A stretch of DNA of 64,000 nt from Marivirga harenae (lineage in GTDB: Bacteria; Bacteroidota; Bacteroidia; Cytophagales; Cyclobacteriaceae). Positions within the stretch are counted from its first letter, which is position 1. The number at the start of each line of letters is the position of its first letter. The notes beneath the pieces were generated by a model, which searched no databases, was not told where the DNA came from, and worked only from the letters and a program-made list of their open reading frames with translations. Position numbers and translations under genes: made by a program. Location of the stretch: assembly GCF_030534335.1 (NCBI RefSeq), contig NZ_CP130565.1, positions 2,811,501 to 2,875,500 on the forward strand, written 5' to 3'. This document shows positions 1-64,000 of the stretch, in pieces.

Positions 1-78
1 AGCGATTTTTAATGACCTTAATACACTTATCCCTCCAGACGGTGGCCAATAATAAGTAATGATCAATACTTTTTTCAT
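1..78 (-). CDS. Glycosyltransferase family 4, N-terminus only (runs off the window)
   Basis: The first 26 codons of a minus-strand gene are present, starting with ATG at 78. They read MKKVLIITYYWPPSGG, then a hydrophobic and basic stretch. This is the classic opening of GT-B glycosyltransferases of family 4: a first Rossmann beta strand followed by YxWPPSGG, the nucleotide-sugar enzyme glycine loop. The start codon overlaps the stop of the upstream YfhO gene (ATGA), so the two are probably translationally coupled and work together on a cell-surface glycan or glycolipid. Acceptor and sugar cannot be told from this fragment. The call rests on the N-terminal motif alone. Confidence 0.72.
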   Translation of the reverse strand, partial: MKKVLIITYYWPPSGGISVLRSLKIA

Positions 79-2495
79 AAGGATTTCCTAATCTGATAAG
101 CTAACCCTCCAATTAATAAAATAAAGATCACAATTGAACTTCCCAACATCACCTTGTTACCGATAAAGTAAGCATCTGGCTTAAAGTCAAATCTAATTTC
201 ATGATTGCCAGACGGGATTTCCAAGCCTCTTAAAACATAATTTACTTGAAGGATATCAGTTTCTTTACCATCAATATATGCTTTCCATCCTTTGGGATAA
301 TAAATTTCTGAAAACACTGCTAAACCATTTGAATTATTATTACTGGTGTAAATTAATTCGTTTGGAGCATAAGAAATCAGTTCTATTTCACCTTTTGAAA
401 TTACCTCCTGCGATAAATCAAATCGATCAGTATTGACAACTGCTTCTTGCTTTGTATTTATATTTCCCAATTTTTCGATTTCTTCATCCGGATTTGAAAC
501 TGTTTTAACCTCTTCTACAAACCATGCATTTCCATTTGCTTGCTGATTTGGGATTACTTGTCCAGCTTGGTTACCGAATTTGATATATTTTGTATTGAGC
601 ATGTTGATGATCCCGAAATTGGATAAGTCAGAATCACCACTTCGTAATTTTTCCACCATTATGCTCATCTCATTTTGCAAATGATTTTCTATCAAATCTT
701 GATATCTCCTCATTTTCGCCCCGTGATAACCGCCAACGGAGGAATGATAATAAGAGGTACGAGCTTCATTGAATGGGTTGTTGAGATTTAACATCCTGTA
801 ATGTCCGTCATCTTGCAAAATTCTTTTATCTGCTTCGGTTTTAGTTATCAATTCACCTCTATTTTCCTTTACAAAGTTATCTTCATTTAAGTATCTTTTT
901 GAAACTGGAATTAAATCAATTGCTATAACTGCCACTACTAATCCGATTGCAAGACCATCTTTGAGTTTATTTTCTTTCCAAAAATAAAGAATCCCCCCTG
1001 TTGCGATGATAAAAAAGAAAGAACGGAAAGCATCAGTTCTTAACATAGATGCCCTTTGTTCTCTAATCAAATCCACTAACCAAGGTTGATCACCTAACTG
1101 CGCATCTACTGCTCCACGGAATCCCATCATAAAGGAGCCTATTACGAATAACAAACATAAACCTGCAGCTATTGCTATTGTAGTCAAAAACTGTTTTTTT
1201 ACCTTAGGCCAATTAGCATTTCTCAATTCCTTGATTCCTAAGAAACCTAAAAGAGGCATACATAAAAAAGGCATAGCCACAGTCATGGAGACTGCGCGAA
1301 ATTTATTGTAGCCAGGGAAATAATCAAACATAAAGTAGTTGAACACTTCAAAGTTTTTTCCCCAAGAAAGAATGATGCCTAGTGCTGATGCAGTAACTAG
1401 CCACCATTTAATTGGACCTTTGACAAAAATTATTCCCAGTATAAATAAGAATATAATAATAGCTCCCATATAATAGGGGCCACTAGTGAAAGGCTGATCC
1501 CCCCAATAGGTTGGAACATTTTTCACAAAGGACCGGATTTGTCCAGTTCCAGCGCCTCTGGATTGTAATCCTTTTGCTAAATCTGAATCCGTTGATATTT
1601 CTTCTTGACTAGCTCCTCCAAAAAAATTAGGGATTAAAAAAGTAAAAGGTTCCATTATTCCATTACTCCATGCAAAAGCATAACTTCGATCTAATCCACC
1701 TGAGGATTCAGTATTTGAACTTAATTCTGCTTCTCCTCTAATTGAATATTTCCCGTATTCATAAGCAGTCCAAACTTTACCAAGATTCGCACCCAAACCA
1801 AGCAATACGGCAATAGCCAGAACTCCAATAGCTTTTCCAAAATCAGGCAAGGTTTTATTTTTGATGGCGGCTATTAATTGTAAGAGTCCAAATACTAAAA
1901 CTACCAATAATAAATAATAGGTGATTTGAAGATGGTTAGAACGGATTTCTAATGCCATCGTGAGCGCTGTAATTATAAAAGCCCATAAATACTTCTTTTG
2001 AAAGGCTAGGACAATTCCTGCCAATACAGCTGGCATCCAACTAATAGCGGCTACTTTCCAAATGTGGCCTGCTTCCACTGAAATCAGAAAAAAGCTATTG
2101 AGCCCGTATGCCAATCCTCCTCCTATTGCTAAATATGGGTTCACTTTAAAAACTAAAAGCAGTATATAAAATGACAACATTGCAATAAATGTATGGCTAG
2201 CTGGGGTAGGGATTATTTTTTCTATAGTTCTAGGGATATATTTCAGTAACTCCCCTGACCATTGAACATTGATCAAATAAGCAGGCATTCCACTGAACAT
2301 GCTGTTGGTCCATAATGCTTCCTCACCTGTCTGTTCGCGAAATTCGTTTATTTCCTGATTGGCACTTTTCCCTTGAATAACATCATTTTGATTGAGTTCC
2401 TGATTTTCCATAAAGATGGGCCAATACATAAATATATTTATGATTATGAATATGACAACGGCAACAATATGAGGCGTGAAATTTTTAATGTTCAT
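75..2495 (-). CDS. YfhO family multi-pass membrane protein
   Basis: An 806-residue integral membrane protein of the YfhO family, which has a GT-C-like fold; Bacillus YfhO takes part in glycosylating lipoteichoic acid. What is seen: a first membrane helix at about residues 8-29, many further hydrophobic segments up to about residue 540, a loop with QPFTSGPYYMG typical of the family, a large extracytoplasmic domain at about 545-775, and a last helix at about 780-800 with a short basic tail. Length matches Bacteroidota homologues (about 800 residues). The stop codon overlaps the start of a glycosyltransferase 4 gene, which supports a role in surface glycan assembly. The true substrate in this phylum is not known to me. 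Confidence 0.9.
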   Translation of the reverse strand: MNIKNFTPHIVAVVIFIIINIFMYWPIFMENQELNQNDVIQGKSANQEINEFREQTGEEALWTNSMFSGMPAYLINVQWSGELLKYIPRTIEKIIPTPASHTFIAMLSFYILLLVFKVNPYLAIGGGLAYGLNSFFLISVEAGHIWKVAAISWMPAVLAGIVLAFQKKYLWAFIITALTMALEIRSNHLQITYYLLLVVLVFGLLQLIAAIKNKTLPDFGKAIGVLAIAVLLGLGANLGKVWTAYEYGKYSIRGEAELSSNTESSGGLDRSYAFAWSNGIMEPFTFLIPNFFGGASQEEISTDSDLAKGLQSRGAGTGQIRSFVKNVPTYWGDQPFTSGPYYMGAIIIFLFILGIIFVKGPIKWWLVTASALGIILSWGKNFEVFNYFMFDYFPGYNKFRAVSMTVAMPFLCMPLLGFLGIKELRNANWPKVKKQFLTTIAIAAGLCLLFVIGSFMMGFRGAVDAQLGDQPWLVDLIREQRASMLRTDAFRSFFFIIATGGILYFWKENKLKDGLAIGLVVAVIAIDLIPVSKRYLNEDNFVKENRGELITKTEADKRILQDDGHYRMLNLNNPFNEARTSYYHSSVGGYHGAKMRRYQDLIENHLQNEMSIMVEKLRSGDSDLSNFGIINMLNTKYIKFGNQAGQVIPNQQANGNAWFVEEVKTVSNPDEEIEKLGNINTKQEAVVNTDRFDLSQEVISKGEIELISYAPNELIYTSNNNSNGLAVFSEIYYPKGWKAYIDGKETDILQVNYVLRGLEIPSGNHEIRFDFKPDAYFIGNKVMLGSSIVIFILLIGGLAYQIRKSL

Positions 2496-2660
2496 TTTAC
2501 AATGGTTTTTGGAAATACAATTATAGTTATTTCTTTATCCCGTACCAAGATGATAACTTTGAAAGCCTTTAATTTAAAGCCTTATTACTTGATTTAGATA
2601 ATTTAATCTATTTGATTAACTTGTAATTATACTTTTTATTCAATTCAAAATATTTTAAAA

Positions 2661-3245
2661 ATGAAACTACTTTTCCTGCTTCCAATTTTTATTTTTAGCC
2701 TTTTATCATGTCAGGCCCAAATCCCTGATAAAGAAGGTCAGATTGCTGCTGCTGTGCAAGCAGCTCCACCAGAAAAACAGGCAGGGGCTACTGTTTATGG
2801 TTTTGATAAAGATGGTAATAAGGTTCTTTTGCGAGAAGGAACAAACGAGCAAATTTGCATAGCAGATGATCCCAATAAAGAAGGGTTTAGTGTTGCTTGT
2901 TATCATAAAGATCTTCATCCATTTATGAAAAGAGGAGATGAATTAAGAGCGGAAGGCAAAAGACCTGATGCAATCTTTGAGATTAGAGAAAAAGAGGCGA
3001 AATCTGGTGAACTAAAAATGCCTGAAAATCCAACTACTCTTCATGTTTTATCAGGAAAAGAGGGGAAATATAATGTTGAGACTGGTAAAGTTGACAATGC
3101 TAATTTGCGATATGTTGTTTATATTCCGTTTGCCACAGCAGAATCAACCGGCTTGCCAATCCGACCCTTGGTACCCGGTGGTGCATGGATTATGAACCCT
3201 GGAACTCATCGAGCACATATTATGATTACACCTCCGAATGATTGA
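2661..3245 (+). CDS. Putative lipoprotein of unknown function
   Basis: 194 residues. The N-terminus is a lipoprotein signal peptide: MKLLFLLPIFIFSLLSC with the lipobox Cys at 17. The mature part is hydrophilic, with GATVYGFDKDGN near residue 45 and a C-terminal stretch with PGGAWIMNPGTHRAHIMI. It has single Cys residues near 66 and 80 (QICIADD, SVACYHKD), which could form a disulfide. I do not recognise the family. It stands alone, divergent from the YfhO gene, and is followed by a hairpin without a T run (3252-3273). It is likely exported and anchored in a membrane. Confidence 0.8.
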   Translation: MKLLFLLPIFIFSLLSCQAQIPDKEGQIAAAVQAAPPEKQAGATVYGFDKDGNKVLLREGTNEQICIADDPNKEGFSVACYHKDLHPFMKRGDELRAEGKRPDAIFEIREKEAKSGELKMPENPTTLHVLSGKEGKYNVETGKVDNANLRYVVYIPFATAESTGLPIRPLVPGGAWIMNPGTHRAHIMITPPND

Positions 3246-3378
3246 TAAGTACTGTTTCCAATTTAGGAAGCAGACCTAGCACTAATTGAACTATTTATAA
3301 TTGTGGATTAAGTGTATAAACAATATTTCAAGACAAATAATAATGCTTTTAGTATTAAATGAAGCTAATGAAATATCT

Positions 3379-3520
3379 CGACCACTTCTGAGGAACTCGG
3401 AAAGGCGGGAGGGGGGAGAGTTTAGCGGGCCTGCTTGCTCAGACAAGCCAGCGTTGGAGTTGTGCGTAGGTGCATTAAACTTTCTTGATTTTTTCTATCT
3501 TTTTTATCAAGAAAAAAGAT
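3379..3520. repeat. Dispersed intergenic repeat, copy A
   Basis: From CGACCACTTC through TTATCAAGAAAAAAGAT this segment matches 10896-11028 closely and without large gaps. The best conserved parts are GCTTGCTCAGACAAGCCAG, which contains a small GCTTG/CAAGC stem, and CATTAAACTTTCTTGATT. The middle 20-25 bp are free to vary. The distal end of this copy can fold into a hairpin, ATCTTTTTT (3497-3505) with AAAAAAGAT (3512-3520), which is lost in the other copy. Neither copy lies in a gene and I see no transposase, so it may be a non-autonomous mobile or REP-like element. Confidence 0.75.
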
Positions 3521-3648
3521 TGGAAGAAACTTAAAGCCATATGCCTGGACTGCTACAGTATTGGTATTATAATTCTATGGCATTGTAGAAAATATTTGTA
3601 AAATTTAATCTTCAAGGTGATAAAAAACCTTTGAAAATTTTAGCAAAA

Positions 3649-3680
3649 AAAAGGTTGAGTTTTGAATAACTCAACCTTTT
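3649..3680 (-). terminator. Rho-independent terminator of the sorbosone dehydrogenase-like gene
   Basis: A perfect 13-bp stem, AAAAGGTTGAGTT (3649-3661) with AACTCAACCTTTT (3668-3680), and a 6-nt loop. Read on the minus strand it ends in a run of eight T. It lies 23 bp past the stop at 3704. Confidence 0.88.
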
Positions 3681-3703
3681 CTATTTTTAAATTAGAACTA
3701 AAA

Positions 3704-4885
3704 TTATCCTTTATATGTCACTTTATAAATCAGTCCTCTTAAGTCATCTGATATTAGCATTTCGCCTTTATCATTTAATATAACATCCACAGGTCTGCCC
3801 CAAGCATCTTGCTCTTCGTGATTTAACCAACCGTCTATGAAAGTTTCATAAGTAGGTTCACCGGCATCAGTGTTGCTCACCATCTGAATTCGATAGCCTA
3901 TTTTTTTAGAACGATTCCAACTACCGTGCTCTGCTATGAAAATTTGGTTTATATATTTTTCAGGAAATAAATCAGCAGTATAGAACTTGATTCCCAGTGG
4001 GGCTACGTGAGGGCCAAGGTTTCTGTAAGGCTTTTTAAATTCATCACAGTCTCTCAAGCCTCCAAACTCAGGATCAGGTATGTCACCTCCATGGCAAAAA
4101 GGATAGCCAAAATGCTGTCCTTTTTCTGTGGCAACATTAAGTTCACATGGAGGTATATTATCACCCATCATATCTCTGCCATTATCAGTGAAGTATAAAT
4201 CCTGAGTTTCAGGATGCCAGGTAAAACCTACTGAATTTCTAACTCCCTCTGCGTATACCTCCATTTCAGTGCCATCAGGATTCATTCGAGTAATGCTGGC
4301 ATAAATGGGTTTATCAGGGTTATTGCAAATATTGCATGGCGCACCAACTGGTACATACAATTTTCCATCAGGGCCAAAAGCAATATATTTCCAACCGTGA
4401 TGCTTGTCTGTTGGATAATCGTCAAAAATCACCTCGTAAACCGGGCTTTCTAAATTGTTCTCAATGTCTGAAAACTTTAAGATTCTGTTTACCTCAGCCA
4501 CGTACAAATCACCATCTTTAAAGGCAACTCCATTTGGCATATTTAAGCTGTCAGCCAAAATATATTTTTTATCTGCTATTCCATCTCCATCGGTGTCTTG
4601 CACCGCATAAACTTTATCTTCTCCTCTGTTCCCAACAAACAAAGTTCCATTTTCAGATAATGCCATTGAGCGTGCATTTTCAACTTCAGCATAAATAGAA
4701 ATTTCAAATCCTTCTGGTAAGTTTAGTGTAGATAATAAACTATCATTAACGGCTCTTAATGAGTCTATTTGTACTGTCTTTTTTATTTCAGTCTCTGATA
4801 CATTTGTTTTTTCTTCAGTATTACCTCCACAGGCATATATGAGTACAAGTGATAATACAGTTAAAACAACTTTTATTTTTCTCAT
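3704..4885 (-). CDS. PQQ-dependent sugar dehydrogenase-like lipoprotein (sorbosone dehydrogenase family)
   Basis: 393 residues, beginning with a lipoprotein signal (lipobox LIYACGG, Cys 19). The rest is a six-bladed propeller of the glucose/sorbosone dehydrogenase superfamily. Motifs seen: LPEGFEISIYAEVENARSMA at the first blade, HHGWKYIAFGPDGKLYVPVG, a vicinal CNIC, RMNPDGTEMEVYAEGVRNSV, and QHFGYPFCHGG. Family members oxidise sugar aldehydes with bound PQQ in the periplasm, but many environmental homologues have no known substrate and may be structural NHL-like propellers. It is transcribed alone towards a strong terminator. Confident on family, not on substrate. Confidence 0.85.
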   Translation of the reverse strand: MRKIKVVLTVLSLVLIYACGGNTEEKTNVSETEIKKTVQIDSLRAVNDSLLSTLNLPEGFEISIYAEVENARSMALSENGTLFVGNRGEDKVYAVQDTDGDGIADKKYILADSLNMPNGVAFKDGDLYVAEVNRILKFSDIENNLESPVYEVIFDDYPTDKHHGWKYIAFGPDGKLYVPVGAPCNICNNPDKPIYASITRMNPDGTEMEVYAEGVRNSVGFTWHPETQDLYFTDNGRDMMGDNIPPCELNVATEKGQHFGYPFCHGGDIPDPEFGGLRDCDEFKKPYRNLGPHVAPLGIKFYTADLFPEKYINQIFIAEHGSWNRSKKIGYRIQMVSNTDAGEPTYETFIDGWLNHEEQDAWGRPVDVILNDKGEMLISDDLRGLIYKVTYKG

Positions 4886-4956
4886 GAATGTAAGTTTTAT
4901 TTTTTTTGATTATTTATAAATTTCGTCTGCTAATTAATTCCTTAGTTTCGGGTTTG

Positions 4957-7095
4957 TTAAACTTCTTCCTCCTCAGACATCAATTTCTCCAAAATCTGAC
5001 TTGCTGCTTTCGCAATATTTGTACCCGGACCAAATACGGCACTTACTCCAGCATCATACAAGTAATCATAGTCTTTTGGCGGAATTACACCTCCTGCAAT
5101 TACCATAATATCTTCTCTGCCAATCCTTTTAAGTTCGTTGATCAATTTAGGAATTAGCATTTTATGTCCGGCTGCTAAACTTGATGCCCCCACAATATGC
5201 ACATCATTTTCAGCTGCTTGCATGGCTGATTCTTCTGGGGTTTGGAAAAGTGGCCCAATGTCCACATCAAAGCCTAAATCAGCAAAGCTGGTAGCAATTA
5301 CTTTAGCACCTCTGTCATGTCCATCTTGTCCCATTTTTGCTATTAATATTCTAGGTCTTCTACCTTCTAATTGTGCAAATTGATTAGCTAGTTTTTGAGC
5401 TTTTTTAAAGTCATCACTGTTTCCAGCTTCACCAGAATAAACTCCCTGAATAGAGCGGATTGTAGCTTTATGTCTTCCAAATGATTCTTCCATCGCATCT
5501 GATATTTCTCCCAAAGTGGCTCTTTTTCTTGCCGCCTCAACAGCAAATTCCAATAAGTTACCTTTTCCGGTTTTAGCACATTCAGCTAAATCCTCTAAAG
5601 CCTTTTGAGCTGCTTTTGCATTTCTGTCGGCTTTTAACTTTTCTAATCGTTTTACTTGAGATTTCAAAACCGCTGTATTATCAACCTCTCGTAATTCTAT
5701 ATCACTTTCCTCTTCAGTTCTATAGCGATTAATCCCTACAATTACTTCACGACCCGAATCAATGCCCGCCTGCTTTCTGGCCGAAGCTTCCTCTATTCTC
5801 ATTTTAGGCAATCCAGATTCAATGGCTTTGGTCATGCCGCCCATTTCCTCAACTTCTTCAATCAATTTCCAAGCCTTTTTAACAAGCTGATCAGTAAGGA
5901 ATTCTACATAATATGAGCCTCCCCAAGGATCAACGGTTTTAGTAATCTGAGTTTCATGTTGCAAAAACAATTGTGTATTACGCGCTATTCTTGCTGAGAA
6001 ATCAGTAGGTAAAGCAATAGCTTCATCCAAAGCATTAGTATGTAAAGATTGTGTATGTCCAAGTGCAGCCGCTTTTGCTTCAATATAAGTCCTTGCCACA
6101 TTATTGTAAGGGTCTTGCTCTGTCAAGCTGTAGCCGGAAGTTTGGCTGTGAGTCCTTAAGGCCAAAGATTTAGGGTTTTCAGGATTAAATTGTTTGACAA
6201 TTTTCGCCCACAATAGTCTTCCAGCTCTCATTTTGGCAATTTCCATAAAATGATTCATACCAATAGCCCAGAAGAAGGATAGGCGGGGAGCAAATTCATC
6301 TATTTTTAACCCTGATTTTAAACCTGCCCTGATATATTCTAATCCGTCAGCTAAAGTATATGCCAATTCCAAATCAGCAGTAGCACCCGCTTCATGCATA
6401 TGGTAGCCACTGATACTGATAGAATTGAATTTGGGCATATTCTTACTACTATATTCAAAAATATCGGAAATAATTTTCATAGAAGGCTTCGGTGGATATA
6501 TGTAAGTATTCCTGACCATAAATTCCTTCAAGATATCATTTTGAATGGTTCCTGAAAGTTGCTCAGGTTTCACACCCTGTTCCTCCGCAGCCACAATGTA
6601 AAAGGCCATAACCGGGATTACGGCACCATTCATGGTCATTGAAACTGACATCTTATCTAGGGGTATTTGGTCGAACAGAATTTTCATGTCCAAAATGCTG
6701 TCAATTGCCACTCCCGCTTTTCCTACATCTCCTTCTACTCTTGGATGATCTGAGTCATATCCTCTATGAGTGGCTAAATCAAAAGCTACGGAAAGCCCTT
6801 TTTGTCCAGCGGCAAGATTTTTTCGATAGAATTCATTGGATTCTTCTGCAGTGGAAAAACCTGCATATTGACGGATAGTCCAAGGTCTTTGTACGTACAT
6901 GGTGCTGTAGGGGCCTCTTAAATAAGGTGCTTTTCCAGCTATAAATCCAATATGCTCAGCATCTTTAATAGTGGAAGCATCAATTATGGGCGGAACCGAA
7001 ATGCTCTCTGCAGTTTTCCAATCTGCTCTTGAATCGGGCTTGCTTTCAGCTTTATCAGTATTTATTGTTTTTATTCGTGAAAAATCAGGTTTCAT
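4957..7095 (-). CDS. mutB: Methylmalonyl-CoA mutase, large (catalytic, B12-binding) subunit
   Basis: 712 residues, the normal length. It converts (R)-methylmalonyl-CoA to succinyl-CoA with adenosylcobalamin, linking propionyl-CoA and branched-chain amino-acid breakdown to the TCA cycle, in the cytoplasm. N-terminal substrate barrel with [20 protein letters not shown] (residues about 60-80) and the family-typical EYIRAG and [19 protein letters not shown]-terminal cobalamin domain with DGHDRG at about residue 591 (the His ligates cobalt) and the GG loop VIAGGVIP. It follows the small-subunit gene on the same strand after 117 bp. The partner gene MutA and this one form the alpha/beta dimer found in Bacteroidota. 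Confidence 0.97.
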
Positions 7096-7129
7096 ATGTT
7101 AATGATTTCTGTTTAGTTGCCACAAGTTG

Positions 7130-7146
7130 TCCCGTATTTATCGGGA
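7130..7146. other. Small hairpin between mutA and mutB
   Basis: TCCCG (7130-7134) and CGGGA (7142-7146) can form a 5-bp stem over a 7-nt AT-rich loop in the mutA-mutB spacer. There is no T run, so it is not a typical terminator. It could tune the ratio of the two subunits or stabilise the mRNA. Confidence 0.35.
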
Positions 7147-7212
7147 TGGAATTCGCAATAAATATTCTTCAGGCAGTAAATTTAAATTCGCTCTTGAATA
7201 TTTATCGTCATT

Positions 7213-9018
7213 TCATATCAGCGCTATTCCTAAGTCTTTTAATAATTGGTCTAAAAATTTCTTTGTATCAGCATTTCTATTGATACAAGCATACAAACCG
7301 GAATCTTGTAATTCGGCTTCGTTTGGCTCCTGGCCAGCTATCAAAACTAATCCCTTCTGTTTAGCAATAAACTTTGACAAATTTTTAGGAGTTTCGGCAT
7401 AACACAAGACAATGATCTTGGCCTTCTTATCCATTGACGTTTCTTCATCTAAATCTTTAATAATTTTTTCAGAAGAAATGCCAATTCCTGCTATTCCTAA
7501 AAAACTGTATGCAAAATCTGATTTTGCTTTGCTAATTGCATCAGTGCCGAGCAAAACTATTTGAGCCATTGGTCGAGCATTCTCACCTTTTTCTTCAACT
7601 AGTTTTTCCACTCGGTATCGCATATGTTCGATTGTAGAGGTAAGTCTTTTAGCCTCCAGACTTTTGCCACTTTCTTCAGTATCTAGATAGGCACTGATTT
7701 TTTCTCCTATTAGCTGATAAGTATTGGCACCTACCATCAAATTTTTGCGAGCCCATAAGTTTTGTTCTGCTTTCGCTGCATCAGTATCAATGATTTGATG
7801 AATATTCCCATTCTCAAAATGATGGTCATAGGAACCATCTTCTTCAAGTTCTAGGAATAATTTCCACGAAGCAGAAGATATTTCTTTAATGAGAGTTTCA
7901 ATATAATAACTCCCCTTGCTTGGGTCCACAATCTTATCTAAATGAGATTCTTCTTTTAATATGTTTGATATGTTTAAGGCAATTCTTTTAAAGGTGGGAC
8001 TGGATGGTTTTCCTGCTGATTCATCATGCGGCTGAACCCAAAGACTCGTGCATCCACCCATTACTGAAGCCATGGCCTCATTGGTATTGCGTAAAAGGTT
8101 AACGTTAAAATCTAAAGCCGATTTTGTCCTAATACTAGTGTTACAATGAATGAAAATATCATCAGGTCCAATTTTGCTATTATAAGCTTCAGCTATTTTT
8201 AAAAGATTAAACTTAAATGCTTTTAATTTTGCAATCTCAAAAAAGTAATTGCTGCCTACCGCAAAAGAAAAAATTGTAGATTTCAATATTTTGTTGAGTT
8301 CTAGTTTTAAATCAGTTAATTTATCAAAGAACTCAACTGATTTTGCTAGCAATAACCCCAACTCATTAGTAATATTGGATCCTGAATTATGAAATAAGTT
8401 ACTGCTGATACATAACGGCTTGAAATCTGGGTATTCATCCGAATGTCGGATTAGCTCTGCAATGTTTTCGAAATCTTTAGCATTAATCCCTATAATTCCA
8501 GCATCTCGTCCTTCTATAATGTCGCAATGATAAAAACCGCTTATTTTTTTGCTATCGATACCGTGAGCACTTATGTAATTCAAATATTGAGAAATCAAGG
8601 AGTAAAAAGGATCATTTGATTCAAATGAAATCATGCAGTACTCTGGCTGTATATCTTTTAATAATGTATCTAGATTAATGTCGGCTTTTTCAATCACAAA
8701 AATAATTCCTTCAGCCCCTCCATTTAATGCTTCCAATGCAGATAGATTAGCCTCTTTTTCGGACTTGACCACTACCTTTGATTGGTTGGCCCAATAACGG
8801 GCTGGTAGAGCATCGTTGAACTTTTGTACCTGGTTTTGAATGTTAACTTTTGAGTCCTCCGAAGTATCTTTATGATAAAACGGTTTAATAGAAATGCCCT
8901 CTGGAGTTTTGGTGATCAGATTTTCAAAAGGTTTGTCTTTTAATTCCTTTAGAATTTGATTTTTCCAGTCTATCGCAGAACTTTTATCAAAATCTTCAAA
9001 TAATTTTGTATTACTCAT
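7213..9018 (-). CDS. mutA: Methylmalonyl-CoA mutase, small subunit
   Basis: 601 residues from ATG at 9018. The frame stays open for 12 more codons to a GTG at 9054, but the ATG (MSNTKLFEDF) fits the family start better. The sequence follows the mutase barrel (FSFAVGSNYFFEIAKLKAFK; LWVQPHDESAGKPSS; VDPSKGSYYIETL) but the C-terminal cobalamin-like domain lacks the DxHxxG motif: LGTDAISKAKSDF stands in its place. This is the non-catalytic structural subunit of the heterodimer. Upstream of mutB and probably cotranscribed with it. Confidence 0.95.
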   Translation of the reverse strand: MSNTKLFEDFDKSSAIDWKNQILKELKDKPFENLITKTPEGISIKPFYHKDTSEDSKVNIQNQVQKFNDALPARYWANQSKVVVKSEKEANLSALEALNGGAEGIIFVIEKADINLDTLLKDIQPEYCMISFESNDPFYSLISQYLNYISAHGIDSKKISGFYHCDIIEGRDAGIIGINAKDFENIAELIRHSDEYPDFKPLCISSNLFHNSGSNITNELGLLLAKSVEFFDKLTDLKLELNKILKSTIFSFAVGSNYFFEIAKLKAFKFNLLKIAEAYNSKIGPDDIFIHCNTSIRTKSALDFNVNLLRNTNEAMASVMGGCTSLWVQPHDESAGKPSSPTFKRIALNISNILKEESHLDKIVDPSKGSYYIETLIKEISSASWKLFLELEEDGSYDHHFENGNIHQIIDTDAAKAEQNLWARKNLMVGANTYQLIGEKISAYLDTEESGKSLEAKRLTSTIEHMRYRVEKLVEEKGENARPMAQIVLLGTDAISKAKSDFAYSFLGIAGIGISSEKIIKDLDEETSMDKKAKIIVLCYAETPKNLSKFIAKQKGLVLIAGQEPNEAELQDSGLYACINRNADTKKFLDQLLKDLGIALI

Positions 9019-9338
9019 TTTCAATTTTGTCGTTTCAATAGTTAAAGTTAACACTTTTCATTCTAGCAATAAACGATAAATTTATAAAAGGTATTTAAAT
9101 CAAGATCTTTAACTATTTTCTTGCACGGTGTCTACGATTCAATAGCAGATTATTCAAATAATAAAATGTAATTTTTTAAAGAATTTTCAAGTGATTTATA
9201 ACCATAAATTGACTGAATTGTATTTAACAGCTTGTCAAGTAAATTCGCATTTTTTTCTTCCCTATTTTTTTATCATTTTTGTCAGCCCTGAGGGGAAATA
9301 GGGAACTCAAATAAACAATCCGTCAAGTATTAGTGTGA
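9019..9338. other. Divergent mutA/dnaA intergenic region
   Basis: 320 bp, very AT-rich. It carries the upstream regions of both genes. I looked for DnaA boxes (TTATCCACA and close forms) and did not see a cluster, so no origin is called. The only clear structure is the inverted repeat at 9258-9305. No good TAnnTTTG promoter element was found for dnaA. Confidence 0.6.
9258..9305 (+). promoter_or_regulatory. Inverted repeat in the dnaA leader
   Basis: TTCCCTATTT (9258-9267) is perfectly repeated in inverted form as AAATAGGGAA (9296-9305), closing a 28-nt loop that itself contains CCCTGAGGGG (9286-9295), a small nested stem. It ends 33 bp before the dnaA start codon. It could be a protein-binding site or an mRNA structure controlling dnaA. 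Function is inference. Confidence 0.5.
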
Positions 9339-10754
9339 ATGGTTAAAGACTGTCAGTCAGTATGGAATAATTGTCTTCACTCCATAAAGGAAGGAGTAGG
9401 GGAGCAAAGTTTTAACACTTGGTTTTCTCCTATTGAGCCGGTTAAGCTTGAAAATAACGTATTAACGATTCAAGTCCCGAGCCAATTCTTCTATGAGTGG
9501 TTAGAGGAGCACTATGTACATATCCTGCGGAAAGTGATTCATCAGGAACTTGGGCCGGAAGGTAGATTAGAATACTCAGTTATTGTTGATAAGGGAAACG
9601 ATAAGTATAAACCATTTACTATCAACTTACCGAACAACAATAAATCTAACAAACCAAAGGAACAGCAAAGGGAGCAGCCTTTGAATCCATTTGCTTTAAA
9701 TGGTGTAGATTTGAGTCAACAAAACTCACAGCTCAATCCAAATTATACATTTGACACTTTTATTGAAGGAGATTGTAATCGATTGGCTAGGTCGGCCGGT
9801 TATGCGGTAGCGAAAAAACCAGGAATAACCTCATTCAATCCGTTGATGATTTATGGCGGAGTAGGACTGGGTAAAACCCATTTGGTTCAAGCCATAGGGA
9901 ATGAAATTAAAGATACGTTGAATGGTAAATTCGTTTTGTATGTTTCGTCCGAGAAATTCACAAATCAGTTTATCGATGCTTTAAGAAATAATAAAATTCA
10001 AGATTTTTCTAACTACTATTTACATATTGATGCTTTAATTATTGATGATGTTCAATTTTTAGGAGGTAAAGAAAGAACACAGGAAATATTCTTTCATATT
10101 TTTAATCACTTGCATCAAAATGGTAAGCAAATTATTATGACATCCGATCGTCCACCTAGGGATTTGAAAGGACTGGAAGATAGATTGCTTTCCAGATTTA
10201 AATGGGGATTAACCGCTGATTTGCAACAACCTGATCTGGAAACCAGAATAGCCATCATCCAAAATAAAATGGAGAGCGATGGTATTCACATTCCAGAAGA
10301 TGTGATTGAATATTTAGCTTACTCAGTCGATACTAACATCAGAGAGTTAGAAGGTGTTTTGATTTCATTGATTGCTCATGCTTCTTTAAATCGTAAAGAA
10401 ATCGATTTAGAGTTGGCTAAGCAGACTTTGAAAAATATTGTACATGATATTGAATCAGAAGTAGGCATTGATTTCATTCAAAAAACCATTGCAGAGCATT
10501 TTGCAGTGAAAATCGATGACCTGAAAGCAAAAACTAGAAAGAAGGAAATAGTAATAGCCCGTCAGGTTTCTATGTATTTCTGCAAGGAACACACCAACCA
10601 TTCCTTAAAATCTATAGGCTATCATTTTGGAGGCAGAGACCATTCTACCGTCATTCATGCAGTGCAGTCAGTCAATGACATGATGCAAGTGGATAAACGT
10701 TTCCGTGAAGAAATGGAAGAACTGAAGAAGCGTTTTAAAATGAAGAAGGTTTAA
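9339..10754 (+). CDS. dnaA: Chromosomal replication initiator protein DnaA
   Basis: 471 residues, normal length. DnaA binds DnaA boxes at the origin and melts the DNA unwinding element. Domain I at residues 1-75 (helicase and partner contacts, VWNNCL and FNTWFSPIEP), a low-complexity Asn/Gln/Pro linker at about 95-135, the AAA+ ATPase with Walker A GGVGLGKT (173-180) and Walker B LIIDDVQF (233-240), and domain IV with the DNA-binding signature GRDHSTVIHAVQ from about residue 432. Divergent from mutA. There is no dnaN or recF neighbour, as is common in Bacteroidota, and no DnaA-box cluster next to it. Confidence 0.99.
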   Translation: MVKDCQSVWNNCLHSIKEGVGEQSFNTWFSPIEPVKLENNVLTIQVPSQFFYEWLEEHYVHILRKVIHQELGPEGRLEYSVIVDKGNDKYKPFTINLPNNNKSNKPKEQQREQPLNPFALNGVDLSQQNSQLNPNYTFDTFIEGDCNRLARSAGYAVAKKPGITSFNPLMIYGGVGLGKTHLVQAIGNEIKDTLNGKFVLYVSSEKFTNQFIDALRNNKIQDFSNYYLHIDALIIDDVQFLGGKERTQEIFFHIFNHLHQNGKQIIMTSDRPPRDLKGLEDRLLSRFKWGLTADLQQPDLETRIAIIQNKMESDGIHIPEDVIEYLAYSVDTNIRELEGVLISLIAHASLNRKEIDLELAKQTLKNIVHDIESEVGIDFIQKTIAEHFAVKIDDLKAKTRKKEIVIARQVSMYFCKEHTNHSLKSIGYHFGGRDHSTVIHAVQSVNDMMQVDKRFREEMEELKKRFKMKKV

Positions 10755-10895
10755 GCCCGCTGCCCCCCCCAATGGGAAACCATATTGAAATTAATAGCCA
10801 GTCATTTTTTTATTGTCTCATATAGGAATTAGTCTACAAGATTTTAATCGCCTTAAGGTATTGAATTTCAGCATTATAATAGTAAAGGATTAAAT

Positions 10896-11028
10896 CGACC
10901 ACTTCCGAGCAACTTGGAAAATAGGGAGGGAGGAAAGTTTAGCGAGCCTGCTTGCTCAGACAAGCCAGCGATGACATTAAGGGCAGAAGCATTAAACTTT
11001 CTTGATTTCTTGTATCTTTTTCATCAAG
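10896..11028. repeat. Dispersed intergenic repeat, copy B
   Basis: Second copy of the element at 3379-3520, in the same orientation, starting CGACCACTTCCGAG and ending TTTTTCATCAAG. The GCTTGCTCAGACAAGCCAG core and CATTAAACTTTCTTGATT are identical. The variable middle (after CCAGCG) differs almost completely, which suggests that the two flanking blocks are what is kept. Confidence 0.75.
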
Positions 11029-11104
11029 TTACCGCAGTCTATTGAACTGAACTTCAAAGAAGATAACAAGATGGTCCTGTGTTACAGGATATAAGCCAGG
11101 GTTA

Positions 11105-11126
11105 AACAGCCTTTGGCTGTTCTTTT
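11105..11126 (+). terminator. Possible terminator
   Basis: AACAGCC (11105-11111), loop TTT, GGCTGTT (11115-11121), followed by CTTTT. A 7-bp GC-containing stem with a short T tract. It lies 350 bp past dnaA, so it may end a long dnaA transcript or belong to another unseen RNA. Confidence 0.4.
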
Positions 11127-11266
11127 GATTCTTCTGTGGTTAAATCTCCAGCTTTAGCTAGTTTTTAGTCTTGTTATATAGTAGAAAAAAGTTGAGTGAA
11201 AATGAAAGTAAATAATAATGCCTTTAGTGATATTGAATTGATATTCTATGTGCATTTTGGTCAATT

Positions 11267-12664
11267 CTAAACGGACTCTTTCCTCTTCAAAAAAGCCTCT
11301 TTCTTGATTTTCCTATAATTTTTAGTGGCATGTTCACTACTTAAAATCTTATAAATTTCCGGATGGTCAGGGTATTGGATTAAATAGTTTCTGAAATCTC
11401 CCCACTGCTCTATGGCTTCTTCTTGATTGTAAAACCCAAAGCCTTTGTAGTAGCCTTCTTCTACCAAAACAAAAGCCTTTTCTTCAATAGTTCTTCCTGC
11501 TCCCATTAGCAAATAATCGCTTTTTTCGGATGTGCAGTAATCAATAAAACCTTGAATTTTTTCATTATGTTGTGCGATAGATTCTTCACCAGTGCATGCT
11601 CCTTCACATAAATTAAGACTATAATCAAAGCAAGCCCCCGGGCTGGATTGTATTCCGGCAAATTTTGGACAAATTTTGAGTTTCTTGCTAGCCTCTGTTA
11701 AAAAGCTAAAACCAGAAGCATGGTTGGGGAAGCGCATTAAATTTTGCATTCCTGCTTGTTTTCGACCCAGTTGCAATCTTTTATAACCCTGCCGATCTTC
11801 ATATAGATGGATAGAATATCCAGGGCTGTTATTCTTTTGAGCCCTGTTATACCTTGGCCAATTTTTCCTTATTTCATGCGATTCATGTAGCAGCGCTATT
11901 AATTCATTTCCAGTCAAGTAGTAATCTATATGATGGATCTGACTTTGAAATGCTTGTTTGGCTACTTCCAATTTACTTCCACCAAAATGGCTGCTTACCC
12001 GCTTTTTGATATTTTTAGCTTTGCCAACATAAATGATTTGATTTTTGGCATTCAAGAAATAGTAAACCCCTGCGGACTCAGGCAATTCCTCATACACTTT
12101 TCGATCTAGGTTTTCGGGTACATTGGCGACAGCAGCATTGTTTTTCAATGATTTTTTAATCACCTCCTCTTTATCATGCTGAACCAATTGGGTGAAAAGC
12201 TCTGCTGTAGCTATAGCGTCTCCAAAAGCTCGATGTCGGTCATTTATTTTGATCCCTCTGTTTTCGCAGATGTTTCCGAGGCTGTAACTTTTTAGACCAG
12301 GAAATATCTTTCGACTTAAGCGGACTGTACAAAGCTTTTTTAATTTCAACTCATAGCCCAAATCCTGAAATGCAGCCTTAACAAATGAATAGTCGAAATT
12401 TACACTATGAGCGACAAAAATATTTCCTTCTAATAGCTCATGAATAGTTTTAGCCTCCTCATAGAATTTAGGAGCCTCTTCCACCATTTGGTCATTAATT
12501 CCATGTATAGCAGACAATTGTGGAGGAATATGACGCTCAGGATTGATTAAAGATTGATATTCTTTGACCACTTTTTCACCGTCATGTAAAATAATTGCAA
12601 TTTCACATATTCTGTTTCGGGCTGCGTAGCCTCCAGTGGTTTCAATATCAACTATGGCGTACAT
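11267..12664 (-). CDS. DEDDh exonuclease fused to a GIY-YIG (UvrC/Cho-like) nuclease
   Basis: 465 residues. The N-terminal half is a DnaQ-like 3'-5' exonuclease with motifs DIETTG (D6, E8), HSVNFD (86-91) and HRAFGD (H144, D149). After a short linker comes a GIY-YIG nuclease domain, GVYYF (199-203) and YVGKAKNIKKR (212-222), then a UvrC/Cho-like C-terminal part with a Cys cluster (CFDYSLNLCEGACTGE). Exonuclease-UvrC-like fusions are known in several phyla and are thought to act in DNA repair. The gene stands alone, convergent with dnaA. Family assignment is firm; the physiological substrate is not. Confidence 0.9.
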   Translation of the reverse strand: MYAIVDIETTGGYAARNRICEIAIILHDGEKVVKEYQSLINPERHIPPQLSAIHGINDQMVEEAPKFYEEAKTIHELLEGNIFVAHSVNFDYSFVKAAFQDLGYELKLKKLCTVRLSRKIFPGLKSYSLGNICENRGIKINDRHRAFGDAIATAELFTQLVQHDKEEVIKKSLKNNAAVANVPENLDRKVYEELPESAGVYYFLNAKNQIIYVGKAKNIKKRVSSHFGGSKLEVAKQAFQSQIHHIDYYLTGNELIALLHESHEIRKNWPRYNRAQKNNSPGYSIHLYEDRQGYKRLQLGRKQAGMQNLMRFPNHASGFSFLTEASKKLKICPKFAGIQSSPGACFDYSLNLCEGACTGEESIAQHNEKIQGFIDYCTSEKSDYLLMGAGRTIEEKAFVLVEEGYYKGFGFYNQEEAIEQWGDFRNYLIQYPDHPEIYKILSSEHATKNYRKIKKEAFLKRKESV

Positions 12665-12750
12665 GGTTTAGGTATGGACTGTAGTTAGAATGTTTAATAG
12701 ATTAGATAAAGATAACATATATCTTAAATTTCGGTTCCTCATAAAAAGAA

Positions 12751-12782
12751 AAACCTCACAGATTTTTCAAGCTGTGAGGTTT
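12751..12782 (-). terminator. Rho-independent terminator of the S41 protease-hmgA unit
   Basis: AAACCTCACAG (12751-12761) and CTGTGAGGTTT (12772-12782) form a perfect 11-bp stem with a 10-nt loop. On the minus strand it runs into TTTTTCTTTTT, 23 bp after the hmgA stop. Confidence 0.88.
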
Positions 12783-12805
12783 CTACTTTAAAATTTCAGT
12801 AGATA

Positions 12806-13966
12806 TTATTCAGTCCAACTCATCGGATATTTCTTGTCCATAAATTCTTTACCTTCTTCTGTAACATATAACGGTTTGAAAGTATCTAGCATTACAGCCA
12901 ACTCTTCAGTTTCTTTTGCTCCAATACTTTTCTCAACAGTTCCAGGATGCGGTCCATGTGGCAAACCACCAGGGTGAAGCGTAAAGGAACCTCTGTCAAT
13001 TCCTTTTCTACTCATAAAGTTTCCTTCTACATAATATAATACTTCATCAGAATCGATATTACTATGATTATATGGTGCAGGAATTGCATCTGGGTGGTAA
13101 TCAAATAGCCTTGGTACAAAGGAGCATATTACGTATCCAGCCGCTTGGAAAGTTTGATGCACGGGAGGCGGCTGATGAATTCTTCCTGTAATAGGTTCAA
13201 AATCATGAATGGATAAGGTATACGGATATAAAAAGCCATCCCAGCCTACTAAATCAAAAGGGCTATGGTCATAAACATAATGATGGATGTAACCACCTTT
13301 TTTGATTTTTACATGATAATCGCCTTTGGTTTCCTCCGTAATCAATTCTTGCGGTGGATGTATATCTCTTTCGCAATAGGGCGAATGCTCTAAAAGTTGG
13401 CCCAGTTTATTTCTGTATCTACTCACCGTTTCGATTGGACTTGCAGATTCAATAGTTAGATATCTAATTTCACTGCTTTCCCACTCTAATTTGTAAATAG
13501 TCGTTCTGGGAATTACCACATAATCACCAGCTTGAATTTTCAATTTCCCAAATTGAGAGTACATATATCCGCTCCCATCATGAATGAATAACAATTCATC
13601 TGCTTCCGCATTCTTATAATAATAATCCATGCTTTGGCGACTTGGCATACACAGCGCCATGGAAACATCTTTATTCATTAACAAGACTTTTCGGCTACCC
13701 AAGAAGTCACTTCCTGTATTTTTCACCCCTGAGGTATTAAGATGTATCTGTTGTAAAGTCAAATCCTTATCTGGCTTAGTACCATAAGCCACAGAATTCT
13801 TGATTTCCTTCACTCGTGTAGGAGGATTTATATGATATAGGTTGGAATAAATACCCGAAAAACCCAAGGAACTTACTAATTCTTCAGCATAAAGGCTGCC
13901 ATCTGGTTGCCTAAATTGAGTATGTCTCTTAGGTGGAATATTTCCTTTTCTTACGTAGTATGCCAT
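12806..13966 (-). CDS. hmgA: Homogentisate 1,2-dioxygenase
   Basis: 386 residues, matching the Bacteroidota form of the enzyme (shorter than the ~440-residue human form). It opens the ring of homogentisate to maleylacetoacetate in tyrosine and phenylalanine breakdown, using Fe(II) and O2. Seen: the family opening YVRKGNIPPKRHTQFR, the central HHYVYDHSPFDLVGWDG, NHSNIDSDEVLYYVEG and PHGPHPG, which hold the likely His/acidic iron ligands of the cupin core. It lies 19 bp after the S41 protease gene on the same strand, so the two may share a transcript. No other tyrosine-catabolism genes are in the window. Confidence 0.96.
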   Translation of the reverse strand: MAYYVRKGNIPPKRHTQFRQPDGSLYAEELVSSLGFSGIYSNLYHINPPTRVKEIKNSVAYGTKPDKDLTLQQIHLNTSGVKNTGSDFLGSRKVLLMNKDVSMALCMPSRQSMDYYYKNAEADELLFIHDGSGYMYSQFGKLKIQAGDYVVIPRTTIYKLEWESSEIRYLTIESASPIETVSRYRNKLGQLLEHSPYCERDIHPPQELITEETKGDYHVKIKKGGYIHHYVYDHSPFDLVGWDGFLYPYTLSIHDFEPITGRIHQPPPVHQTFQAAGYVICSFVPRLFDYHPDAIPAPYNHSNIDSDEVLYYVEGNFMSRKGIDRGSFTLHPGGLPHGPHPGTVEKSIGAKETEELAVMLDTFKPLYVTEEGKEFMDKKYPMSWTE

Positions 13967-13985
13967 AATATAAAAATTCTGAATA

Positions 13986-15611
13986 TTATTTTTTAGCTAA
14001 TGTTTCAGCTTTGTCAAAAAGTTTAAGTGCTTCTTTAAAGACTTCATTTTGTTTGTTAAAGATAGGGTAGAAGCCTTCGTTATTCCAAATATTTCTGGCA
14101 ATGTAAGCCTTGCTGTACAGTTTTATTAGTTCTTTAGATTTGTTGAAACCTTCGACATCTAAATCAACATTGTTAGTCAAAGCTAGAGATGTTATTTCCT
14201 TCAGCATTGCATCTGTTACTTGGAAATTATTGATGAATCCTTGCATACCCATATTTTCCAACATTTTTTTATTCTTTTCATAATATGAAAAAGTGTATTG
14301 TCTCAAGGTATTACTTAAAAAAAGCTTATTTAAATAAGTAGAAGTTTCTGCAGTATCCAGCGGAACAAAGTAATCCGGCATGATCCCTCCTCCACCATAA
14401 ACAATTCTACCATTCTTAGTAGTATATTTTAATGAGTCTTCAAAATGAATGCTGTCAGCTACAAAGTACTCACCATGTTCATATCTCTCATTCATTTCCT
14501 GTCTATATTCATCAGGATTTTCACCAAATGGTTTTTGGATTGATCTTCCGGATGGAGTATAATACCTTGAAATAGTCAATCTCAGCTCTGATCCGTCTTT
14601 TAATGAAACAGGCATTTGCACTAATCCTTTGCCGAAAGATCTTCTTCCAACTATTAAGCCCCTGTCATTATCTTGGATTGCTCCGGACACAATTTCTGAG
14701 GCAGAGGCACTTCCTTCATTGATGAGTACTATTAAAGAACCTTCTTCAAAGCTTCCGTCTTTAATTGCCCTTGCTTCAGAATTATACCTTTTTTCTTTTC
14801 CTTTTGTGTAGACTATCATGGCATTATCCTTAAGGAATTCATCTGCCATATTGATGGCTTTATCCATGTAACCCCCAGGATTATCTTGTAAATCTAAAAT
14901 CAATTTCTGCATACCTTCACCTTCCAATTTATTCATTGCCTCCATGAATTCATTATAGGTAGTTGCAGAAAACCGACTTACTTTAATATATCCTATTTCT
15001 TCATCAACCATATAGCTAACATCCACAGAATATTGCGGGATTTTATCTCTAATTATTTTGTATTCAACTGGCTCCTTCAAGCCTGATCGCATGATTTTCA
15101 ACTCTACTTCGCTGCCTTTTTCTCCTCTTAAATTCTCATGTACTTGTCTGTTGGTTAAACCGACTCCCGCAATATTTTTATCATCCACTGCAATTATCTT
15201 GTCACCAGACTGTAGCCCAGCAGTTTCTGAGGGGCCACCACTTAAAGGAGCAACGACATAAAGTGTATCATTGAAAATATTAAACTCTATTCCGATACCT
15301 TCGAAATTCCCTTTTAAATCAGCTGAAACCATTTCCAAATCCTTAGCTGGAATGTAAGAAGTGTGAGGGTCTAACTCTTTTATGATTCCTTCAATGGCAC
15401 TATCTACAAGTTTATCGGTATCTACTTCTTCCACATAGTTTTGATCAACTTGTAAAAGAATTTCTTTTATTCTTGTGATTCCCTCTAAAACAGTATCTTT
15501 ACTAGAGGAGGGGTTGGCCATTGTAGCGCCAATTAATATGCCTGCCGCCAATGTTGAAAAAATAATTATGGGCAGTTTAATTTGAAATGAACTATTTTTA
15601 TTTTTATCCAT
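13986..15611 (-). CDS. S41 family C-terminal processing peptidase with PDZ domain
   Basis: 541 residues from ATG at 15611 (MDKNKNSSF). The open frame extends further to a TTG at 15707 but that N-terminus looks random. An uncleaved signal or membrane anchor sits at residues 11-30. A PDZ domain follows (GIGIEFNIFNDTLYVVAP), then the protease domain with the catalytic Ser in GSASASEIVSGA and the Lys in RRSFGKGLVQ. The C-terminal 150 residues are an extra helical region common in Bacteroidota CTPs. It probably trims periplasmic or outer-membrane proteins. Upstream of hmgA with a 19-bp gap. Confidence 0.93.
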   Translation of the reverse strand: MDKNKNSSFQIKLPIIIFSTLAAGILIGATMANPSSSKDTVLEGITRIKEILLQVDQNYVEEVDTDKLVDSAIEGIIKELDPHTSYIPAKDLEMVSADLKGNFEGIGIEFNIFNDTLYVVAPLSGGPSETAGLQSGDKIIAVDDKNIAGVGLTNRQVHENLRGEKGSEVELKIMRSGLKEPVEYKIIRDKIPQYSVDVSYMVDEEIGYIKVSRFSATTYNEFMEAMNKLEGEGMQKLILDLQDNPGGYMDKAINMADEFLKDNAMIVYTKGKEKRYNSEARAIKDGSFEEGSLIVLINEGSASASEIVSGAIQDNDRGLIVGRRSFGKGLVQMPVSLKDGSELRLTISRYYTPSGRSIQKPFGENPDEYRQEMNERYEHGEYFVADSIHFEDSLKYTTKNGRIVYGGGGIMPDYFVPLDTAETSTYLNKLFLSNTLRQYTFSYYEKNKKMLENMGMQGFINNFQVTDAMLKEITSLALTNNVDLDVEGFNKSKELIKLYSKAYIARNIWNNEGFYPIFNKQNEVFKEALKLFDKAETLAKK

Positions 15612-15765
15612 GTGCAATTTTTTATTTTTTCTTGTCGCAGGGAATTTGCAAAAAAAGAAATATTCAGGTGATTTTTTTAATTTAACCTTCGAATTATTTT
15701 TGCTCAATTCTCGTTGAAGAATTTTTATTTTAACAAATAACGCAGGAAATTAGTAAATCGTTGGA

Positions 15766-15795
15766 TTGAAAAGCCTTAAAATTAAATTACCTTTG
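15766..15795 (+). promoter_or_regulatory. Bacteroidota-type promoter of the RIC-like/ruvX/def operon
   Basis: TTG (15766-15768), 19 bp spacer, TACCTTTG (15788-15795). This is a full match to the known Bacteroidota sigma-A consensus TTTG/TAnnTTTG with ideal spacing. The start codon follows 22 bp later. Confidence 0.8.
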
Positions 15796-15817
15796 TAAAA
15801 TACCTAAATTAGTAAAA

Positions 15818-16567
15818 GTGGAATACTCTCAAAAGAAAATAAAGGAATTAGTTGCTGAAAACTACGTTTTTGCATCAGTTCTTTATTATTTAGGTATAGA
15901 ATACTACGAATTCGAAGAAGATTCACTTGAAAAGGTGTGTCAGACAAAAGGCGTTGATCTTCATTACGTAGTAAATGAGCTGGAAAGAATTAATCAAAAC
16001 CAGGAAATAGAAAATATTAAATTACTCTCATTTCCTATTGATTTAATTATCAGTTATTTAAAGCATACTCATTTTATTTTTATCAAAAAGGATTTGCCTT
16101 TTTTAGTGAAGTTGGTTAACAAATTGAATAGTTCTCATCCTGATGTTCTGTCCGTAGAAAGAGAAATAAAGGATGTTTTTCCGTTATTTGTAGAGGATTT
16201 CGTACATCATATTTATGAAGAAGAAGATACTCTTTTTGAGTATATATCGCAGCTAAAAGCTATTGATGATAAAGAGAAAAACCCTTCTAGCTTTTTTTAC
16301 AAGTATCCGAATTTTAATATGCAAAAATTTGCAATTGACCATGAGGTGCATGATGACGAAATGAAAGGGATTCGATTTCTAATGGATCAATATCCGATTG
16401 GAGATTCGACACCGCTCAATGCAAAAGTCCTTTTTTCTGAATTAGAGCGTTTTGAAGATAAATTGAAAGTGCATGCTAAAATTGAAAATGAAGTTCTTTT
16501 TCCTAAAGCCCTGATGTTGGAAAAGTCAGTAAGAAAGAAGTTTGATTCGCTTATTCGTCTTAATTAA
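15818..16567 (+). CDS. RIC/ScdA-like hemerythrin-domain protein (putative Fe-S cluster repair)
   Basis: 249 residues, with a GTG start. The first 60 residues resemble the DUF542 ScdA N-domain (ENYVFASVLYYLGIEYYEFE). The rest is a hemerythrin-like four-helix bundle with His and Glu spaced as di-iron ligands: LKHTHFIF, DFVHHIYEEEDTLFEYI, DHEVHDDEMKGIRF and KVHAKIENEVLFP. Known RIC proteins repair Fe-S clusters after nitrosative or oxidative stress. The ScdA Cys pair of the N-domain is not visible, so the activity may differ. It leads a tight operon: ruvX begins 2 bp after its stop. Confidence 0.8.
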   Translation: MEYSQKKIKELVAENYVFASVLYYLGIEYYEFEEDSLEKVCQTKGVDLHYVVNELERINQNQEIENIKLLSFPIDLIISYLKHTHFIFIKKDLPFLVKLVNKLNSSHPDVLSVEREIKDVFPLFVEDFVHHIYEEEDTLFEYISQLKAIDDKEKNPSSFFYKYPNFNMQKFAIDHEVHDDEMKGIRFLMDQYPIGDSTPLNAKVLFSELERFEDKLKVHAKIENEVLFPKALMLEKSVRKKFDSLIRLN

Positions 16568-16569
16568 TA

Positions 16570-16983
16570 ATGCCCAGAGTACTAGCTATTGATTACGGAA
16601 CTAAAAGAGTGGGTTTGGCAGTTACAGATCCTTTGAAAATAATTGCCTCCCCGATGGAAACAGTTCATTCCAAAGATCTTATTCAATTTTTAAGTGAATA
16701 TTTCCTGCAGGAAGAAGTAGAGTCTGTGGTTTGTGGATATCCAACTAACGAAGAGGGGGAGGCCACTGATGCTACTCGTCATGTAGATGCATTTATTAAT
16801 CTTTTTAAGAAGAAGTTTCCGACAATGCCTTTACATTTGCAGGATGAAAGCTTTAGCTCGCAGGAGGCAATGCAAGCTATGATTAGTTCCGGCTCAAAAA
16901 GGAAACAAAGAAATAAGAAATCTGGTAATATAGATAAAATTAGTGCTGCAATTATATTGCAACAATTTTTAGAAGAGAATTAA
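16570..16983 (+). CDS. ruvX: Holliday junction resolvase-like RuvX (YqgF)
   Basis: 137 residues, the usual size. RNase H-like fold with the first catalytic Asp in LAIDYGTKRVGLAV (D8), the conserved CGYPTNEEGEATD, and DESFSSQEA with the later acidic residues. YqgF proteins are implicated in 16S rRNA 5' end processing and junction resolution. Middle gene of a three-gene operon with 2-bp gaps on both sides. Its pairing with def is common in Bacteroidota and suggests housekeeping translation roles. Confidence 0.95.
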   Translation: MPRVLAIDYGTKRVGLAVTDPLKIIASPMETVHSKDLIQFLSEYFLQEEVESVVCGYPTNEEGEATDATRHVDAFINLFKKKFPTMPLHLQDESFSSQEAMQAMISSGSKRKQRNKKSGNIDKISAAIILQQFLEEN

Positions 16984-16985
16984 TT

Positions 16986-17540
16986 ATGATATATCCTATA
17001 GTAGCATATGGACACCCTGTACTTAAAACAAGAGGAAAAGATTTAGAAAAGGGTGAGATAGATTTAGGGGCATTGGTAGATGACATGTTTGAAACCATGT
17101 ACAATGCTAATGGGGTCGGCTTAGCTGCCCCCCAAATTGGTAAAAGTCTTCGACTTTTTGTGATTGACACGGATCCAATTGAAGAAGAAGGTGAACCTCA
17201 GGTAAAACAAGCTTTTATAAATCCAGAAATACTGGAAGAAGAAGGTGAAGAATGGGCCTTTGAGGAGGGCTGTTTAAGTATTCCTAATATTCGGGAAGAT
17301 GTTGATCGGAAACCGAATATTAGGATCAAGTATTTTGATGAAAATTGGGAAGAACATGAAAAAGAGTTTGATGGATTTGTAGCTCGGGTGATTCAGCATG
17401 AGTATGATCATATTGAGGGCGTATTATTCACAGATCATGTTTCGGCCTTTAAAAAACGTATTTTAAAGGGAAAGTTGGCTAACATCAGTAAAGGCAAGGT
17501 TACGGCTGACTACAAAATGTTGTTTCCGTTAAAGAAATAG
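16986..17540 (+). CDS. def: Peptide deformylase
   Basis: 184 residues. It removes the N-formyl group from new proteins using a metal, usually Fe2+. All three motifs are present: GVGLAAPQIG (residues about 38-47), EEGCLSIPNI (Cys metal ligand) and QHEYDHIEGVLF (two His ligands, catalytic Glu after the Gln replaced in context QHEYDH as normal). Third gene of the operon, 2 bp after ruvX. Confidence 0.98.
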   Translation: MIYPIVAYGHPVLKTRGKDLEKGEIDLGALVDDMFETMYNANGVGLAAPQIGKSLRLFVIDTDPIEEEGEPQVKQAFINPEILEEEGEEWAFEEGCLSIPNIREDVDRKPNIRIKYFDENWEEHEKEFDGFVARVIQHEYDHIEGVLFTDHVSAFKKRILKGKLANISKGKVTADYKMLFPLKK

Positions 17541-17591
17541 AATATGTAAGTTCAGCAGGTAATTAGCTGTTATTTTGTTTGAACTTATTTT

Positions 17592-17599
17592 TATATTTG
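17592..17599 (+). promoter_or_regulatory. Possible -7 promoter element of the TPR gene
   Basis: TATATTTG fits TAnnTTTG exactly. There is no TTG at the ideal 19-bp spacing; TTTG occurs 14 bp upstream. The start codon is 80 bp downstream. Confidence 0.4.
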
Positions 17600-17679
17600 A
17601 ATAATGCAATTAAAAAAGTCGATCTAGAAATATTGGCAAAATTATTGCAGCTATTATCATATAACTTTTTTTATTCATT

Positions 17680-18333
17680 ATGAATCGATTATCAAAAATA
17701 TTAGTCTTAGGTATTATTGTAGCCATTAGTGGATCATTCGCTAGTGCTCAAACGAAAAAAGCTGCAGAATTTATTGAAAACGGAATCAATAAATTTGAGG
17801 AGAAAGAATACATGGAGGCTATTGTCAGCTTTAACGAAGCAATAAAATTAGATCCAAGTGCTCATCAGGCCTATTACATGAGAGGTAATATAAAGCAGAA
17901 ATTTGCCGATGTTCACGGTGCAATGAAAGATTACAATATGTCAATTGAGGCAAAAGAAGATTTTTCGGAAGCCTATTTTGAACGAGGGAACATCAAATAT
18001 TTACTTCAAGATTATTATGGAGCCATTAATGACTATACAAAAACGATCGAATTGAATGAAAATAATTTGGATGCCTACTATAAACGCGGTCAGGCGAAAC
18101 AACAATTAGAGGCATACCAGGATGCTATTAATGACTGTACCAAAATAATTGAAAAGGATAGAGATAATGTAGATGCATATTACTTAAGAGGAGTTTTAAG
18201 AATTGAGTATGGGCAACTTTCTGAGGGTTGCTTGGACTTAAGTAAAGCAGGAGAATTAGGTGATTTGAAAGCTTATGAAATGATTCGTGAAAGATGTAAT
18301 GATATAAAATGCTATCCTTCTGATTTCGAGTGA
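17680..18333 (+). CDS. Secreted tetratricopeptide repeat protein
   Basis: 217 residues. Signal peptide with SFASAQ cleavage region near residue 23. Five or so TPR units follow, with the usual pattern (AIVSFNEAIKLDPSAHQAYY, then HGAMKDYNMSI, GAINDYTKTIELN, DAINDCTKIIE, each about 34 residues). TPRs form a superhelix for protein binding. The last 30 residues contain two Cys (GCLDLS, ERCNDIKC). Ends at a strong bidirectional terminator. The partner is unknown. Confidence 0.9.
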   Translation: MNRLSKILVLGIIVAISGSFASAQTKKAAEFIENGINKFEEKEYMEAIVSFNEAIKLDPSAHQAYYMRGNIKQKFADVHGAMKDYNMSIEAKEDFSEAYFERGNIKYLLQDYYGAINDYTKTIELNENNLDAYYKRGQAKQQLEAYQDAINDCTKIIEKDRDNVDAYYLRGVLRIEYGQLSEGCLDLSKAGELGDLKAYEMIRERCNDIKCYPSDFE

Positions 18334-18355
18334 AGATGAAAAGCATTGAATCCAT

Positions 18356-18393
18356 AAAAAAACCTGTTTAAAATCAATTAAACAGGTTTTTTT
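18356..18393. terminator. Bidirectional Rho-independent terminator
   Basis: A perfect 16-bp stem, 18356-18371 with 18378-18393 (core AACCTGTTTAA), and a 6-nt loop AATCAA. It ends in seven T on the plus strand and seven on the minus strand, so it can stop both the TPR gene and the opposite tRNA transcript. Confidence 0.92.
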
Positions 18394-18401
18394 GTTTGTA
18401 G

Positions 18402-18475
18402 TGACCTCGGCAGGATTCAAACCTGCAACCTCCACAGCCGTAATGTGGTGCACTATTCAGTTATGCTACGAGGCC
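18402..18475 (-). tRNA. tRNA-Arg (anticodon ACG)
   Basis: 74 nt on the minus strand. Acceptor stem GGCCTCG/CGAGGTC with one G-U pair and discriminator A; 4-bp D stem; anticodon stem CCACA/TGTGG with loop TTACGGC, anticodon ACG (reads CGU, probably via inosine); T stem GCAGG/CCTGC with loop TTTGAAT. No encoded CCA. The D loop has GA where most tRNAs have G18-G19, and position 56 is T instead of C, so the 19-56 tertiary pair would be A-U. It is followed by the bidirectional terminator. Confidence 0.95.
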
Positions 18476-18548
18476 ATTTAATTACTTGATAGTTGAATTG
18501 CCTTATCAAACAATATTTTTTCATCAACTACGTTTGCTAATGAGCTTG

Positions 18549-18556
18549 CAAAGGTA
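18549..18556 (-). promoter_or_regulatory. Possible -7 element of the tRNA-Arg promoter
   Basis: On the minus strand this is TACCTTTG, an exact TAnnTTTG, about 74 bp before the mature 5' end of the tRNA. No TTG at ideal spacing was seen. Confidence 0.4.
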
Positions 18557-18612
18557 ATTAATAAAATCTTATAAGAAAAAGGATTTATTTATTTATCCTC
18601 TGTATAAAACGC

Positions 18613-18620
18613 TATCTTTG
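18613..18620 (+). promoter_or_regulatory. -7 promoter element of the outer-membrane barrel gene
   Basis: TATCTTTG, an exact TAnnTTTG, ends 31 bp before the ATG at 18652. The -33 TTG is not obvious. Confidence 0.55.
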
Positions 18621-18651
18621 TTGTTCGAAAGTAAAAATCAAAAAAATACTG

Positions 18652-19422
18652 ATGAAAAAACTATTTATTTCAGCTCTAATAATCCTAACTTTTAAAGTTT
18701 CTGTTCAAGCTCAAAATTTGCAAGAGAAAAACAGCTTTGGACCTCGACCTAATTTAAAAGGAGATTTAACCTTGTCGTTTGGATTAAATATGCTTTACAA
18801 CAATGATGTGGATGATTTAAATCTCAGAACTGTTGGAAATAATTCTTTCAAAATTGGATATATGTATCCTGTTCAAATAGCTAATTCTAACTTTAGTTTT
18901 AATGCTGGCTTCAACTTTTCTTTTGATAAGTTCGCCTTCGATGGCGATTCCACTACGTTGGCAGTTGTTTCTGGAACAGATGAATTAAGAAATGTGAGAT
19001 TGCAGACCATAGGAGAAGACCTTGTAGGAGAAAATGGCTTTGTTGAGAAATCTAAATTTGAAGCAAACTATGTTAATATTCCACTTGAGTTTAGATATTA
19101 TTTCAATAAAAATAAAGTAGATAATGGCGGACTGTTTTTGGCTGCTGGAGGTAGTATTGGCTACTTAATTAATGGGAAGACTAAAATTAAGTATGTAGAG
19201 AATGAGCAAACGAAGAAAATTAAGCAAAAAGAAAATTTCGAATTGAATCAATTTAGATATGGAGCTCATTTCCGAATTGGTATTGCGGGATTTGGTGCTC
19301 ATTTTGAATATGACTTTTCTGAACTATTTAACCCTGGTAGAGGGCCATTAAATAATGCAGAAGTACCAGTAGCAACTCAAACTGCCCCATTTAGGTTTGG
19401 TTTAAGCTTTAATTTATTCTAA
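18652..19422 (+). CDS. Outer-membrane beta-barrel protein (PorT-like family)
   Basis: 256 residues. Signal peptide ending VSVQAQ at about residue 21. The mature protein has alternating hydrophobic strands, Gly/Asn turns and a terminal aromatic (FRFGLSFNLF), as expected for an 8-10 strand outer-membrane barrel of the OMP_b-brl_2 type. The insert near residues 105-140 (VSGTDELRNVR onward) is charged and likely a surface loop. Function unknown: it may be structural or a small porin. Monocistronic between its own promoter and terminator. Confidence 0.8.
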   Translation: MKKLFISALIILTFKVSVQAQNLQEKNSFGPRPNLKGDLTLSFGLNMLYNNDVDDLNLRTVGNNSFKIGYMYPVQIANSNFSFNAGFNFSFDKFAFDGDSTTLAVVSGTDELRNVRLQTIGEDLVGENGFVEKSKFEANYVNIPLEFRYYFNKNKVDNGGLFLAAGGSIGYLINGKTKIKYVENEQTKKIKQKENFELNQFRYGAHFRIGIAGFGAHFEYDFSELFNPGRGPLNNAEVPVATQTAPFRFGLSFNLF

Positions 19423-19447
19423 TATTGAAATAATTGATTTCTTGAAG

Positions 19448-19477
19448 AGCATCTAATTAATTTTAGATGCTTTTTTT
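19448..19477 (+). terminator. Rho-independent terminator of the barrel gene
   Basis: AGCATCTAA (19448-19456), loop TTAATT, TTAGATGCT (19463-19471), then a further six T. Located 26 bp after the stop. Confidence 0.88.
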
Positions 19478-19498
19478 ATTATGTAATTCTAAAATTTC

Positions 19499-20167
19499 AT
19501 GAGGGCAGGTATCTACTTTTTCACTATAGTTTTTATCGTTTTTTCAAATTGTTCAGGACCTAAGAAGAACGAATACAAAGAAAAAATTGAAGGCTTTGCT
19601 ACCTCACTAAAAACTAAATACGGAACTAATTTTCAAGAAGAAGTTCAATATTATGAATTGAATAATTTTAGAGATTCTCTGGTGGGAGCTCAGATTGGAA
19701 ACTACAAATTTCAGGATTATTATGGAAGTAATGTAAATTTATTAGAAGATTCAAAACCTGTTCTATTAGAGTCTTTTGCCTCATGGTGTGCACCATGTAT
19801 AAGTTCTATTCCAGCTTTGAATAAACTCTCCGAAGACTATCCTCAAGTTCGATTTGTAGTGGTGGCTCATGATACACCAGATAAATTAAAGGAATACGCC
19901 AAAAAATTTAACTCCAACATTCATGTAATACCGTCAGAACGAGAAGTCAATGCTAGTGGATTTATTAAACTAGAGGTAGGTGAATTTCAGAGTGTGTTTC
20001 CTTTTCCTGCTACTATCAGTATTAGTTCGAATGGCAAAATTCAAAACGTTTTATTGGGTGCACCCAGAGCAGGAACTTATGGAGGGAAGACCATAACTCT
20101 TGAAGAAGTTCACGAAGCTAATATGATGAGATTAAGCCGAGTGCTAGATAAATTGATTTCTGAATAA
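19499..20167 (+). CDS. TlpA-like thioredoxin-fold lipoprotein
   Basis: 222 residues. Lipoprotein signal with lipobox FSNC (Cys 18). Thioredoxin-like domain with the redox motif WCAPC at residues 96-100 in SFASWCAPCISSIPALNKL, and a cis-Pro region FPFPATISIS. Such proteins act as membrane-anchored thiol-disulfide reductases in the periplasm, for example in cytochrome maturation or redox sensing. The first 60 residues are a family-unlike helical spacer. It is 8 bp from the convergent subtilase gene. Confidence 0.88.
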   Translation: MRAGIYFFTIVFIVFSNCSGPKKNEYKEKIEGFATSLKTKYGTNFQEEVQYYELNNFRDSLVGAQIGNYKFQDYYGSNVNLLEDSKPVLLESFASWCAPCISSIPALNKLSEDYPQVRFVVVAHDTPDKLKEYAKKFNSNIHVIPSEREVNASGFIKLEVGEFQSVFPFPATISISSNGKIQNVLLGAPRAGTYGGKTITLEEVHEANMMRLSRVLDKLISE

Positions 20168-20174
20168 TTTAGGA

Positions 20175-21659
20175 TTATTTCCATTCCACTTCCAGATTAA
20201 ACTGATCTTGCGCTACGATTGAAGTGTACTTAGCTTTTTCTGGTTTTTTAATTCTCACTAAAGTTTGGCCGTCCTTAATTTTGATAGATTGCTGCTCTAT
20301 CACATTTACATGATCCTTTTTATGATATAATACAAGTGATTCAGTGTTTGCTGGAATTTCGATTTCAATATAATCCTGAGTAGCGGTGGTCGATTTAGCT
20401 ATTGATTTTTGCTTTTCTTGATATAACAGGGATAAAATCTTCTTACTATCTGGAACTCCATAGCCAATAAAATTATTTGGGTTTTCTGCTAAGTGGCTAC
20501 TTTTTTGAATAATATTTATTACTTCCAAATTTGTTAGAGTAGTGTCATACTCCCAAATACAGGCGGCTAAACCAGTAATCACAGGTGCTGAGAATGAAGT
20601 ACCATTAGCAGCAAAGCAAGCCACATCCGGTTTCACATAATTCAATTTTTCGGGCCCAATAGAGGAATAGTAGATTTTGGACCAATCATCATAGCGGACT
20701 GCTCCAACAGTTAATACATCTTTTGCATCAGAAGGAAGGGATAGAATTTCCCATTTATTGTGACCGTCATTTCCTGCAGCACTTACAATCAACATTCCTT
20801 TCTCTGCAGCTACTTGTGCGGTTTTGGTAATCATACTGCTTCTTCCATTGACTTCTTTCTTGCTATGGTTTTCTTTTCTTTTGTCGTAACTATCAGTATA
20901 CCCCAAAGAAGAATTTACTAGTCGAATGCCCATGTCGTAAAACAACTCAAGTGCCGCCACCCAGTAATCTTCTTCCAATCTTCTTTCCCTGATCCCATGA
21001 TCTGTTCTTGCCAAATACAGCTCGGCATTTTCCGCCATACCATATTTAATTGACGTCCCATGATCAGAGCCCACGATCATTCTTAAGACTTGTGTACCGT
21101 GGTCATCTTGCGAAATCCTTTTTCCATAGAATGGATCTTTATTTCCTTTTAATAAATAGTCTTGAAAAAACTTGATTTGGTCTTTTTCAACCAAATGTTT
21201 TAAAGAAGGTTCTACATTTGCATCCATAAAACCACCATCTATGACCCCAATTTTAATGTTATTTCCACTTAGGCCCATACTATCTGTTAAATACTGGGCC
21301 TTCATTTGTTCTAATGCATAAGAATATTCAATTGGTGTTGGACTATGCAGTGAAAGCTGCTGCAATTGATTTTGCAACCAAATACTTCTAACCTGCTGAT
21401 GGGATTCCAATTTTTCAATTAAATCCTCTTCAATAGAAATACTGACTACAGGGTGCCATTTGGATTGATAGTGGAATTTGATTTTATCCCCATGCATCTT
21501 TTTAAGGCTCTCTTGTAACTGGGAAATTTGTGTGTTTTGACTATCAATTTCTCCAAAATCAAATTCCATCCAATACTTCTGCTGGGATAAAACCGCGACT
21601 GAAAACAAATAAAACGGAAATAAGAAGAAGATAGTCTTGAAAAAAGCCTGTTTTAACAT
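20175..21659 (-). CDS. Secreted subtilisin-like serine protease (S8 family)
   Basis: 494 residues. Signal peptide to about residue 25, an inhibitor-like propeptide to about 105, then the S8 domain with Asp 141 (GVIDGGF), His 187 (DDHGTQV), oxyanion Asn 297 (SAAGNDGH) and Ser 355 (NGTSFSAPV). The C-terminal ~90 residues (after VPDSKKILSLL) form an extra beta-rich domain, but I do not see a clear type IX sorting signal, so export may end in the periplasm or use another route. A degradative exoenzyme is the likely role. Confidence 0.93.
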   Translation of the reverse strand: MLKQAFFKTIFFLFPFYLFSVAVLSQQKYWMEFDFGEIDSQNTQISQLQESLKKMHGDKIKFHYQSKWHPVVSISIEEDLIEKLESHQQVRSIWLQNQLQQLSLHSPTPIEYSYALEQMKAQYLTDSMGLSGNNIKIGVIDGGFMDANVEPSLKHLVEKDQIKFFQDYLLKGNKDPFYGKRISQDDHGTQVLRMIVGSDHGTSIKYGMAENAELYLARTDHGIRERRLEEDYWVAALELFYDMGIRLVNSSLGYTDSYDKRKENHSKKEVNGRSSMITKTAQVAAEKGMLIVSAAGNDGHNKWEILSLPSDAKDVLTVGAVRYDDWSKIYYSSIGPEKLNYVKPDVACFAANGTSFSAPVITGLAACIWEYDTTLTNLEVINIIQKSSHLAENPNNFIGYGVPDSKKILSLLYQEKQKSIAKSTTATQDYIEIEIPANTESLVLYHKKDHVNVIEQQSIKIKDGQTLVRIKKPEKAKYTSIVAQDQFNLEVEWK

Positions 21660-21680
21660 GTTGGAAGAAATAATAAAATG

Positions 21681-21688
21681 TAAATTTG
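21681..21688 (+). promoter_or_regulatory. Promoter of the aminopeptidase P gene
   Basis: TAAATTTG (21681-21688) is an exact TAnnTTTG, with TTG 17 bp upstream (21661-21663). The ATG lies 46 bp downstream. Confidence 0.55.
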
Positions 21689-21734
21689 AAATTTACGAAG
21701 CTTTAACGATTAATTTGAAATAAAAATTAGATTT

Positions 21735-23024
21735 ATGAGATACCAAACTTTAGATTCATCTCTTTATGTAAAGAACCGCAAGAATTTCATGAAGCAAATG
21801 CCAGCTCGTTCTCTAGCAGTTTTCAATTCTAATGACGTAATGCCACTGAATGCAGACGGTACTATGACCTTCTGGCAAAACAGCGATTTGTTTTACCTTA
21901 CTGGAATCGACCAGGAAGAAAGTATTTTGGTTTTATTTCCTGATTTTGATAATGACAGCTGGAGAGAAATATTATTTGTAACTGAAACCAATGAGCATAT
22001 TGCCGTTTGGGAAGGACATAAATATACAAAAGAGGAGGCAACGGCAGCTTCAGGAATTCCAACTGTTATGTGGTTGTCACAATTTGAAACAGTATTCAAT
22101 ACTTTGATGGCCGAAGCCGAGCAAGTATTTATCAACACTAATGAGCATATTAGAAATGCCACACCGGTAGAAACCCGAGATATGCGATTTATTAAATGGT
22201 TGCAAGATCGATATCCTGCTCATCAGTATAGGAAAGCAGCTCCAATTCTGTATGATCTGAGAGCAATAAAAGATCCTTTGGAAATTAGTCAAATGGAACG
22301 TGCTTGTAAAATAACTGAAGATGCTTTTCGTAGAACATTGAAATTTGTAAAGCCAGGTTTGAAAGAATATGAAGTGGAGGCTGAAGTTTTACATGAATTT
22401 GTTAGACAGGGCTCCAAAGGCTTTGCTTATACGCCTATTGTAGCTTCTGGAGCAAATGCATGTGTACTGCATTATATTGAGAACAAAGATGTTTGCAAAG
22501 ATGGGGAATTGCTACTAATGGATGTAGGAGCTGAGTATGGGAATTATAATGCTGACATGACTCGTGCAATTCCTGTGAATGGCAAATATACCCAGAGACA
22601 AAAGGATGTCTATAATGCAGTCTTAAGGGTGATGAAAGAATGTTACAAAATCTTGACTCCAGGAAACCGAATCCCAGAATACCATAAGGAAGTTGGGAAG
22701 TTGATGGAAAGTGAGTTGTTAGGCTTGGGCTTATTGGATAAAACAGATATCAAAAATCAAGATCCAGCTAATCCTGCTTATAAAAAATATTTCATGCACG
22801 GTACTTCTCACCACATCGGATTGGATGTTCATGATGTAGGCAATATTTATCGAAAATTTGAGCCGAATATGGTTTTCACCATTGAGCCCGGGATATATAT
22901 TCAAAATGAAGGGATAGGTGTACGTTTAGAAAATGACGTAGTCATCACTAAAGATGGTCATCATGATATGATGGGAAATATTCCTATTGAAATTGATGAG
23001 ATTGAAGAAATTATGAATAGCTAA
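21735..23024 (+). CDS. pepP: Aminopeptidase P (Xaa-Pro aminopeptidase)
   Basis: 429 residues. Creatinase/AMP_N domain at about 1-150 (SLAVFNSNDVMP, FYLTGIDQEESIL), then the M24 pita-bread domain. The two-metal ligands are visible: Asp in LLMDVGAEY, Asp in NADMTRAIPV, His in GTSHHIGLDVHD, Glu in TIEPGIYI and Glu in VRLENDVVI. It removes N-terminal residues that precede proline and works in the cytoplasm. No signal peptide. Ends at a terminator overlapping the next gene's 3' end. Confidence 0.96.
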   Translation: MRYQTLDSSLYVKNRKNFMKQMPARSLAVFNSNDVMPLNADGTMTFWQNSDLFYLTGIDQEESILVLFPDFDNDSWREILFVTETNEHIAVWEGHKYTKEEATAASGIPTVMWLSQFETVFNTLMAEAEQVFINTNEHIRNATPVETRDMRFIKWLQDRYPAHQYRKAAPILYDLRAIKDPLEISQMERACKITEDAFRRTLKFVKPGLKEYEVEAEVLHEFVRQGSKGFAYTPIVASGANACVLHYIENKDVCKDGELLLMDVGAEYGNYNADMTRAIPVNGKYTQRQKDVYNAVLRVMKECYKILTPGNRIPEYHKEVGKLMESELLGLGLLDKTDIKNQDPANPAYKKYFMHGTSHHIGLDVHDVGNIYRKFEPNMVFTIEPGIYIQNEGIGVRLENDVVITKDGHHDMMGNIPIEIDEIEEIMNS

Positions 23025-23032
23025 AAAATGGG

Positions 23033-23063
23033 AAAGCGATGGTTATGGAATCATCGCTTTTTT
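23033..23063 (+). terminator. Rho-independent terminator of pepP
   Basis: AAAGCGATGGTT (23033-23044) pairs with AATCATCGCTTT (23049-23060), one G-U pair, 4-nt loop ATGG, followed by TTT. It overlaps the stop region of the opposite gene by 2 bp. Confidence 0.8.
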
Positions 23064-23757
23064 ATTGTTCGAAAATAGCTACAGCCCTAACAGGAGAACC
23101 CGTTCCACCTCGAATTTTTAAAGGGAAGGCGATAAAACGAAATCTTCCTCTCCCAATTAATTTATGCAGATTGATCATGTTTTCATAATGAGTAAAGCCT
23201 AGCTCGCCACAAATATGATGTACTTCTTTGTTGGATACTTTTCGAACCCCGGGTGACGTAGTTTCCACTCCAAAAGCTGAAATTTTTTGCTTTCCTAGCC
23301 AACGGGCTGTTTCAGTAGAAATACCAGGACCATTTCCCCAATCTTTTTTATTGAAATGTTTTCTGTAATGATCAGTATAAAGGAGAATCGTATCATGTTT
23401 TTTTATTTCAATATTAGCTTTTTTACAAGCCAATTCAACTTCATGAGGTTCTATGAGTTCAGCTAAGTTTTTGTGTGAGAAGTCTAAGCAAATCCCTTCT
23501 GTGTAAAACATTGATAGGGGCATTTTATCAATAGATTGCCCTTCATATTGCTGAGCCATGTGATTGATGGCATCAACATGAGTGCCTGTATGCTCCCCAA
23601 GTTCTAATTTATGAACAGCAGGAGTTCTTTTATTTGGGTTTTTAATGCCAGCCCATTCTTCATGTGAATTATGGATTTCCATTTTAACCTGAGGAAGGTC
23701 TTTAAAAACCGGCATCCCCTCATAAATGTCTTGGCTTAAGTCGATGATTTCGGCCAT
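23062..23757 (-). CDS. Cyclase / kynurenine formamidase-like metal hydrolase
   Basis: 231 residues of the cyclase family (KynB-like fold). The metal-binding signature HTGTHVDAINHM (HxGTHxDxxxH) is present near residue 58, and the family block PGISTETARWLG further on. Members hydrolyse N-formylkynurenine, isatin or other cyclic amides using Zn. Which substrate is used here is not clear; the convergent RidA gene 2 kb away resembles 2-aminomuconate deaminase, which hints at tryptophan catabolism but proves nothing. Stands alone, minus strand. Confidence 0.87.
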   Translation of the reverse strand: MAEIIDLSQDIYEGMPVFKDLPQVKMEIHNSHEEWAGIKNPNKRTPAVHKLELGEHTGTHVDAINHMAQQYEGQSIDKMPLSMFYTEGICLDFSHKNLAELIEPHEVELACKKANIEIKKHDTILLYTDHYRKHFNKKDWGNGPGISTETARWLGKQKISAFGVETTSPGVRKVSNKEVHHICGELGFTHYENMINLHKLIGRGRFRFIAFPLKIRGGTGSPVRAVAIFEQ

Positions 23758-23792
23758 TAAATACTACTATTAAAATATTCTTAAGAAAGATT

Positions 23793-24070
23793 TTATAATT
23801 TTTTTTCTGGGTCTTGTCTAACGTCAAAACAGGAAAGAATAATAATTTTGGATTCTTTTATCCGGTAAAATATTCTGGTCTGTGAAGTTAATTGTAAACC
23901 CCTGATATCATTTATTTTTGTCCATTTGATGGGAAGCTTTTGACTAATTTAAGGGTTTCATCTACTTTATGAACAAATTCTTTTACAGTATTTTTACCCC
24001 ATTCTAATTTTAAATATTCTACTACAGAGTCAAAATCCTTTTCAGCTCATGGGGTAACGTAAACTTCCAT
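23793..24070 (-). pseudogene. Decayed RelE/ParE-type toxin
   Basis: On the minus strand the reading starts MEVYVTP and hits TGA at codon 8 (24047-24049). It continues as AEKDFDSVVEYLKLEWGKNT and on to SFPSNGQK, then TAA. A frame change at this point gives WTKINDIRGLQLTSQTRIFY, followed by RIKESKIIILSCFDVRQDP. The pieces match the RelE/ParE toxin fold: N-terminal helices, then IFYRI..IIIL.FD.RQ. So it needs one readthrough and one frameshift, and is almost surely dead. The antitoxin remnant lies 13 bp upstream. Confidence 0.85.
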
Positions 24071-24083
24071 TAATTTTTTTTCT

Positions 24084-24296
24084 TCACTTTTTCGCAATTA
24101 ATTTTTTGCTGTCTTGGGATTCCTCATGTGATAAGTAAATTTCTTTTTTTTGATTTTATGTCAATGTTTTCCAAAATTGACCTTCTTTAGAGTTCTCACT
24201 TTGTTTCAGAAAATCGTAAATAGTTTGTAATAATTGCTCGTTATCGATACTTTCAACAATTTTATGAAGATTTGATTTTAATTCGATTGTCCCCAT
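24084..24296 (-). pseudogene. Decayed antitoxin partner of the RelE/ParE remnant
   Basis: Starts MGTIELKSNLHKIVESIDNE, then QLLQTIYDFLKQSENSKEGQ. This is the common Bacteroidota antitoxin opening. At codon 47 there is an in-frame TAA (24156-24158); after it the frame continues NQKKEIYLSHEESQDSKKLI up to TGA at 24084. In intact homologues this junction reads like LTEEQKKE, so a Glu or similar codon has become a stop. Order antitoxin-toxin, spacing 13 bp, is normal for the module. Confidence 0.85.
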
Positions 24297-24413
24297 AACT
24301 TTTATTCATTTTATAGCTTGAATTTACGAAATTTTGCTCAATTTATTCTATTACTTTTATTGTTTAAAATCACTAAATTTATTGTAGTTTCATTCAAAAG
24401 ATATCTTTTAATT

Positions 24414-25232
24414 ATGAAAATAATTCTATTCCTCCTTTTCCTCCCGTTTAACCTACTAGCCATTGATCCTGATAGAGAATATACTTTAACGCCTGATTCC
24501 ATTAATTGGGATTATGAAGAATTAAAAGTCACTACTGAAGACGGTTATGATTTGAATACTTGGATTTATGCTCCTAATCCTGATAATGAGAAAGGTGAGG
24601 TCCTGATTTTAGCATATCCAGATGCTGGAAATATGTCCTATTTCGTGTATCACGCTTCTATTTTATCTAATCTAGGATATACAGTAATTACTTTTGATTA
24701 TAGGGGCTTTGGGAAAAGCTCTGATTTTGAAATTGAGCTAAATTATTTATTTCATATTGAATTCTCTAAAGATTTAGAGGCGGTAGTAAATTTTGCAAAA
24801 AAGCGATTTACAAATAAAGGTCTTGGTATTTGGGCATTGTCAATGGGTACGATGGTCACAACTTATGCTTATGATGGCATTAAAGATGATATAGATTTTG
24901 TGATCTATGATGCTTTTGTTTTTAGTCCTCGTGAGCATATACAGCGATTAAAATCTCAAAAAGATAAACAAGCTTTTTCACCTATTAAAACAGAGGAGTA
25001 TGTTTTGAAATGGAAATCCATTGATATTCCAATCATGCTTTTTGCAGGCAGACAGGATGAACTTACCACAGCAAAAGATGCTCTTTCCAAAAAGGACGAA
25101 TTTAGTTTTGTACCTGCAATTTCGTTTTATAATGGTGGGCATTTAATGGGTTTTCAGCATGAAATTAAGAGGAGTGGTTTTGGAGGGTGGTACTGCTCTC
25201 AAATCGATTTTTTTATAAGGCAGATAGGCTGA
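24414..25232 (+). CDS. Secreted alpha/beta hydrolase
   Basis: 272 residues from ATG at 24414. The frame is open for 32 more codons to a TTG, but the ATG is followed directly by a signal peptide (IILFLLFLPFNLLA), which settles the start. Alpha/beta hydrolase fold with the oxyanion loop YPDAGN, FDYRGFGKS, the nucleophile elbow ALSMG (Ser 143), the acid Asp in GRQDELTT and the His in NGGHLMGF. It probably acts in the periplasm on an ester or peptide; the substrate cannot be read from the sequence. It lies 55 bp before the DinB-family gene on the same strand. Confidence 0.88.
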   Translation: MKIILFLLFLPFNLLAIDPDREYTLTPDSINWDYEELKVTTEDGYDLNTWIYAPNPDNEKGEVLILAYPDAGNMSYFVYHASILSNLGYTVITFDYRGFGKSSDFEIELNYLFHIEFSKDLEAVVNFAKKRFTNKGLGIWALSMGTMVTTYAYDGIKDDIDFVIYDAFVFSPREHIQRLKSQKDKQAFSPIKTEEYVLKWKSIDIPIMLFAGRQDELTTAKDALSKKDEFSFVPAISFYNGGHLMGFQHEIKRSGFGGWYCSQIDFFIRQIG

Positions 25233-25287
25233 AATAAAAAACACCGAATTTCCCTCAACCTTTCCGCAACAATTCCGATTAGAAATT

Positions 25288-25848
25288 ATGATTTGGTTAA
25301 AAGATGTCATTAAAGATTTAAAGGAAATCCAAGAAACTACTAGACAAGAGTTTGAAAATTTGAGTGCGGAGGAATTAATATGGAAACCTGCTGCGGATAA
25401 ATGGTCTATTGCAGAGTGTCTAAAGCATATTATTATCGCCAATTCAACCTATATTAAAGACATCGAAAAGCGGCTTCAAAAGGCAGAGATCAAGACCATA
25501 GAATATCCTGTTCGTTTCTCGGTCACAGGTAAGTTGTTTTTGTATGCTGTTGACCCGAAGTATAAATGGAAGGTGCCTGCTCCCAGAATATTTAAGCCAA
25601 CCAAGGAAAATAAAGTAAGAAATGGCAAAGAAACTCTGCAAGATTTTTTAGACTTGCAGGAAGAAATAATAGGCTTAGCTTTGAAGGCATGTGCATACGA
25701 TCATCAACACGTTCCAACCTACAGTCCTTTGAGTAAATTATTGCGTTTCAATGTAGGTGAGCAACTTTACATTATGATGCGTCATACAAAAAGGCATATA
25801 AATCAAGGAAAGCGAGTTAAATCACAGTTTCATAAATCCGTAGCATAA
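25288..25848 (+). CDS. DinB-family protein
   Basis: 186 residues. Four-helix DinB_2-type bundle with WSIAECLKHII near residue 46 (metal-ligand His), and a C-terminal HTKRHINQGKR with the second His pair. DinB-like proteins are often metal-dependent thiol transferases such as bacillithiol transferases. The stop codon overlaps the start of the RidA gene (TAATG), so translation is coupled. Specific activity is not known. Confidence 0.88.
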   Translation: MIWLKDVIKDLKEIQETTRQEFENLSAEELIWKPAADKWSIAECLKHIIIANSTYIKDIEKRLQKAEIKTIEYPVRFSVTGKLFLYAVDPKYKWKVPAPRIFKPTKENKVRNGKETLQDFLDLQEEIIGLALKACAYDHQHVPTYSPLSKLLRFNVGEQLYIMMRHTKRHINQGKRVKSQFHKSVA

Positions 25849-26264
25849 TGGAAGATAATATCAGAAAGTCAGACCGAGCACCATTACCTGTAGGCTTATA
25901 TCCTCATGCACGCAAAGTAGGTAATTTGCTATTTTTGTCAGGAGTTGGGCCCAGGAAAAAGGATAGTAAGTCGATTCCAGGTGTGGAGCTAAGCAGCGAT
26001 GGAGATATTGTTTCCTACGATATTGAAGTGCAATGTAAATCTGTTTTTGACAATGTAAGAATGATATTGGAAGATTGTGGCAGTAGTTGGGATAAGTTGG
26101 TGGATGTACAGGTATTTTTGACCAATATGAAAGATGACTTTTCCACTTTCAATAGGGTTTATGCTGATTACTTTAAAGATATTCAACCTTGTCGAACTAC
26201 AGTGGAGGTAAACGCTTTACCAACGCCAATTGCGATTGAACTAAAGTGTGTGGCTGAGTTGTGA
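25848..26264 (+). CDS. RidA-family protein, similar to 2-aminomuconate deaminase
   Basis: 138 residues of the YjgF/RidA fold. Seen: GLYPHARKVGNLLFLSGVGP at the N-terminus, DNVRMILEDCGSSWDKLV, and the C-terminal RTTVEVNALPTPIAIELK. The pattern at the N-terminus and the ELK end resemble the deaminase branch (AmnD-like) more than the general imine-deaminase RidA. In tryptophan breakdown AmnD removes ammonia from 2-aminomuconate. No other genes of that pathway lie next to it, so this is a suggestion only. Starts on the DinB stop codon. Confidence 0.85.
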   Translation: MEDNIRKSDRAPLPVGLYPHARKVGNLLFLSGVGPRKKDSKSIPGVELSSDGDIVSYDIEVQCKSVFDNVRMILEDCGSSWDKLVDVQVFLTNMKDDFSTFNRVYADYFKDIQPCRTTVEVNALPTPIAIELKCVAEL

Positions 26265-27179
26265 TTATGTATCACTGGGGACTTCAATTTTTTCATATAA
26301 ATTGTGAATCCAGAGGATGACAACTCCAAATGTGATCGCTGAAACCACCAAAATATCATTTAATATTCCATCTGTACTAAAGGATATTTTGATCAAAATG
26401 GTAGAAATCACAAAGCCTGAATTTCTAATCACGGATCTAAAACTCGATGTATGCGTGTAGGAAATCAGCAATAACAGTACATCGCTTAAAATCAGAATAG
26501 TAAAAAACTCATCAAAGAAAATATTATTCGTGTTTTTAATAGAATCAATCCGATGCGAAGCGGAGAAAAATACTTCATAGAAATAATCTCCAAAGCTGTA
26601 AACTGCTAATCCCAATAAGACAGGAATTAAAAGGACTGAAAATCTTTTCTTGGTTTCAATGAATCTTTGAGTTTGCTCTCTTTTTGAGAGCTCTCCTTTT
26701 TGGGCGGAAGTTCTTTTACTGTTTAGATAATAGAAAATGAATATTAATCCAAAAATTATTAGAGAAGCCCCAATGTCGTAGGTGAACTGTAAATCATCTT
26801 TACTGCTAAACCAACTACTTTCTAAATCTAATTGTGCTAAATCCTTAAATAGTCTTCGAATTAAAACCAGCAAAATTATTTCATATTGTTTACCAATATA
26901 AATCGTAATTGATTTAGGGAGGAAATAGACTAACAGATAAACCTCATAAACAAGAATAAAAGAGAAAGGCGTATAGATAGCTGCTATCGGATTATCTAAA
27001 AGACTACTTGAATAGGAAGATTCAAATATTTCTAGTTTATTTAATATGATTAAGATGAGATGAATAAAAAATCCAGCGATAGCAATTACTATAATGACCT
27101 TTTCGCTTCTCTCTTTCATTTTTTCTGAAAGTAGTCGCTCATATAGGTTCTCCCAGAACGTAGAAATATTGCTACCCAT
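26265..27179 (-). CDS. Conserved integral membrane protein, function unknown
   Basis: 304 residues with about seven membrane helices: roughly residues 28-46, 62-87, 133-150, 180-200, 220-240, 250-268 and 278-295. It begins with a charged cytoplasmic N-terminus (WENLYERLLSEKMKERSEK). I do not recognise a named family. It abuts the convergent RidA gene without any gap. Related proteins seem limited to the phylum, as far as I know. Confidence 0.72.
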   Translation of the reverse strand: MGSNISTFWENLYERLLSEKMKERSEKVIIVIAIAGFFIHLILIILNKLEIFESSYSSSLLDNPIAAIYTPFSFILVYEVYLLVYFLPKSITIYIGKQYEIILLVLIRRLFKDLAQLDLESSWFSSKDDLQFTYDIGASLIIFGLIFIFYYLNSKRTSAQKGELSKREQTQRFIETKKRFSVLLIPVLLGLAVYSFGDYFYEVFFSASHRIDSIKNTNNIFFDEFFTILILSDVLLLLISYTHTSSFRSVIRNSGFVISTILIKISFSTDGILNDILVVSAITFGVVILWIHNLYEKIEVPSDT

Positions 27180-27361
27180 TTTTTAATGTATTTTGAAGTA
27201 ACTACAAAACTGACTAATCGTTTAAAATTCATCATTTGATCTGAAATTATTTTGTCCCCTTATGCCTTTTGGAATCTGTTGATTTTTTAAAATAGGTCGT
27301 TATAATTAAACTTTTAGACCTGTGCGCAGTTGAAATATGTGTACCGACAGAGAAAATTTCA

Positions 27362-29722
27362 ATGAAGTATACTTTAATTTTAGTAGTAACCTTAATATTT
27401 GTAAATCCAGTTTTTTGTCAAAATGCGATAGTTGAAGGAGTGGTTTCCGATCCAGATTCAGGTAAAGTTATTCCTTTTGCTCAGGTAGCTTTTTATCAAG
27501 AAAATAGTAATACTCCTGTAACTGGAGCTACTACCTCAGAAGATGGTAGCTTTAATATCCCAATAGAGACTGGGAGTTATAGGATGGTAATCTCCTTTGT
27601 AGGCTATGAAGACTATGAAGATCAAGTCCAAATCTCGGAAAGTGGTTTGGATTTAGGGGAGATAGGTCTTTCAGTAAAAGAAGAGATCATGGAGGAGGTT
27701 GTAGTAAGTGGAAATGAAAGAAAAACTCCTGTTCTAGCCACTATGGAGGGTATGACGATAAAGCCCGATCAAACCATTGCCAACGTAGGAGGAACTCTAT
27801 TGGATATCTTGAGAAATACGCCATCAGTTAATGTTTCAGATGATGGAAGTGTATCCTTAAGAGGTAGTGGTAGTACAAATGTCCTAATTGATGGACGGAA
27901 TTCAGCATTAGCGACAGATTTAGAACAGATTCCTGCCAGCGCAATTGAAGAAGTAGAAATAATAAATAATCCAAATGCAAAATATGATGCGTCTTCAGAT
28001 GGCGGTGTTATTAACATTAAATTGAAAAGAGGCGAAGATTTAGGGACCACTGCAAGAGCAGAACTTACCATGGGAACCAGAATGCGTACAAATGCAAATG
28101 TTAATTTGGCACGAAGGACCACCAAATTTGCGATATACGGTGGCTATAGCTTTAGGCAATGGCCAAGAGTGGGCAGCAGAGAAACGGAAAGAAGAAGTAC
28201 TTTTAATGGTTCCAATGAGCTTTACAGACAAGAACAGAATAGTAGAAATGAGGATAGGGAACATACCATCAATTATGGAGGCGATTACTTTTGGGGACAA
28301 AATAAATTAAGCTTTGAAGGTGTGTTCAATACAGAGGAAGAAAGTGATTTCCAATCTAGTAGTGCTTTTGTGCAAAATTTAGGTACCGATGAATTTCTAA
28401 CTCGCTACGTTAGAAATAATACGGAGACGGAAGAGAATTATACTTACGATAATGCCATTATATATGAAAGAGATTTTGACAACAAGAAAAAATTTTTCAG
28501 AGCATTAGCGAGCGTTTCCATTAGAGATCAAGTGGAAGATCAAAATATTGCCATCTACAACAATACACTGAGTGAAGAGGGTGATCCTAACAGAACCGAA
28601 GGGAGTACAACAGATGAATTTAGAAATACCTCGGTAATTCAAGTAGATTACGCTACGCCAATTCTTAGTGGTTTGTTAGAAAGTGGGTATAAGTCTATTT
28701 TTAGAAGGTTTGATAATGATTATGTCTATGGACTGGTAGGAAGTGAAGGTCAAATTGATCCTTATGATAGTATAAGTAATCGCTTTGTATATCAGGATCA
28801 AATTCATGCGCTTTATGCTATTTATTCAGATAGCCTTCCAAATTTTAATTATGCAGTTGGGCTTAGAGCTGAACAAACTATTTTAGAAAATGAATTATCC
28901 AATGTAAATACATCTTTAGTGGCAGAGGAAGATCTTTCTAACAGTCAGCAATATTTGGATTTCTTCCCAAGTGTTCAATTAGCTTATTTTCTGAATAATA
29001 AGAATACCTTAAAAGCTACTTATTCAAGAAGGATTGACAGACCAAGCGGGTGGAGATTGAATCCATTTCCTGATTTTGCGGATTCATTAAATGTCAGGGT
29101 AGGGGAGCCCAATCTACAGCCGGAATATATCAATTCATTTGAACTCGGCCATATGTATCAAAATGGAGGTTTTACTTTAACGACCAACGCTTTTTACCGA
29201 AGGATTAATGGTCAGGTTGATTGGATTGTGAGAGTAGAGGATGGAATTTCCTACCGCGGTCCACAGAATTTGAATACTGGTGATTTTTATGGATTAGAAT
29301 TTATTAATACAACCGATATTGCCAATTGGTGGAATTTAAATGCCAGTTATTCTATTTTTCAATCTGTGATAGATGGTACCAACATTGGAGCAGAAGAACC
29401 CAATAGGGGACTTTCATGGTATGCTAAAGTTACCACCGATTTCAGTTTGCCTTTCGGAATTAACCTACAATTTACTGGTAATTATATGGCTCCTGAAATA
29501 GAGGCCCAAGGTAGGGATTTGGCTCGATATTATATAGATGGGAGTTTGCAAAGATATTTCTTTGACAAGAGATTGACTTTAAGTGCCAGTTTCAGGGATT
29601 TATTTGACACTCGTAATTTTAGAGGGGAAAATTTTGGGCCCGGGTTTCAACAAACCTTTACTAGGAAAAGAGAAACGCAAATTATGCTATTTACCGCTTC
29701 TTACAATTTTAAAGCAGAATAA
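27362..29722 (+). CDS. TonB-dependent receptor-like outer-membrane protein
   Basis: 786 residues. Signal peptide to about residue 20 (VNPVFCQ). A carboxypeptidase-regulatory-like beta domain follows (IVEGVVSDPDSGKVIPFAQV, residues 22-105), then a plug domain (GTLLDILRNTPSVNVSDDG, VLIDGRNS, IEEVEIINNPNAKYDASS) and a long barrel ending with ETQIMLFTASYNFKAE. This is the OMP_b-brl_3 group, which lacks a clear TonB box and may import peptides or siderophores, or only act as an outer-membrane barrel. No SusD neighbour. Followed by a strong terminator. Confidence 0.92.
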   Translation: MKYTLILVVTLIFVNPVFCQNAIVEGVVSDPDSGKVIPFAQVAFYQENSNTPVTGATTSEDGSFNIPIETGSYRMVISFVGYEDYEDQVQISESGLDLGEIGLSVKEEIMEEVVVSGNERKTPVLATMEGMTIKPDQTIANVGGTLLDILRNTPSVNVSDDGSVSLRGSGSTNVLIDGRNSALATDLEQIPASAIEEVEIINNPNAKYDASSDGGVINIKLKRGEDLGTTARAELTMGTRMRTNANVNLARRTTKFAIYGGYSFRQWPRVGSRETERRSTFNGSNELYRQEQNSRNEDREHTINYGGDYFWGQNKLSFEGVFNTEEESDFQSSSAFVQNLGTDEFLTRYVRNNTETEENYTYDNAIIYERDFDNKKKFFRALASVSIRDQVEDQNIAIYNNTLSEEGDPNRTEGSTTDEFRNTSVIQVDYATPILSGLLESGYKSIFRRFDNDYVYGLVGSEGQIDPYDSISNRFVYQDQIHALYAIYSDSLPNFNYAVGLRAEQTILENELSNVNTSLVAEEDLSNSQQYLDFFPSVQLAYFLNNKNTLKATYSRRIDRPSGWRLNPFPDFADSLNVRVGEPNLQPEYINSFELGHMYQNGGFTLTTNAFYRRINGQVDWIVRVEDGISYRGPQNLNTGDFYGLEFINTTDIANWWNLNASYSIFQSVIDGTNIGAEEPNRGLSWYAKVTTDFSLPFGINLQFTGNYMAPEIEAQGRDLARYYIDGSLQRYFFDKRLTLSASFRDLFDTRNFRGENFGPGFQQTFTRKRETQIMLFTASYNFKAE

Positions 29723-29728
29723 ATGAAA

Positions 29729-29757
29729 AGAAAAGAGCTCATTTTGAGCTCTTTTCT
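29729..29757. terminator. Rho-independent terminator (converging genes)
   Basis: AGAAAAGAGCTCA (29729-29741) and TGAGCTCTTTTCT (29745-29757), perfect 13-bp stem with a 3-nt loop. It is 7 bp past the TonB-type receptor gene and 11 bp from the end of the opposite T9SS gene, so it can serve both. Confidence 0.85.
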
Positions 29758-29768
29758 AATTTCCAACA

Positions 29769-32700
29769 TCATTTCTTTAATAATTTTGACTTGCTAGAGA
29801 CCATGCCTTTCTCAGTTTGTGACCATATTATGATTTGATAATAGCCATTGGCTAGATCTGAAATGTCCATCTGAATACTTTTCCCGCCTTCCAAACTCTT
29901 TTTCTTCACTGTTTGTCCATTCATATTTATGATTTGTATTGAAGTATTTCCCACCTCTTGCTCGAAATTTATATTTATTTGATGCGTAGCCGGATTAGGG
30001 TATAGTTTGATGTTAAAAAGTCTAGACTCAAATTCAATTTTTACTACTGGTGAATATTCAGATTTTCCGTCATAATCAAATTGCTGTAATCTGTAATAGG
30101 AAACATTTCCGTGAGAACTATAATCAATGAAATCATACTCAATTACGTTAGAGCTATTTCCATTGCCTTCTACTGTACCAATGGTTTCAAAATCTTTTCC
30201 ATTTGAGGATTTTTGAATTTCAAAGTGGGAATTATTTTTCTCTGATGCAGTGGACCATTTGACTAACACGCCAGTTTGTTTTTGTTCTATATCAAGACCA
30301 AGGAACTCCACAGGCAAAGCTCCTTCTGAGGATGCACCCACAGCAAAATCACTGAAACCATTTAAATTCGAACGGCTAACTGTGATTGGGTCGGTGAAAC
30401 TTCCACTTTCATCTGCAGGTGAATAATCACCTAATACTTCCCAACTTGATGCAGAATTCTCTCTTTTTAGTAAAATATGATTTCCGGTTTCATTTCCGTT
30501 CACATGCCCTTGGGATGTAACTGAAATATTGTAATTATATGTGCCAGCTGAATTTGTTGGTGTAATTGTCCAGAAGCCGTAATCTAATACTTGTTCAATT
30601 GCATTACCATTTACTGACAAATTTAAGCCAGAAATATTTGCAAAATCTGGATCGCTACTGTTTTCAGTGAAGCTTACATCAATACAAGTGCTTTCTGACA
30701 TGCTGTTGAAATTTATTTTTACTTCTTGTTTATATGCTGCTGAACCAACAGGTAGTTGATAGTCGATTCCAGTTGCAACACATCTTCTTAAAGTCCCCAC
30801 TATGTAAGAATTATCGCTTACAAGAATCCCATTTCTAGCAGTGTTTTCGACCTGGATGAAGCCATTTGAAATGATAAGTTTACCATCATTTAGGTTTAAT
30901 TGATTATTAATAATCACCGAGTTTTCAATTTCAAAAGTACCTCCAGTTGCATTAATTGATAAATTGCTTAGTACATTTTCTGTATTATCGAATACGATTT
31001 TTCCCGCATTTCCAATAGCATTGACAGATAGTTCAGCTCCCACACTGGATGATATTTCACCATTAATGGAATGGCTATAACCCAACAAATCTAAATTGTT
31101 GCTTCCCAGAGTTAAAGTTCCTGCATATAGTTTCAAGGAATCAATAATTTGCAATGAGTTTGTTAGAACTAATCCACTTCCATTTTCTAGCTGCAAATCC
31201 TCAAGAATAGTAATGTGAGAAGGAATAGAAATTCCTGCTGAAGTCCCGCTCACTACCAGTGAAGATGTTCCGTCCATAATTAGGTTTTGCGGATTTCCTG
31301 CTATAGCGTTTCTGATCGTCAAACTATTATCTCCCACCACCATTTGTCCGCTTTGAATATTGATAGGTCTATTTGTAGATAAATCATCCTCTAAATTGAC
31401 GCCACTGCCGTTATTAATGATCAGGCCATTGACTTTTCCCATCAGCCATTGAGTAGCGCTCCCCACCATACTTACAGAACCATTACCTGTATATTCAGGA
31501 CCACGATTGATGAAATTCCCATGAATATTAAGATTTCTACCTGCATTTACTGTGATCTGTGCATTACTATTTATAATTAAATTATTCACAGTTGCTGTTC
31601 CATTTATGACAGGAAAATTGCCTCCTAATGGATTGTTTGGAATAACAGCTGAAATCAAATCCGTTGGTATTCCCGCGGACCAATTGCTAGCAGCGTCCCA
31701 AACGCTGGTGTTTCCTAGCCAAATATTACCAACAAATAATTCAAAAGTTTGAGTAGTGCTGCAAGTACCATCTTCTACTGTTACACTAATGGTTACTAAA
31801 CCAAATTGACCGTTCTCTGGCGTTATTTGAATAAACCTATTGGCATTTGAACCTCCCAAAGTAATATTTTCGTCTTTGACTAGTGACTGATCTGAACTAG
31901 ATGCAGATACTGTCAATGTACTTTCAGCAACATTGGCGTCATCTACGGTAAAATTAATGTTGGGAGAAGCCGTACTGATGTCTAAAATAACATCTTCAAA
32001 TTCGTTCATGGTTGGCGCTTCATTATCCAACACACTTACTTCTACACTTCCTGAATTATTAGTGAAGTCCGAATCATTTTGATTATATGATCTTACACTT
32101 GCATAAGCAGTAATGGAATTTAAGTTTTCGCCAGCGTTAACAGTACCAGTCATCTGTAAAGTGACAGTCTCTCCATTTTCAATTAAAGGAATTCTCCAGA
32201 AGCCACTTTCTTGATTGTATGTCCCTTTCTGTGCATCAGACTCAGAAGGAGTAAAACCGGAAGGAAGAGCCGAAGTTACCACGACATTAGTAGCATTATT
32301 AGGACCATTATTGTAAACACTAACTTCGTAGGTAACCACACTATTCACACACGGTGTGTTTGAGTCAGAAGTAAAAGCGATAGATAAATCTGATACTTGG
32401 GAAGGAGTTTCACCAAAAATCATCATTCGGTTCATGCCTGCACCATTAATATAGAGTCTTTCATTTAAATCAAAATTAATACCATAAGGCGTATCCATGT
32501 TTCTGGCATTGGGTGAACCTGTTACCCCACTTCCATTATTGAAACGGATTGCTTCATTAAAATCTCTTTGACCTAAAACCACATCAGCACTAGCGCCATT
32601 GGTAGTTGGTATTTCGTTGAAGATTAGTGCTCGATGGTTATTAAAATCAGCTATAGCCATAACACCTGATGGCGAAACCGTAACCCCTGGGAAACTAAAT

Positions 32701-34931
32701 TTTGTCGCACTTACACCGCTAGTTCGCGTATTGAAAGCATCTTGACCCACCACTATGTCTGCATTAGCTCCATCTGTGGTAGGAATAGAGTTGAAAACGA
32801 GAATTCTATAATTATAATCCTCTGCAATCAGTAGTTTACCATCAGGAGATATAGAGGTATTCCAAGGATCACCAATTCTATTACGAGCAGTACCTCTTCC
32901 TGTATTATTCCATCCAGTCTGACCAATTAAAACATCTGCTTCTTCATTATTGGAAGTGGGTATTTTATTATAAATTAATATTCTATTGTTTCCTCTATCA
33001 GTAACAATCATTTTACCACTAGGTGTGATTTGAATATCAGTAGGATAATTCAATCCATTTCTACCTGCACCTGGATCCCTGGTGCCAAAACCACCTTGTC
33101 CAATAACAACATCTGCTTGAGCATTATTGGTGGTCGGTATTTCATTAAAAATTAATATTCTATTATTATATGAGTCAGCAATTAATAGTTTATTACCATC
33201 TGGACTAAAAGCCACTCCGTTCGGGTTCCATAATCTATTGTTTCTAGTAGCTGATACATTGTTAGTGAAATTGGATTGACCGACCACTATGTCAGCAGGT
33301 TCACCATTCGAGCTAGGAACAGAATTCCAAATTAAGACTCTATTGGTAGTTTGCGAACCTACAGCCAATACCCCTTTTACACTTACCGCAGAACTATTGG
33401 AGCCTGGAGCCACTATGTTAGAAGCTGTCGTTGAGCCGGAAGTAAAATCGGGTTGTCCAACTACAATTTTAGCAGCCTCAAAATTATTGAAAATCTGTCT
33501 GAATACTTCTACTTCAAAAGTTTTGATGATCGGGCATGTACCATCGGACAGTTCGATTGTAACGGTTGCTATACCAAACTGATTTAATGAAGGTTGTAGC
33601 ACTAGTTCCCTATTTTCACCACTGCCAGTCAAGCTAATGTTCCCATTAGGTAGTAGTGTTTGATTCGATGAGTTAACAGAAATAATTAAATCATCAGCCG
33701 CAGTTTCTATATCTGAAACTGTAAAAGCTATAGGAGCAGATACTCCATTGTATGGAGCAGTTTGATTGCTAAAGTCGGATAATTGTGGACTACTATTATT
33801 TCCTACAGATAAATTGACTGAAGAAGTGTTATTGCTTAAATCTGGATCGCTGGCATCTGCGGAAATTATTTCTGCATTTGCTGCAATATTGCTTCCCTCC
33901 ATACCTGCATTGACCGTTACAATTACTTCCAATACTGCAGTTTCATTGCCAGGCAGGTTATTTATTGTATATATACCAGTGGATTTATTATAGCTTCCAG
34001 CAGTTGCGTTTGCAGATACAAACGAAGTTCCCGCAGGAACATCAAAATTTACCTCGATATTAGAGTTAGCAGCGGAAGAAGTATTTGCCAATTCTACAGA
34101 ATAGAGGTATTCCTGGTCAGCACACAATTCAGCCACATTAGGAAAAACATTAATGCCAAGGTCACTATCTTGAGGGACATAGGTAAATTTCAGACCATTA
34201 GACGGAATAATATCCTGTTCTAATCTTACTTTTGAATTTCTATTATTCGAATTAGATGTATTGTTTTCATTCCAATTGGAATTTGCCCCAGTTCTATTTT
34301 GCAAATCCGTTATTGCTGAATTTACTGAAACTTGGACTTCTGTGTTCGCGCTTGGATTGCCCCACCAAAAATTATAATTATTTGGATGAGTGAAGTTACC
34401 GTAATGGAATGCTATTGCATTATTATTTTCCCTTAATTCAATTTGAAAGTTGTAACTGCCGCCTAGTGCTGTGTAAGTTCCGAAGAAGCCTAAATTTCTA
34501 AAGTAGTATGATGCATAATTCTTCCACTGAATCACTGCTCTTCTATTTGGAGCACTTCCAAAAGTCCTAATCCTAATTTCTGAATTGTCCTGAGCATGTA
34601 GGTCCCCAGAGAACGGACTTATTGAATTTTCTAATCCTTCTTCAAGTGGATAAGTAACTCCATTCCCATTTGAAAAGCTAGCAAACCCATTGGTACTAAC
34701 ACCGATCTGATTAAAGGTTTGACCTCCAAAAGTGAAATCAAATCCGATATTGATATTGTTGTAAAAAACATCATTAGCATTGTTGCTATTTGTAATTACG
34801 GTACCACCAGTAATTTCCTGATAAGCTTCAATATTTGCTTCAAACTGATAATCGGAAACATTCTGTGCTATTGCCGTAGTTTTGCTTAGCACTGAAATTA
34901 AGAGTAGGGTAAATAGTGTAAAAAATCGCAT
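29769..34931 (-). CDS. Giant secreted T9SS protein with NHL propeller and DUF11 domains
   Basis: 1720 residues. Signal peptide to about residue 22. The order read off the sequence is: N-terminal lectin-like domain (to about 250), a DUF11 repeat (about 255-370), a beta-sandwich, six NHL-type repeats of about 60 residues each starting with a VGQ-type motif and containing ILIFN (a six-bladed propeller, about 480-870), a second DUF11 repeat, a right-handed beta-helix-like stretch (about 1090-1400), and the C-terminal type IX sorting domain LYPNPATHQININFEQ. It is exported across both membranes and attached to the surface. Likely an adhesin or matrix protein; no enzyme domain is seen. Confidence 0.9.
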   Translation of the reverse strand: MRFFTLFTLLLISVLSKTTAIAQNVSDYQFEANIEAYQEITGGTVITNSNNANDVFYNNINIGFDFTFGGQTFNQIGVSTNGFASFSNGNGVTYPLEEGLENSISPFSGDLHAQDNSEIRIRTFGSAPNRRAVIQWKNYASYYFRNLGFFGTYTALGGSYNFQIELRENNNAIAFHYGNFTHPNNYNFWWGNPSANTEVQVSVNSAITDLQNRTGANSNWNENNTSNSNNRNSKVRLEQDIIPSNGLKFTYVPQDSDLGINVFPNVAELCADQEYLYSVELANTSSAANSNIEVNFDVPAGTSFVSANATAGSYNKSTGIYTINNLPGNETAVLEVIVTVNAGMEGSNIAANAEIISADASDPDLSNNTSSVNLSVGNNSSPQLSDFSNQTAPYNGVSAPIAFTVSDIETAADDLIISVNSSNQTLLPNGNISLTGSGENRELVLQPSLNQFGIATVTIELSDGTCPIIKTFEVEVFRQIFNNFEAAKIVVGQPDFTSGSTTASNIVAPGSNSSAVSVKGVLAVGSQTTNRVLIWNSVPSSNGEPADIVVGQSNFTNNVSATRNNRLWNPNGVAFSPDGNKLLIADSYNNRILIFNEIPTTNNAQADVVIGQGGFGTRDPGAGRNGLNYPTDIQITPSGKMIVTDRGNNRILIYNKIPTSNNEEADVLIGQTGWNNTGRGTARNRIGDPWNTSISPDGKLLIAEDYNYRILVFNSIPTTDGANADIVVGQDAFNTRTSGVSATKFSFPGVTVSPSGVMAIADFNNHRALIFNEIPTTNGASADVVLGQRDFNEAIRFNNGSGVTGSPNARNMDTPYGINFDLNERLYINGAGMNRMMIFGETPSQVSDLSIAFTSDSNTPCVNSVVTYEVSVYNNGPNNATNVVVTSALPSGFTPSESDAQKGTYNQESGFWRIPLIENGETVTLQMTGTVNAGENLNSITAYASVRSYNQNDSDFTNNSGSVEVSVLDNEAPTMNEFEDVILDISTASPNINFTVDDANVAESTLTVSASSSDQSLVKDENITLGGSNANRFIQITPENGQFGLVTISVTVEDGTCSTTQTFELFVGNIWLGNTSVWDAASNWSAGIPTDLISAVIPNNPLGGNFPVINGTATVNNLIINSNAQITVNAGRNLNIHGNFINRGPEYTGNGSVSMVGSATQWLMGKVNGLIINNGSGVNLEDDLSTNRPINIQSGQMVVGDNSLTIRNAIAGNPQNLIMDGTSSLVVSGTSAGISIPSHITILEDLQLENGSGLVLTNSLQIIDSLKLYAGTLTLGSNNLDLLGYSHSINGEISSSVGAELSVNAIGNAGKIVFDNTENVLSNLSINATGGTFEIENSVIINNQLNLNDGKLIISNGFIQVENTARNGILVSDNSYIVGTLRRCVATGIDYQLPVGSAAYKQEVKINFNSMSESTCIDVSFTENSSDPDFANISGLNLSVNGNAIEQVLDYGFWTITPTNSAGTYNYNISVTSQGHVNGNETGNHILLKRENSASSWEVLGDYSPADESGSFTDPITVSRSNLNGFSDFAVGASSEGALPVEFLGLDIEQKQTGVLVKWSTASEKNNSHFEIQKSSNGKDFETIGTVEGNGNSSNVIEYDFIDYSSHGNVSYYRLQQFDYDGKSEYSPVVKIEFESRLFNIKLYPNPATHQININFEQEVGNTSIQIINMNGQTVKKKSLEGGKSIQMDISDLANGYYQIIIWSQTEKGMVSSKSKLLKK

Positions 34932-34959
34932 TATTGTAATTTATTATTATTAGTAATGG

Positions 34960-34967
34960 CAAAATTA
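34960..34967 (-). promoter_or_regulatory. Possible -7 element of the T9SS gene
   Basis: Minus strand TAATTTTG, an exact TAnnTTTG, 29 bp before the start codon. The -33 TTG is not at the ideal place. Confidence 0.4.
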
Positions 34968-35201
34968 CGTTGGGAAATTTTCTAGTTTTAGTGAATTTTA
35001 TGGCAAACATACATCTGGTTGATAACAGGAGATTTAGGAAGAGAATCGATAGATATACCGTTGTTGTGGACGAATATTTTATTGGTGAAGACGAGGGTAT
35101 TGAATTATCAGCTCAATGCTGCTTGTAAACTTTCTCTTCCTCAGTTTTTATAGTTGATATTCGGAAAGCTTACATCCCTTGATGTTTTAGTAGCAAAAAA
35201 A

Positions 35202-35227
35202 ATCCCGCTTGCCAAAACAAACGGGAT
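35202..35227 (-). terminator. Rho-independent terminator of ald
   Basis: ATCCCG (35202-35207) and CGGGAT (35222-35227), extended by inner TTG/CAA. Read on the minus strand it ends with eight T. It lies 28 bp after the ald stop. Confidence 0.88.
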
Positions 35228-35255
35228 CTCAAATAAAATAGATATTGACTATTTT

Positions 35256-36389
35256 TTATATTTTATTCCAAACGTTTCCTAAGTATTTCTCAAAGGGAAC
35301 ATGTTCTATGTCATAGGCTTCCGCAACCGCATCATATACTACATCACCTTTGATGATGTTCAATCCTAATGCTAAATCTCTGTTATCCTGACAAGCTTTT
35401 ACCCAGCCCTTTTCTGCCAATTGGATTGCATAAGGTAAAGTGGCGTTTGTTAAAGCTAAAGTAGAAGTGTACGGCACAGCACCTGGCATGTTAGCCACAC
35501 AATAGTGAACTACATCATCAATGATATAAGTCGGGTCTTGGTGAGTAGTTGGCTTACAAGTTTCAATACATCCACCTTGATCTACGGCTACATCAACAAG
35601 TACTGTTCCAGGCCTCATTTCTTTTAACATATCTCTAGTAATTAAATGTGGTGCTTTTCCACCTGGGATCAACACAGCTCCTACTATTAGATCCACTCTA
35701 TGTAGCATTTCACGAATATTGTATTCACTAGACATGAAAGTATTGACGTTTGCAGGCATTACATCATCTAAATATCGTAAACGCTGTAAGTTTACATCCA
35801 TTATAGTTACATCAGCACCCATTCCGGCAGCCATTTTAGCAGCATTAGTACCTACAACTCCGCCACCTAAAATCATCACTTTTGCTGGTCGTACACCTGG
35901 TACTCCACCTAATAAAATACCTCTCCCTTTTAACGGTTTTTCTAAGTACTTTGCTCCTTCTTGTATAGACATTCTACCAGCAACTTCAGACATTGGTACC
36001 AAAAGGGGCAAACTTTTGTCTGCTTTTTCTACTGTCTCATAGGCCAAACAAATTGATTTGTTTTTGATCATTGCCTTAGTCAAATCTTCATAAGCGGCAA
36101 AGTGGAAATAAGTGAATACTAACTGATCTTCTTTAATCAATTCATATTCCTCTTCAATAGGCTCTTTTACCTTCATAATCATCTCAGCTTTCGCATAAGT
36201 GCTTTGAATGTCAGGTAAAATTTGAGCACCTGATGCTACATAATCTTCATCTAAGAAACCGCTACCTTCACCTGCAGTTGCCTGTACGAATACCTGATGA
36301 CCTCTTTTGGTCAGCTCCTGTGTACCGGCCGGTGTCAAAGCGACACGGTTCTCGTTGTTTTTGATTTCTTTTGGTACCCCAATGATCAT
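35256..36389 (-). CDS. ald: Alanine dehydrogenase
   Basis: 377 residues. Catalyses L-alanine + NAD+ + H2O to pyruvate + NH4+ + NADH, in the cytoplasm. N-terminus MIIGVPKEIKNNENRVALTP is diagnostic; the catalytic His in FTYFHFAA and the NAD-binding GGGVVGTNAAKMAAGMGADV are in place, and DVAVDQGGCIETC and PGAVPYTSTLAL near the end are typical. Monocistronic with its own terminator; a -7 element lies 32 bp upstream. Confidence 0.97.
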   Translation of the reverse strand: MIIGVPKEIKNNENRVALTPAGTQELTKRGHQVFVQATAGEGSGFLDEDYVASGAQILPDIQSTYAKAEMIMKVKEPIEEEYELIKEDQLVFTYFHFAAYEDLTKAMIKNKSICLAYETVEKADKSLPLLVPMSEVAGRMSIQEGAKYLEKPLKGRGILLGGVPGVRPAKVMILGGGVVGTNAAKMAAGMGADVTIMDVNLQRLRYLDDVMPANVNTFMSSEYNIREMLHRVDLIVGAVLIPGGKAPHLITRDMLKEMRPGTVLVDVAVDQGGCIETCKPTTHQDPTYIIDDVVHYCVANMPGAVPYTSTLALTNATLPYAIQLAEKGWVKACQDNRDLALGLNIIKGDVVYDAVAEAYDIEHVPFEKYLGNVWNKI

Positions 36390-36421
36390 AACAAAATAAT
36401 TTTAATGTTTCCTAATGGGGG

Positions 36422-36429
36422 CAAATATA
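36422..36429 (-). promoter_or_regulatory. Possible -7 element of the ald promoter
   Basis: Minus strand TATATTTG, exact TAnnTTTG, 32 bp before the ald start. No TTG at 19-bp spacing. Confidence 0.4.
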
Positions 36430-36636
36430 AAGCAAACAATAGAAATTCCTGTATTTGCTAAGGGTTTTTTAAGTGCGTTTATTGAATAAATTTTAAATCA
36501 AATTAATATTTTATTTTGATTACCTATAGTTCGTTAATGTTTGGTGAAATATTATTTTGACAGAATGAAAAAAGCCAAAAATATAACCTGACATATGCTT
36601 TCCAAACACTTGTTAGGCTTAACTGGTATATTAGGA

Positions 36637-36667
36637 TTTGAAAGCCTCATCATTTTGGTTATTTTTG
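36637..36667 (+). promoter_or_regulatory. Promoter of the 2-oxoacid dehydrogenase E1 gene
   Basis: TTTG (36637-36640), 19 bp spacer, TATTTTTG (36660-36667), fits TTTG/TAnnTTTG in both parts and in spacing. The expected start of the RNA is near 36674, giving a 42-nt leader. Confidence 0.7.
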
Positions 36668-36715
36668 TTGAACTTACTTTTAAAGTGAGCTGTATTTTTA
36701 ATAAAAAGAGAGCTG

Positions 36716-39133
36716 ATGACAACCACCAAAAGCAATAAGAAGAATAAAGTTAGTATTTCGAAGGAAGAGATTTTAAATGATTTTCGTTTAGGATGGGAGA
36801 GTAGACATGCTAGTCTTATGGGACGAAAAGAGGTTTTCATGGGCAAAGCCAAGTTCGGAATATTTGGTGACGGCAAGGAGTTAGCACAACTAGCTATGGC
36901 TAAATCTTTCCAAAATGGAGACTTTCGATCCGGTTATTATCGTGATCAAACTTTTATGTTTGCCATCGGAGAGTTAGGAATACAAGAATATTTTGCACAA
37001 CTATATGCGCATACTGATGTAAATGCAGACCCTGCTTCTGCTGGCCGTTTAATGAATGGCCACTTTGCTACAAGAATGCTGGATGAAGCTGGGAAGTATA
37101 CAAAATTAACAGAAAGTAAGAATAGTTCTTCTGATGTTTCTCCTACTGCAGCGCAAATGCCAAGATTGGTGGGTTTAGGTTTTGCATCAAAATTATTTAG
37201 AGAAAACAAGGAGTTAAATAAGAAGGAATTTGAGCAATATTCTATAAATGGTAATGAGGTTGCTTTTGGGACGATAGGAAATGCCTCCACTTCAGAAGGG
37301 ATGTTTTACGAATCCATCAACGCTGCAGGAGTTTTACAGATTCCTATGTTAATTTCTATCTGGGATGATCACTACGGAATTAGCGTTCCGCAGGAATTCC
37401 ATACGACCAAAGGCAGTATTTCTGAAGCTTTAGCAGGTTTTCAAAGGTCCAAAGATAAAAATGGATATGAGATATTAACGGTACGGGGTTGGGATTACGA
37501 AGCTTTGGTAGAAACCTACCAGAAAGCTGCTAAAATTTCTCGTGAAGAACATGTTCCCACAATGGTGCATGTTTTGGAAATGACGCAACCGCAAGGGCAC
37601 TCCACCTCTGGATCACATGAACGATATAAGTCAAAAGAGAGATTAGAATGGGAAGCTGAATATGATTGTTTGATTCAATTCAGAAAATATATCCTGGACC
37701 AAAAGATAGCATCTGAGAAAGAACTTGACGAGATAGAAAATGAAGCTAAAAAAACTGCAAAAGATGCTAAAGATGCTGCATGGAAAGCTTTTATTGGTGA
37801 AATAAAAGATCAACAGAAAGAAGCACTGGACCTACTAAATAATTTGGCAGAAGAAGCTGGGAATAATGAAATTTCAGAAATAGCTGCTGAATTGAAATCT
37901 GCCATGAATCCACTAAGGTTGGATAATATCAAGGCGATGAAGAAGTCTTTGAGATTGGTTATATCCCATGAGGGTGAAGCAAAGCAAAAAGTAATCAATT
38001 GGTTAAATGCAGTTACTGAAGAAGGGCATGATCGTTATAGCTCTCATTTATATAGCCAGTCTGAAGAATCAGCTCTAAATGTAGAAGTAATTCAGACTGA
38101 ATATTCAAACGATCCTAAGAAAGTAGACGGTAGGGAAGTACTGCAAGCTTGTTTTGATGCTGCGTTGGCTAGAGATCCAAGAGTATTTGCATTTGGTGAA
38201 GATGTGGGAAAAATAGGAGATGTAAATCAAGCTTTTGCGGGATTGCAGGATAAGTATGGCGAATTGAGGGTGATGGATACAGGAATTAGGGAATGTACAA
38301 TCATCGGGCAGGGAATTGGTGCAGCACTAAGAGGGCTTAGACCGATCGCTGAAATTCAGTACCTAGATTATTTATTGTATGCTATTCAGATTTTATCAGA
38401 TGATTTGGCTTGCCTACAATATAGAACAAAAGGAGGTCAAAAATCTCCATTGATTATCCGAACTAGAGGTCATAGATTAGAAGGCGTTTGGCATTCGGGT
38501 TCTCCGATGGGTATGATATTAAATTCCATTCGTGGGATATATGTTTTAGTTCCAAGAAACATGACACAAGCGGCTGGTTTTTATAATACTATGCTTCAAT
38601 CAGATGATCCTGCATTAATTATTGAATGTTTGAATGGATACAGATTAAAAGAGTCACTGCCAGAAAATGTGGGTGAATTTACCGTACCATTAGGACAACC
38701 AGAAGTGATTAGAGAAGGGGCAGATGTTACCATTGTAACTTATGGTTCAATGTGCAGGGTCGTAACGGATGCAGCTAGTCTGTTAGCTGATCAGGGTATT
38801 TCTTGTGAAATAATAGACGTACAGTCATTGCTTCCTTTTGATATTGACCACAGCATAGTAGAGTCCATCAAGAAAACCAATAGAGTCGTTTTTGCAGACG
38901 AGGATGTTCCTGGAGGTGCAACAGGATATATGATGCAAAAAGTATTGGAGGAGCAAAAAGCATATAAATTCTTGGATGCTCAACCGATAACTATCACATC
39001 AAATGAACATAGACCAGCTTATGCATCTGATGGTGATTATTTCAGTAAACCACAAGTGGAAGATGTATTTGACAAAGTTTATGAAATGATGCATGAATTC
39101 AATCCAGGTCAATTTCCTGCATTGTATAACTAA
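36716..39133 (+). CDS. Fused E1 alpha/beta of a branched-chain-type 2-oxoacid dehydrogenase
   Basis: 805 residues. Residues 1 to ~450 are the thiamine-diphosphate E1 alpha part (RKEVFMGKAKFGIFGDGKEL; AFGTIGNASTSEGMFYESIN; DDHYGISVP), residues ~460 to 805 the E1 beta part (DGREVLQACFDAALARDP; GEDVGKIGDVNQAF; LIIRTRGHRLEG; PLGQPEVIREGADVTIVTYG). Such fusions are standard in Bacteroidota and are usually called branched-chain 2-oxoacid dehydrogenase E1. The enzyme would decarboxylate branched oxoacids, or pyruvate, for the E2/E3 complex; E2 and E3 are elsewhere. Own promoter, followed by palindromic repeats. Confidence 0.93.
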   Translation: MTTTKSNKKNKVSISKEEILNDFRLGWESRHASLMGRKEVFMGKAKFGIFGDGKELAQLAMAKSFQNGDFRSGYYRDQTFMFAIGELGIQEYFAQLYAHTDVNADPASAGRLMNGHFATRMLDEAGKYTKLTESKNSSSDVSPTAAQMPRLVGLGFASKLFRENKELNKKEFEQYSINGNEVAFGTIGNASTSEGMFYESINAAGVLQIPMLISIWDDHYGISVPQEFHTTKGSISEALAGFQRSKDKNGYEILTVRGWDYEALVETYQKAAKISREEHVPTMVHVLEMTQPQGHSTSGSHERYKSKERLEWEAEYDCLIQFRKYILDQKIASEKELDEIENEAKKTAKDAKDAAWKAFIGEIKDQQKEALDLLNNLAEEAGNNEISEIAAELKSAMNPLRLDNIKAMKKSLRLVISHEGEAKQKVINWLNAVTEEGHDRYSSHLYSQSEESALNVEVIQTEYSNDPKKVDGREVLQACFDAALARDPRVFAFGEDVGKIGDVNQAFAGLQDKYGELRVMDTGIRECTIIGQGIGAALRGLRPIAEIQYLDYLLYAIQILSDDLACLQYRTKGGQKSPLIIRTRGHRLEGVWHSGSPMGMILNSIRGIYVLVPRNMTQAAGFYNTMLQSDDPALIIECLNGYRLKESLPENVGEFTVPLGQPEVIREGADVTIVTYGSMCRVVTDAASLLADQGISCEIIDVQSLLPFDIDHSIVESIKKTNRVVFADEDVPGGATGYMMQKVLEEQKAYKFLDAQPITITSNEHRPAYASDGDYFSKPQVEDVFDKVYEMMHEFNPGQFPALYN

Positions 39134-39159
39134 CAATTCGGTATATTCTTATTTTACCA

Positions 39160-39247
39160 TAAACCTGTCAGGTTTTTGATTTAATATTAAATCTGAAAGA
39201 GCAATCAATTCTTTCCAGATATCAGTAGATTAAACCTGACAGGTTTA
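39160..39247. repeat. Paired palindromic repeats of the CCTGACAGG family
   Basis: TAAACCTGTCAGGTTT (39160-39175) and its exact inverted copy AAACCTGACAGGTTTA (39232-39247) flank 56 bp that include the perfect palindrome GATTTAATATTAAATC (39178-39193). Similar motifs occur at 53953-53969 and 54809-54888. Together they could fold into one large hairpin and end transcription of the E1 gene and of metF. Origin may be a small mobile repeat. Confidence 0.6.
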
Positions 39248-39291
39248 CTTTTTCAGAGAACAGTTTTTCTTAAGTTTAGAAAAATTGACCT

Positions 39292-40245
39292 TTAAAATAC
39301 TCCATCTGCAATCCTATAAATAGGATCCGATTTCCCCATAGAGTAGTAATGAAGGCATGGAGCACCAAATTCAATCAATTCTTTTGATTGTTGTATGCAC
39401 CAATCTATGCCTACTTCTTTTGCCGCAGCATTATCTCTGCATTTGTCCAATTCATCAACCAAAGTATCTGGTAAATCTAAATAGAAAGTCCGTGGTAATG
39501 CACTCATTTGCTTCAAAGAAGTTATGGGCTTTAAACCCGGAATGATGGGGACATTTATCCCTTCTGCTCTACACAGCTTTACAAATTCAAAGTATTTTTG
39601 GTTATCAAAAAACATCTGAGTAACCACATATTCAGCGCCTTTTTCTACCTTCTGTTTCAGGATTTTTAAATCTGATTTCATGCTTGGCGCCTCAAAATGC
39701 TTTTCAGGATATCCTGCAACACCTATACAGAAGTCAGTCGGTGTTGCAGATTGCAATTCTTCATCAATATATTTCCCGTGATTCATGCCTACCACTTGTT
39801 CCATTAAATCAATAGCATAGGCATGACCATTTGGATCTGGTACAAATTTATTTTCTGATTTTATGGGGTCTCCCCGTAAAACCAAAACAGAATCAATCCC
39901 TAAAAAATCAAGATCTATTAATGCATTCTCCGTTTCTTCTTTGCTAAATCCACCGCAGATAATATGCGGAACAGTATCGATATCGAATCTGTTTTTAATA
40001 GCAGCACAGATCCCTACAGTCCCAGGACGTTTCCTGGTTGTCCGTTTTTCTAATAAACCATTTCCTTTGTCTCGGTACACATATTCTTCTCTGTGATAGG
40101 TGACGTCAATAAAAGGTGGCTTGAATTCCATTAGAGGTTCTATGTTCTCAAACAGTGCTTTAATGTTCTGTCCTTTTAAAGGAGGTAAAATCTCAAAAGA
40201 GAATACAGTCTTTTTTGCGTTTGCTATATGTTCAGTTACTTTCAT
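39292..40245 (-). CDS. metF: 5,10-Methylenetetrahydrofolate reductase
   Basis: 317 residues, FAD-dependent. Makes 5-methyl-THF, the methyl donor for MetH. Seen: FSFEILPPLKG at the N-terminus (catalytic Glu), DVTYHREEYV, GICAAIKNRFDIDTVPHIIC, VLRGDP and GAEYVVTQMFFDN. It is 74 bp downstream of metH on the same strand, with a CTAGA-rich hairpin in the gap, and shares the SAM riboswitch at 44029-44144, forming a methionine regeneration operon. Confidence 0.97.
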   Translation of the reverse strand: MKVTEHIANAKKTVFSFEILPPLKGQNIKALFENIEPLMEFKPPFIDVTYHREEYVYRDKGNGLLEKRTTRKRPGTVGICAAIKNRFDIDTVPHIICGGFSKEETENALIDLDFLGIDSVLVLRGDPIKSENKFVPDPNGHAYAIDLMEQVVGMNHGKYIDEELQSATPTDFCIGVAGYPEKHFEAPSMKSDLKILKQKVEKGAEYVVTQMFFDNQKYFEFVKLCRAEGINVPIIPGLKPITSLKQMSALPRTFYLDLPDTLVDELDKCRDNAAAKEVGIDWCIQQSKELIEFGAPCLHYYSMGKSDPIYRIADGVF

Positions 40246-40264
40246 ATTCTAGATTTTAGATTCA

Positions 40265-40310
40265 AGAACCTAGAGTCTAGACGAAGTCTATGATCTAGTG
40301 TCTAGGTTCT
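40265..40310 (-). other. CTAGA-rich hairpin between metH and metF
   Basis: AGAACCTAGA (40265-40274) and TCTAGGTTCT (40301-40310) form a perfect 10-bp stem. The loop contains GTCTAGAC (40275-40282), itself a palindrome. There is no T run, so it is more likely an mRNA processing or stability element, or a repeat, than a full terminator. Confidence 0.55.
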
Positions 40311-40319
40311 AGGAACTTT

Positions 40320-43300
40320 TCAATAATTTAAATTAGGTCTCAGCCACCGTTCTATGTCTTCAAATGATTGGTTTTTACGTTTGGCAATATCTTCCACTTG
40401 GTCCTTTCCAATTTTCCCCAGACCGAAATACCGACTTTCGGGGTGTCCAAAGTAGAAACCACTAACGGAAGCCGTAGGCCACATAGCTAAATTTTCTGTT
40501 AAGCTGATTCCTGTGTTTTTTTCTACCTCAAGCAAATTGAATAAGGTGATTTTCTCCGTATGATCTGGGCATCCAGGATAACCAGGAGCCGGCCTAATGC
40601 CTTTGTATTGCTCTCGAATCAAGCCTTCATTATCTAGGGTTTCATCTTTAGCATAGCCCCAATACTCTGTCCTGACTTTTTTATGCAATAGTTCTGCAAA
40701 GGCTTCTGCCAATCTATCAGCCAAAGCTTTGGCCATAATGCTACTGTAATCATCATGGTCGGCTTCGTATCTGGCCGTCATTTTATCCAAGCCAATTCCA
40801 GTGGTGACTGCAAAGCAGCCTACATAATCTGTGTAATTGGCTTCAGATGGAGCTAGAAAATCAGAAAAGGCATAATTAGGATTTTTCTCACCCTTTTTAT
40901 TTTGTTGTCTGAGGGTATGGAATTCAGTTAGCTTTTCAGTTTTTTTAGCATCAGCAAAAACTTCGATGCTATCATGATTCTTTGTATGCGCAGGATAGAG
41001 TCCGAAAATGGCATTTGCAGTTAGCTGTTTATTGTCTATGATATCTTGAAGCATTTGTTGAGCGTCATCAAATAGCTTTTGAGCTTCAACACCTTTCTCA
41101 GGGTCATTCAGAATTTTTGGGTATCGCCCTTTCATTTCCCAGGTTTGGAAGAAAGGAGTCCAGTCAATGTATTCGGCTATTTCCTTTAAATCATAATCAT
41201 GCAAAACCTCACTGCCGATTTTTTGAGGAGCATGAGGTTTATAGTTTTCCCAATCGGTTTGGTATTTATTGGCTCTAGCTTCTTCTATGCAAACATAATT
41301 CTTGGCTTCACTTCTTTTGCCATGACCAGCTTTTGCTTCTTCATATTCTTTTGCTATCTCAGCATAAAAATCGTCTTTATCTTTCCCTAAAAGTTTGCCA
41401 GCTACTGTTACAGAGCGCGAAGCATCATTGACATGGATTACAGGGCCTGTATAATTAGGCTTTATTTTAACCGCAGTATGAATACGAGAGGTAGTGGCTC
41501 CACCAATCATAACTGGAGTTTTCAGTCCTCGTTTCTCCATCTCTTCCACAACATAAATCATTTCATCCAAAGAAGGTGTTATCAATCCGCTTAGTCCTAT
41601 GATGTCGACTTGGTGTTTTTCCGCTTCTTCCAATATTTTTTGAAGAGGCACCATTACGCCCAAATCTATAATTTCATAATTATTACAGGCCAATACCACT
41701 GACACGATGTTTTTGCCAATGTCATGTACATCACCTTTTACCGTGGCCATTAAAATACGTCCGTTGCCACTCTTGGCTTTTGGGTCTTTTGCTGCTTCTA
41801 TGTAAGGTAGCAGGTAGGCCACCGCCTTCTTCATTACCCTCGCGCTTTTCACGACTTGTGGGAGGAACATTTTTCCTGATCCGAAGAGATCACCTACTAC
41901 ATTCATTCCGTCCATTAAGGGCCCTTCGATAACATCAAGCGGACGCTCTGCCTGAAGTCTACATTCTTCTGTATCTTCTTCTATATATTCCGTGATACCT
42001 TTTATTAATGCATGTTCTAATCTTTTATTAACATGCAAATTCCTCCATTCCTGCATAGCTTTTTCAGCTTTTTCTCCGGGCTTAAGATTTTCAGCATAGG
42101 ACATTAATCTTTCTGTAGCATCAGCTCTTCTATTGAAAAGCAAATCCTCAACGTAATCCAATAGTTCTTTATCTATTTCATCATAAACCTCCAGCATGCC
42201 AGGATTAACAATTCCCATATCTAGTCCAGCTTTTATCGCGTGATACAAAAATGCTGAATGCATGGCTTCTCTTACCACATTGTTACCTCTAAAAGAAAAT
42301 GAAATATTACTGACTCCACCACTGGTTTTTGCATTAGGTAGGTTTTCTTTTATCCATTTCACAGCTTCGATGAAGTCTACTGCATAGTTATTATGCTCTT
42401 CCATCCCCGTTCCGATGGTCAGAATATTTGGATCGAAGATGATGTCTTCAGCTGGAAACTGAGCTTCATTTACTAATAAATCATAACAGCGCTTGCAAAC
42501 CTCGACTTTTCTATCAAATGTATCCGATTGACCAGTTTCATCGAAGGCCATTACAACTACAGCTGCACCGTAACTCTTAATTTTTTTGGCTTTGGCTATT
42601 AAATCTTCTTCGCCTTCTTTCAGACTAATAGAATTAACAATTCCTTTTCCTTGTAGGCATTTTAAACCAGCCTCAATCACTTCCCACTTAGAAGAATCGA
42701 TCATAAATGGAAGTCGTGCTATATCAGGTTCTGAGGCAATAAGATTGACAAAGTTCGGCAAGACATTTACTGCATCCAGCATACCGTCATCCATATTGAT
42801 GTCTATTATCTGAGCGCCTCCTTCCACTTGATCAATAGCGATATCCACTGCCTCTTCAAATTTTTCTTCACGAATTAATCGAGCAAATTTCTTCGATCCG
42901 GATACATTGGTCCTTTCTCCGATATTGACAAAATTTAGTTCAGGCGTGATGGACAATGGCTCTAGTCCACTAAGTCGCATCAATTTCTGTTGAGGTGCTA
43001 TTTTATGCGGTTTAGATTGAGCAGCATAATCAGCAATGGCTTTAATATGTTCTGGCTGAGTACCACAACAACCTCCAATGATATTTACCAAACCTTCATC
43101 GAAATAGCTTTTAATAATACTGCTCATTTGGCTTGGACTTTCGTCATATTCTCCAAATTCATTAGGTAGGCCCGCGTTAGGGTGACAAGAAATGGCAACA
43201 TCCGAAATTCTAGCCAATTGTTGCAAATAGACTTTTAGCTGGTCTGCACCTAATGCGCAGTTAAAACCTACACTTAGCAAAGGGAAATGACGAATACTGT

Positions 43301-43976
43301 TCCAGAATGCTCCTACAGTCTGTCCGGAAAGCGTTCTCCCACTAGCATCGGTAATGGTGCCAGAAACCATAACTGGAATATCAATACCTTTTTCATCATT
43401 GAGTTCTTGAATTGCCATCAATGCAGCCTTACAATTCAGGGTATCAAAAACAGTTTCCACCAAAAATATATCGACTCCACCAACAGCCAAGGCTTCGGCT
43501 TGTTGTTTATAAGCAATCTTTAATTCATCAAAAGAAATAGCCCTGAAACCCGGACGATTTACATCCGGTGATAGGGACGCAGTTCTATTGGTTGGTCCAA
43601 TCGAACCTGCTACAAATCTTGGTTTATCGGAATATTCCTCGGTTACTTCTTTGGCAATTTTTGCTGACTGCTCATTGAGTTCCCAAACCAAATCCTGCAT
43701 ATCATAGTCTGCCATTGCAATGGTAGTGCCACTAAAGGTATTGGTTTCGATGATGTCAGCACCAGCATTTAAGTAAGCTCTATGAATATCCTTGATGATG
43801 TCAGGCTGTGTAAGGGACAACAGGTCATTATTACCTTTTAAATCAGAGGGGTAATCAGCAAAACGTTCTCCTCGGTAATCAGCTTCCGTGAGTTTATAGT
43901 TTTGAATCATGGTGCCCATTGCACCATCCAACACTAAAATTCTGTCTTTTAAAATATCTTTTGAAAATCGACTCAT
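40320..43976 (-). CDS. metH: Cobalamin-dependent methionine synthase
   Basis: 1218 residues, full length. Moves a methyl group from 5-methyl-THF to homocysteine via cobalamin. Four domains: homocysteine binding with the zinc Cys pair in [10 protein letters not shown] (about residues 305-315), pterin binding ([19 protein letters not shown]), cobalamin binding with [10 protein letters not shown] (His ligand) and the Ser motif GLSGLITPS, and a C-terminal reactivation domain with [15 protein letters not shown] (S-adenosylmethionine binding). Preceded by a SAM-I riboswitch with a 52-nt gap, as expected for feedback by SAM. Confidence 0.98.
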
Positions 43977-43997
43977 TCTGAATATTTATCATTTTTA

Positions 43998-44008
43998 TAT
44001 CCAGAAAG
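43998..44008 (-). promoter_or_regulatory. Segment complementary to the riboswitch 5' arm
   Basis: On the minus strand CTTTCTGGATA, lying 21-31 nt before the metH ATG. It is the exact reverse complement of TATCCAGAAAG at the 5' end of the SAM-I aptamer (44132-44142). Pairing of the two would break P1, so it is a likely part of the expression platform. Confidence 0.6.
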
Positions 44009-44028
44009 TGCCGTGAGAAAGGCTGTTT

Positions 44029-44144
44029 CTTATCTTTACCAGACTATCCGCCTGGATGGGAGTTAGCACCTTTTCCTTTTGCAAATGCATTGGAAGGGTT
44101 GCTAAGACTTCAAAGGGCCCAATCCCTCAGTCTTTCTGGATAAG
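44029..44144 (-). ncRNA. SAM-I (S-box) riboswitch
   Basis: 116 nt upstream of metH on the minus strand. P1 is CTTATC (44144-44139) with GATAAG (44034-44029). Conserved S-box core is present: GAGGGATTGGGCCC, GAAGTCTTAGCAACC, AAGGTGCTAACTCC, and a P4 stem with CCAG/CTGG. SAM-I aptamers bind S-adenosylmethionine and switch off methionine genes. Controls the metH-metF operon. No classical terminator with a T run is seen between it and the start codon, so control may act at translation or by other pairing. Confidence 0.97.
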
Positions 44145-44221
44145 TGAATCAAAGTAAAGCATAAAAAGCGAAATGGAAAAGTGATTGTTAAGAATTTTGT
44201 TTAATTGTCTATTGTTGATAT

Positions 44222-44938
44222 TCAGATAAGGGTAAGCATGTTTTTGTAAACAAAGCCTACCAAAATAGCAAGACCAAAACTTAATAATGTGCCAATTAAA
44301 ATGTATTCTGTAAGTTTTCGGTCCTTGGCTCTTGATAAATCACCGAAGCGAAATACTGATTTTGCGGCAATAAGAAAACCGATTGCTTGCCATTCTGCCA
44401 TCAACACAAAACTGAAAACAAATAACCTTTCTAACATGCCGATGTATTTTCCTGCTTTTGATAATGAATCAGAATCAGAGTCTTCTGGCAAATCCCATTT
44501 TGACATTATGACTTTTATCAAAACCGCAACTCCGTAGGTGATCAGCAGAATATTTAGTAATAAAAACAGTACATTATTAGAAAGCTCAAAATTGAAATTG
44601 ATCAGTTCAGGATAATAAAACGATCCTAAACCAATGATCACTGATAAATGAGCTATTTGGTCTAAGGCAAACAGGAATCTGCTGTTAATACTTTTTTCAA
44701 GATTGATTTTGATGATATCAATCAAATAATGACTGATAGGAATTATCAAGAAAGCCAACCAATATCGGGAATCCAGTTGCAATAGAATCAACAAAGCAGC
44801 TGCATGGATGATTATATGGAAATAAAGAAATTTTGATTTCGCTTTCTTTTGTTGCTTGTCTATTATCCAATGGTCTGGTTGAAACACAAAATCACCTAGT
44901 ACGTGGGCCACTAAGGTTTTGAGGAGAAATGAAATCAT
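44222..44938 (-). CDS. DUF3307 membrane protein
   Basis: 238 residues. Six or so hydrophobic helices. The N-terminus LLKTLVAHVLGDFVFQPDHW matches the DUF3307 family signature (HxxGDFxxQ), and ISHYLIDIIKINLEK follows. Function unknown. The start overlaps the stop of the SatD-like gene by 4 bp (ATGA), so the two are translationally coupled. This pair is seen in many bacteria and may be a regulatory unit. Confidence 0.87.
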   Translation of the reverse strand: MISFLLKTLVAHVLGDFVFQPDHWIIDKQQKKAKSKFLYFHIIIHAAALLILLQLDSRYWLAFLIIPISHYLIDIIKINLEKSINSRFLFALDQIAHLSVIIGLGSFYYPELINFNFELSNNVLFLLLNILLITYGVAVLIKVIMSKWDLPEDSDSDSLSKAGKYIGMLERLFVFSFVLMAEWQAIGFLIAAKSVFRFGDLSRAKDRKLTEYILIGTLLSFGLAILVGFVYKNMLTLI

Positions 44939-45534
44939 AGAAGTTGGGTTTGTTGTTCATAGTATGTGATGAGTTGGTTTAATTCATCAAAGCCAGCTCT
45001 CTTCAAGGCTACACTGATATTTCCTTGTTTTTTATTTAGTTCTTCTGCTATTTCCTGTTGGTTTTTACTGGGGTTTTCAAATACCGTTTTGATGATATTC
45101 GCCTCTGTCGGAGTCCATTTGTTCCCCGTTAACAAGTAAAGTGCTATCATTAAATTTAAAGTATTGTCCCATTCTGAATCGAAACTTCTAATCATTAGAT
45201 TTGCCTTTCTAAGGCTTTCAAAGCATTTTCCAGAATTTTGATAGGCCTCTCCATTAGATTCACTTATTTTTTGAGATTTATGCATTTCTCTACCAATTCC
45301 AATTGCCATCCGCACATCTTTACCTTTGATTTGTTTTATGGAAGCTTTGAGGTAAAATGCAGTATATAGTACTTTTTCGATACTTACTCTAAGTTGAAAA
45401 CTATCACCTCTAAAAATCTCCCAATCTTTAGGTGATCCACCAAATTGATTTAAGCCTATCTTAAGCTGTTTTAGCCATTCTTGATTTTTACTGTGTGAAG
45501 AATTGATAATGTCTCCAGTTATTACTGCTATCAT
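44935..45534 (-). CDS. SatD-family protein with winged-helix-like C-terminus
   Basis: 199 residues. The first ~130 residues match the SatD family (MIAVITGDIINSSHSKNQ; IFRGDSFQLRV; VRMAIGIG). The last ~55 residues look like a winged helix-turn-helix: TPTEANIIKTVFENPSKNQQ, then EIAEELNKKQGNISVALKRAG. So it could be a DNA-binding regulator of itself. It overlaps the DUF3307 gene by 4 bp. The upstream region has three boxes spaced 28 bp apart (45551-45634). SatD was first described as part of a stress locus in streptococci; its role here is unknown. Confidence 0.85.
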   Translation of the reverse strand: MIAVITGDIINSSHSKNQEWLKQLKIGLNQFGGSPKDWEIFRGDSFQLRVSIEKVLYTAFYLKASIKQIKGKDVRMAIGIGREMHKSQKISESNGEAYQNSGKCFESLRKANLMIRSFDSEWDNTLNLMIALYLLTGNKWTPTEANIIKTVFENPSKNQQEIAEELNKKQGNISVALKRAGFDELNQLITYYEQQTQLL

Positions 45535-45539
45535 ACTAT

Positions 45540-45555
45540 CAAATATACAAAATTA
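45540..45555 (-). promoter_or_regulatory. Possible -7 elements of the SatD/DUF3307 operon
   Basis: Two overlapping exact matches on the minus strand, TATATTTG (45547-45540) and TAATTTTG (45555-45548). They end only 5 and 13 bp before the start codon, so the mRNA may be nearly leaderless. Confidence 0.4.
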
Positions 45556-45634
45556 TATGACAATTATGGTATATTTAATATTATATGATATATGGCATAT
45601 ATTTTTAATTATATGATTTATATAATATTGAAGG
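45551..45634. repeat. Three 28-bp phased direct repeats upstream of the SatD gene
   Basis: TTATATGA occurs at 45553, 45581 and 45609, exactly 28 bp apart each time, each inside an AT-rich 28-bp unit (units 45551-45578, 45579-45606, 45607-45634). Outside the TTATATGA box the units share only weak similarity (TATGG..ATAT in units 1 and 2). This looks like an operator array for the SatD protein or another regulator. Confidence 0.6.
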
Positions 45635-45657
45635 GTAATAGGAAAAGTGGCACTACC

Positions 45658-46629
45658 TCAATTATTATTCTCTATTGTAACCTCATCAAGTTTTATAACC
45701 TCAACACTAGAATTTGAAGTTTGATCTAAGCCTATATAATAAAAGCAAATATCCCCCTCTTCGTCTTTTTCTCGATAAAATGCTCTTGATTTATTGATGC
45801 TTGAAATATGATGCTCCGTGGATAAAATAAATTGCAGCTCGTTGGATTTTAAGTTATAGGAGTAGACTTCATTTACCTCTTTCTTTCGATTTCGTACTAG
45901 ATAAAAACCATCATTGGCATTATCTACAATAGCATACCAAATCTCCTTATTTTTGTCTTCAATTTCAGGGAATCTTTTAATTTCAGTTTGTTCATTTTTT
46001 AAATCATGAATGATGAGAGCGTTGGCTTCGGAATGATTAATAATTAGTTTATTGTCGCTAACATAATAGTCGGCTAAATGACTCATTCCTTGATAGTACC
46101 TTGCTTTCAATGGAAGTGGTTCATTCAAAATTAAAAGTTGTGAGTCTACTTTATGGATTAGTGCAAATTGATAAATACTGTGTTTCCTTGGAGCATTGGT
46201 ATTAGGGGTTATCCCAACCACATAATCTGCAATAGGTATCTTCATTCCCGTTTCATACTCTTCAATAAAAAATACAGATGGAATTTCTTCCAGCATTGAA
46301 AACTTGTTGTTCTTAATCTGAACTCCCAACCCATGAGCTCCTAAGGCTACTGAAAAGGTGGAATCAGAAGTAACGACAACACCCATTACAGGCCCCCATT
46401 CTTTTTTCATTTTAAGTGTATCATCAATTAAACCGTTTCGATTGGATAATAATAGGGAGCTTGCTTTGTTGGGTCTAATGATTACTTTATCATCGATAGG
46501 AATTATATTTCCCATATCTGCATTTGCTCTGCAAAAGAAAAGATTTCCGTTGTTGACAGTCTGCGCATTACTTGGAAAATTATTGCAAATTATCAATGCT
46601 AATATGATTAAACTCAAGATAGTCTTCAT
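45658..46629 (-). CDS. Secreted propeller-like protein of unknown function
   Basis: 323 residues. Signal peptide to about residue 23 (NNFPSNAQ). The rest looks like a beta propeller: repeated strand patterns such as SKLLLSNRN, FYLVRNRKKE and NELQFILSTEH. I do not recognise a named family. It starts inside the 3' end of the upstream DUF4221 gene (50-bp overlap, different frame) and reads in the same direction, so the two are likely cotranscribed. Related function to its DUF4221 neighbour is possible. Confidence 0.75.
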   Translation of the reverse strand: MKTILSLIILALIICNNFPSNAQTVNNGNLFFCRANADMGNIIPIDDKVIIRPNKASSLLLSNRNGLIDDTLKMKKEWGPVMGVVVTSDSTFSVALGAHGLGVQIKNNKFSMLEEIPSVFFIEEYETGMKIPIADYVVGITPNTNAPRKHSIYQFALIHKVDSQLLILNEPLPLKARYYQGMSHLADYYVSDNKLIINHSEANALIIHDLKNEQTEIKRFPEIEDKNKEIWYAIVDNANDGFYLVRNRKKEVNEVYSYNLKSNELQFILSTEHHISSINKSRAFYREKDEEGDICFYYIGLDQTSNSSVEVIKLDEVTIENNN

Positions 46630-47731
46630 GGTTCTCTGGGTTAAAGGGGTTGTCAGTATTGATTAATAGACCTTTTTCAGTTGGAATTATAACTGAAGGA
46701 TTGATTTTGTTTTTTGGCAATTCTAATGTTGCTACGAGTTTTCCATTCAAATCGAAAAATAGTAAATCGAATTTTGAACGATAATAGACAGACTCTCTAT
46801 CCTCATTTTCTCCAATTTCTATTGAGCGTTTGAATAGTCTAATTAATTTCTTTCGGTATGGATCATAGATTATTTTACTCAATTGCGAATTTCCAATTAA
46901 GGAGTAAAAATTTGAAGCATAGTCATTGATGTCAATGCTAACTGGCACTGCTAGTTTCGATTGTGAGATTTCAAGTTTAATTTTTTCAGTTTGACCTTCT
47001 TTAATGCTTGTTACCTCAGGACTCATCATGAATCCTACAAACATTTTATTATTATAATGATGGAGAATAGGACTTTCACTCCATGGAAACCATTTTCCAT
47101 TTCTAAAATTCTCTTTGAATATTTTAGGGAAGTCAACAGACGAGATTGGTGTTATTGCTCCAGTCCTTAAATGCAAGTAGCTTAAAAACTCATTTTCAAT
47201 AAAATCTTGTTCATCAGGGTAAAATGATTGCGTGGAAAAGCTGTGGAAGTACAATCTGTCATCGATAAGAAATGGAGCTGAATTGGCCGACCATCCAGCG
47301 CCTATTTCCATATCTTCAATTTCCCACTTCTGTTTTATTACTTTGCTAGTATCGGTCAAGTAGAAAGTAAGCGGGAAAGCTTCATTATGGAAAAATATGG
47401 AATCGAAATTATGTACATGAAAATTGACCAAACCATCAAAAGCATTAGGACCTTCCATCGGGAAATTAATAATCTTTTCGACTCTTTCACTTGTTAAATT
47501 GATAATTTCTAAAGCTTGAGGTTTCTGCTGCGATTGGTAGTCTATAAAGCGAAAAAGATAGTCTGTTCCTTCAATATTTTTACATTGAGTGGTTGAAATC
47601 ATCTCGCGCATTGCAAAGTTTAGCTGTATTTTTTTCTTCTCAATTGTAGTAAAATCAATTTCTTGACCATCTTTCTCATCACATGAAGTGAATAATGAAA
47701 TAATAATGATTAGGTATGTAATTCTGTACAT
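46580..47731 (-). CDS. DUF4221 lipoprotein
   Basis: 383 residues from ATG at 47731; two codons earlier there is a TTG that also keeps the frame. Lipoprotein signal with lipobox LFTSC (about Cys 17). The body is a beta-propeller-like domain of the DUF4221 type found in Bacteroidota (EIINLTSERVEKIINFPM; FDSIFFHNEAFPLTFYLTD; WSANSAPFLIDDRLYFH). Function unknown. Its 3' end overlaps the start of the next propeller gene by 50 bp. Divergent from the LA_2272-like gene. Confidence 0.82.
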   Translation of the reverse strand: MYRITYLIIIISLFTSCDEKDGQEIDFTTIEKKKIQLNFAMREMISTTQCKNIEGTDYLFRFIDYQSQQKPQALEIINLTSERVEKIINFPMEGPNAFDGLVNFHVHNFDSIFFHNEAFPLTFYLTDTSKVIKQKWEIEDMEIGAGWSANSAPFLIDDRLYFHSFSTQSFYPDEQDFIENEFLSYLHLRTGAITPISSVDFPKIFKENFRNGKWFPWSESPILHHYNNKMFVGFMMSPEVTSIKEGQTEKIKLEISQSKLAVPVSIDINDYASNFYSLIGNSQLSKIIYDPYRKKLIRLFKRSIEIGENEDRESVYYRSKFDLLFFDLNGKLVATLELPKNKINPSVIIPTEKGLLINTDNPFNPENHEDYLEFNHISIDNLQ

Positions 47732-47769
47732 TAACAATAAGATTGGTTTACAGCTGTTAAAGATTTAGC

Positions 47770-47777
47770 TAAATTTG
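47770..47777 (+). promoter_or_regulatory. -7 element of the LA_2272-like gene
   Basis: TAAATTTG, exact TAnnTTTG, 30 bp before the ATG. The only TTG upstream is 24 bp away. Confidence 0.45.
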
Positions 47778-47807
47778 AACTATAGCCGTAAACTATAACT
47801 TAAAAGG

Positions 47808-49016
47808 ATGCAAGATATTATTAAAAGACTAGAAAAAATAAGAGCAAGAGACTCCAATTTTAAGTTTATAGTTTTACTGCTTTTCTTCTTGATTTCGACA
47901 AATTTATTCGCTCAGTACTATTCCAAGCAATCAAGCATTCATATTTCTGCTTTTCCTGGTTTTAGTAATCATTCTGCGGATGAAATTTCCCAACACTATA
48001 AGTTATCCTTGAACTTAAGTTCAGGTATTACAGGAAGTGTGAGTGGTATAGAGATTGGGCTTATTTCCAATTATAATTATGAAAAGTTTCTGGGTCTACA
48101 GTTTGCTGGATTTGCCAATATATCGGGAGTTAATAATAAGTTGAACCCTAAAGAAAAGTTGCAAGAAACGTTCAGAGGCTTTCAAATTGCTACAATTACT
48201 AATAAAACTTTTGGGGATGGGACTGGGGTTCAAATTTCAATTTTCAATATTGTAGAGTCTGGCTTTACGGGATTCCAACTTGGCTTTTTAACTAATAAAT
48301 CACGAAATCTTGTTGGCGCTCAAATAGCCGGTTTGATCAATTCAACTAAGCTAGGTATGGTAGGTTTTCAGATTGCACCCTTGTTCAATTATTCGGATGG
48401 ACAAACTAATGGCTTACAATTGGGACTATTTAATTATGCCAGAACTGCAGGTTTTGGTCATGAATTCAGCAGTTTGTTCAGTGACAGCTGGCAGATTGGT
48501 TTAATCAATTTCAGTAAGGTGAATAATGGGAATCAAATTGGGCTGATTAATATTAGTGGGAAAAATAATGGAGTCCCTTTGGGATTGTTGAATATTGATG
48601 CAAGTGATGGTTACTTAAGTTTTCGTTCAACAGATCTGTTTTTATCAAATATTTCTTTAGGAACAGGAAGTAGATTTTTCAGCAATATTGTACAGTTTGG
48701 ATATAATTTATCTATTTCTGGCATGCCCGTTTGGGGATTTTCGTACGGTTTAGAGAAGGAGTGGAGTGACCCCTATAGAACCAAATTTGTTTCTATAAAC
48801 ACATCCGTGTGGCAACAAAAAGCACGAGACGTTAAGCTTTTAAAAGGTCCAAGAATTTGGCGTTCGGAATTGATTTATGGATTTAAAATAACCAAAAAAC
48901 GGTATTTGGAATTAGGAGCAGCTATCAATTATCAGTTAACATCAATTAAAAACCAAGAACCTTCTTTATTGACACTCGGAAATTTTTTTCCTGGAATTAT
49001 TTTAGGGCTACAATAA
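47808..49016 (+). CDS. LA_2272-like surface repeat protein
   Basis: 402 residues. A hydrophobic signal segment at about residues 19-37 (FIVLLLFFLISTNLFAQ). The middle carries about seven repeats of the form GxQxGxxNxx, for example GFQLGFLTNKS, GAQIAGLINST, GFQIAPLFNYS, GLQLGLFNYAR and GNQIGLINIS. The repeat is that of the LA_2272 surface family first seen in Leptospira. The C-terminal third looks like outer-membrane beta strands. Role unknown; surface exposure is likely. Own promoter and terminator. Confidence 0.82.
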   Translation: MQDIIKRLEKIRARDSNFKFIVLLLFFLISTNLFAQYYSKQSSIHISAFPGFSNHSADEISQHYKLSLNLSSGITGSVSGIEIGLISNYNYEKFLGLQFAGFANISGVNNKLNPKEKLQETFRGFQIATITNKTFGDGTGVQISIFNIVESGFTGFQLGFLTNKSRNLVGAQIAGLINSTKLGMVGFQIAPLFNYSDGQTNGLQLGLFNYARTAGFGHEFSSLFSDSWQIGLINFSKVNNGNQIGLINISGKNNGVPLGLLNIDASDGYLSFRSTDLFLSNISLGTGSRFFSNIVQFGYNLSISGMPVWGFSYGLEKEWSDPYRTKFVSINTSVWQQKARDVKLLKGPRIWRSELIYGFKITKKRYLELGAAINYQLTSIKNQEPSLLTLGNFFPGIILGLQ

Positions 49017-49017
49017 A

Positions 49018-49043
49018 AAATGGCAGTTGAAAAACTGCCATTT
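49018..49043. terminator. Rho-independent terminator (bidirectional)
   Basis: AAATGGCAGTT (49018-49028), GAAA tetraloop, AACTGCCATTT (49033-49043). Six A precede it, which become a T run on the minus strand, so it serves both the LA_2272-like gene and the MacA-like gene. Confidence 0.85.
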
Positions 49044-49067
49044 CCTTACCTAAAAATTAAATATCTG

Positions 49068-50402
49068 CTATTCCTCTGTTTTAGCTTTCTCTTTATTTTT
49101 CACTTCCACTAAATCTCCGTCTTTGAGGGTTTTAGAAATTGCTAAGAAAGGACCTTTAACTACTGCTTGACCAGCATTAAGCCCGTCAACTTGGATAAAT
49201 TCAAAGTCGCTAATGCCCGTTTTTACTTCTGTCATTTTTACGGTATTATCGTCCTGTACCACAAAAACAACTTCTTTCTCTTTCTTAGGAGTTCGAACAT
49301 CTACTTCTTTGGCAGCGGAATCTTGTTTGTTTTCCGGAGTTCTTAAAGTAACTGAAGAAAGCGGCACAGTTAAGATATCCTTCTTAGTTTCCGTCATAAT
49401 TTCAACACTAGCCGTCATTCCTGGTCTGAATGGAGAATCTCCATCTTCGGTGATTAAATCCTCGTATGAAGAATTAAGTATTTTCACTTTCACTTCAAAT
49501 TCGGTTACTGCATCCTGTGAAGCTTTTTCATTGGCCGTATTGGCTATGGCAGTTACAACCCCTTTGAATTCTTTCTCCATGTAAGTATATGAATCTACTT
49601 CAATATTGGCGGTATCACCGATATTAATTCTGATAATATCATTCTCATTTACATCTACACGCACCTCCATATTATTCAAATTGGCAATTCTCATCATTTC
49701 TGTACCTGCCATTTGTTGAGTTCCTACTACTCTTTCACCAAGTTCAACACTCAACTTAGAAACAGTTCCATCAACTGGAGAATATATTGTAGTTCTTCTT
49801 AAGTTTTCACTTGATTCATCCACAGTAGCCTGACTACTTTTGACCGTATATCGTGCAGCTAAAACGCTTTTCTCTGCAGCTAATTTATCATTTTGAGATA
49901 CCTGATAATTAGCCAATGCCGATTCGTAATCAGCTGTAGAAATCACTTTTTCTTCGTAGAGTTTTTTCTGACGTTCGAAGATTTGCCTAGATTGAGTCAA
50001 TTGTGCTTTTGCTCTTTCCAGAGAAGCCTCTGCTTGCGCTAGTCCAGCTTTTTGTTGGTTCAAATTAGCCTTTGCCCTTTCCAATGCACTTACAAAATTA
50101 TCGGGTCTAATTTTCACCAATAAATCATCCTTTTTTACTGGATCGCCTTCCTCTACTGCCAATTCTGTAATCTCACCTGCAACATCAGGGCTTAATTTCA
50201 CCTCTACGACAGGTTGTACAGTTCCACTAGCATTTACTTTTTCAATTATTGTTCTCTTTTGTACGTCATCTACTTCAACTGAAGTAGAAGGAGGCTGCCC
50301 AATAACGCCCGATTTTTTACCTATTATTGCTGCAATGATTAAAACAACAACTATTCCAATAAGAATATATAATCCTTTTTTATTTGATTTTTTCTTAGCC
50401 AT
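49068..50402 (-). CDS. MacA/HlyD-family efflux adaptor protein
   Basis: 444 residues. Cytoplasmic basic stretch then one membrane helix (YILIGIVVVLIIAAIIG, residues 11-27). Lipoyl/barrel-sandwich with VSPDVAGEITELAVEEGDPV-like sequence near residue 75 (split motif SPDVAGEI), a helical hairpin (about 100-195), second lipoyl half with SPVDGTVSKLSV, then beta-barrel domain. Such adaptors join an inner-membrane transporter to a TolC channel. Two bp downstream of the TolC gene in transcription order; no MacB or RND transporter gene is adjacent. Confidence 0.92.
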   Translation of the reverse strand: MAKKKSNKKGLYILIGIVVVLIIAAIIGKKSGVIGQPPSTSVEVDDVQKRTIIEKVNASGTVQPVVEVKLSPDVAGEITELAVEEGDPVKKDDLLVKIRPDNFVSALERAKANLNQQKAGLAQAEASLERAKAQLTQSRQIFERQKKLYEEKVISTADYESALANYQVSQNDKLAAEKSVLAARYTVKSSQATVDESSENLRRTTIYSPVDGTVSKLSVELGERVVGTQQMAGTEMMRIANLNNMEVRVDVNENDIIRINIGDTANIEVDSYTYMEKEFKGVVTAIANTANEKASQDAVTEFEVKVKILNSSYEDLITEDGDSPFRPGMTASVEIMTETKKDILTVPLSSVTLRTPENKQDSAAKEVDVRTPKKEKEVVFVVQDDNTVKMTEVKTGISDFEFIQVDGLNAGQAVVKGPFLAISKTLKDGDLVEVKNKEKAKTEE

Positions 50403-50404
50403 GG

Positions 50405-51835
50405 TTAAAAGTTTAAAGGTTTCCCTTGATAAAAGTCCAGTACTTTAAGTTTAAATATATAATCGTATTTTGCTCGAATGAGATCTGATTTTACTCTTTC
50501 GAAATCGTTTTTTATTTGGGTGAATTCTACCGCATCAGTTGCGCCAAGTTCTAATCTTTGCTCTGCATTTCTAAAACTTAGTTCTGAAGCTTCAAAACTA
50601 TTCTTTAATGCTTCATACGATTTTGCAGCAGCTTTTACATCTAAATAAGCCTGCTCAATGGTTTGTTGCAACTGATTTTTAGCAGAAGTAAGCTGGTATT
50701 CACTTCTTTTGTGATTAATAATGGCTTGTTGTACGCTATTTTTTACTTGAAATCTACTAAAAATAGGAATGTTTAAACTCAAACCCACAAATCTTCTTTG
50801 ATTAAAATCCAATTGATTTAAGTAGGTATTATCAGTAAATTCAGATGGAACACTTTGTTCTGACACCACCACTTGCCCCGTGTTTTGAACAACACCAACT
50901 GGTGTCGTAATGGTGATGTTTTCAGAGCCTAACACAGGAAATTGTTCAGGAGCAGCATCAGAGTAATTAGTAGATATTCCAGCATTGAGACTCAAAGAAG
51001 GGTAGTACCCGCTTTTTGCAATTCCGATTCCTCTCACTGCGCTTTCTTTTCTATATTTTGCCGCTTTTATAACGGGTTGATTTTGTAGTGCATACTGATA
51101 TACATTCGATGAAGTTTCCATTAATTCACCTTCATTTGGTTCTGGTAAATCTGGTATCTCAATATCAAATGGCTGTTCAGCAGGAATTTGTAAAGCTTGT
51201 TTTAATTGTAAATATGAAATATTTAAATTGTTTTCAGCTCTAACAACTTCTAATTCATCATTTGCTTTTTGCTGTCTGATTTGCAATAAATCTGCTTGAG
51301 CCAATGCGCCAATTTCCACTTGCTTTTCAACTCTGTTTTCCTGGCTTTCTGTAGTTTGTAATCTCAACTGGGCCGTTTCAAGTAATTCTATGTTAAAAAG
51401 AATATTAGTGTAGAATGTAACAACATCCAAAGTGACATTATTTTGAACATTAGCTAAGTCTTGTTCGGATGCCAATTGGCCAAACTGATCTCTTTTGATA
51501 CTATTATATCGTTGAAACCCATCAAATAAAGGAAGACTGGCATTAAGTCCTGCGTTTTGAGAATTTATACCTCGGTCAATAATGGTGTTAGTAAAAGGAT
51601 CAATAGAACGACCTGTAGATGTATTTATCCCTAAATTACCATTTACACCCGGTAAATTACTCATCTTGGAACCAAATAAATTAATTTCGGCACTTTCCAC
51701 ATCCAGCGCGGATTGTTTGACTTGCAAATTATTTTCTAGTGCGTAGTCCACGCACTTCTGCAATGACCATTGATCTTGCCCATTGACAGTAAGTCCAATA
51801 GTCAAGAGAACAAATAATAAATAAATTCTAAGCAT
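50405..51835 (-). CDS. TolC-family outer-membrane channel
   Basis: 476 residues. Signal peptide to about residue 20. Two OEP repeats of long helices and beta strands: WSLQKCVDYALENNLQVKQS at the start and RFVGLSLNIPIFSRFQVKNS in the second half, with the trailing helices ERVKSDLIRAKYDYIFKLKV. It forms the trimeric outer-membrane exit for export. Its stop is 2 bp from the start of the MacA-like gene, so the two are one operon and encode two of three parts of an export pump. Confidence 0.94.
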   Translation of the reverse strand: MLRIYLLFVLLTIGLTVNGQDQWSLQKCVDYALENNLQVKQSALDVESAEINLFGSKMSNLPGVNGNLGINTSTGRSIDPFTNTIIDRGINSQNAGLNASLPLFDGFQRYNSIKRDQFGQLASEQDLANVQNNVTLDVVTFYTNILFNIELLETAQLRLQTTESQENRVEKQVEIGALAQADLLQIRQQKANDELEVVRAENNLNISYLQLKQALQIPAEQPFDIEIPDLPEPNEGELMETSSNVYQYALQNQPVIKAAKYRKESAVRGIGIAKSGYYPSLSLNAGISTNYSDAAPEQFPVLGSENITITTPVGVVQNTGQVVVSEQSVPSEFTDNTYLNQLDFNQRRFVGLSLNIPIFSRFQVKNSVQQAIINHKRSEYQLTSAKNQLQQTIEQAYLDVKAAAKSYEALKNSFEASELSFRNAEQRLELGATDAVEFTQIKNDFERVKSDLIRAKYDYIFKLKVLDFYQGKPLNF

Positions 51836-51851
51836 AATAATAGTTCATAGT

Positions 51852-52529
51852 TTACATATCAATATCGGGTATATAAATCACATTTTTTACCCATTCTAAA
51901 TTTTTCATATATTCCAAAGTGATGGGTTTCAAGCCACTATCCATCTCAATTGCTAAGCAGGCAATATCCTTTTTACCTTTTCTGGAAACACTCATTGTGG
52001 CAATATTTACTTTATCGTGAGTGATGATATTGGTTATAAAAGCAATACTTCCTTCTCTGTCATCAGCGGTGATAATGAGCGTATGTAATGCGGCAGAAAT
52101 ATTGGCAGTAAAACCATTTACTTTGGAAATGTTGATGACTCCACCTCCTAAACTTTCTCCGATTACTTCTACATTTTTATTTCCTTTAATCAAGTTTAAT
52201 TTGATCGTATTAGGATGGTAAGTGCCGGCACTGCCAATAGATTTGAAGGTGTATTTGAGACCTGCTTCTTTGGCTAGTTCAAAGGATTCCTTAATCCTGA
52301 TGTCATCAGTTTTGTAGTTCAATAAACCAGCGACAATTGCTTTATCACTGCCATGTCCCTCGTAAGTTCTTGCAAATGAATTGTAAAAAGTTACAACAGC
52401 CTCTTCTGGTCTTGCTCCCAAAACTTTTATAGCAGCACGAGCAATCCGAACTACGCCTGCAGTGTGAGAACTTGAAGGGCCTATCATTACTGGTCCGATC
52501 ATATCAAAAATACTGCTTCTTTCTCCCAT
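51852..52529 (-). CDS. sdaAB: L-serine dehydratase, beta subunit (iron-sulfur type)
   Basis: 225 residues. The N-terminal domain has the family block MIGPSSSHTAGVVRIARAA (residues about 14-32) and GHGSDKAIVAGLL; the C-terminal domain is an ACT domain (LIITADDREGSIAFITNII). With the alpha subunit, which carries the 4Fe-4S cluster and is not in this window, it deaminates L-serine to pyruvate. It lies 16 bp before the TolC gene on the same strand, so it may read into the pump operon. A possible -7 element TACTTTTG sits at 52572-52579. Confidence 0.94.
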   Translation of the reverse strand: MGERSSIFDMIGPVMIGPSSSHTAGVVRIARAAIKVLGARPEEAVVTFYNSFARTYEGHGSDKAIVAGLLNYKTDDIRIKESFELAKEAGLKYTFKSIGSAGTYHPNTIKLNLIKGNKNVEVIGESLGGGVINISKVNGFTANISAALHTLIITADDREGSIAFITNIITHDKVNIATMSVSRKGKKDIACLAIEMDSGLKPITLEYMKNLEWVKNVIYIPDIDM

Positions 52530-52571
52530 TTCTTAAAATAAAACCCAATATTAGACAATTAATTGCAGTGA

Positions 52572-52579
52572 CAAAAGTA
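52572..52579 (-). promoter_or_regulatory. Possible -7 element of the sdaAB gene
   Basis: Minus strand TACTTTTG, exact TAnnTTTG, 42 bp before the sdaAB start. No TTG at 19-bp spacing. Confidence 0.35.
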
Positions 52580-52622
52580 TTATTGATGAATGGATAATGG
52601 AAGTTTTAAAAGCAAAATAATC

Positions 52623-53447
52623 ATGATTGATTACAATGGTAAATTAACACGCTCAGATTCAGTCGCTTTGGAGGTTTCGAATAGAGGTTTTCAATATGGC
52701 GATGGAATTTTTGAAACAATTATTTATCGAAAAAAGGAAATCATGTTTCTAGATGAGCATTGGGAAAGAATTTCTGAAGGGGTGAACGGTTTAAAGTTGA
52801 ATATATCTTTTACAAAAGAAGAATTTAAAAATACTGTACTAGAATTATTAGAAGTGAATGGATTAATAGGACTTTCAGCTCGGATAAAGCTTTATATCTG
52901 GAGAAAATCAGGTGGTTTATATACTCCAGAACAATCTAATGCAGAGTACTTGTTAACCTCAGAACAAGCTCAAAAAAAGAAAATTGTACAATTTGAAAAA
53001 GTTGGGATAGCCGATTCAATTTACTTACAAGAAACAGCTTTTAGCCATTTAAAAACGATTTCGGCTTTGCCTTATGTTATGGCAGGTATTGAAAAGAAGG
53101 AAAGAGGTTTGGAAGAGTTATTTTTATTAAACCAAGATGGTTTCTTAGCAGAGGCTTCTTCATCTAATCTTTATTTTTTGAATTTAGAGAAACGTACTAT
53201 CTATACACCATCTTTGGAAACTGGATGTATCAATGGAGTGAGCAGAAGGTTTTTATTTAAAAATGCAAAGCATTTTGGCCTCGAAATTAAAGAGGTTTTA
53301 TGGATGCCTGAAGAATTGATTTCAGATAAATTATCCATTTTCACCATTAATGTAGCTGGTGTTAATTGCATTCAGAAAATTTATATGACAAAAATGGGAG
53401 ATTGTACAGAAGGTTTAAAGTTGTTTAAGGAAATTTTTAAGTGGTAA
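52623..53447 (+). CDS. PLP-dependent class IV aminotransferase
   Basis: 274 residues from ATG at 52623 (MIDYNGKLTRSDSV), the start that fits the family; an earlier ATG at 52590 adds 11 residues. Fold type IV of PLP enzymes. Motifs: SNRGFQYGDGIFETII, the catalytic Lys in FSHLKTISALPYV, and LAEASSSNLYFL. Members are branched-chain aminotransferases, D-amino acid aminotransferases or 4-amino-4-deoxychorismate lyase; the short length and the EASSSN motif favour the last or a D-amino-acid type, but I cannot decide. Divergent from sdaAB; it ends 1 bp before the next convergent gene. Confidence 0.88.
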   Translation: MIDYNGKLTRSDSVALEVSNRGFQYGDGIFETIIYRKKEIMFLDEHWERISEGVNGLKLNISFTKEEFKNTVLELLEVNGLIGLSARIKLYIWRKSGGLYTPEQSNAEYLLTSEQAQKKKIVQFEKVGIADSIYLQETAFSHLKTISALPYVMAGIEKKERGLEELFLLNQDGFLAEASSSNLYFLNLEKRTIYTPSLETGCINGVSRRFLFKNAKHFGLEIKEVLWMPEELISDKLSIFTINVAGVNCIQKIYMTKMGDCTEGLKLFKEIFKW

Positions 53448-53448
53448 A

Positions 53449-53892
53449 TTATAATACCGTAAACTCAGGAATCTCTTTCTCAAAAACCAATTCTTTGGTA
53501 TCAGGCCTAAAGCAATAATGCTCCATTCCATTGGTGATAATCATGTATTTAGCCTTAAATTGGCTATAGTAATTTGCGATTTGTGAAAAGGTACTATCGG
53601 ATATTTTTACATTAGGGGCTTTGCATTCTATCAATAGAAGTGGTTCCATTTTTCTATTGAAAACCGTGACATCTGTCCTTTTCTTTCTTTCATGATATTT
53701 TAATCCGGATTCTGCATTAATTAAAGTGGCAGGATAGTTTTTATAGTGAATCAGAAACTGGATAAAATGCTGACGTACCCATTCCTCAGGCGTTAAAAAC
53801 AAATATTTTTTCCTGATGGGGTCAAAAATATGTATCTTGCCGTCCATATTACGCAAGTTCACATCATATGGCGGAAGGTTTAATTTTTGCAT
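53449..53892 (-). CDS. Type I restriction HsdR-N domain protein (HSDR_N_2)
   Basis: 147 residues, a stand-alone nuclease domain. Seen: LNLPPYDVNLRN at the start (partial), FDPIRKKYLFLTPEEWVRQH, and the PD-(D/E)XK core with ESGLKYHERKKRTDVTVFNR, LLIECKAP and a trailing QIANYYSQFKAKYMIITNG. The Glu-x-Lys (ECK) and the preceding Asp (D in RTDV) are in place, so it may be active. No HsdM/HsdS genes are near; such orphan domains are common in Bacteroidota, with unknown role. Confidence 0.9.
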   Translation of the reverse strand: MQKLNLPPYDVNLRNMDGKIHIFDPIRKKYLFLTPEEWVRQHFIQFLIHYKNYPATLINAESGLKYHERKKRTDVTVFNRKMEPLLLIECKAPNVKISDSTFSQIANYYSQFKAKYMIITNGMEHYCFRPDTKELVFEKEIPEFTVL

Positions 53893-53902
53893 TGGTTTCG
53901 CT

Positions 53903-53910
53903 TAACTTTG
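53903..53910 (+). promoter_or_regulatory. -7 element of the AMP nucleosidase gene
   Basis: TAACTTTG, exact TAnnTTTG. The start codon is 80 bp further on, so the palindrome at 53953-53969 would lie in the mRNA leader. No TTG at ideal spacing. Confidence 0.4.
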
Positions 53911-53952
53911 TGGCAATTTAAATTTAATTATAGATAAAAAATAAAATTAATC

Positions 53953-53969
53953 TAAACCTGACAGGTTTA
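53953..53969. repeat. CCTGACAGG palindrome upstream of AMP nucleosidase
   Basis: TAAACCTGACAGGTTTA, a 17-bp palindrome with a single central base, 21 bp before the AMP nucleosidase start. Same core as the pairs at 39160-39247 and 54809-54888. Confidence 0.65.
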
Positions 53970-53990
53970 TTTATCCCATAAAACTCATAA

Positions 53991-54785
53991 ATGAAGACAA
54001 AAAAAGAAATCGTTGACAATTGGTTGCCCCGTTACACTGGAACAGGACTAGATGAATTTGGAGACTATATATTATTAACCAATTTCATCAATTATGTTGA
54101 AATGTTTGCCCAGCAGTATAATGTGGAAATAAAGGGAAGAGACAAACCTATGCAAACAGCCACAGCTGAAGGGATTACGATCATCAATTTCGGCATGGGA
54201 AGTTCAGTAGCCGCAACAGTTATGGATCTACTCTCCTCTATTATGCCAAAAGCGGTGCTCTTTTTAGGTAAATGTGGCGGGATTAAAAAGAAATCCAAGA
54301 TCGGTGATTTAATTTTACCATTAGCAGGGATAAGAGGCGAAGGAACTAGTAATGATTATATGCCACCTGAAGTACCTGCTTTGCCATCTTTTCGCTTGCA
54401 AAGAGCAGTTTCCTCCATGATTAAAAAACATGAAATGGACTACTATACCGGTACTGTTTTTACTACGAATCGAAGAGTTTGGGAGCACGATGATGATTTT
54501 AAAGACTACCTAAGAAGGATCAGGGCAATGGCTGTGGATATGGAAACCGCCACTATTTTTTCAGTTGGCTTTGTCAATAGCATTCCTAGGGGAGCATTAT
54601 TATTAGTATCTGATAATCCAATGACTCCAGAAGGGGTGAAAACTGCCCAAAGTGATCAAAAAGTAACTGGAAGCTATGTAAATTACCATCTTCAAATCGG
54701 TATAGATTCATTAATTGAATTGAAAAACTCAGGTGAATCAGTGAAGCATTTGAAATTTACCGAGACCTTATTTGACCAAGATTAA
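53991..54785 (+). CDS. amn: AMP nucleosidase
   Basis: 264 residues. Splits AMP into adenine and ribose 5-phosphate. It is the short Bacteroidota form that keeps only the phosphorylase-like catalytic domain (the E. coli enzyme is ~484 residues and has an extra N-terminal regulatory part). Motifs: TAEGITIINFGMGSSVAATV (residues about 56-75), LFLGKCGGI, RRVWEHDDDF and MAVDMETATIFSVGF with the catalytic Glu and Asp region SDNPMTPEG. Bracketed by CCTGACAGG palindromes on both sides. Confidence 0.93.
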   Translation: MKTKKEIVDNWLPRYTGTGLDEFGDYILLTNFINYVEMFAQQYNVEIKGRDKPMQTATAEGITIINFGMGSSVAATVMDLLSSIMPKAVLFLGKCGGIKKKSKIGDLILPLAGIRGEGTSNDYMPPEVPALPSFRLQRAVSSMIKKHEMDYYTGTVFTTNRRVWEHDDDFKDYLRRIRAMAVDMETATIFSVGFVNSIPRGALLLVSDNPMTPEGVKTAQSDQKVTGSYVNYHLQIGIDSLIELKNSGESVKHLKFTETLFDQD

Positions 54786-54808
54786 TTTTAACCATTTTCA
54801 AAAAGTGA

Positions 54809-54888
54809 ATCTGTCAGGTTTAGACATGTTTATTGTACCTCAAAATGGCAAAAGCAAGTAACTTTCTAATGGTATAAACCTGACAGAT
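54809..54888. repeat. Inverted pair of CCTGACAG repeats downstream of AMP nucleosidase
   Basis: ATCTGTCAGGTTTA (54809-54822) and its exact inverted copy TAAACCTGACAGAT (54875-54888) with 52 bp between. Same arrangement as 39160-39247, but the outer part is AT..AT instead of AAA..TTT. It could be a terminator or a small non-coding mobile repeat. Confidence 0.6.
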
Positions 54889-54949
54889 ATTTTTGAATAT
54901 CATAGTCGTGAAACTTCAAATAAGTGATCAAATTAAGCCAAGCATAAAA

Positions 54950-56587
54950 ATGAACAAACTCTTACTCTCCTTTACCTTCATCGTTTTAATAGCTTCCTGC
55001 AGTACCAGAGAAACTGTTGATGCCATTTATTTTAATGGAAACATCTACACTGTCAATGATAAATTTGATAAGGAAGAAGCATTTGCCATCAAAGATGGTA
55101 AATTTTTAGCTGTTGGAAAGTCAAAAGATATTCGCAACCAATACCGATCGGACGAAGAAATTGACTTGTTGGGTTCAGCGGTTTATCCTGGTTTTATTGA
55201 TGGACATGCGCATTTCATTAGGTATGCTAAGGATTTAGGTGATGTAGATTTAGTAGGTACAGCATCTTTTGATGAATTAATCCAACGATTGCAAAAACAT
55301 GCGGATCAATATCCGGAAGCTCCTGCTTTACTAGGGCAAGGATGGGATCAAATTAATTGGGAGGGTAAACAATTTCCAGATAAAGATACTTTGGATATTC
55401 TATTTCCCAATAAGGTTGTGATGCTGAGAAGGGTAGATGCTCATGCTATTTTAACCAATCAGAAAGGATTGGATCTGGCAGGAGTGACAGCTAAAACCAA
55501 AGTTTCAGGAGGAGAAGTTCTGTTGAAAGATGGTCAGCCAAGTGGTGTATTGATTGACAATGCTATGAATTTACTGATGGATAAAATGCCTGAAATGGAT
55601 GAGGATCAGAAAAAGGAACTTATTCAGCAGGCACAAAATAATTGTTTTGCGGTAGGGATTACCTCACTAGCGGAAGCAGGTTTGGACAAGTCTCAAATAG
55701 ATTTATTGGACGCTATGCAAAAGGACAGTCTACTGCAAATGAGGATTTATGCTATGATCAACCCGACAGCTGAAAACATAAATCATTATTTCAGTAATGG
55801 CCATTACAAAACTGATTATTTAAATGTGCGCTCTTTTAAAATTTACGGAGATGGTGCTTTAGGGTCAAGAGGAGCTTGTCTGATTCAACCCTATTCGGAT
55901 GACGAGGGTAATTATGGATTTTTAAGGAGTAAGCCTCAGGTATTTGACAGCTTAGCTAAAATTATATTTGCGAAGGATTTTCAAATGAATACTCATTGCA
56001 TTGGTGATTCAGCCAATAGAGCTATCACCAGTATTTACGCTAAGTATTTGAAAGGAAAAAATGATAAAAGGTGGAGAATTGAGCATGCTCAGGTACTTGA
56101 CGATAATGATTTCAGTAAGTTTGGCGATTACAATATTCTACCTTCCGTTCAGCCAACTCATGCTACTTCTGATATGGATTGGGCGCATGAAAGGTTAGGA
56201 GAGGAGAGAGTAAAAAATGCTTATGCTTATCAAGAATTATTGAGGCAGAATGGAAAGTTGGTTTTAGGCTCTGATTTTCCTGTAGAGAATATTAATCCAA
56301 TTTATGGTTTTCACGCTGCAGTAGCTCGGCAAGATGATGATAATTTACCCGAAGGGGGTTTCCAGCCTGAGAATTCCTTAAATCGAGAGCAAGCGTTAAG
56401 GGGAATGACTTCATGGGCCGCTTTTGGTCAGTTTGAGGAAAAAGAAAAAGGAAGCATTGCCAAAGGAAAATGGGCAGATTTTGTGATTTTGGACCAAGAT
56501 ATCATGGAAGTTCCAGTAGAAGAATTGCGTGGAACGGAAGTTATGCAAACCTACTCAGCTGGCCAGAAAGTATACGAATTAAGATGA
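54950..56587 (+). CDS. Amidohydrolase family lipoprotein (YtcJ-like)
   Basis: 545 residues from ATG at 54950; the frame is open 19 codons upstream but only from a TTG. Lipoprotein signal with lipobox LIASC (about Cys 17). Amidohydrolase fold: AVYPGFIDGHAHFIRYA (metal His pair), KIYGDGALGSRGA, NTHCIGDSANRA, RIEHAQVLDD, LVLGSDFPVENI. Members hydrolyse N-acyl amino acids or similar amides and are close to DUF4440-free YtcJ. Periplasmic. Its stop overlaps the MazG-like start by 4 bp. Confidence 0.92.
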   Translation: MNKLLLSFTFIVLIASCSTRETVDAIYFNGNIYTVNDKFDKEEAFAIKDGKFLAVGKSKDIRNQYRSDEEIDLLGSAVYPGFIDGHAHFIRYAKDLGDVDLVGTASFDELIQRLQKHADQYPEAPALLGQGWDQINWEGKQFPDKDTLDILFPNKVVMLRRVDAHAILTNQKGLDLAGVTAKTKVSGGEVLLKDGQPSGVLIDNAMNLLMDKMPEMDEDQKKELIQQAQNNCFAVGITSLAEAGLDKSQIDLLDAMQKDSLLQMRIYAMINPTAENINHYFSNGHYKTDYLNVRSFKIYGDGALGSRGACLIQPYSDDEGNYGFLRSKPQVFDSLAKIIFAKDFQMNTHCIGDSANRAITSIYAKYLKGKNDKRWRIEHAQVLDDNDFSKFGDYNILPSVQPTHATSDMDWAHERLGEERVKNAYAYQELLRQNGKLVLGSDFPVENINPIYGFHAAVARQDDDNLPEGGFQPENSLNREQALRGMTSWAAFGQFEEKEKGSIAKGKWADFVILDQDIMEVPVEELRGTEVMQTYSAGQKVYELR

Positions 56588-56925
56588 TGAAAAAAGAATT
56601 AACCATAGCAGAAGCTCAATTAAAGGTAGATGAATGGATCAAAACCATAGGAGTTCGCTATTTCAATGAGCTGACCAATATGACGATCCTGACAGAAGAA
56701 GTAGGAGAATTAGCTCGAATAATGGCCCGAAAATATGGTGAACAGTCTTTTAAAGAAAGTGATAAAAATGCTGATTTGGGTGATGAAATGGCTGATGTGC
56801 TCTGGGTTCTTATTTGCTTGGCGAATCAGACTGGTGTTGACTTAACCGATGCTTTGAGAAAAAATATTGAAAAGAAGACTAAGCGTGATAAAGATAGACA
56901 TCAGGATAATGAGAAACTTAAATAA
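56584..56925 (+). CDS. MazG-like nucleotide pyrophosphohydrolase
   Basis: 113 residues, with ATG at 56584 (a second ATG follows at 56587). All-alpha NTP-PPase fold with the metal motif TEEVGELARIMARKYGEQSF (EExxE) and the second pair in DLGDEMADVLWVLICLANQ (ExxD). Such enzymes hydrolyse (d)NTPs to monophosphates, removing damaged or excess nucleotides. The start overlaps the amidohydrolase stop (ATGATGA), so the two are coupled, although a shared pathway is not obvious. Confidence 0.92.
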   Translation: MMKKELTIAEAQLKVDEWIKTIGVRYFNELTNMTILTEEVGELARIMARKYGEQSFKESDKNADLGDEMADVLWVLICLANQTGVDLTDALRKNIEKKTKRDKDRHQDNEKLK

Positions 56926-56931
56926 ACTATC

Positions 56932-57711
56932 TTGAGGAATATTGTTATTATCGTTTTAGCAGTAATATTTTTTGGATGTAATTCAAAACAAGAAGAATTA
57001 CCTACAAAAAAATTTATTGATTCCGTCTTCTTGCTTGAGCAAACAGCGAATTCTACATGGCAGCCCAGAGTAAATAAAGGGATATTACGTACAGAAAAAT
57101 TCTATGATTTTGTTTATTCAAATGAGTTAGCTTTGAGTTATTTACAATGGAATTTGTTTTTTGAAAAGCTGCCAGACTCCATAAAATACTCCACAAAGAG
57201 TAGGGATAATGTTCATCTTGATTTTCAGAATTTTGCAAATCAAGATGAAGAGATAAAAAGAGCAATTCAATTACTAATTTATCCTGAAAAATTCAAAGAT
57301 CAATATCAAATCAATATTGACAGTTTAACGAATTTAAGCTCAAAATTATATTATGCTTCATCTGCTGGCGAGGGAAGAGTGGGCTGGTCATTTTGCACTG
57401 GTAAAAGTAAATTTCCGGAGATTTATGGTGAAACTAAGAGCTATGAGTCCGTCATCCTTCAAGCCTTATGTTTTCAAGCATTATTTGAAGAGAAATATTC
57501 TAATCCCAAGAAAACAGTTTGGAGCTACTTTAATCGCAAGATACCGGAAGTTTCTACAGAAATGAAAAGCATAGAATATGATGATTACATAGACAAGGCA
57601 AACCAATTGATGTGGGAAAAGATCTCGAAATCTGAAGAATTAAGGGATTTGTTAGTCGGATTTACAGCAAACGAGAGTTCAAAATTGTACTGTCAGGTTA
57701 ATAGTAATTAA
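56932..57711 (+). CDS. Lipoprotein of unknown function with TTG start
   Basis: 259 residues. The only possible start is TTG at 56932, because a stop lies 7 bp upstream in the same frame. It is followed by a lipoprotein signal with lipobox FFGC (Cys 16). The mature part is helical and hydrophilic: DSLTNLSSKLYYASSAGEGR; VGWSFCTGKSKFPEIYGETK. I do not recognise a family. Third gene of the run amidohydrolase-MazG-lipoprotein (6 bp after MazG). Function unknown. Confidence 0.75.
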   Translation: MRNIVIIVLAVIFFGCNSKQEELPTKKFIDSVFLLEQTANSTWQPRVNKGILRTEKFYDFVYSNELALSYLQWNLFFEKLPDSIKYSTKSRDNVHLDFQNFANQDEEIKRAIQLLIYPEKFKDQYQINIDSLTNLSSKLYYASSAGEGRVGWSFCTGKSKFPEIYGETKSYESVILQALCFQALFEEKYSNPKKTVWSYFNRKIPEVSTEMKSIEYDDYIDKANQLMWEKISKSEELRDLLVGFTANESSKLYCQVNSN

Positions 57712-57729
57712 ATATGTAATATTAAGTAT

Positions 57730-58110
57730 ATGATTACGCTAGATCAGCAAAAAGAAAATGCCATTAAATTTTACAAAACAGCCTTTGAGGGCAATCCTTC
57801 AAAAGCTGTTGAATTATATGTTGGAGATGAATATATTCAACATAATCCTGCCGTAGCTAATGGAACTCAAGGATTTGTTGAATATTTCGAAAGAATGCAA
57901 AGGGAGTACCCGAACAAAAGTGTTGAATTTGTAAGGGCAGTTGCGGAAAATGGCTTAGTCGCCCTGCACACTCATCAGGTTTGGGAAGGGGATGCAGAAT
58001 ATGTCACCATGGATTTCTTCCGTTTTGATGACAATGGAAAAATTGTGGAACATTGGGACAGCATTCAGCAGATTCCGGAAGAGTCAGCAAATCCCAATAA
58101 GATGTACTAG
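57730..58110 (+). CDS. SnoaL-like (NTF2 fold) protein
   Basis: 126 residues, small alpha+beta barrel of the SnoaL-like type. Seen: ENAIKFYKTAFEGNPSKAVE, YIQHNPAVANGTQGFVEYF, VALHTHQVWEGDAEYVTMDF and FRFDDNGKIVEHWDSIQQIP. The QHNP and HWD motifs are typical of this family's aldol-cyclase/isomerase-like clade. Members can be enzymes or stress-related binding proteins; I cannot name the reaction. Convergent with the TetR gene, 8 bp apart. Confidence 0.88.
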   Translation: MITLDQQKENAIKFYKTAFEGNPSKAVELYVGDEYIQHNPAVANGTQGFVEYFERMQREYPNKSVEFVRAVAENGLVALHTHQVWEGDAEYVTMDFFRFDDNGKIVEHWDSIQQIPEESANPNKMY

Positions 58111-58118
58111 TTTGTGGT

Positions 58119-58739
58119 TTATTCTAGCTTATAAACCTTCTTAAATCCTTCTAATCCTTTTTCTGTTAAAGTAGGGCGCACGAGATTGAAAAACACCTGC
58201 ATATAGTAATCTATTTTTTCGTCACTCTTCCCCTTATAAAAAACCTCAGCATCGGAAATCCAGGAATTGCTGACCATCAATAATGCATGAATTAGTAAAT
58301 CTTTCTGTCTTTCATCTTTAAAAGCTTTCATATATCCATTAGAAATTAAAAAGCTAGAAATTGTATCCAAGATATTCCACCTTTGATCAAATTGATCTTG
58401 AGCATGTTTTTTAATGTGGTCGAAATGACGAACCACTTTGGTAATTCCCAAATAAATAAATTTATACTTGTAGATTTCTTCAAATAGTATTTTCAGCCTG
58501 CTAAGCATAAACTCAAGATTGATTACTTCCTCCTTGATGTTTTGAAATTGCTGCTCTACATTCTTTTGCATATTAAGATACAACTGAAGTATGATGTCGT
58601 CTTTTTTCGGAAAGTGATAACATAAATTCCCATAGCTAATCCCCATTTCATCCGCTATGGCCTTGCTCGAAATTGCGGATATGCCATAGGTATTAAACAG
58701 TTTCAAAGCAGTTTCTAGTATTTTGTCTTTTGTGCTCAT
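58119..58739 (-). CDS. TetR-family transcriptional regulator
   Basis: 206 residues. N-terminal HTH: KDKILETALKLFNTYGISAI followed by SSKAIADEMGISYGNLCYHF, the usual TetR DNA-binding core. The C-terminal part is helical and would bind a ligand or partner. It lies divergent from the transglutaminase-like gene; between the two are two palindromic sites (58793-58810 and 58837-58854), so it most likely represses itself and its neighbour. Confidence 0.93.
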   Translation of the reverse strand: MSTKDKILETALKLFNTYGISAISSKAIADEMGISYGNLCYHFPKKDDIILQLYLNMQKNVEQQFQNIKEEVINLEFMLSRLKILFEEIYKYKFIYLGITKVVRHFDHIKKHAQDQFDQRWNILDTISSFLISNGYMKAFKDERQKDLLIHALLMVSNSWISDAEVFYKGKSDEKIDYYMQVFFNLVRPTLTEKGLEGFKKVYKLE

Positions 58740-58792
58740 ATATGCTGGAAATCTACTACAATATTAAGCATTTTTTAACTGCTAAAATAAAT

Positions 58793-58810
58793 GTAGGCCT
58801 CAATGCCTAG
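58793..58810. promoter_or_regulatory. Operator O1 (imperfect) of the TetR regulator
   Basis: GTAGGCCTCAATGCCTAG. The right half AATGCCTAG matches exactly the half-site of O2; the left half agrees in TAGGC. Centre to centre it is 44 bp from O2, about four DNA turns, so both sites face the same side. Confidence 0.55.
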
Positions 58811-58828
58811 AGTTGGATTTTGTTTTAT

Positions 58829-58836
58829 TACATTTG
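58829..58836 (+). promoter_or_regulatory. -7 element of the transglutaminase-like gene
   Basis: TACATTTG, exact TAnnTTTG, directly next to operator O2. The start codon is 26 bp downstream. A repressor on O2 would cover the transcription start. Confidence 0.6.
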
Positions 58837-58854
58837 CTAGGCATTAATGCCTAG
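58837..58854. promoter_or_regulatory. Operator O2 (perfect palindrome) of the TetR regulator
   Basis: CTAGGCATTAATGCCTAG is a perfect 18-bp palindrome. Length and symmetry fit a TetR-family operator. It lies between the -7 element and the start codon of the transglutaminase-like gene. Confidence 0.7.
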
Positions 58855-58862
58855 AAAGAAAA

Positions 58863-59519
58863 ATGAAGCACGAGCAATTTAGTCAATATTTGCAGCCAGG
58901 CGAGTTTATTAATTCGGACAACCCCAATGTTCAGAAATTTGCAAAGATAGTCAGTTCTGGTACTCAAGATGATAAGCAAAAAGTCAAGTTCTTGTATTAT
59001 GCCATTCGTGATGGTTTTAGGTACGATCCTTTCAGACTGCATTTCTCAAAAAAAGAAATGAAAGCCAGTAGTTTGCTCAAAAGAGATTATGGCTATTGCA
59101 TAGAAAAAAGTTGTCTTTTCGCTGCGGCTTGTAGAGTCATTGGTATTCCTTCTCGATTAGGTTTTGCGAACGTTAGAAATCACATCGGGACTGCCAAATT
59201 AGAAGCGGTTCTTAAAAGTGATGTATTAGTTTTCCATGGCTATGCTGAAATTTATTTAAATGACAAATGGATTAAAGTAACGCCTGTATTCAATAGAGAA
59301 CTCTGTGAAAAGCTGAATGTGAAACCATTGGAGTTCAATCCCGAGGGAGATTCAATTTTCCAAGAATACGATGAAAGTGGGAGTAAATTCATGGAGTACC
59401 TGCATCAATATGGTCATTTCGCAGATATTCCTTATGAATTGTTTATGTCTGAGCTAACCAGACATTATCCACATCTAGCATCTCAGATTCAAGAAAGAGA
59501 CGTATTTTACATAAAGTAG
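58863..59519 (+). CDS. Transglutaminase-like (papain-like) protein
   Basis: 218 residues. Transglutaminase core with Cys 79 in RDYGYCIEKSCLFAAACR and His 125 in VFHGYAEIYLNDKW. The third catalytic residue, Asp in most members (WxxVDPT), is Thr 140 here (KVTPVFN). No signal peptide. The enzyme may be a cytoplasmic cysteine peptidase or amidase. It is the likely target of the divergent TetR gene. Confidence 0.85.
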   Translation: MKHEQFSQYLQPGEFINSDNPNVQKFAKIVSSGTQDDKQKVKFLYYAIRDGFRYDPFRLHFSKKEMKASSLLKRDYGYCIEKSCLFAAACRVIGIPSRLGFANVRNHIGTAKLEAVLKSDVLVFHGYAEIYLNDKWIKVTPVFNRELCEKLNVKPLEFNPEGDSIFQEYDESGSKFMEYLHQYGHFADIPYELFMSELTRHYPHLASQIQERDVFYIK

Positions 59520-59740
59520 AGTCTAAAACATTACTGGGAGTGCATGGGCCTATTTTCTTTTGATTGGTATTAAATTCACATTAGTAGAAACTGGTATTCC
59601 ATACTTTATGACAAGTGCCAAGGAAATATTATTTTCAATAAGTAGTGGTTTTAATAATGATTTCAAAATTCCCGCGGAAAAATAGATTTCAGAAGACATG
59701 AAGGTTGGGAAATTGTATAAATCAAAATGCAGTTGAATGT

Positions 59741-60394
59741 TTATCTCCTTACACTAACGCCATATCCAATAATTTTTATTGGGCTCATTAGTTTTCCATC
59801 ATACTCAATATCTTCTATTTTCGGCTGTTTCTTTTCATTGGTTTTATTGGTATAAATCAAAGGAAAAGCAATCTTGGTTCTTACAGTTTTTCCTTCATAA
59901 ACAGCAGGAATCCAGTATTCTGGAATAGATTCAGTAACCTCCAAAATAGCTTCTTCGAAATACTTTTTTAGTTCTCCAATGATATGTTTTTGAACCAGAA
60001 CCCCTTTTTCATCAAACTCTAATTCTAGTATGAGTATTGTGTTGATGTTTTCTTTTGCAGCAGTAGAAGAATAAGTACTGGCAAGATTCATTGCCAAAAA
60101 ATCATATAAAAAATAATAACTTCCCAAGTATCTTATTTGACGATCTGGCTTGAGACTTTTCCATCCATTATCATAGATAAAATAAGAAGAAGTGTCTTTG
60201 GCTAAATGGATTAATTGATTAGCATCTAAATCAAAGCTGAGCGCTAGTTCATTTTGTGAATCGTAATAATGCCAAACGCCTACTCTATATCCATTTTCTA
60301 CTGTTCCTTTTTGATAAGGCTCATCAATCTCTGTGGTCTGAGCCAATAAGTTTATATTAATTAAAATCAGTAGAGGTAGAATTAGCTGTTTCAT
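59741..60394 (-). CDS. Secreted protein with a TonB-C-like domain
   Basis: 217 residues. Signal peptide to about residue 18 (LININLLAQ). The first part is a MORN-like or variable segment (GTVENGYRVGVWHYYDSQNE, a motif seen in DKGxxxGxWxYYD repeats), and the last ~90 residues resemble TonB C-terminal domain: LILELEFDEKGVLVQKHI, SIPEYWIPAVYEGKTVRTKI. This fold appears in many Bacteroidota envelope proteins and need not mean TonB function. Stands alone; 221 bp before the previous gene hold no clear feature. Confidence 0.75.
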   Translation of the reverse strand: MKQLILPLLILININLLAQTTEIDEPYQKGTVENGYRVGVWHYYDSQNELALSFDLDANQLIHLAKDTSSYFIYDNGWKSLKPDRQIRYLGSYYFLYDFLAMNLASTYSSTAAKENINTILILELEFDEKGVLVQKHIIGELKKYFEEAILEVTESIPEYWIPAVYEGKTVRTKIAFPLIYTNKTNEKKQPKIEDIEYDGKLMSPIKIIGYGVSVRR

Positions 60395-60558
60395 CTTAGT
60401 TTTCGTGTTGGTTTATACTGCTCTATTAATTAAAGGAAGTATATATTTCTACATGGGGCAGTAAATGAATTTTAAAATTAATTCAATGTTAAAAATGCAA
60501 TATACTGTTTGCAAAAGCATTGATATCCTGATTTTTGTATATCTCCCATTACTTCAAA

Positions 60559-62202
60559 TTATTCTGTCAAATTAAAATCCGCCACATAGAAATTGGGGTC
60601 CACCAAAACCTCTGCATTTTCAGGTAAATTTTCTAAAGCTTTAAAACCTGTAGAATTGGGTTTTAGCCATTCTGCCTCTCCGTTAATAAAAATCCTTATC
60701 GGCATGTCAAATCCATCAACGGTATTTTCCCATTTGTATAGCAATTGGTTTTCTAAAACTCGGTAGGTGAAAGTGGGAACTTGAATGCTACGTAAATATT
60801 GATCAAAAACCTTGTCCAAAGATTCACCATATGACTGTGAGATAAAAATTTCTATTTGTTCGGTAGTCACCGTCTGATGATAAAATTCCTTATTCAATCC
60901 TCTCAAGGTTTGTCGCCATTTTTCATCATCATCAAATAATTGTCGGATGGTGTGGAGCATATTCCCTCCTTTATAATACATATCACCTGAACCTTCATAA
61001 GAAACGCCATATTTCCCAATTATGGGTCTGTCATTTTGAATGGAGGATCGGACTCCTTGCACGTAAGCATTGGCCGCCAAAGAATCGTAATGATAATCTA
61101 AAAATAGGTTTTCAGAATAGTGGGTAAATCCTTCATGAATCCACATATCCGCTACATCTTTATAGGTAATATTATTGGCAAACCATTCATGTCCGGATTC
61201 ATGTATGATGATGAAATCAAATTTCAAGCCCCAGCCAGTTTGGCTTAAATCTCTTCCTCTGTAACCGTTTTTGAATTCATTTCCGTAAGTGACGGAGCTC
61301 TGATGTTCCATTCCTAAATAAGGGGCTTCTACTAATTTATAACTGTCTTCATAAAAAGGATAGGGGCCAAACCAATATTCAAAGGCCTTCAACATTCTTG
61401 GGACTTCCTGAAATTGTTTTTTAGCCTTGTCAAGATTATAGCTCAAAACCCAATAGCTACAATCTAATATTCCCTTCTCGCCTTCATATTTTTCCGAAAA
61501 ATTGACATAATCACCAATATTGAGATTTACTCCATAATTATTGATAGGATTACTCACAAACCAATGATAAGTTCTGCTGTTTTTGTGTTCTTCTACTTGC
61601 CGCAACCGCCCATTAGAAACATCAACTAATGGTTTGGGAACATTCACGCTGATTAGCATACTGTCAGGCTCATCAGCAGGGTGTTCTTTGCATGGCCACC
61701 AAACACTGGCGCCAATTCCCTGATTAGCAGTAGCAATGAAATCTTTTCCATTTTTGTCTTTCTTCCAGGTAAATCCACCATCCCAGGGAGCATTTTTAGC
61801 AACTCTAGGATTCCCGGAATAGTAAACCGTTAATTCATTCAATTCCCCTTCTATTTGTTTATCGATCAATTCGATAAAATGGGCATTAAACGCAGTACTA
61901 AATTTCAGCTTTTCACCATTTTGAATAATACTGTCAATCTGCATCGGGTTTTGCAAATCGATCTGCATGATTTGATGAGGCTCTAGTACCTTGTATCGAA
62001 TCAGATTACTTCCAGTAATATATTTTTCATTTGGTTTTACTTCAGTGTAAAGATGGTAGTATTTCAAGTCCCACCAAATTCTTTCTTCAGTAAGTCCACC
62101 TTTCAGACTGTCAGCTTTAGTGAAAATTTTTTGAGCAAAAACAGCGGTGCTGAGGATGGAAAAAATAGCTATAAAAATAAGTTTTTTGGTATTGCTTAAC
62201 AT
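60559..62202 (-). CDS. M1-family zinc metallopeptidase
   Basis: 547 residues. Signal peptide to about residue 23. N-terminal beta domain, then the catalytic domain with HESGHEW and, 18 residues later, the Glu ligand in WIHEGFTHYSE, which gives the exact HExxHx18E pattern. The GAMEN substrate loop reads LGMEHQSS, an altered form also seen in other secreted M1 enzymes. A zinc aminopeptidase for extracytoplasmic peptides is the likely role. The short size (547 against ~600-900) means that the C-terminal HEAT-like domain is missing. Confidence 0.94.
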   Translation of the reverse strand: MLSNTKKLIFIAIFSILSTAVFAQKIFTKADSLKGGLTEERIWWDLKYYHLYTEVKPNEKYITGSNLIRYKVLEPHQIMQIDLQNPMQIDSIIQNGEKLKFSTAFNAHFIELIDKQIEGELNELTVYYSGNPRVAKNAPWDGGFTWKKDKNGKDFIATANQGIGASVWWPCKEHPADEPDSMLISVNVPKPLVDVSNGRLRQVEEHKNSRTYHWFVSNPINNYGVNLNIGDYVNFSEKYEGEKGILDCSYWVLSYNLDKAKKQFQEVPRMLKAFEYWFGPYPFYEDSYKLVEAPYLGMEHQSSVTYGNEFKNGYRGRDLSQTGWGLKFDFIIIHESGHEWFANNITYKDVADMWIHEGFTHYSENLFLDYHYDSLAANAYVQGVRSSIQNDRPIIGKYGVSYEGSGDMYYKGGNMLHTIRQLFDDDEKWRQTLRGLNKEFYHQTVTTEQIEIFISQSYGESLDKVFDQYLRSIQVPTFTYRVLENQLLYKWENTVDGFDMPIRIFINGEAEWLKPNSTGFKALENLPENAEVLVDPNFYVADFNLTE

Positions 62203-62282
62203 ATGCGTTGGGTTTCAATCAGGATATATTAGATCAAGAGTAAATATAATGAAGATAAATTGTTTTGTAGCAAAAATTACGG

Positions 62283-62300
62283 ATACCTATAAATAGGTAT
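62283..62300. promoter_or_regulatory. Inverted repeat in the M1/TPR divergent region
   Basis: ATACCTA (62283-62289), TAAA loop, TAGGTAT (62294-62300). It lies midway between the two divergent starts (62202 and 62351). Size fits a regulator site, but no regulator is near. Confidence 0.4.
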
Positions 62301-62350
62301 TTCGATAAAAATATTTCATAATTCTTTTGAAATTATCATCTTGCGTAAGT

Positions 62351-64000
62351 ATGAAGATAAAATTGGCCAGATTTTTAATATTGGGCTCTTTAGCGCTATT
62401 CATGTCAGTAATGGTTCATGCTCAAACTTCTTGGGATGAGTCTTTTACTGCTTTACAAAAGGCTGAAAAGGAAGGCCAATTAGAATTAGCCCAATCATTA
62501 TTAAATCAGACATTAGATCAAGCTGAAAATACTTATGGTAAAAAGCATCAAGCTTATGTATTCACGCTTCACTTAGGAGTTAAATTATCTTTTAAAACAG
62601 AGCAATATGAGGAGGGTTTGGACTTGGCAAAAGAAGAATTGCAATTGATGAATGAGGTTTCTTTTGATCAACAAACTCAATTCTATATTCAATTATTAAA
62701 TTTTTTATCTCAACTAAATCTTCAAACCAATAATATTTCCGAAGCAATAAGCTATGCTAAGGACTACATGGAAGTTCTTCAGCAAGAAGATAAGAACTCC
62801 TTAAATCATGCCTTGGCTATTTATGACTACGCATCCTTATTATACCAAAATAATGAAGAGGATGCTTTAACATACTTTCAGGAGGCCCTTCCTATTCTAA
62901 ATCAACATATTGCTCAAGTGGGAACTCAATATTTATATTCACTTTATTATGTGGCCACACTTCTACAAGAAGATGGGATTTTGGATGAATCAGCCAATTA
63001 TTTTGATAAGGTGATAGGTATTACCCAAGATAATAATTTACAATCTTCCGATTTATGGAAATTTTCCGCTTACCAAAGAGCGCTTATATACCAAGAGCAG
63101 AGCCAGAATGATAAGGCTATTTCTTTTTATGAAATATTAGTAACTCAATTGGAAAATGATGAAGACACCGATCGGGAGATATATGGAAGCGCACAGAATA
63201 ATTTGGGTGTTCTATATCAGAAAACTGGCCAAAACAAAAAAGGCGAGTCATTATTAGTGTTAAGTGGTAATGATTTGCAAAGTCAGTTGAATAGTGCGGC
63301 AGTAGCCTTTAATAAGGGAGAATATGCAATTGCATTATCTTTGTACACTGCAGCAAATGATTCTTTAAACATCAATAGTCAACAAGACAGTCTTCAGTCA
63401 GCTAAGATTTTAGCTCAAAAAGCTTTGGTGTATAATACTATGGGACAGTTGGATTCAGCCCTACAATTATTGCTCTATGTCGAAGATAAAATTTTGAATA
63501 ACATTTCGGGAATAAATGAAGAGAAGGCATTAGTATATAAAAATACCGGTGATCTATATTTGGAGCTTGCAAACTTTGATTCAGCTGGATTATATTTAGA
63601 TAAAGCGTTAAAGCAGTTTGAAGGAAATAGTAATTTTAAATCTGAGATTGAAATCCAAACTAGAAATAGCCTGGGAGTTTTAGAGCAAAATAAAACCAAC
63701 GTAGAGGAAGCGGCTTCTTATTTTACTGAGAATTTGAAATTGATTGAGGATGTATTGGGCAAGCAAACAGTAGAATATGCTAATACATTAAATAATTTGG
63801 GTGCTTTGCGATTGGAAAATGGCAATTATGGTTTAGCAGAATCCAATTTCAAAGATGCTGGATTTATATTTAACGCGATATTTGATCAAAATCATGAAAA
63901 TAATGCAAAGGTCTATGAAAATTTGGGTACAGTTGCTCAAAGCCGTTCACAATTCCGGAAAGCAGATTCCTTATTTCAATTAGCTGAAAAAACTTATATA
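62351..64000 (+). CDS. Secreted TPR protein, incomplete at the window end
   Basis: 550 residues are present, with ATG at 62351 and no stop before 64000. Signal peptide to about residue 25 (SVMVHAQT). Then many TPR-like units: EAISYAKDYMEVL, ALTYFQEALPILN, SANYFDKVIGIT, KAISFYEILVTQLEND, SAQNNLGVLYQKTG, SAGLYLDKALKQFEG, NTLNNLGALRLENG. Proteins of this make-up in Bacteroidota often carry a CHAT protease or histidine-kinase domain further on; that part is outside the window, so the final function is open. Confidence 0.9.
   Translation, partial: MKIKLARFLILGSLALFMSVMVHAQTSWDESFTALQKAEKEGQLELAQSLLNQTLDQAENTYGKKHQAYVFTLHLGVKLSFKTEQYEEGLDLAKEELQLMNEVSFDQQTQFYIQLLNFLSQLNLQTNNISEAISYAKDYMEVLQQEDKNSLNHALAIYDYASLLYQNNEEDALTYFQEALPILNQHIAQVGTQYLYSLYYVATLLQEDGILDESANYFDKVIGITQDNNLQSSDLWKFSAYQRALIYQEQSQNDKAISFYEILVTQLENDEDTDREIYGSAQNNLGVLYQKTGQNKKGESLLVLSGNDLQSQLNSAAVAFNKGEYAIALSLYTAANDSLNINSQQDSLQSAKILAQKALVYNTMGQLDSALQLLLYVEDKILNNISGINEEKALVYKNTGDLYLELANFDSAGLYLDKALKQFEGNSNFKSEIEIQTRNSLGVLEQNKTNVEEAASYFTENLKLIEDVLGKQTVEYANTLNNLGALRLENGNYGLAESNFKDAGFIFNAIFDQNHENNAKVYENLGTVAQSRSQFRKADSLFQLAEKTYI

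Follow-up and report, generated by a model that had tools for sequence, protein, structure and literature searches.

The 64,000-nucleotide stretch of DNA analyzed here (the window) comes from the 4.37-Mb, single-contig genome of Marivirga harenae. On its minus strand, a SAM-I aptamer is followed by metH and then metF (Table 1), with 50 nt between the end of the aptamer match and the metH start. The metH product carries the Pfam domains Met_synt_B12, S-methyl_trans, Pterin_bind, and B12-binding, and its N-terminus is 90% identical to that of Marivirga arenosa. Judging by its position, metF would form one operon with metH. By reading the sequence, we find no AGGAG-like SD directly before the metH ATG.

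The SAM-I aptamer that a sequence-only reading had placed upstream of metH is borne out by the RF00162 covariance model, which scores it at 76.5 bits (gathering score, 44.4) and aligns it from model position 1 to 108, that is, as a full-length aptamer. Helices P1 to P4 and the conserved core are present, with a few non-standard pairs (at the ends of P1 and in P4), and 32 columns are invariant among 32 aptamers of the host family, that of the window included. By its aptamer, the leader is a SAM-I member, and it would be expected to bind SAM.

The TACTTTG box in front of the aptamer is close to TAnnTTTG, which we take to be the consensus of the Bacteroidota −7 box. A TAn(n)TTTG box ends 2 to 7 nt before the aptamer in 60 of 110 metH leaders (3 to 4 nt in 52 of the 110). 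When a wider interval is searched, 66 of 110 leaders have one, compared with 5.4 expected from mononucleotide shuffles. Transcription probably begins only a few nucleotides from P1 if this box functions as the Bacteroidota −7 element. The strand proposed below as the antisequestor would then be the mRNA's own 5′ end.

Table 1. The metH leader and the genes downstream of it in the window
Feature	Position	Strand	Basis
Putative Bacteroidota-type −7 promoter box TACTTTG, 3 nt before aptamer match	44150..44156	-	Sequence; presumed function
SAM-I (S-box) riboswitch aptamer	44027..44146	-	RF00162, 76.5 bits, E 3.4e-16
P1 5′ strand CTTATC	44139..44144	-	RF00162 alignment
Captured 5′ arm TATCCAGAAAG, putative antisequestor strand	44132..44142	-	11/11 Watson-Crick pairs with 44008-43998
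P1 3′ strand GATAAG, without strong platform capture	44029..44034	-	RF00162 alignment; shuffle test in relatives
AP segment CTTTCTGGATA	43998..44008	-	Complement of 5′ arm; also pairs with start region
Start region ATATTCAGAATGAGTCGA, pairs with CGGCACTTTCTGGATA in predicted sequestor hairpin	43968..43985	-	Duplex and fold
metH, cobalamin-dependent methionine synthase, 1218 aa	40320..43976	-	ORF list and Pfam
metF, methylenetetrahydrofolate reductase	39292..40245	-	ORF list and Pfam MTHFR

To compare leaders, metH N-termini were located in 81 of 82 genomes of the host family, with about one genome per genus. Of these 81, 79 were read, leaving out two short fragments (G022 and G069). The fetched metH DNA contains a SAM-I aptamer in 69 of the 79 genomes. 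Together with 38 aptamers found at 80 metH loci from named records, mostly Bacteroidota, and 8 loci from the host genus, this gave 115 leader rows. Three rows lacked a start codon (L147, L186, and L093), leaving 112 leaders; removing 9 rows with an aptamer-to-start distance outside 30 to 170 nt and 3 duplicates left 100 distinct leaders. Start codons were assigned purely by script (nearest ATG, otherwise GTG or TTG). The AP-start pairing and AP-blocking tests cover 83 of the 100 leaders, and the full-leader folds cover 90.

Pairing partners of the aptamer 5′ arm and the start region

The 5′ arm of the aptamer, TATCCAGAAAG, spans most of the P1 5′ strand, J1/2, and the beginning of P2. Its complement, the AP segment, ends 21 nt before the metH ATG (43976). 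The exact complementarity claimed in the sequence-only reading holds for every pair (11 of 11 Watson-Crick, 44142-44132 with 44008-43998). So does its claim that P1 and the long-range helix exclude each other, because both need positions 44142-44139. Of 20,000 dinucleotide-shuffled versions of the linker, 11 had a perfect 11-nt match within the aptamer's first 30 nt. Folding the leader with and without a forced P1, a check proposed in that reading, yields the alternative states. Unforced, the predicted fold contains the long-range helix between 5′ arm and AP (−53.9 kcal/mol); with P1 forced, it consists of the aptamer and a start-codon hairpin (−50.3 kcal/mol).

Within the genus, the metH leader is among the RF00162 matches in 8 of 9 other genomes, and TCCAGAAAG and CTTTCTGGA are kept in all 8. 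The ninth genome (G235, 88% complete) has two RF00162 matches, neither of them upstream of metH. The genus-level consensus fold predicts the helix between 5′ arm and AP, and it adds little covariation because these pairs hardly vary inside the genus.

Between AP and the metH start there is also an out-of-frame AUG. In the window it lies at 43990-43992 on the minus strand, and it occupies the same place in L034, L035, L040-L042, L053, L056, and L057. In seven of these (L034, L035, L040, L041, L053, L056, and L057), it opens an ORF of 7 to 8 codons that ends in ...YSE and whose UGA overlaps the metH AUG. The AUG of the window and that of L042 are in another reading frame than the ...YSE ORFs. 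Leaders L036, L037, and L137 have no out-of-frame AUG in this interval.

In 87 of the 100 leaders, the 16-nt 5′ arm forms a better duplex with its own linker than with dinucleotide shuffles of it (P ≤ 0.05); 58 leaders also pass P ≤ 0.01. The 87 comprise 62 of the 66 leaders from the family, all 5 further ones from the genus, and 20 of the 29 from named records. Thirteen leaders lie above P = 0.05 (L211, L188, L206, and L190; L116, L120, L069, L108, L063, L094, L082, L076, and L133). In contrast, only 4 of the 100 leaders pair the P1 3′ arm with the linker significantly better than with shuffles (P ≤ 0.05), and capture of the 3′ arm was rejected. These counts support the proposal of the sequence-only reading that the platform captures the 5′ arm and not the 3′ arm.

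The 5′ arm also matches its own linker better than those of other leaders. Mean duplex energy is −12.64 kcal/mol with own linkers versus −10.27 kcal/mol with swapped linkers (sd 0.21), a difference reached in 0 of 10,000 permutations. With one leader per genus, the values are −12.96 versus −10.60 (0 of 10,000; n = 65). The 3′ arm shows a slight and much weaker preference for its own linker (−8.01 versus −7.38, sd 0.18; 7 of 10,000).

The first base after P1, in J1/2, is A, C, or G and is unpaired in the Rfam aptamer structure. Pairing within P1 therefore cannot account for its covariation. With the register chosen without that base, it forms a Watson-Crick pair with its AP partner in 74 of 100 leaders (A-T in 38 of 49, C-G in 23 of 27, and G-C in 13 of 24). 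The base has changed at least 23 times on the metH tree. Null simulations in which the partner evolves independently on this tree gave a mean of 34 matches (sd 5.5 to 10), and 0 of 2000 reached 74 at each of five rates. An independent-pairs sign test had only 2 to 4 pairs on well-supported branches, too few to reach significance. Covariation of the two segments in related metH leaders, for which the sequence-only reading had suggested looking, is thus found (74 of 100 versus about 34 expected).

A third predicted partner, overlooked in that reading, is the metH start region, which also pairs with AP and would complete a three-way switch. In the window, the duplex between AP and the start region has an energy of −14.2 kcal/mol (shuffle P = 0.010) and covers about −9 to +9 of metH. 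Among the 83 leaders, the AP-start duplex averages −9.83 kcal/mol versus −7.17 kcal/mol with permuted start regions (sd 0.25; 0 of 10,000), and, with one leader per genus, −9.97 versus −7.45 (0 of 10,000; n = 61). Taken individually, only 34 of the 83 leaders reach P ≤ 0.05, and 18 reach P ≤ 0.01. The site of this clamp differs by lineage: AGAGAG just 5′ of the AUG, AAGAAAGAGTG over a GTG start, or AGAACCG within the first codons.

Full-leader folds point in the same direction. In the anti-P1 state, access to the start is higher by more than 0.05 in 62 of 90 leaders and lower by more than 0.05 in 5. This state is favored in the absence of ligand by a median of 3.1 kcal/mol, with 61 of 90 leaders between 0 and 10 and 5 of 90 above 10; in 24 of 90, the P1 state is predicted to be more stable even without SAM, under an energy model that ignores the kink-turn and the pseudoknot. 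In the window, the anti-P1 state is favored by +2.5 kcal/mol, and access to the start rises from 0.30 to 0.46. Blocking AP raises start access by a mean of 0.126, versus 0.075 for windows of the same length, and by more than 0.1 in 41 of 83 leaders. Only 33 of the 83 leaders place AP in the top quarter of windows of its length, and 13 have a negative gain (−0.24 in L115 and, within the genus, −0.09 in L040). This effect is modest, and the AP-start pairing test and full-leader folds therefore weigh more. Folds and duplexes together place a hairpin over the initiation region that is exclusive with the antisequestor, the arrangement by which a translational OFF switch is recognized.

Platforms at other SAM-I loci of the family

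The sequence-only reading had seen no T-run terminator between the aptamer and metH. We likewise find no terminator-like site in 43900-44260 and no run of 4 T in the linker, and a terminator platform was rejected for the window. A terminator-like hairpin was defined as a T-run, located between aptamer and start, that is preceded by 40 nt with a folding energy below −8 kcal/mol. Of the 13 leaders whose 5′ arm capture is not significant, 6 have such a hairpin (L116, L108, L094, L082, L076, and L133), versus 4 of the 87 with significant capture (L067, L087, L115, and L084). These linkers also run longer, leaving more room for the terminator test. The remaining 7 of the 13 have no terminator-like hairpin either. 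Thus, the outcome that the sequence-only reading had named as counting against its proposal, an aptamer kept while the complementarity is lost, is absent from 87 of 100 leaders and present in 13, 6 of which have a terminator-like hairpin. It seems from these sequences that the type of platform swaps at one gene, metH, between AP and a terminator-like hairpin.

Among the 30 best-scoring SAM-I loci of the host family (L004-L033), 18 have a terminator-like hairpin, and the genes that follow these include metX-, metB-, and hom-like genes (by eye). Judged by the 40 N-terminal residues of the ORF that follows, just one of these 30 loci, L023, stands before an intact metH; there, capture of the 5′ arm has P = 0.010. 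Of the other 29, 7 pass P ≤ 0.05 (L006, L010, L011, L017, L018, L019, and L031). The same threshold is passed by 4 of the 15 genus loci (L038, L043, L044, and L048) whose SAM-I aptamer is of a second type, TTTATA...TATAAA. Capture of the 5′ arm is therefore not confined to metH leaders.

Three loci (L012, L018, and L033) combine a SAM-I aptamer and a terminator-like hairpin with an ORF that starts like the middle of MetH (SGLEPL...NFVN.GERTNVTGS). These are apparently split metH genes with their own riboswitch.

The second aptamer type is directly followed by a short ORF, often with terminal cysteines. Of the 16 other SAM-I aptamers of the genus, 15 (L002, L003, L038, L039, L043-L046, L048-L052, L054, and L055) have an ATG −1 to +9 nt from their end; it opens an ORF of 42 to 49 codons whose last residues are rich in cysteine, as in ...MRMCMCCCC and ...ICCCSNCCC. 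In the exception, L047, whose contig runs on for about 500 nt, the ORF opened by the first ATG has 12 codons. The host genome has its own copies of the short-ORF aptamer at C1:548070-548173 and C1:4186043-4186135. Genes after the short ORF include a Cys/Met-metabolism PLP enzyme (PF01053) in L002 and L003 and OsmC in L054. In other genera, all 7 aptamers of the TTTATA type among L004-L033 have a short ORF with its ATG at +6 to +8 (L021, L022, L024, L026, L027, L029, and L030); its end is Cys-rich in several (MCCC in L024, ACCCT in L026, and CCCMMR in L021) and not in others.

Past the Cys codons and stop, most rows of L003, L038, L044, L048-L050, and L055 match in a CAACAAC-like stretch. The same loci have a TTTGGATT...AATCTAAA-like helix and, in several, AAAGG...CCTTTT (all partly by eye). 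These elements are as would be expected of an attenuator. The short-ORF loci of the genus may couple a SAM aptamer to a cysteine-sensing leader peptide, a combination to which we found nothing alike in the literature searched.

A probable three-segment switch and its alternatives

Read from the sequence, the leader comprises an aptamer and three mutually exclusive predicted pairings that are conserved and covary. We consider it very probable that this SAM-I riboswitch shuts off translation of metH, and probably of metF too, when SAM is plentiful, through competition among three segments. In the absence of SAM, the 5′ end of the leader (the P1 5′ strand, J1/2, and the start of P2) would pair with AP, 22 to 32 nt before the start, leaving the metH start codon accessible. 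Bound SAM would lock P1 and P2 and make the 5′ arm unavailable to AP. The freed AP would then fold forward onto the surroundings of the AUG (about −9 to +9) and block initiation. Since AP also pairs with the start region, formation of P1 by SAM should close the start codon, that is, a SAM-OFF logic acting on translation. AP is transcribed ahead of the start codon, and the choice could therefore be settled while the start codon has yet to emerge from the polymerase.

Furthermore, it is fairly likely that much of Bacteroidota has an SD-free translational platform of this type. The first ~14 nt of the mRNA would serve as both aptamer strand and antisequestor, and SAM would free a clamp for the start codon. 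At metH, this platform would replace the terminator platform, with other SAM-I leaders of the family using terminators or a short leader ORF.

The three-way switch could also have a mainly Rho-dependent output, whereby SAM lets Rho terminate the untranslated leader and early metH RNA and mRNA levels fall. Untranslated bacterial mRNA is a general Rho substrate, and several linkers are pyrimidine-rich (by eye). However, pairing of AP with the start codon itself would be superfluous for a pure Rho switch, and we infer an output through translation, regarding the Rho version as improbable. The reverse logic would have SAM turn metH on, with capture by the 5′ arm hiding an AP that, when free, would offer the ribosome a standby site or a pyrimidine-rich site to bind. 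In keeping with this logic, AP looks rich in pyrimidines (by eye), and its end falls 15 to 35 nt upstream of the start codon in 78 of the 100 leaders. Yet the start is predicted to be more open in the anti-P1 state in 62 of 90 leaders (less open in 5), AP and the start region match each other, and a methionine synthase switched on by SAM would amount to positive feedback from the pathway product. With the full-leader folds pointing the opposite way, SAM-ON logic was rejected as very unlikely.

A conventional SAM-I attenuator, which would rely on an intrinsic terminator and on capturing the 3′ strand of P1, has precedents nearby, given the terminator-like hairpins in 18 of the 30 best-scoring family loci and in 10 of 100 metH leaders. 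It is nevertheless highly improbable for the window, whose leader has no terminator-like site, and 3′ arm capture is significant in so few leaders. Lastly, the complementarity could be due to chance or follow merely from sequence conservation, since next to a conserved P1 arm a conserved AP would be enough to give the appearance of complementarity. The preference for own over swapped linkers, the covariation of the J1/2 base, and the rarity of the match among shuffles of the window linker argue against this, and leave it scarcely credible.

Relation to known riboswitches

In classic SAM-I riboswitches, switching involves a terminator together with P1's 3′ strand. The window leader resembles them in its full-length RF00162 aptamer and methionine-synthesis gene; it differs in having no terminator and in using the 5′ strand of P1.

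Another likeness is to the SAM-I riboswitch of Xanthomonas campestris (SAM-I Xcc), described in the portion of its report drawn on here as a translational OFF switch in which a SAM-bound platform hairpin hides the SD and AUG, and which also responds to uncharged initiator tRNA (PMC7270179). Like it, the window leader would act as a translational OFF switch that hides the AUG with SAM. Xcc also hides an SD, whereas the window metH ATG has no AGGAG-like SD directly before it. In the general scheme, as outlined by Barrick and Breaker, ligand binding to an OFF translational riboswitch breaks an antisequestor pairing and allows a sequestor hairpin to form over the RBS; in some SAM-I members, the RBS lies in the 3′ side of P1 (PMC2258182). 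Compared with that outline, the putative antisequestor in the window is the 5′ end of the aptamer, and its target is an SD-less start codon. P1 is commonly summarized as the switching helix, its 3′ strand forming the competing structure (PMC11477058). P1 would switch here too, but via its 5′ strand.

Bacteroidota lack an SD, and ribosome profiling in F. johnsoniae, as presented in the source consulted, ties initiation to structure in the start region (PMC6847099). How a riboswitch would control initiation is not obvious in a phylum without an SD, and a start-codon clamp provides a concrete, testable answer with covariation support. Among the titles and abstract openings searched, we found no description of a Bacteroidota SAM-I platform of this kind. 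The sequestor/antisequestor OFF logic is already known; what is new is the use of the P1 5′ strand and a clamp on an SD-less start codon. Switching through the 5′ strand runs counter to the usual summary of P1 switching through its 3′ strand. It also suggests that one aptamer class is combined with two or three platforms inside a single bacterial family, according to the target gene.
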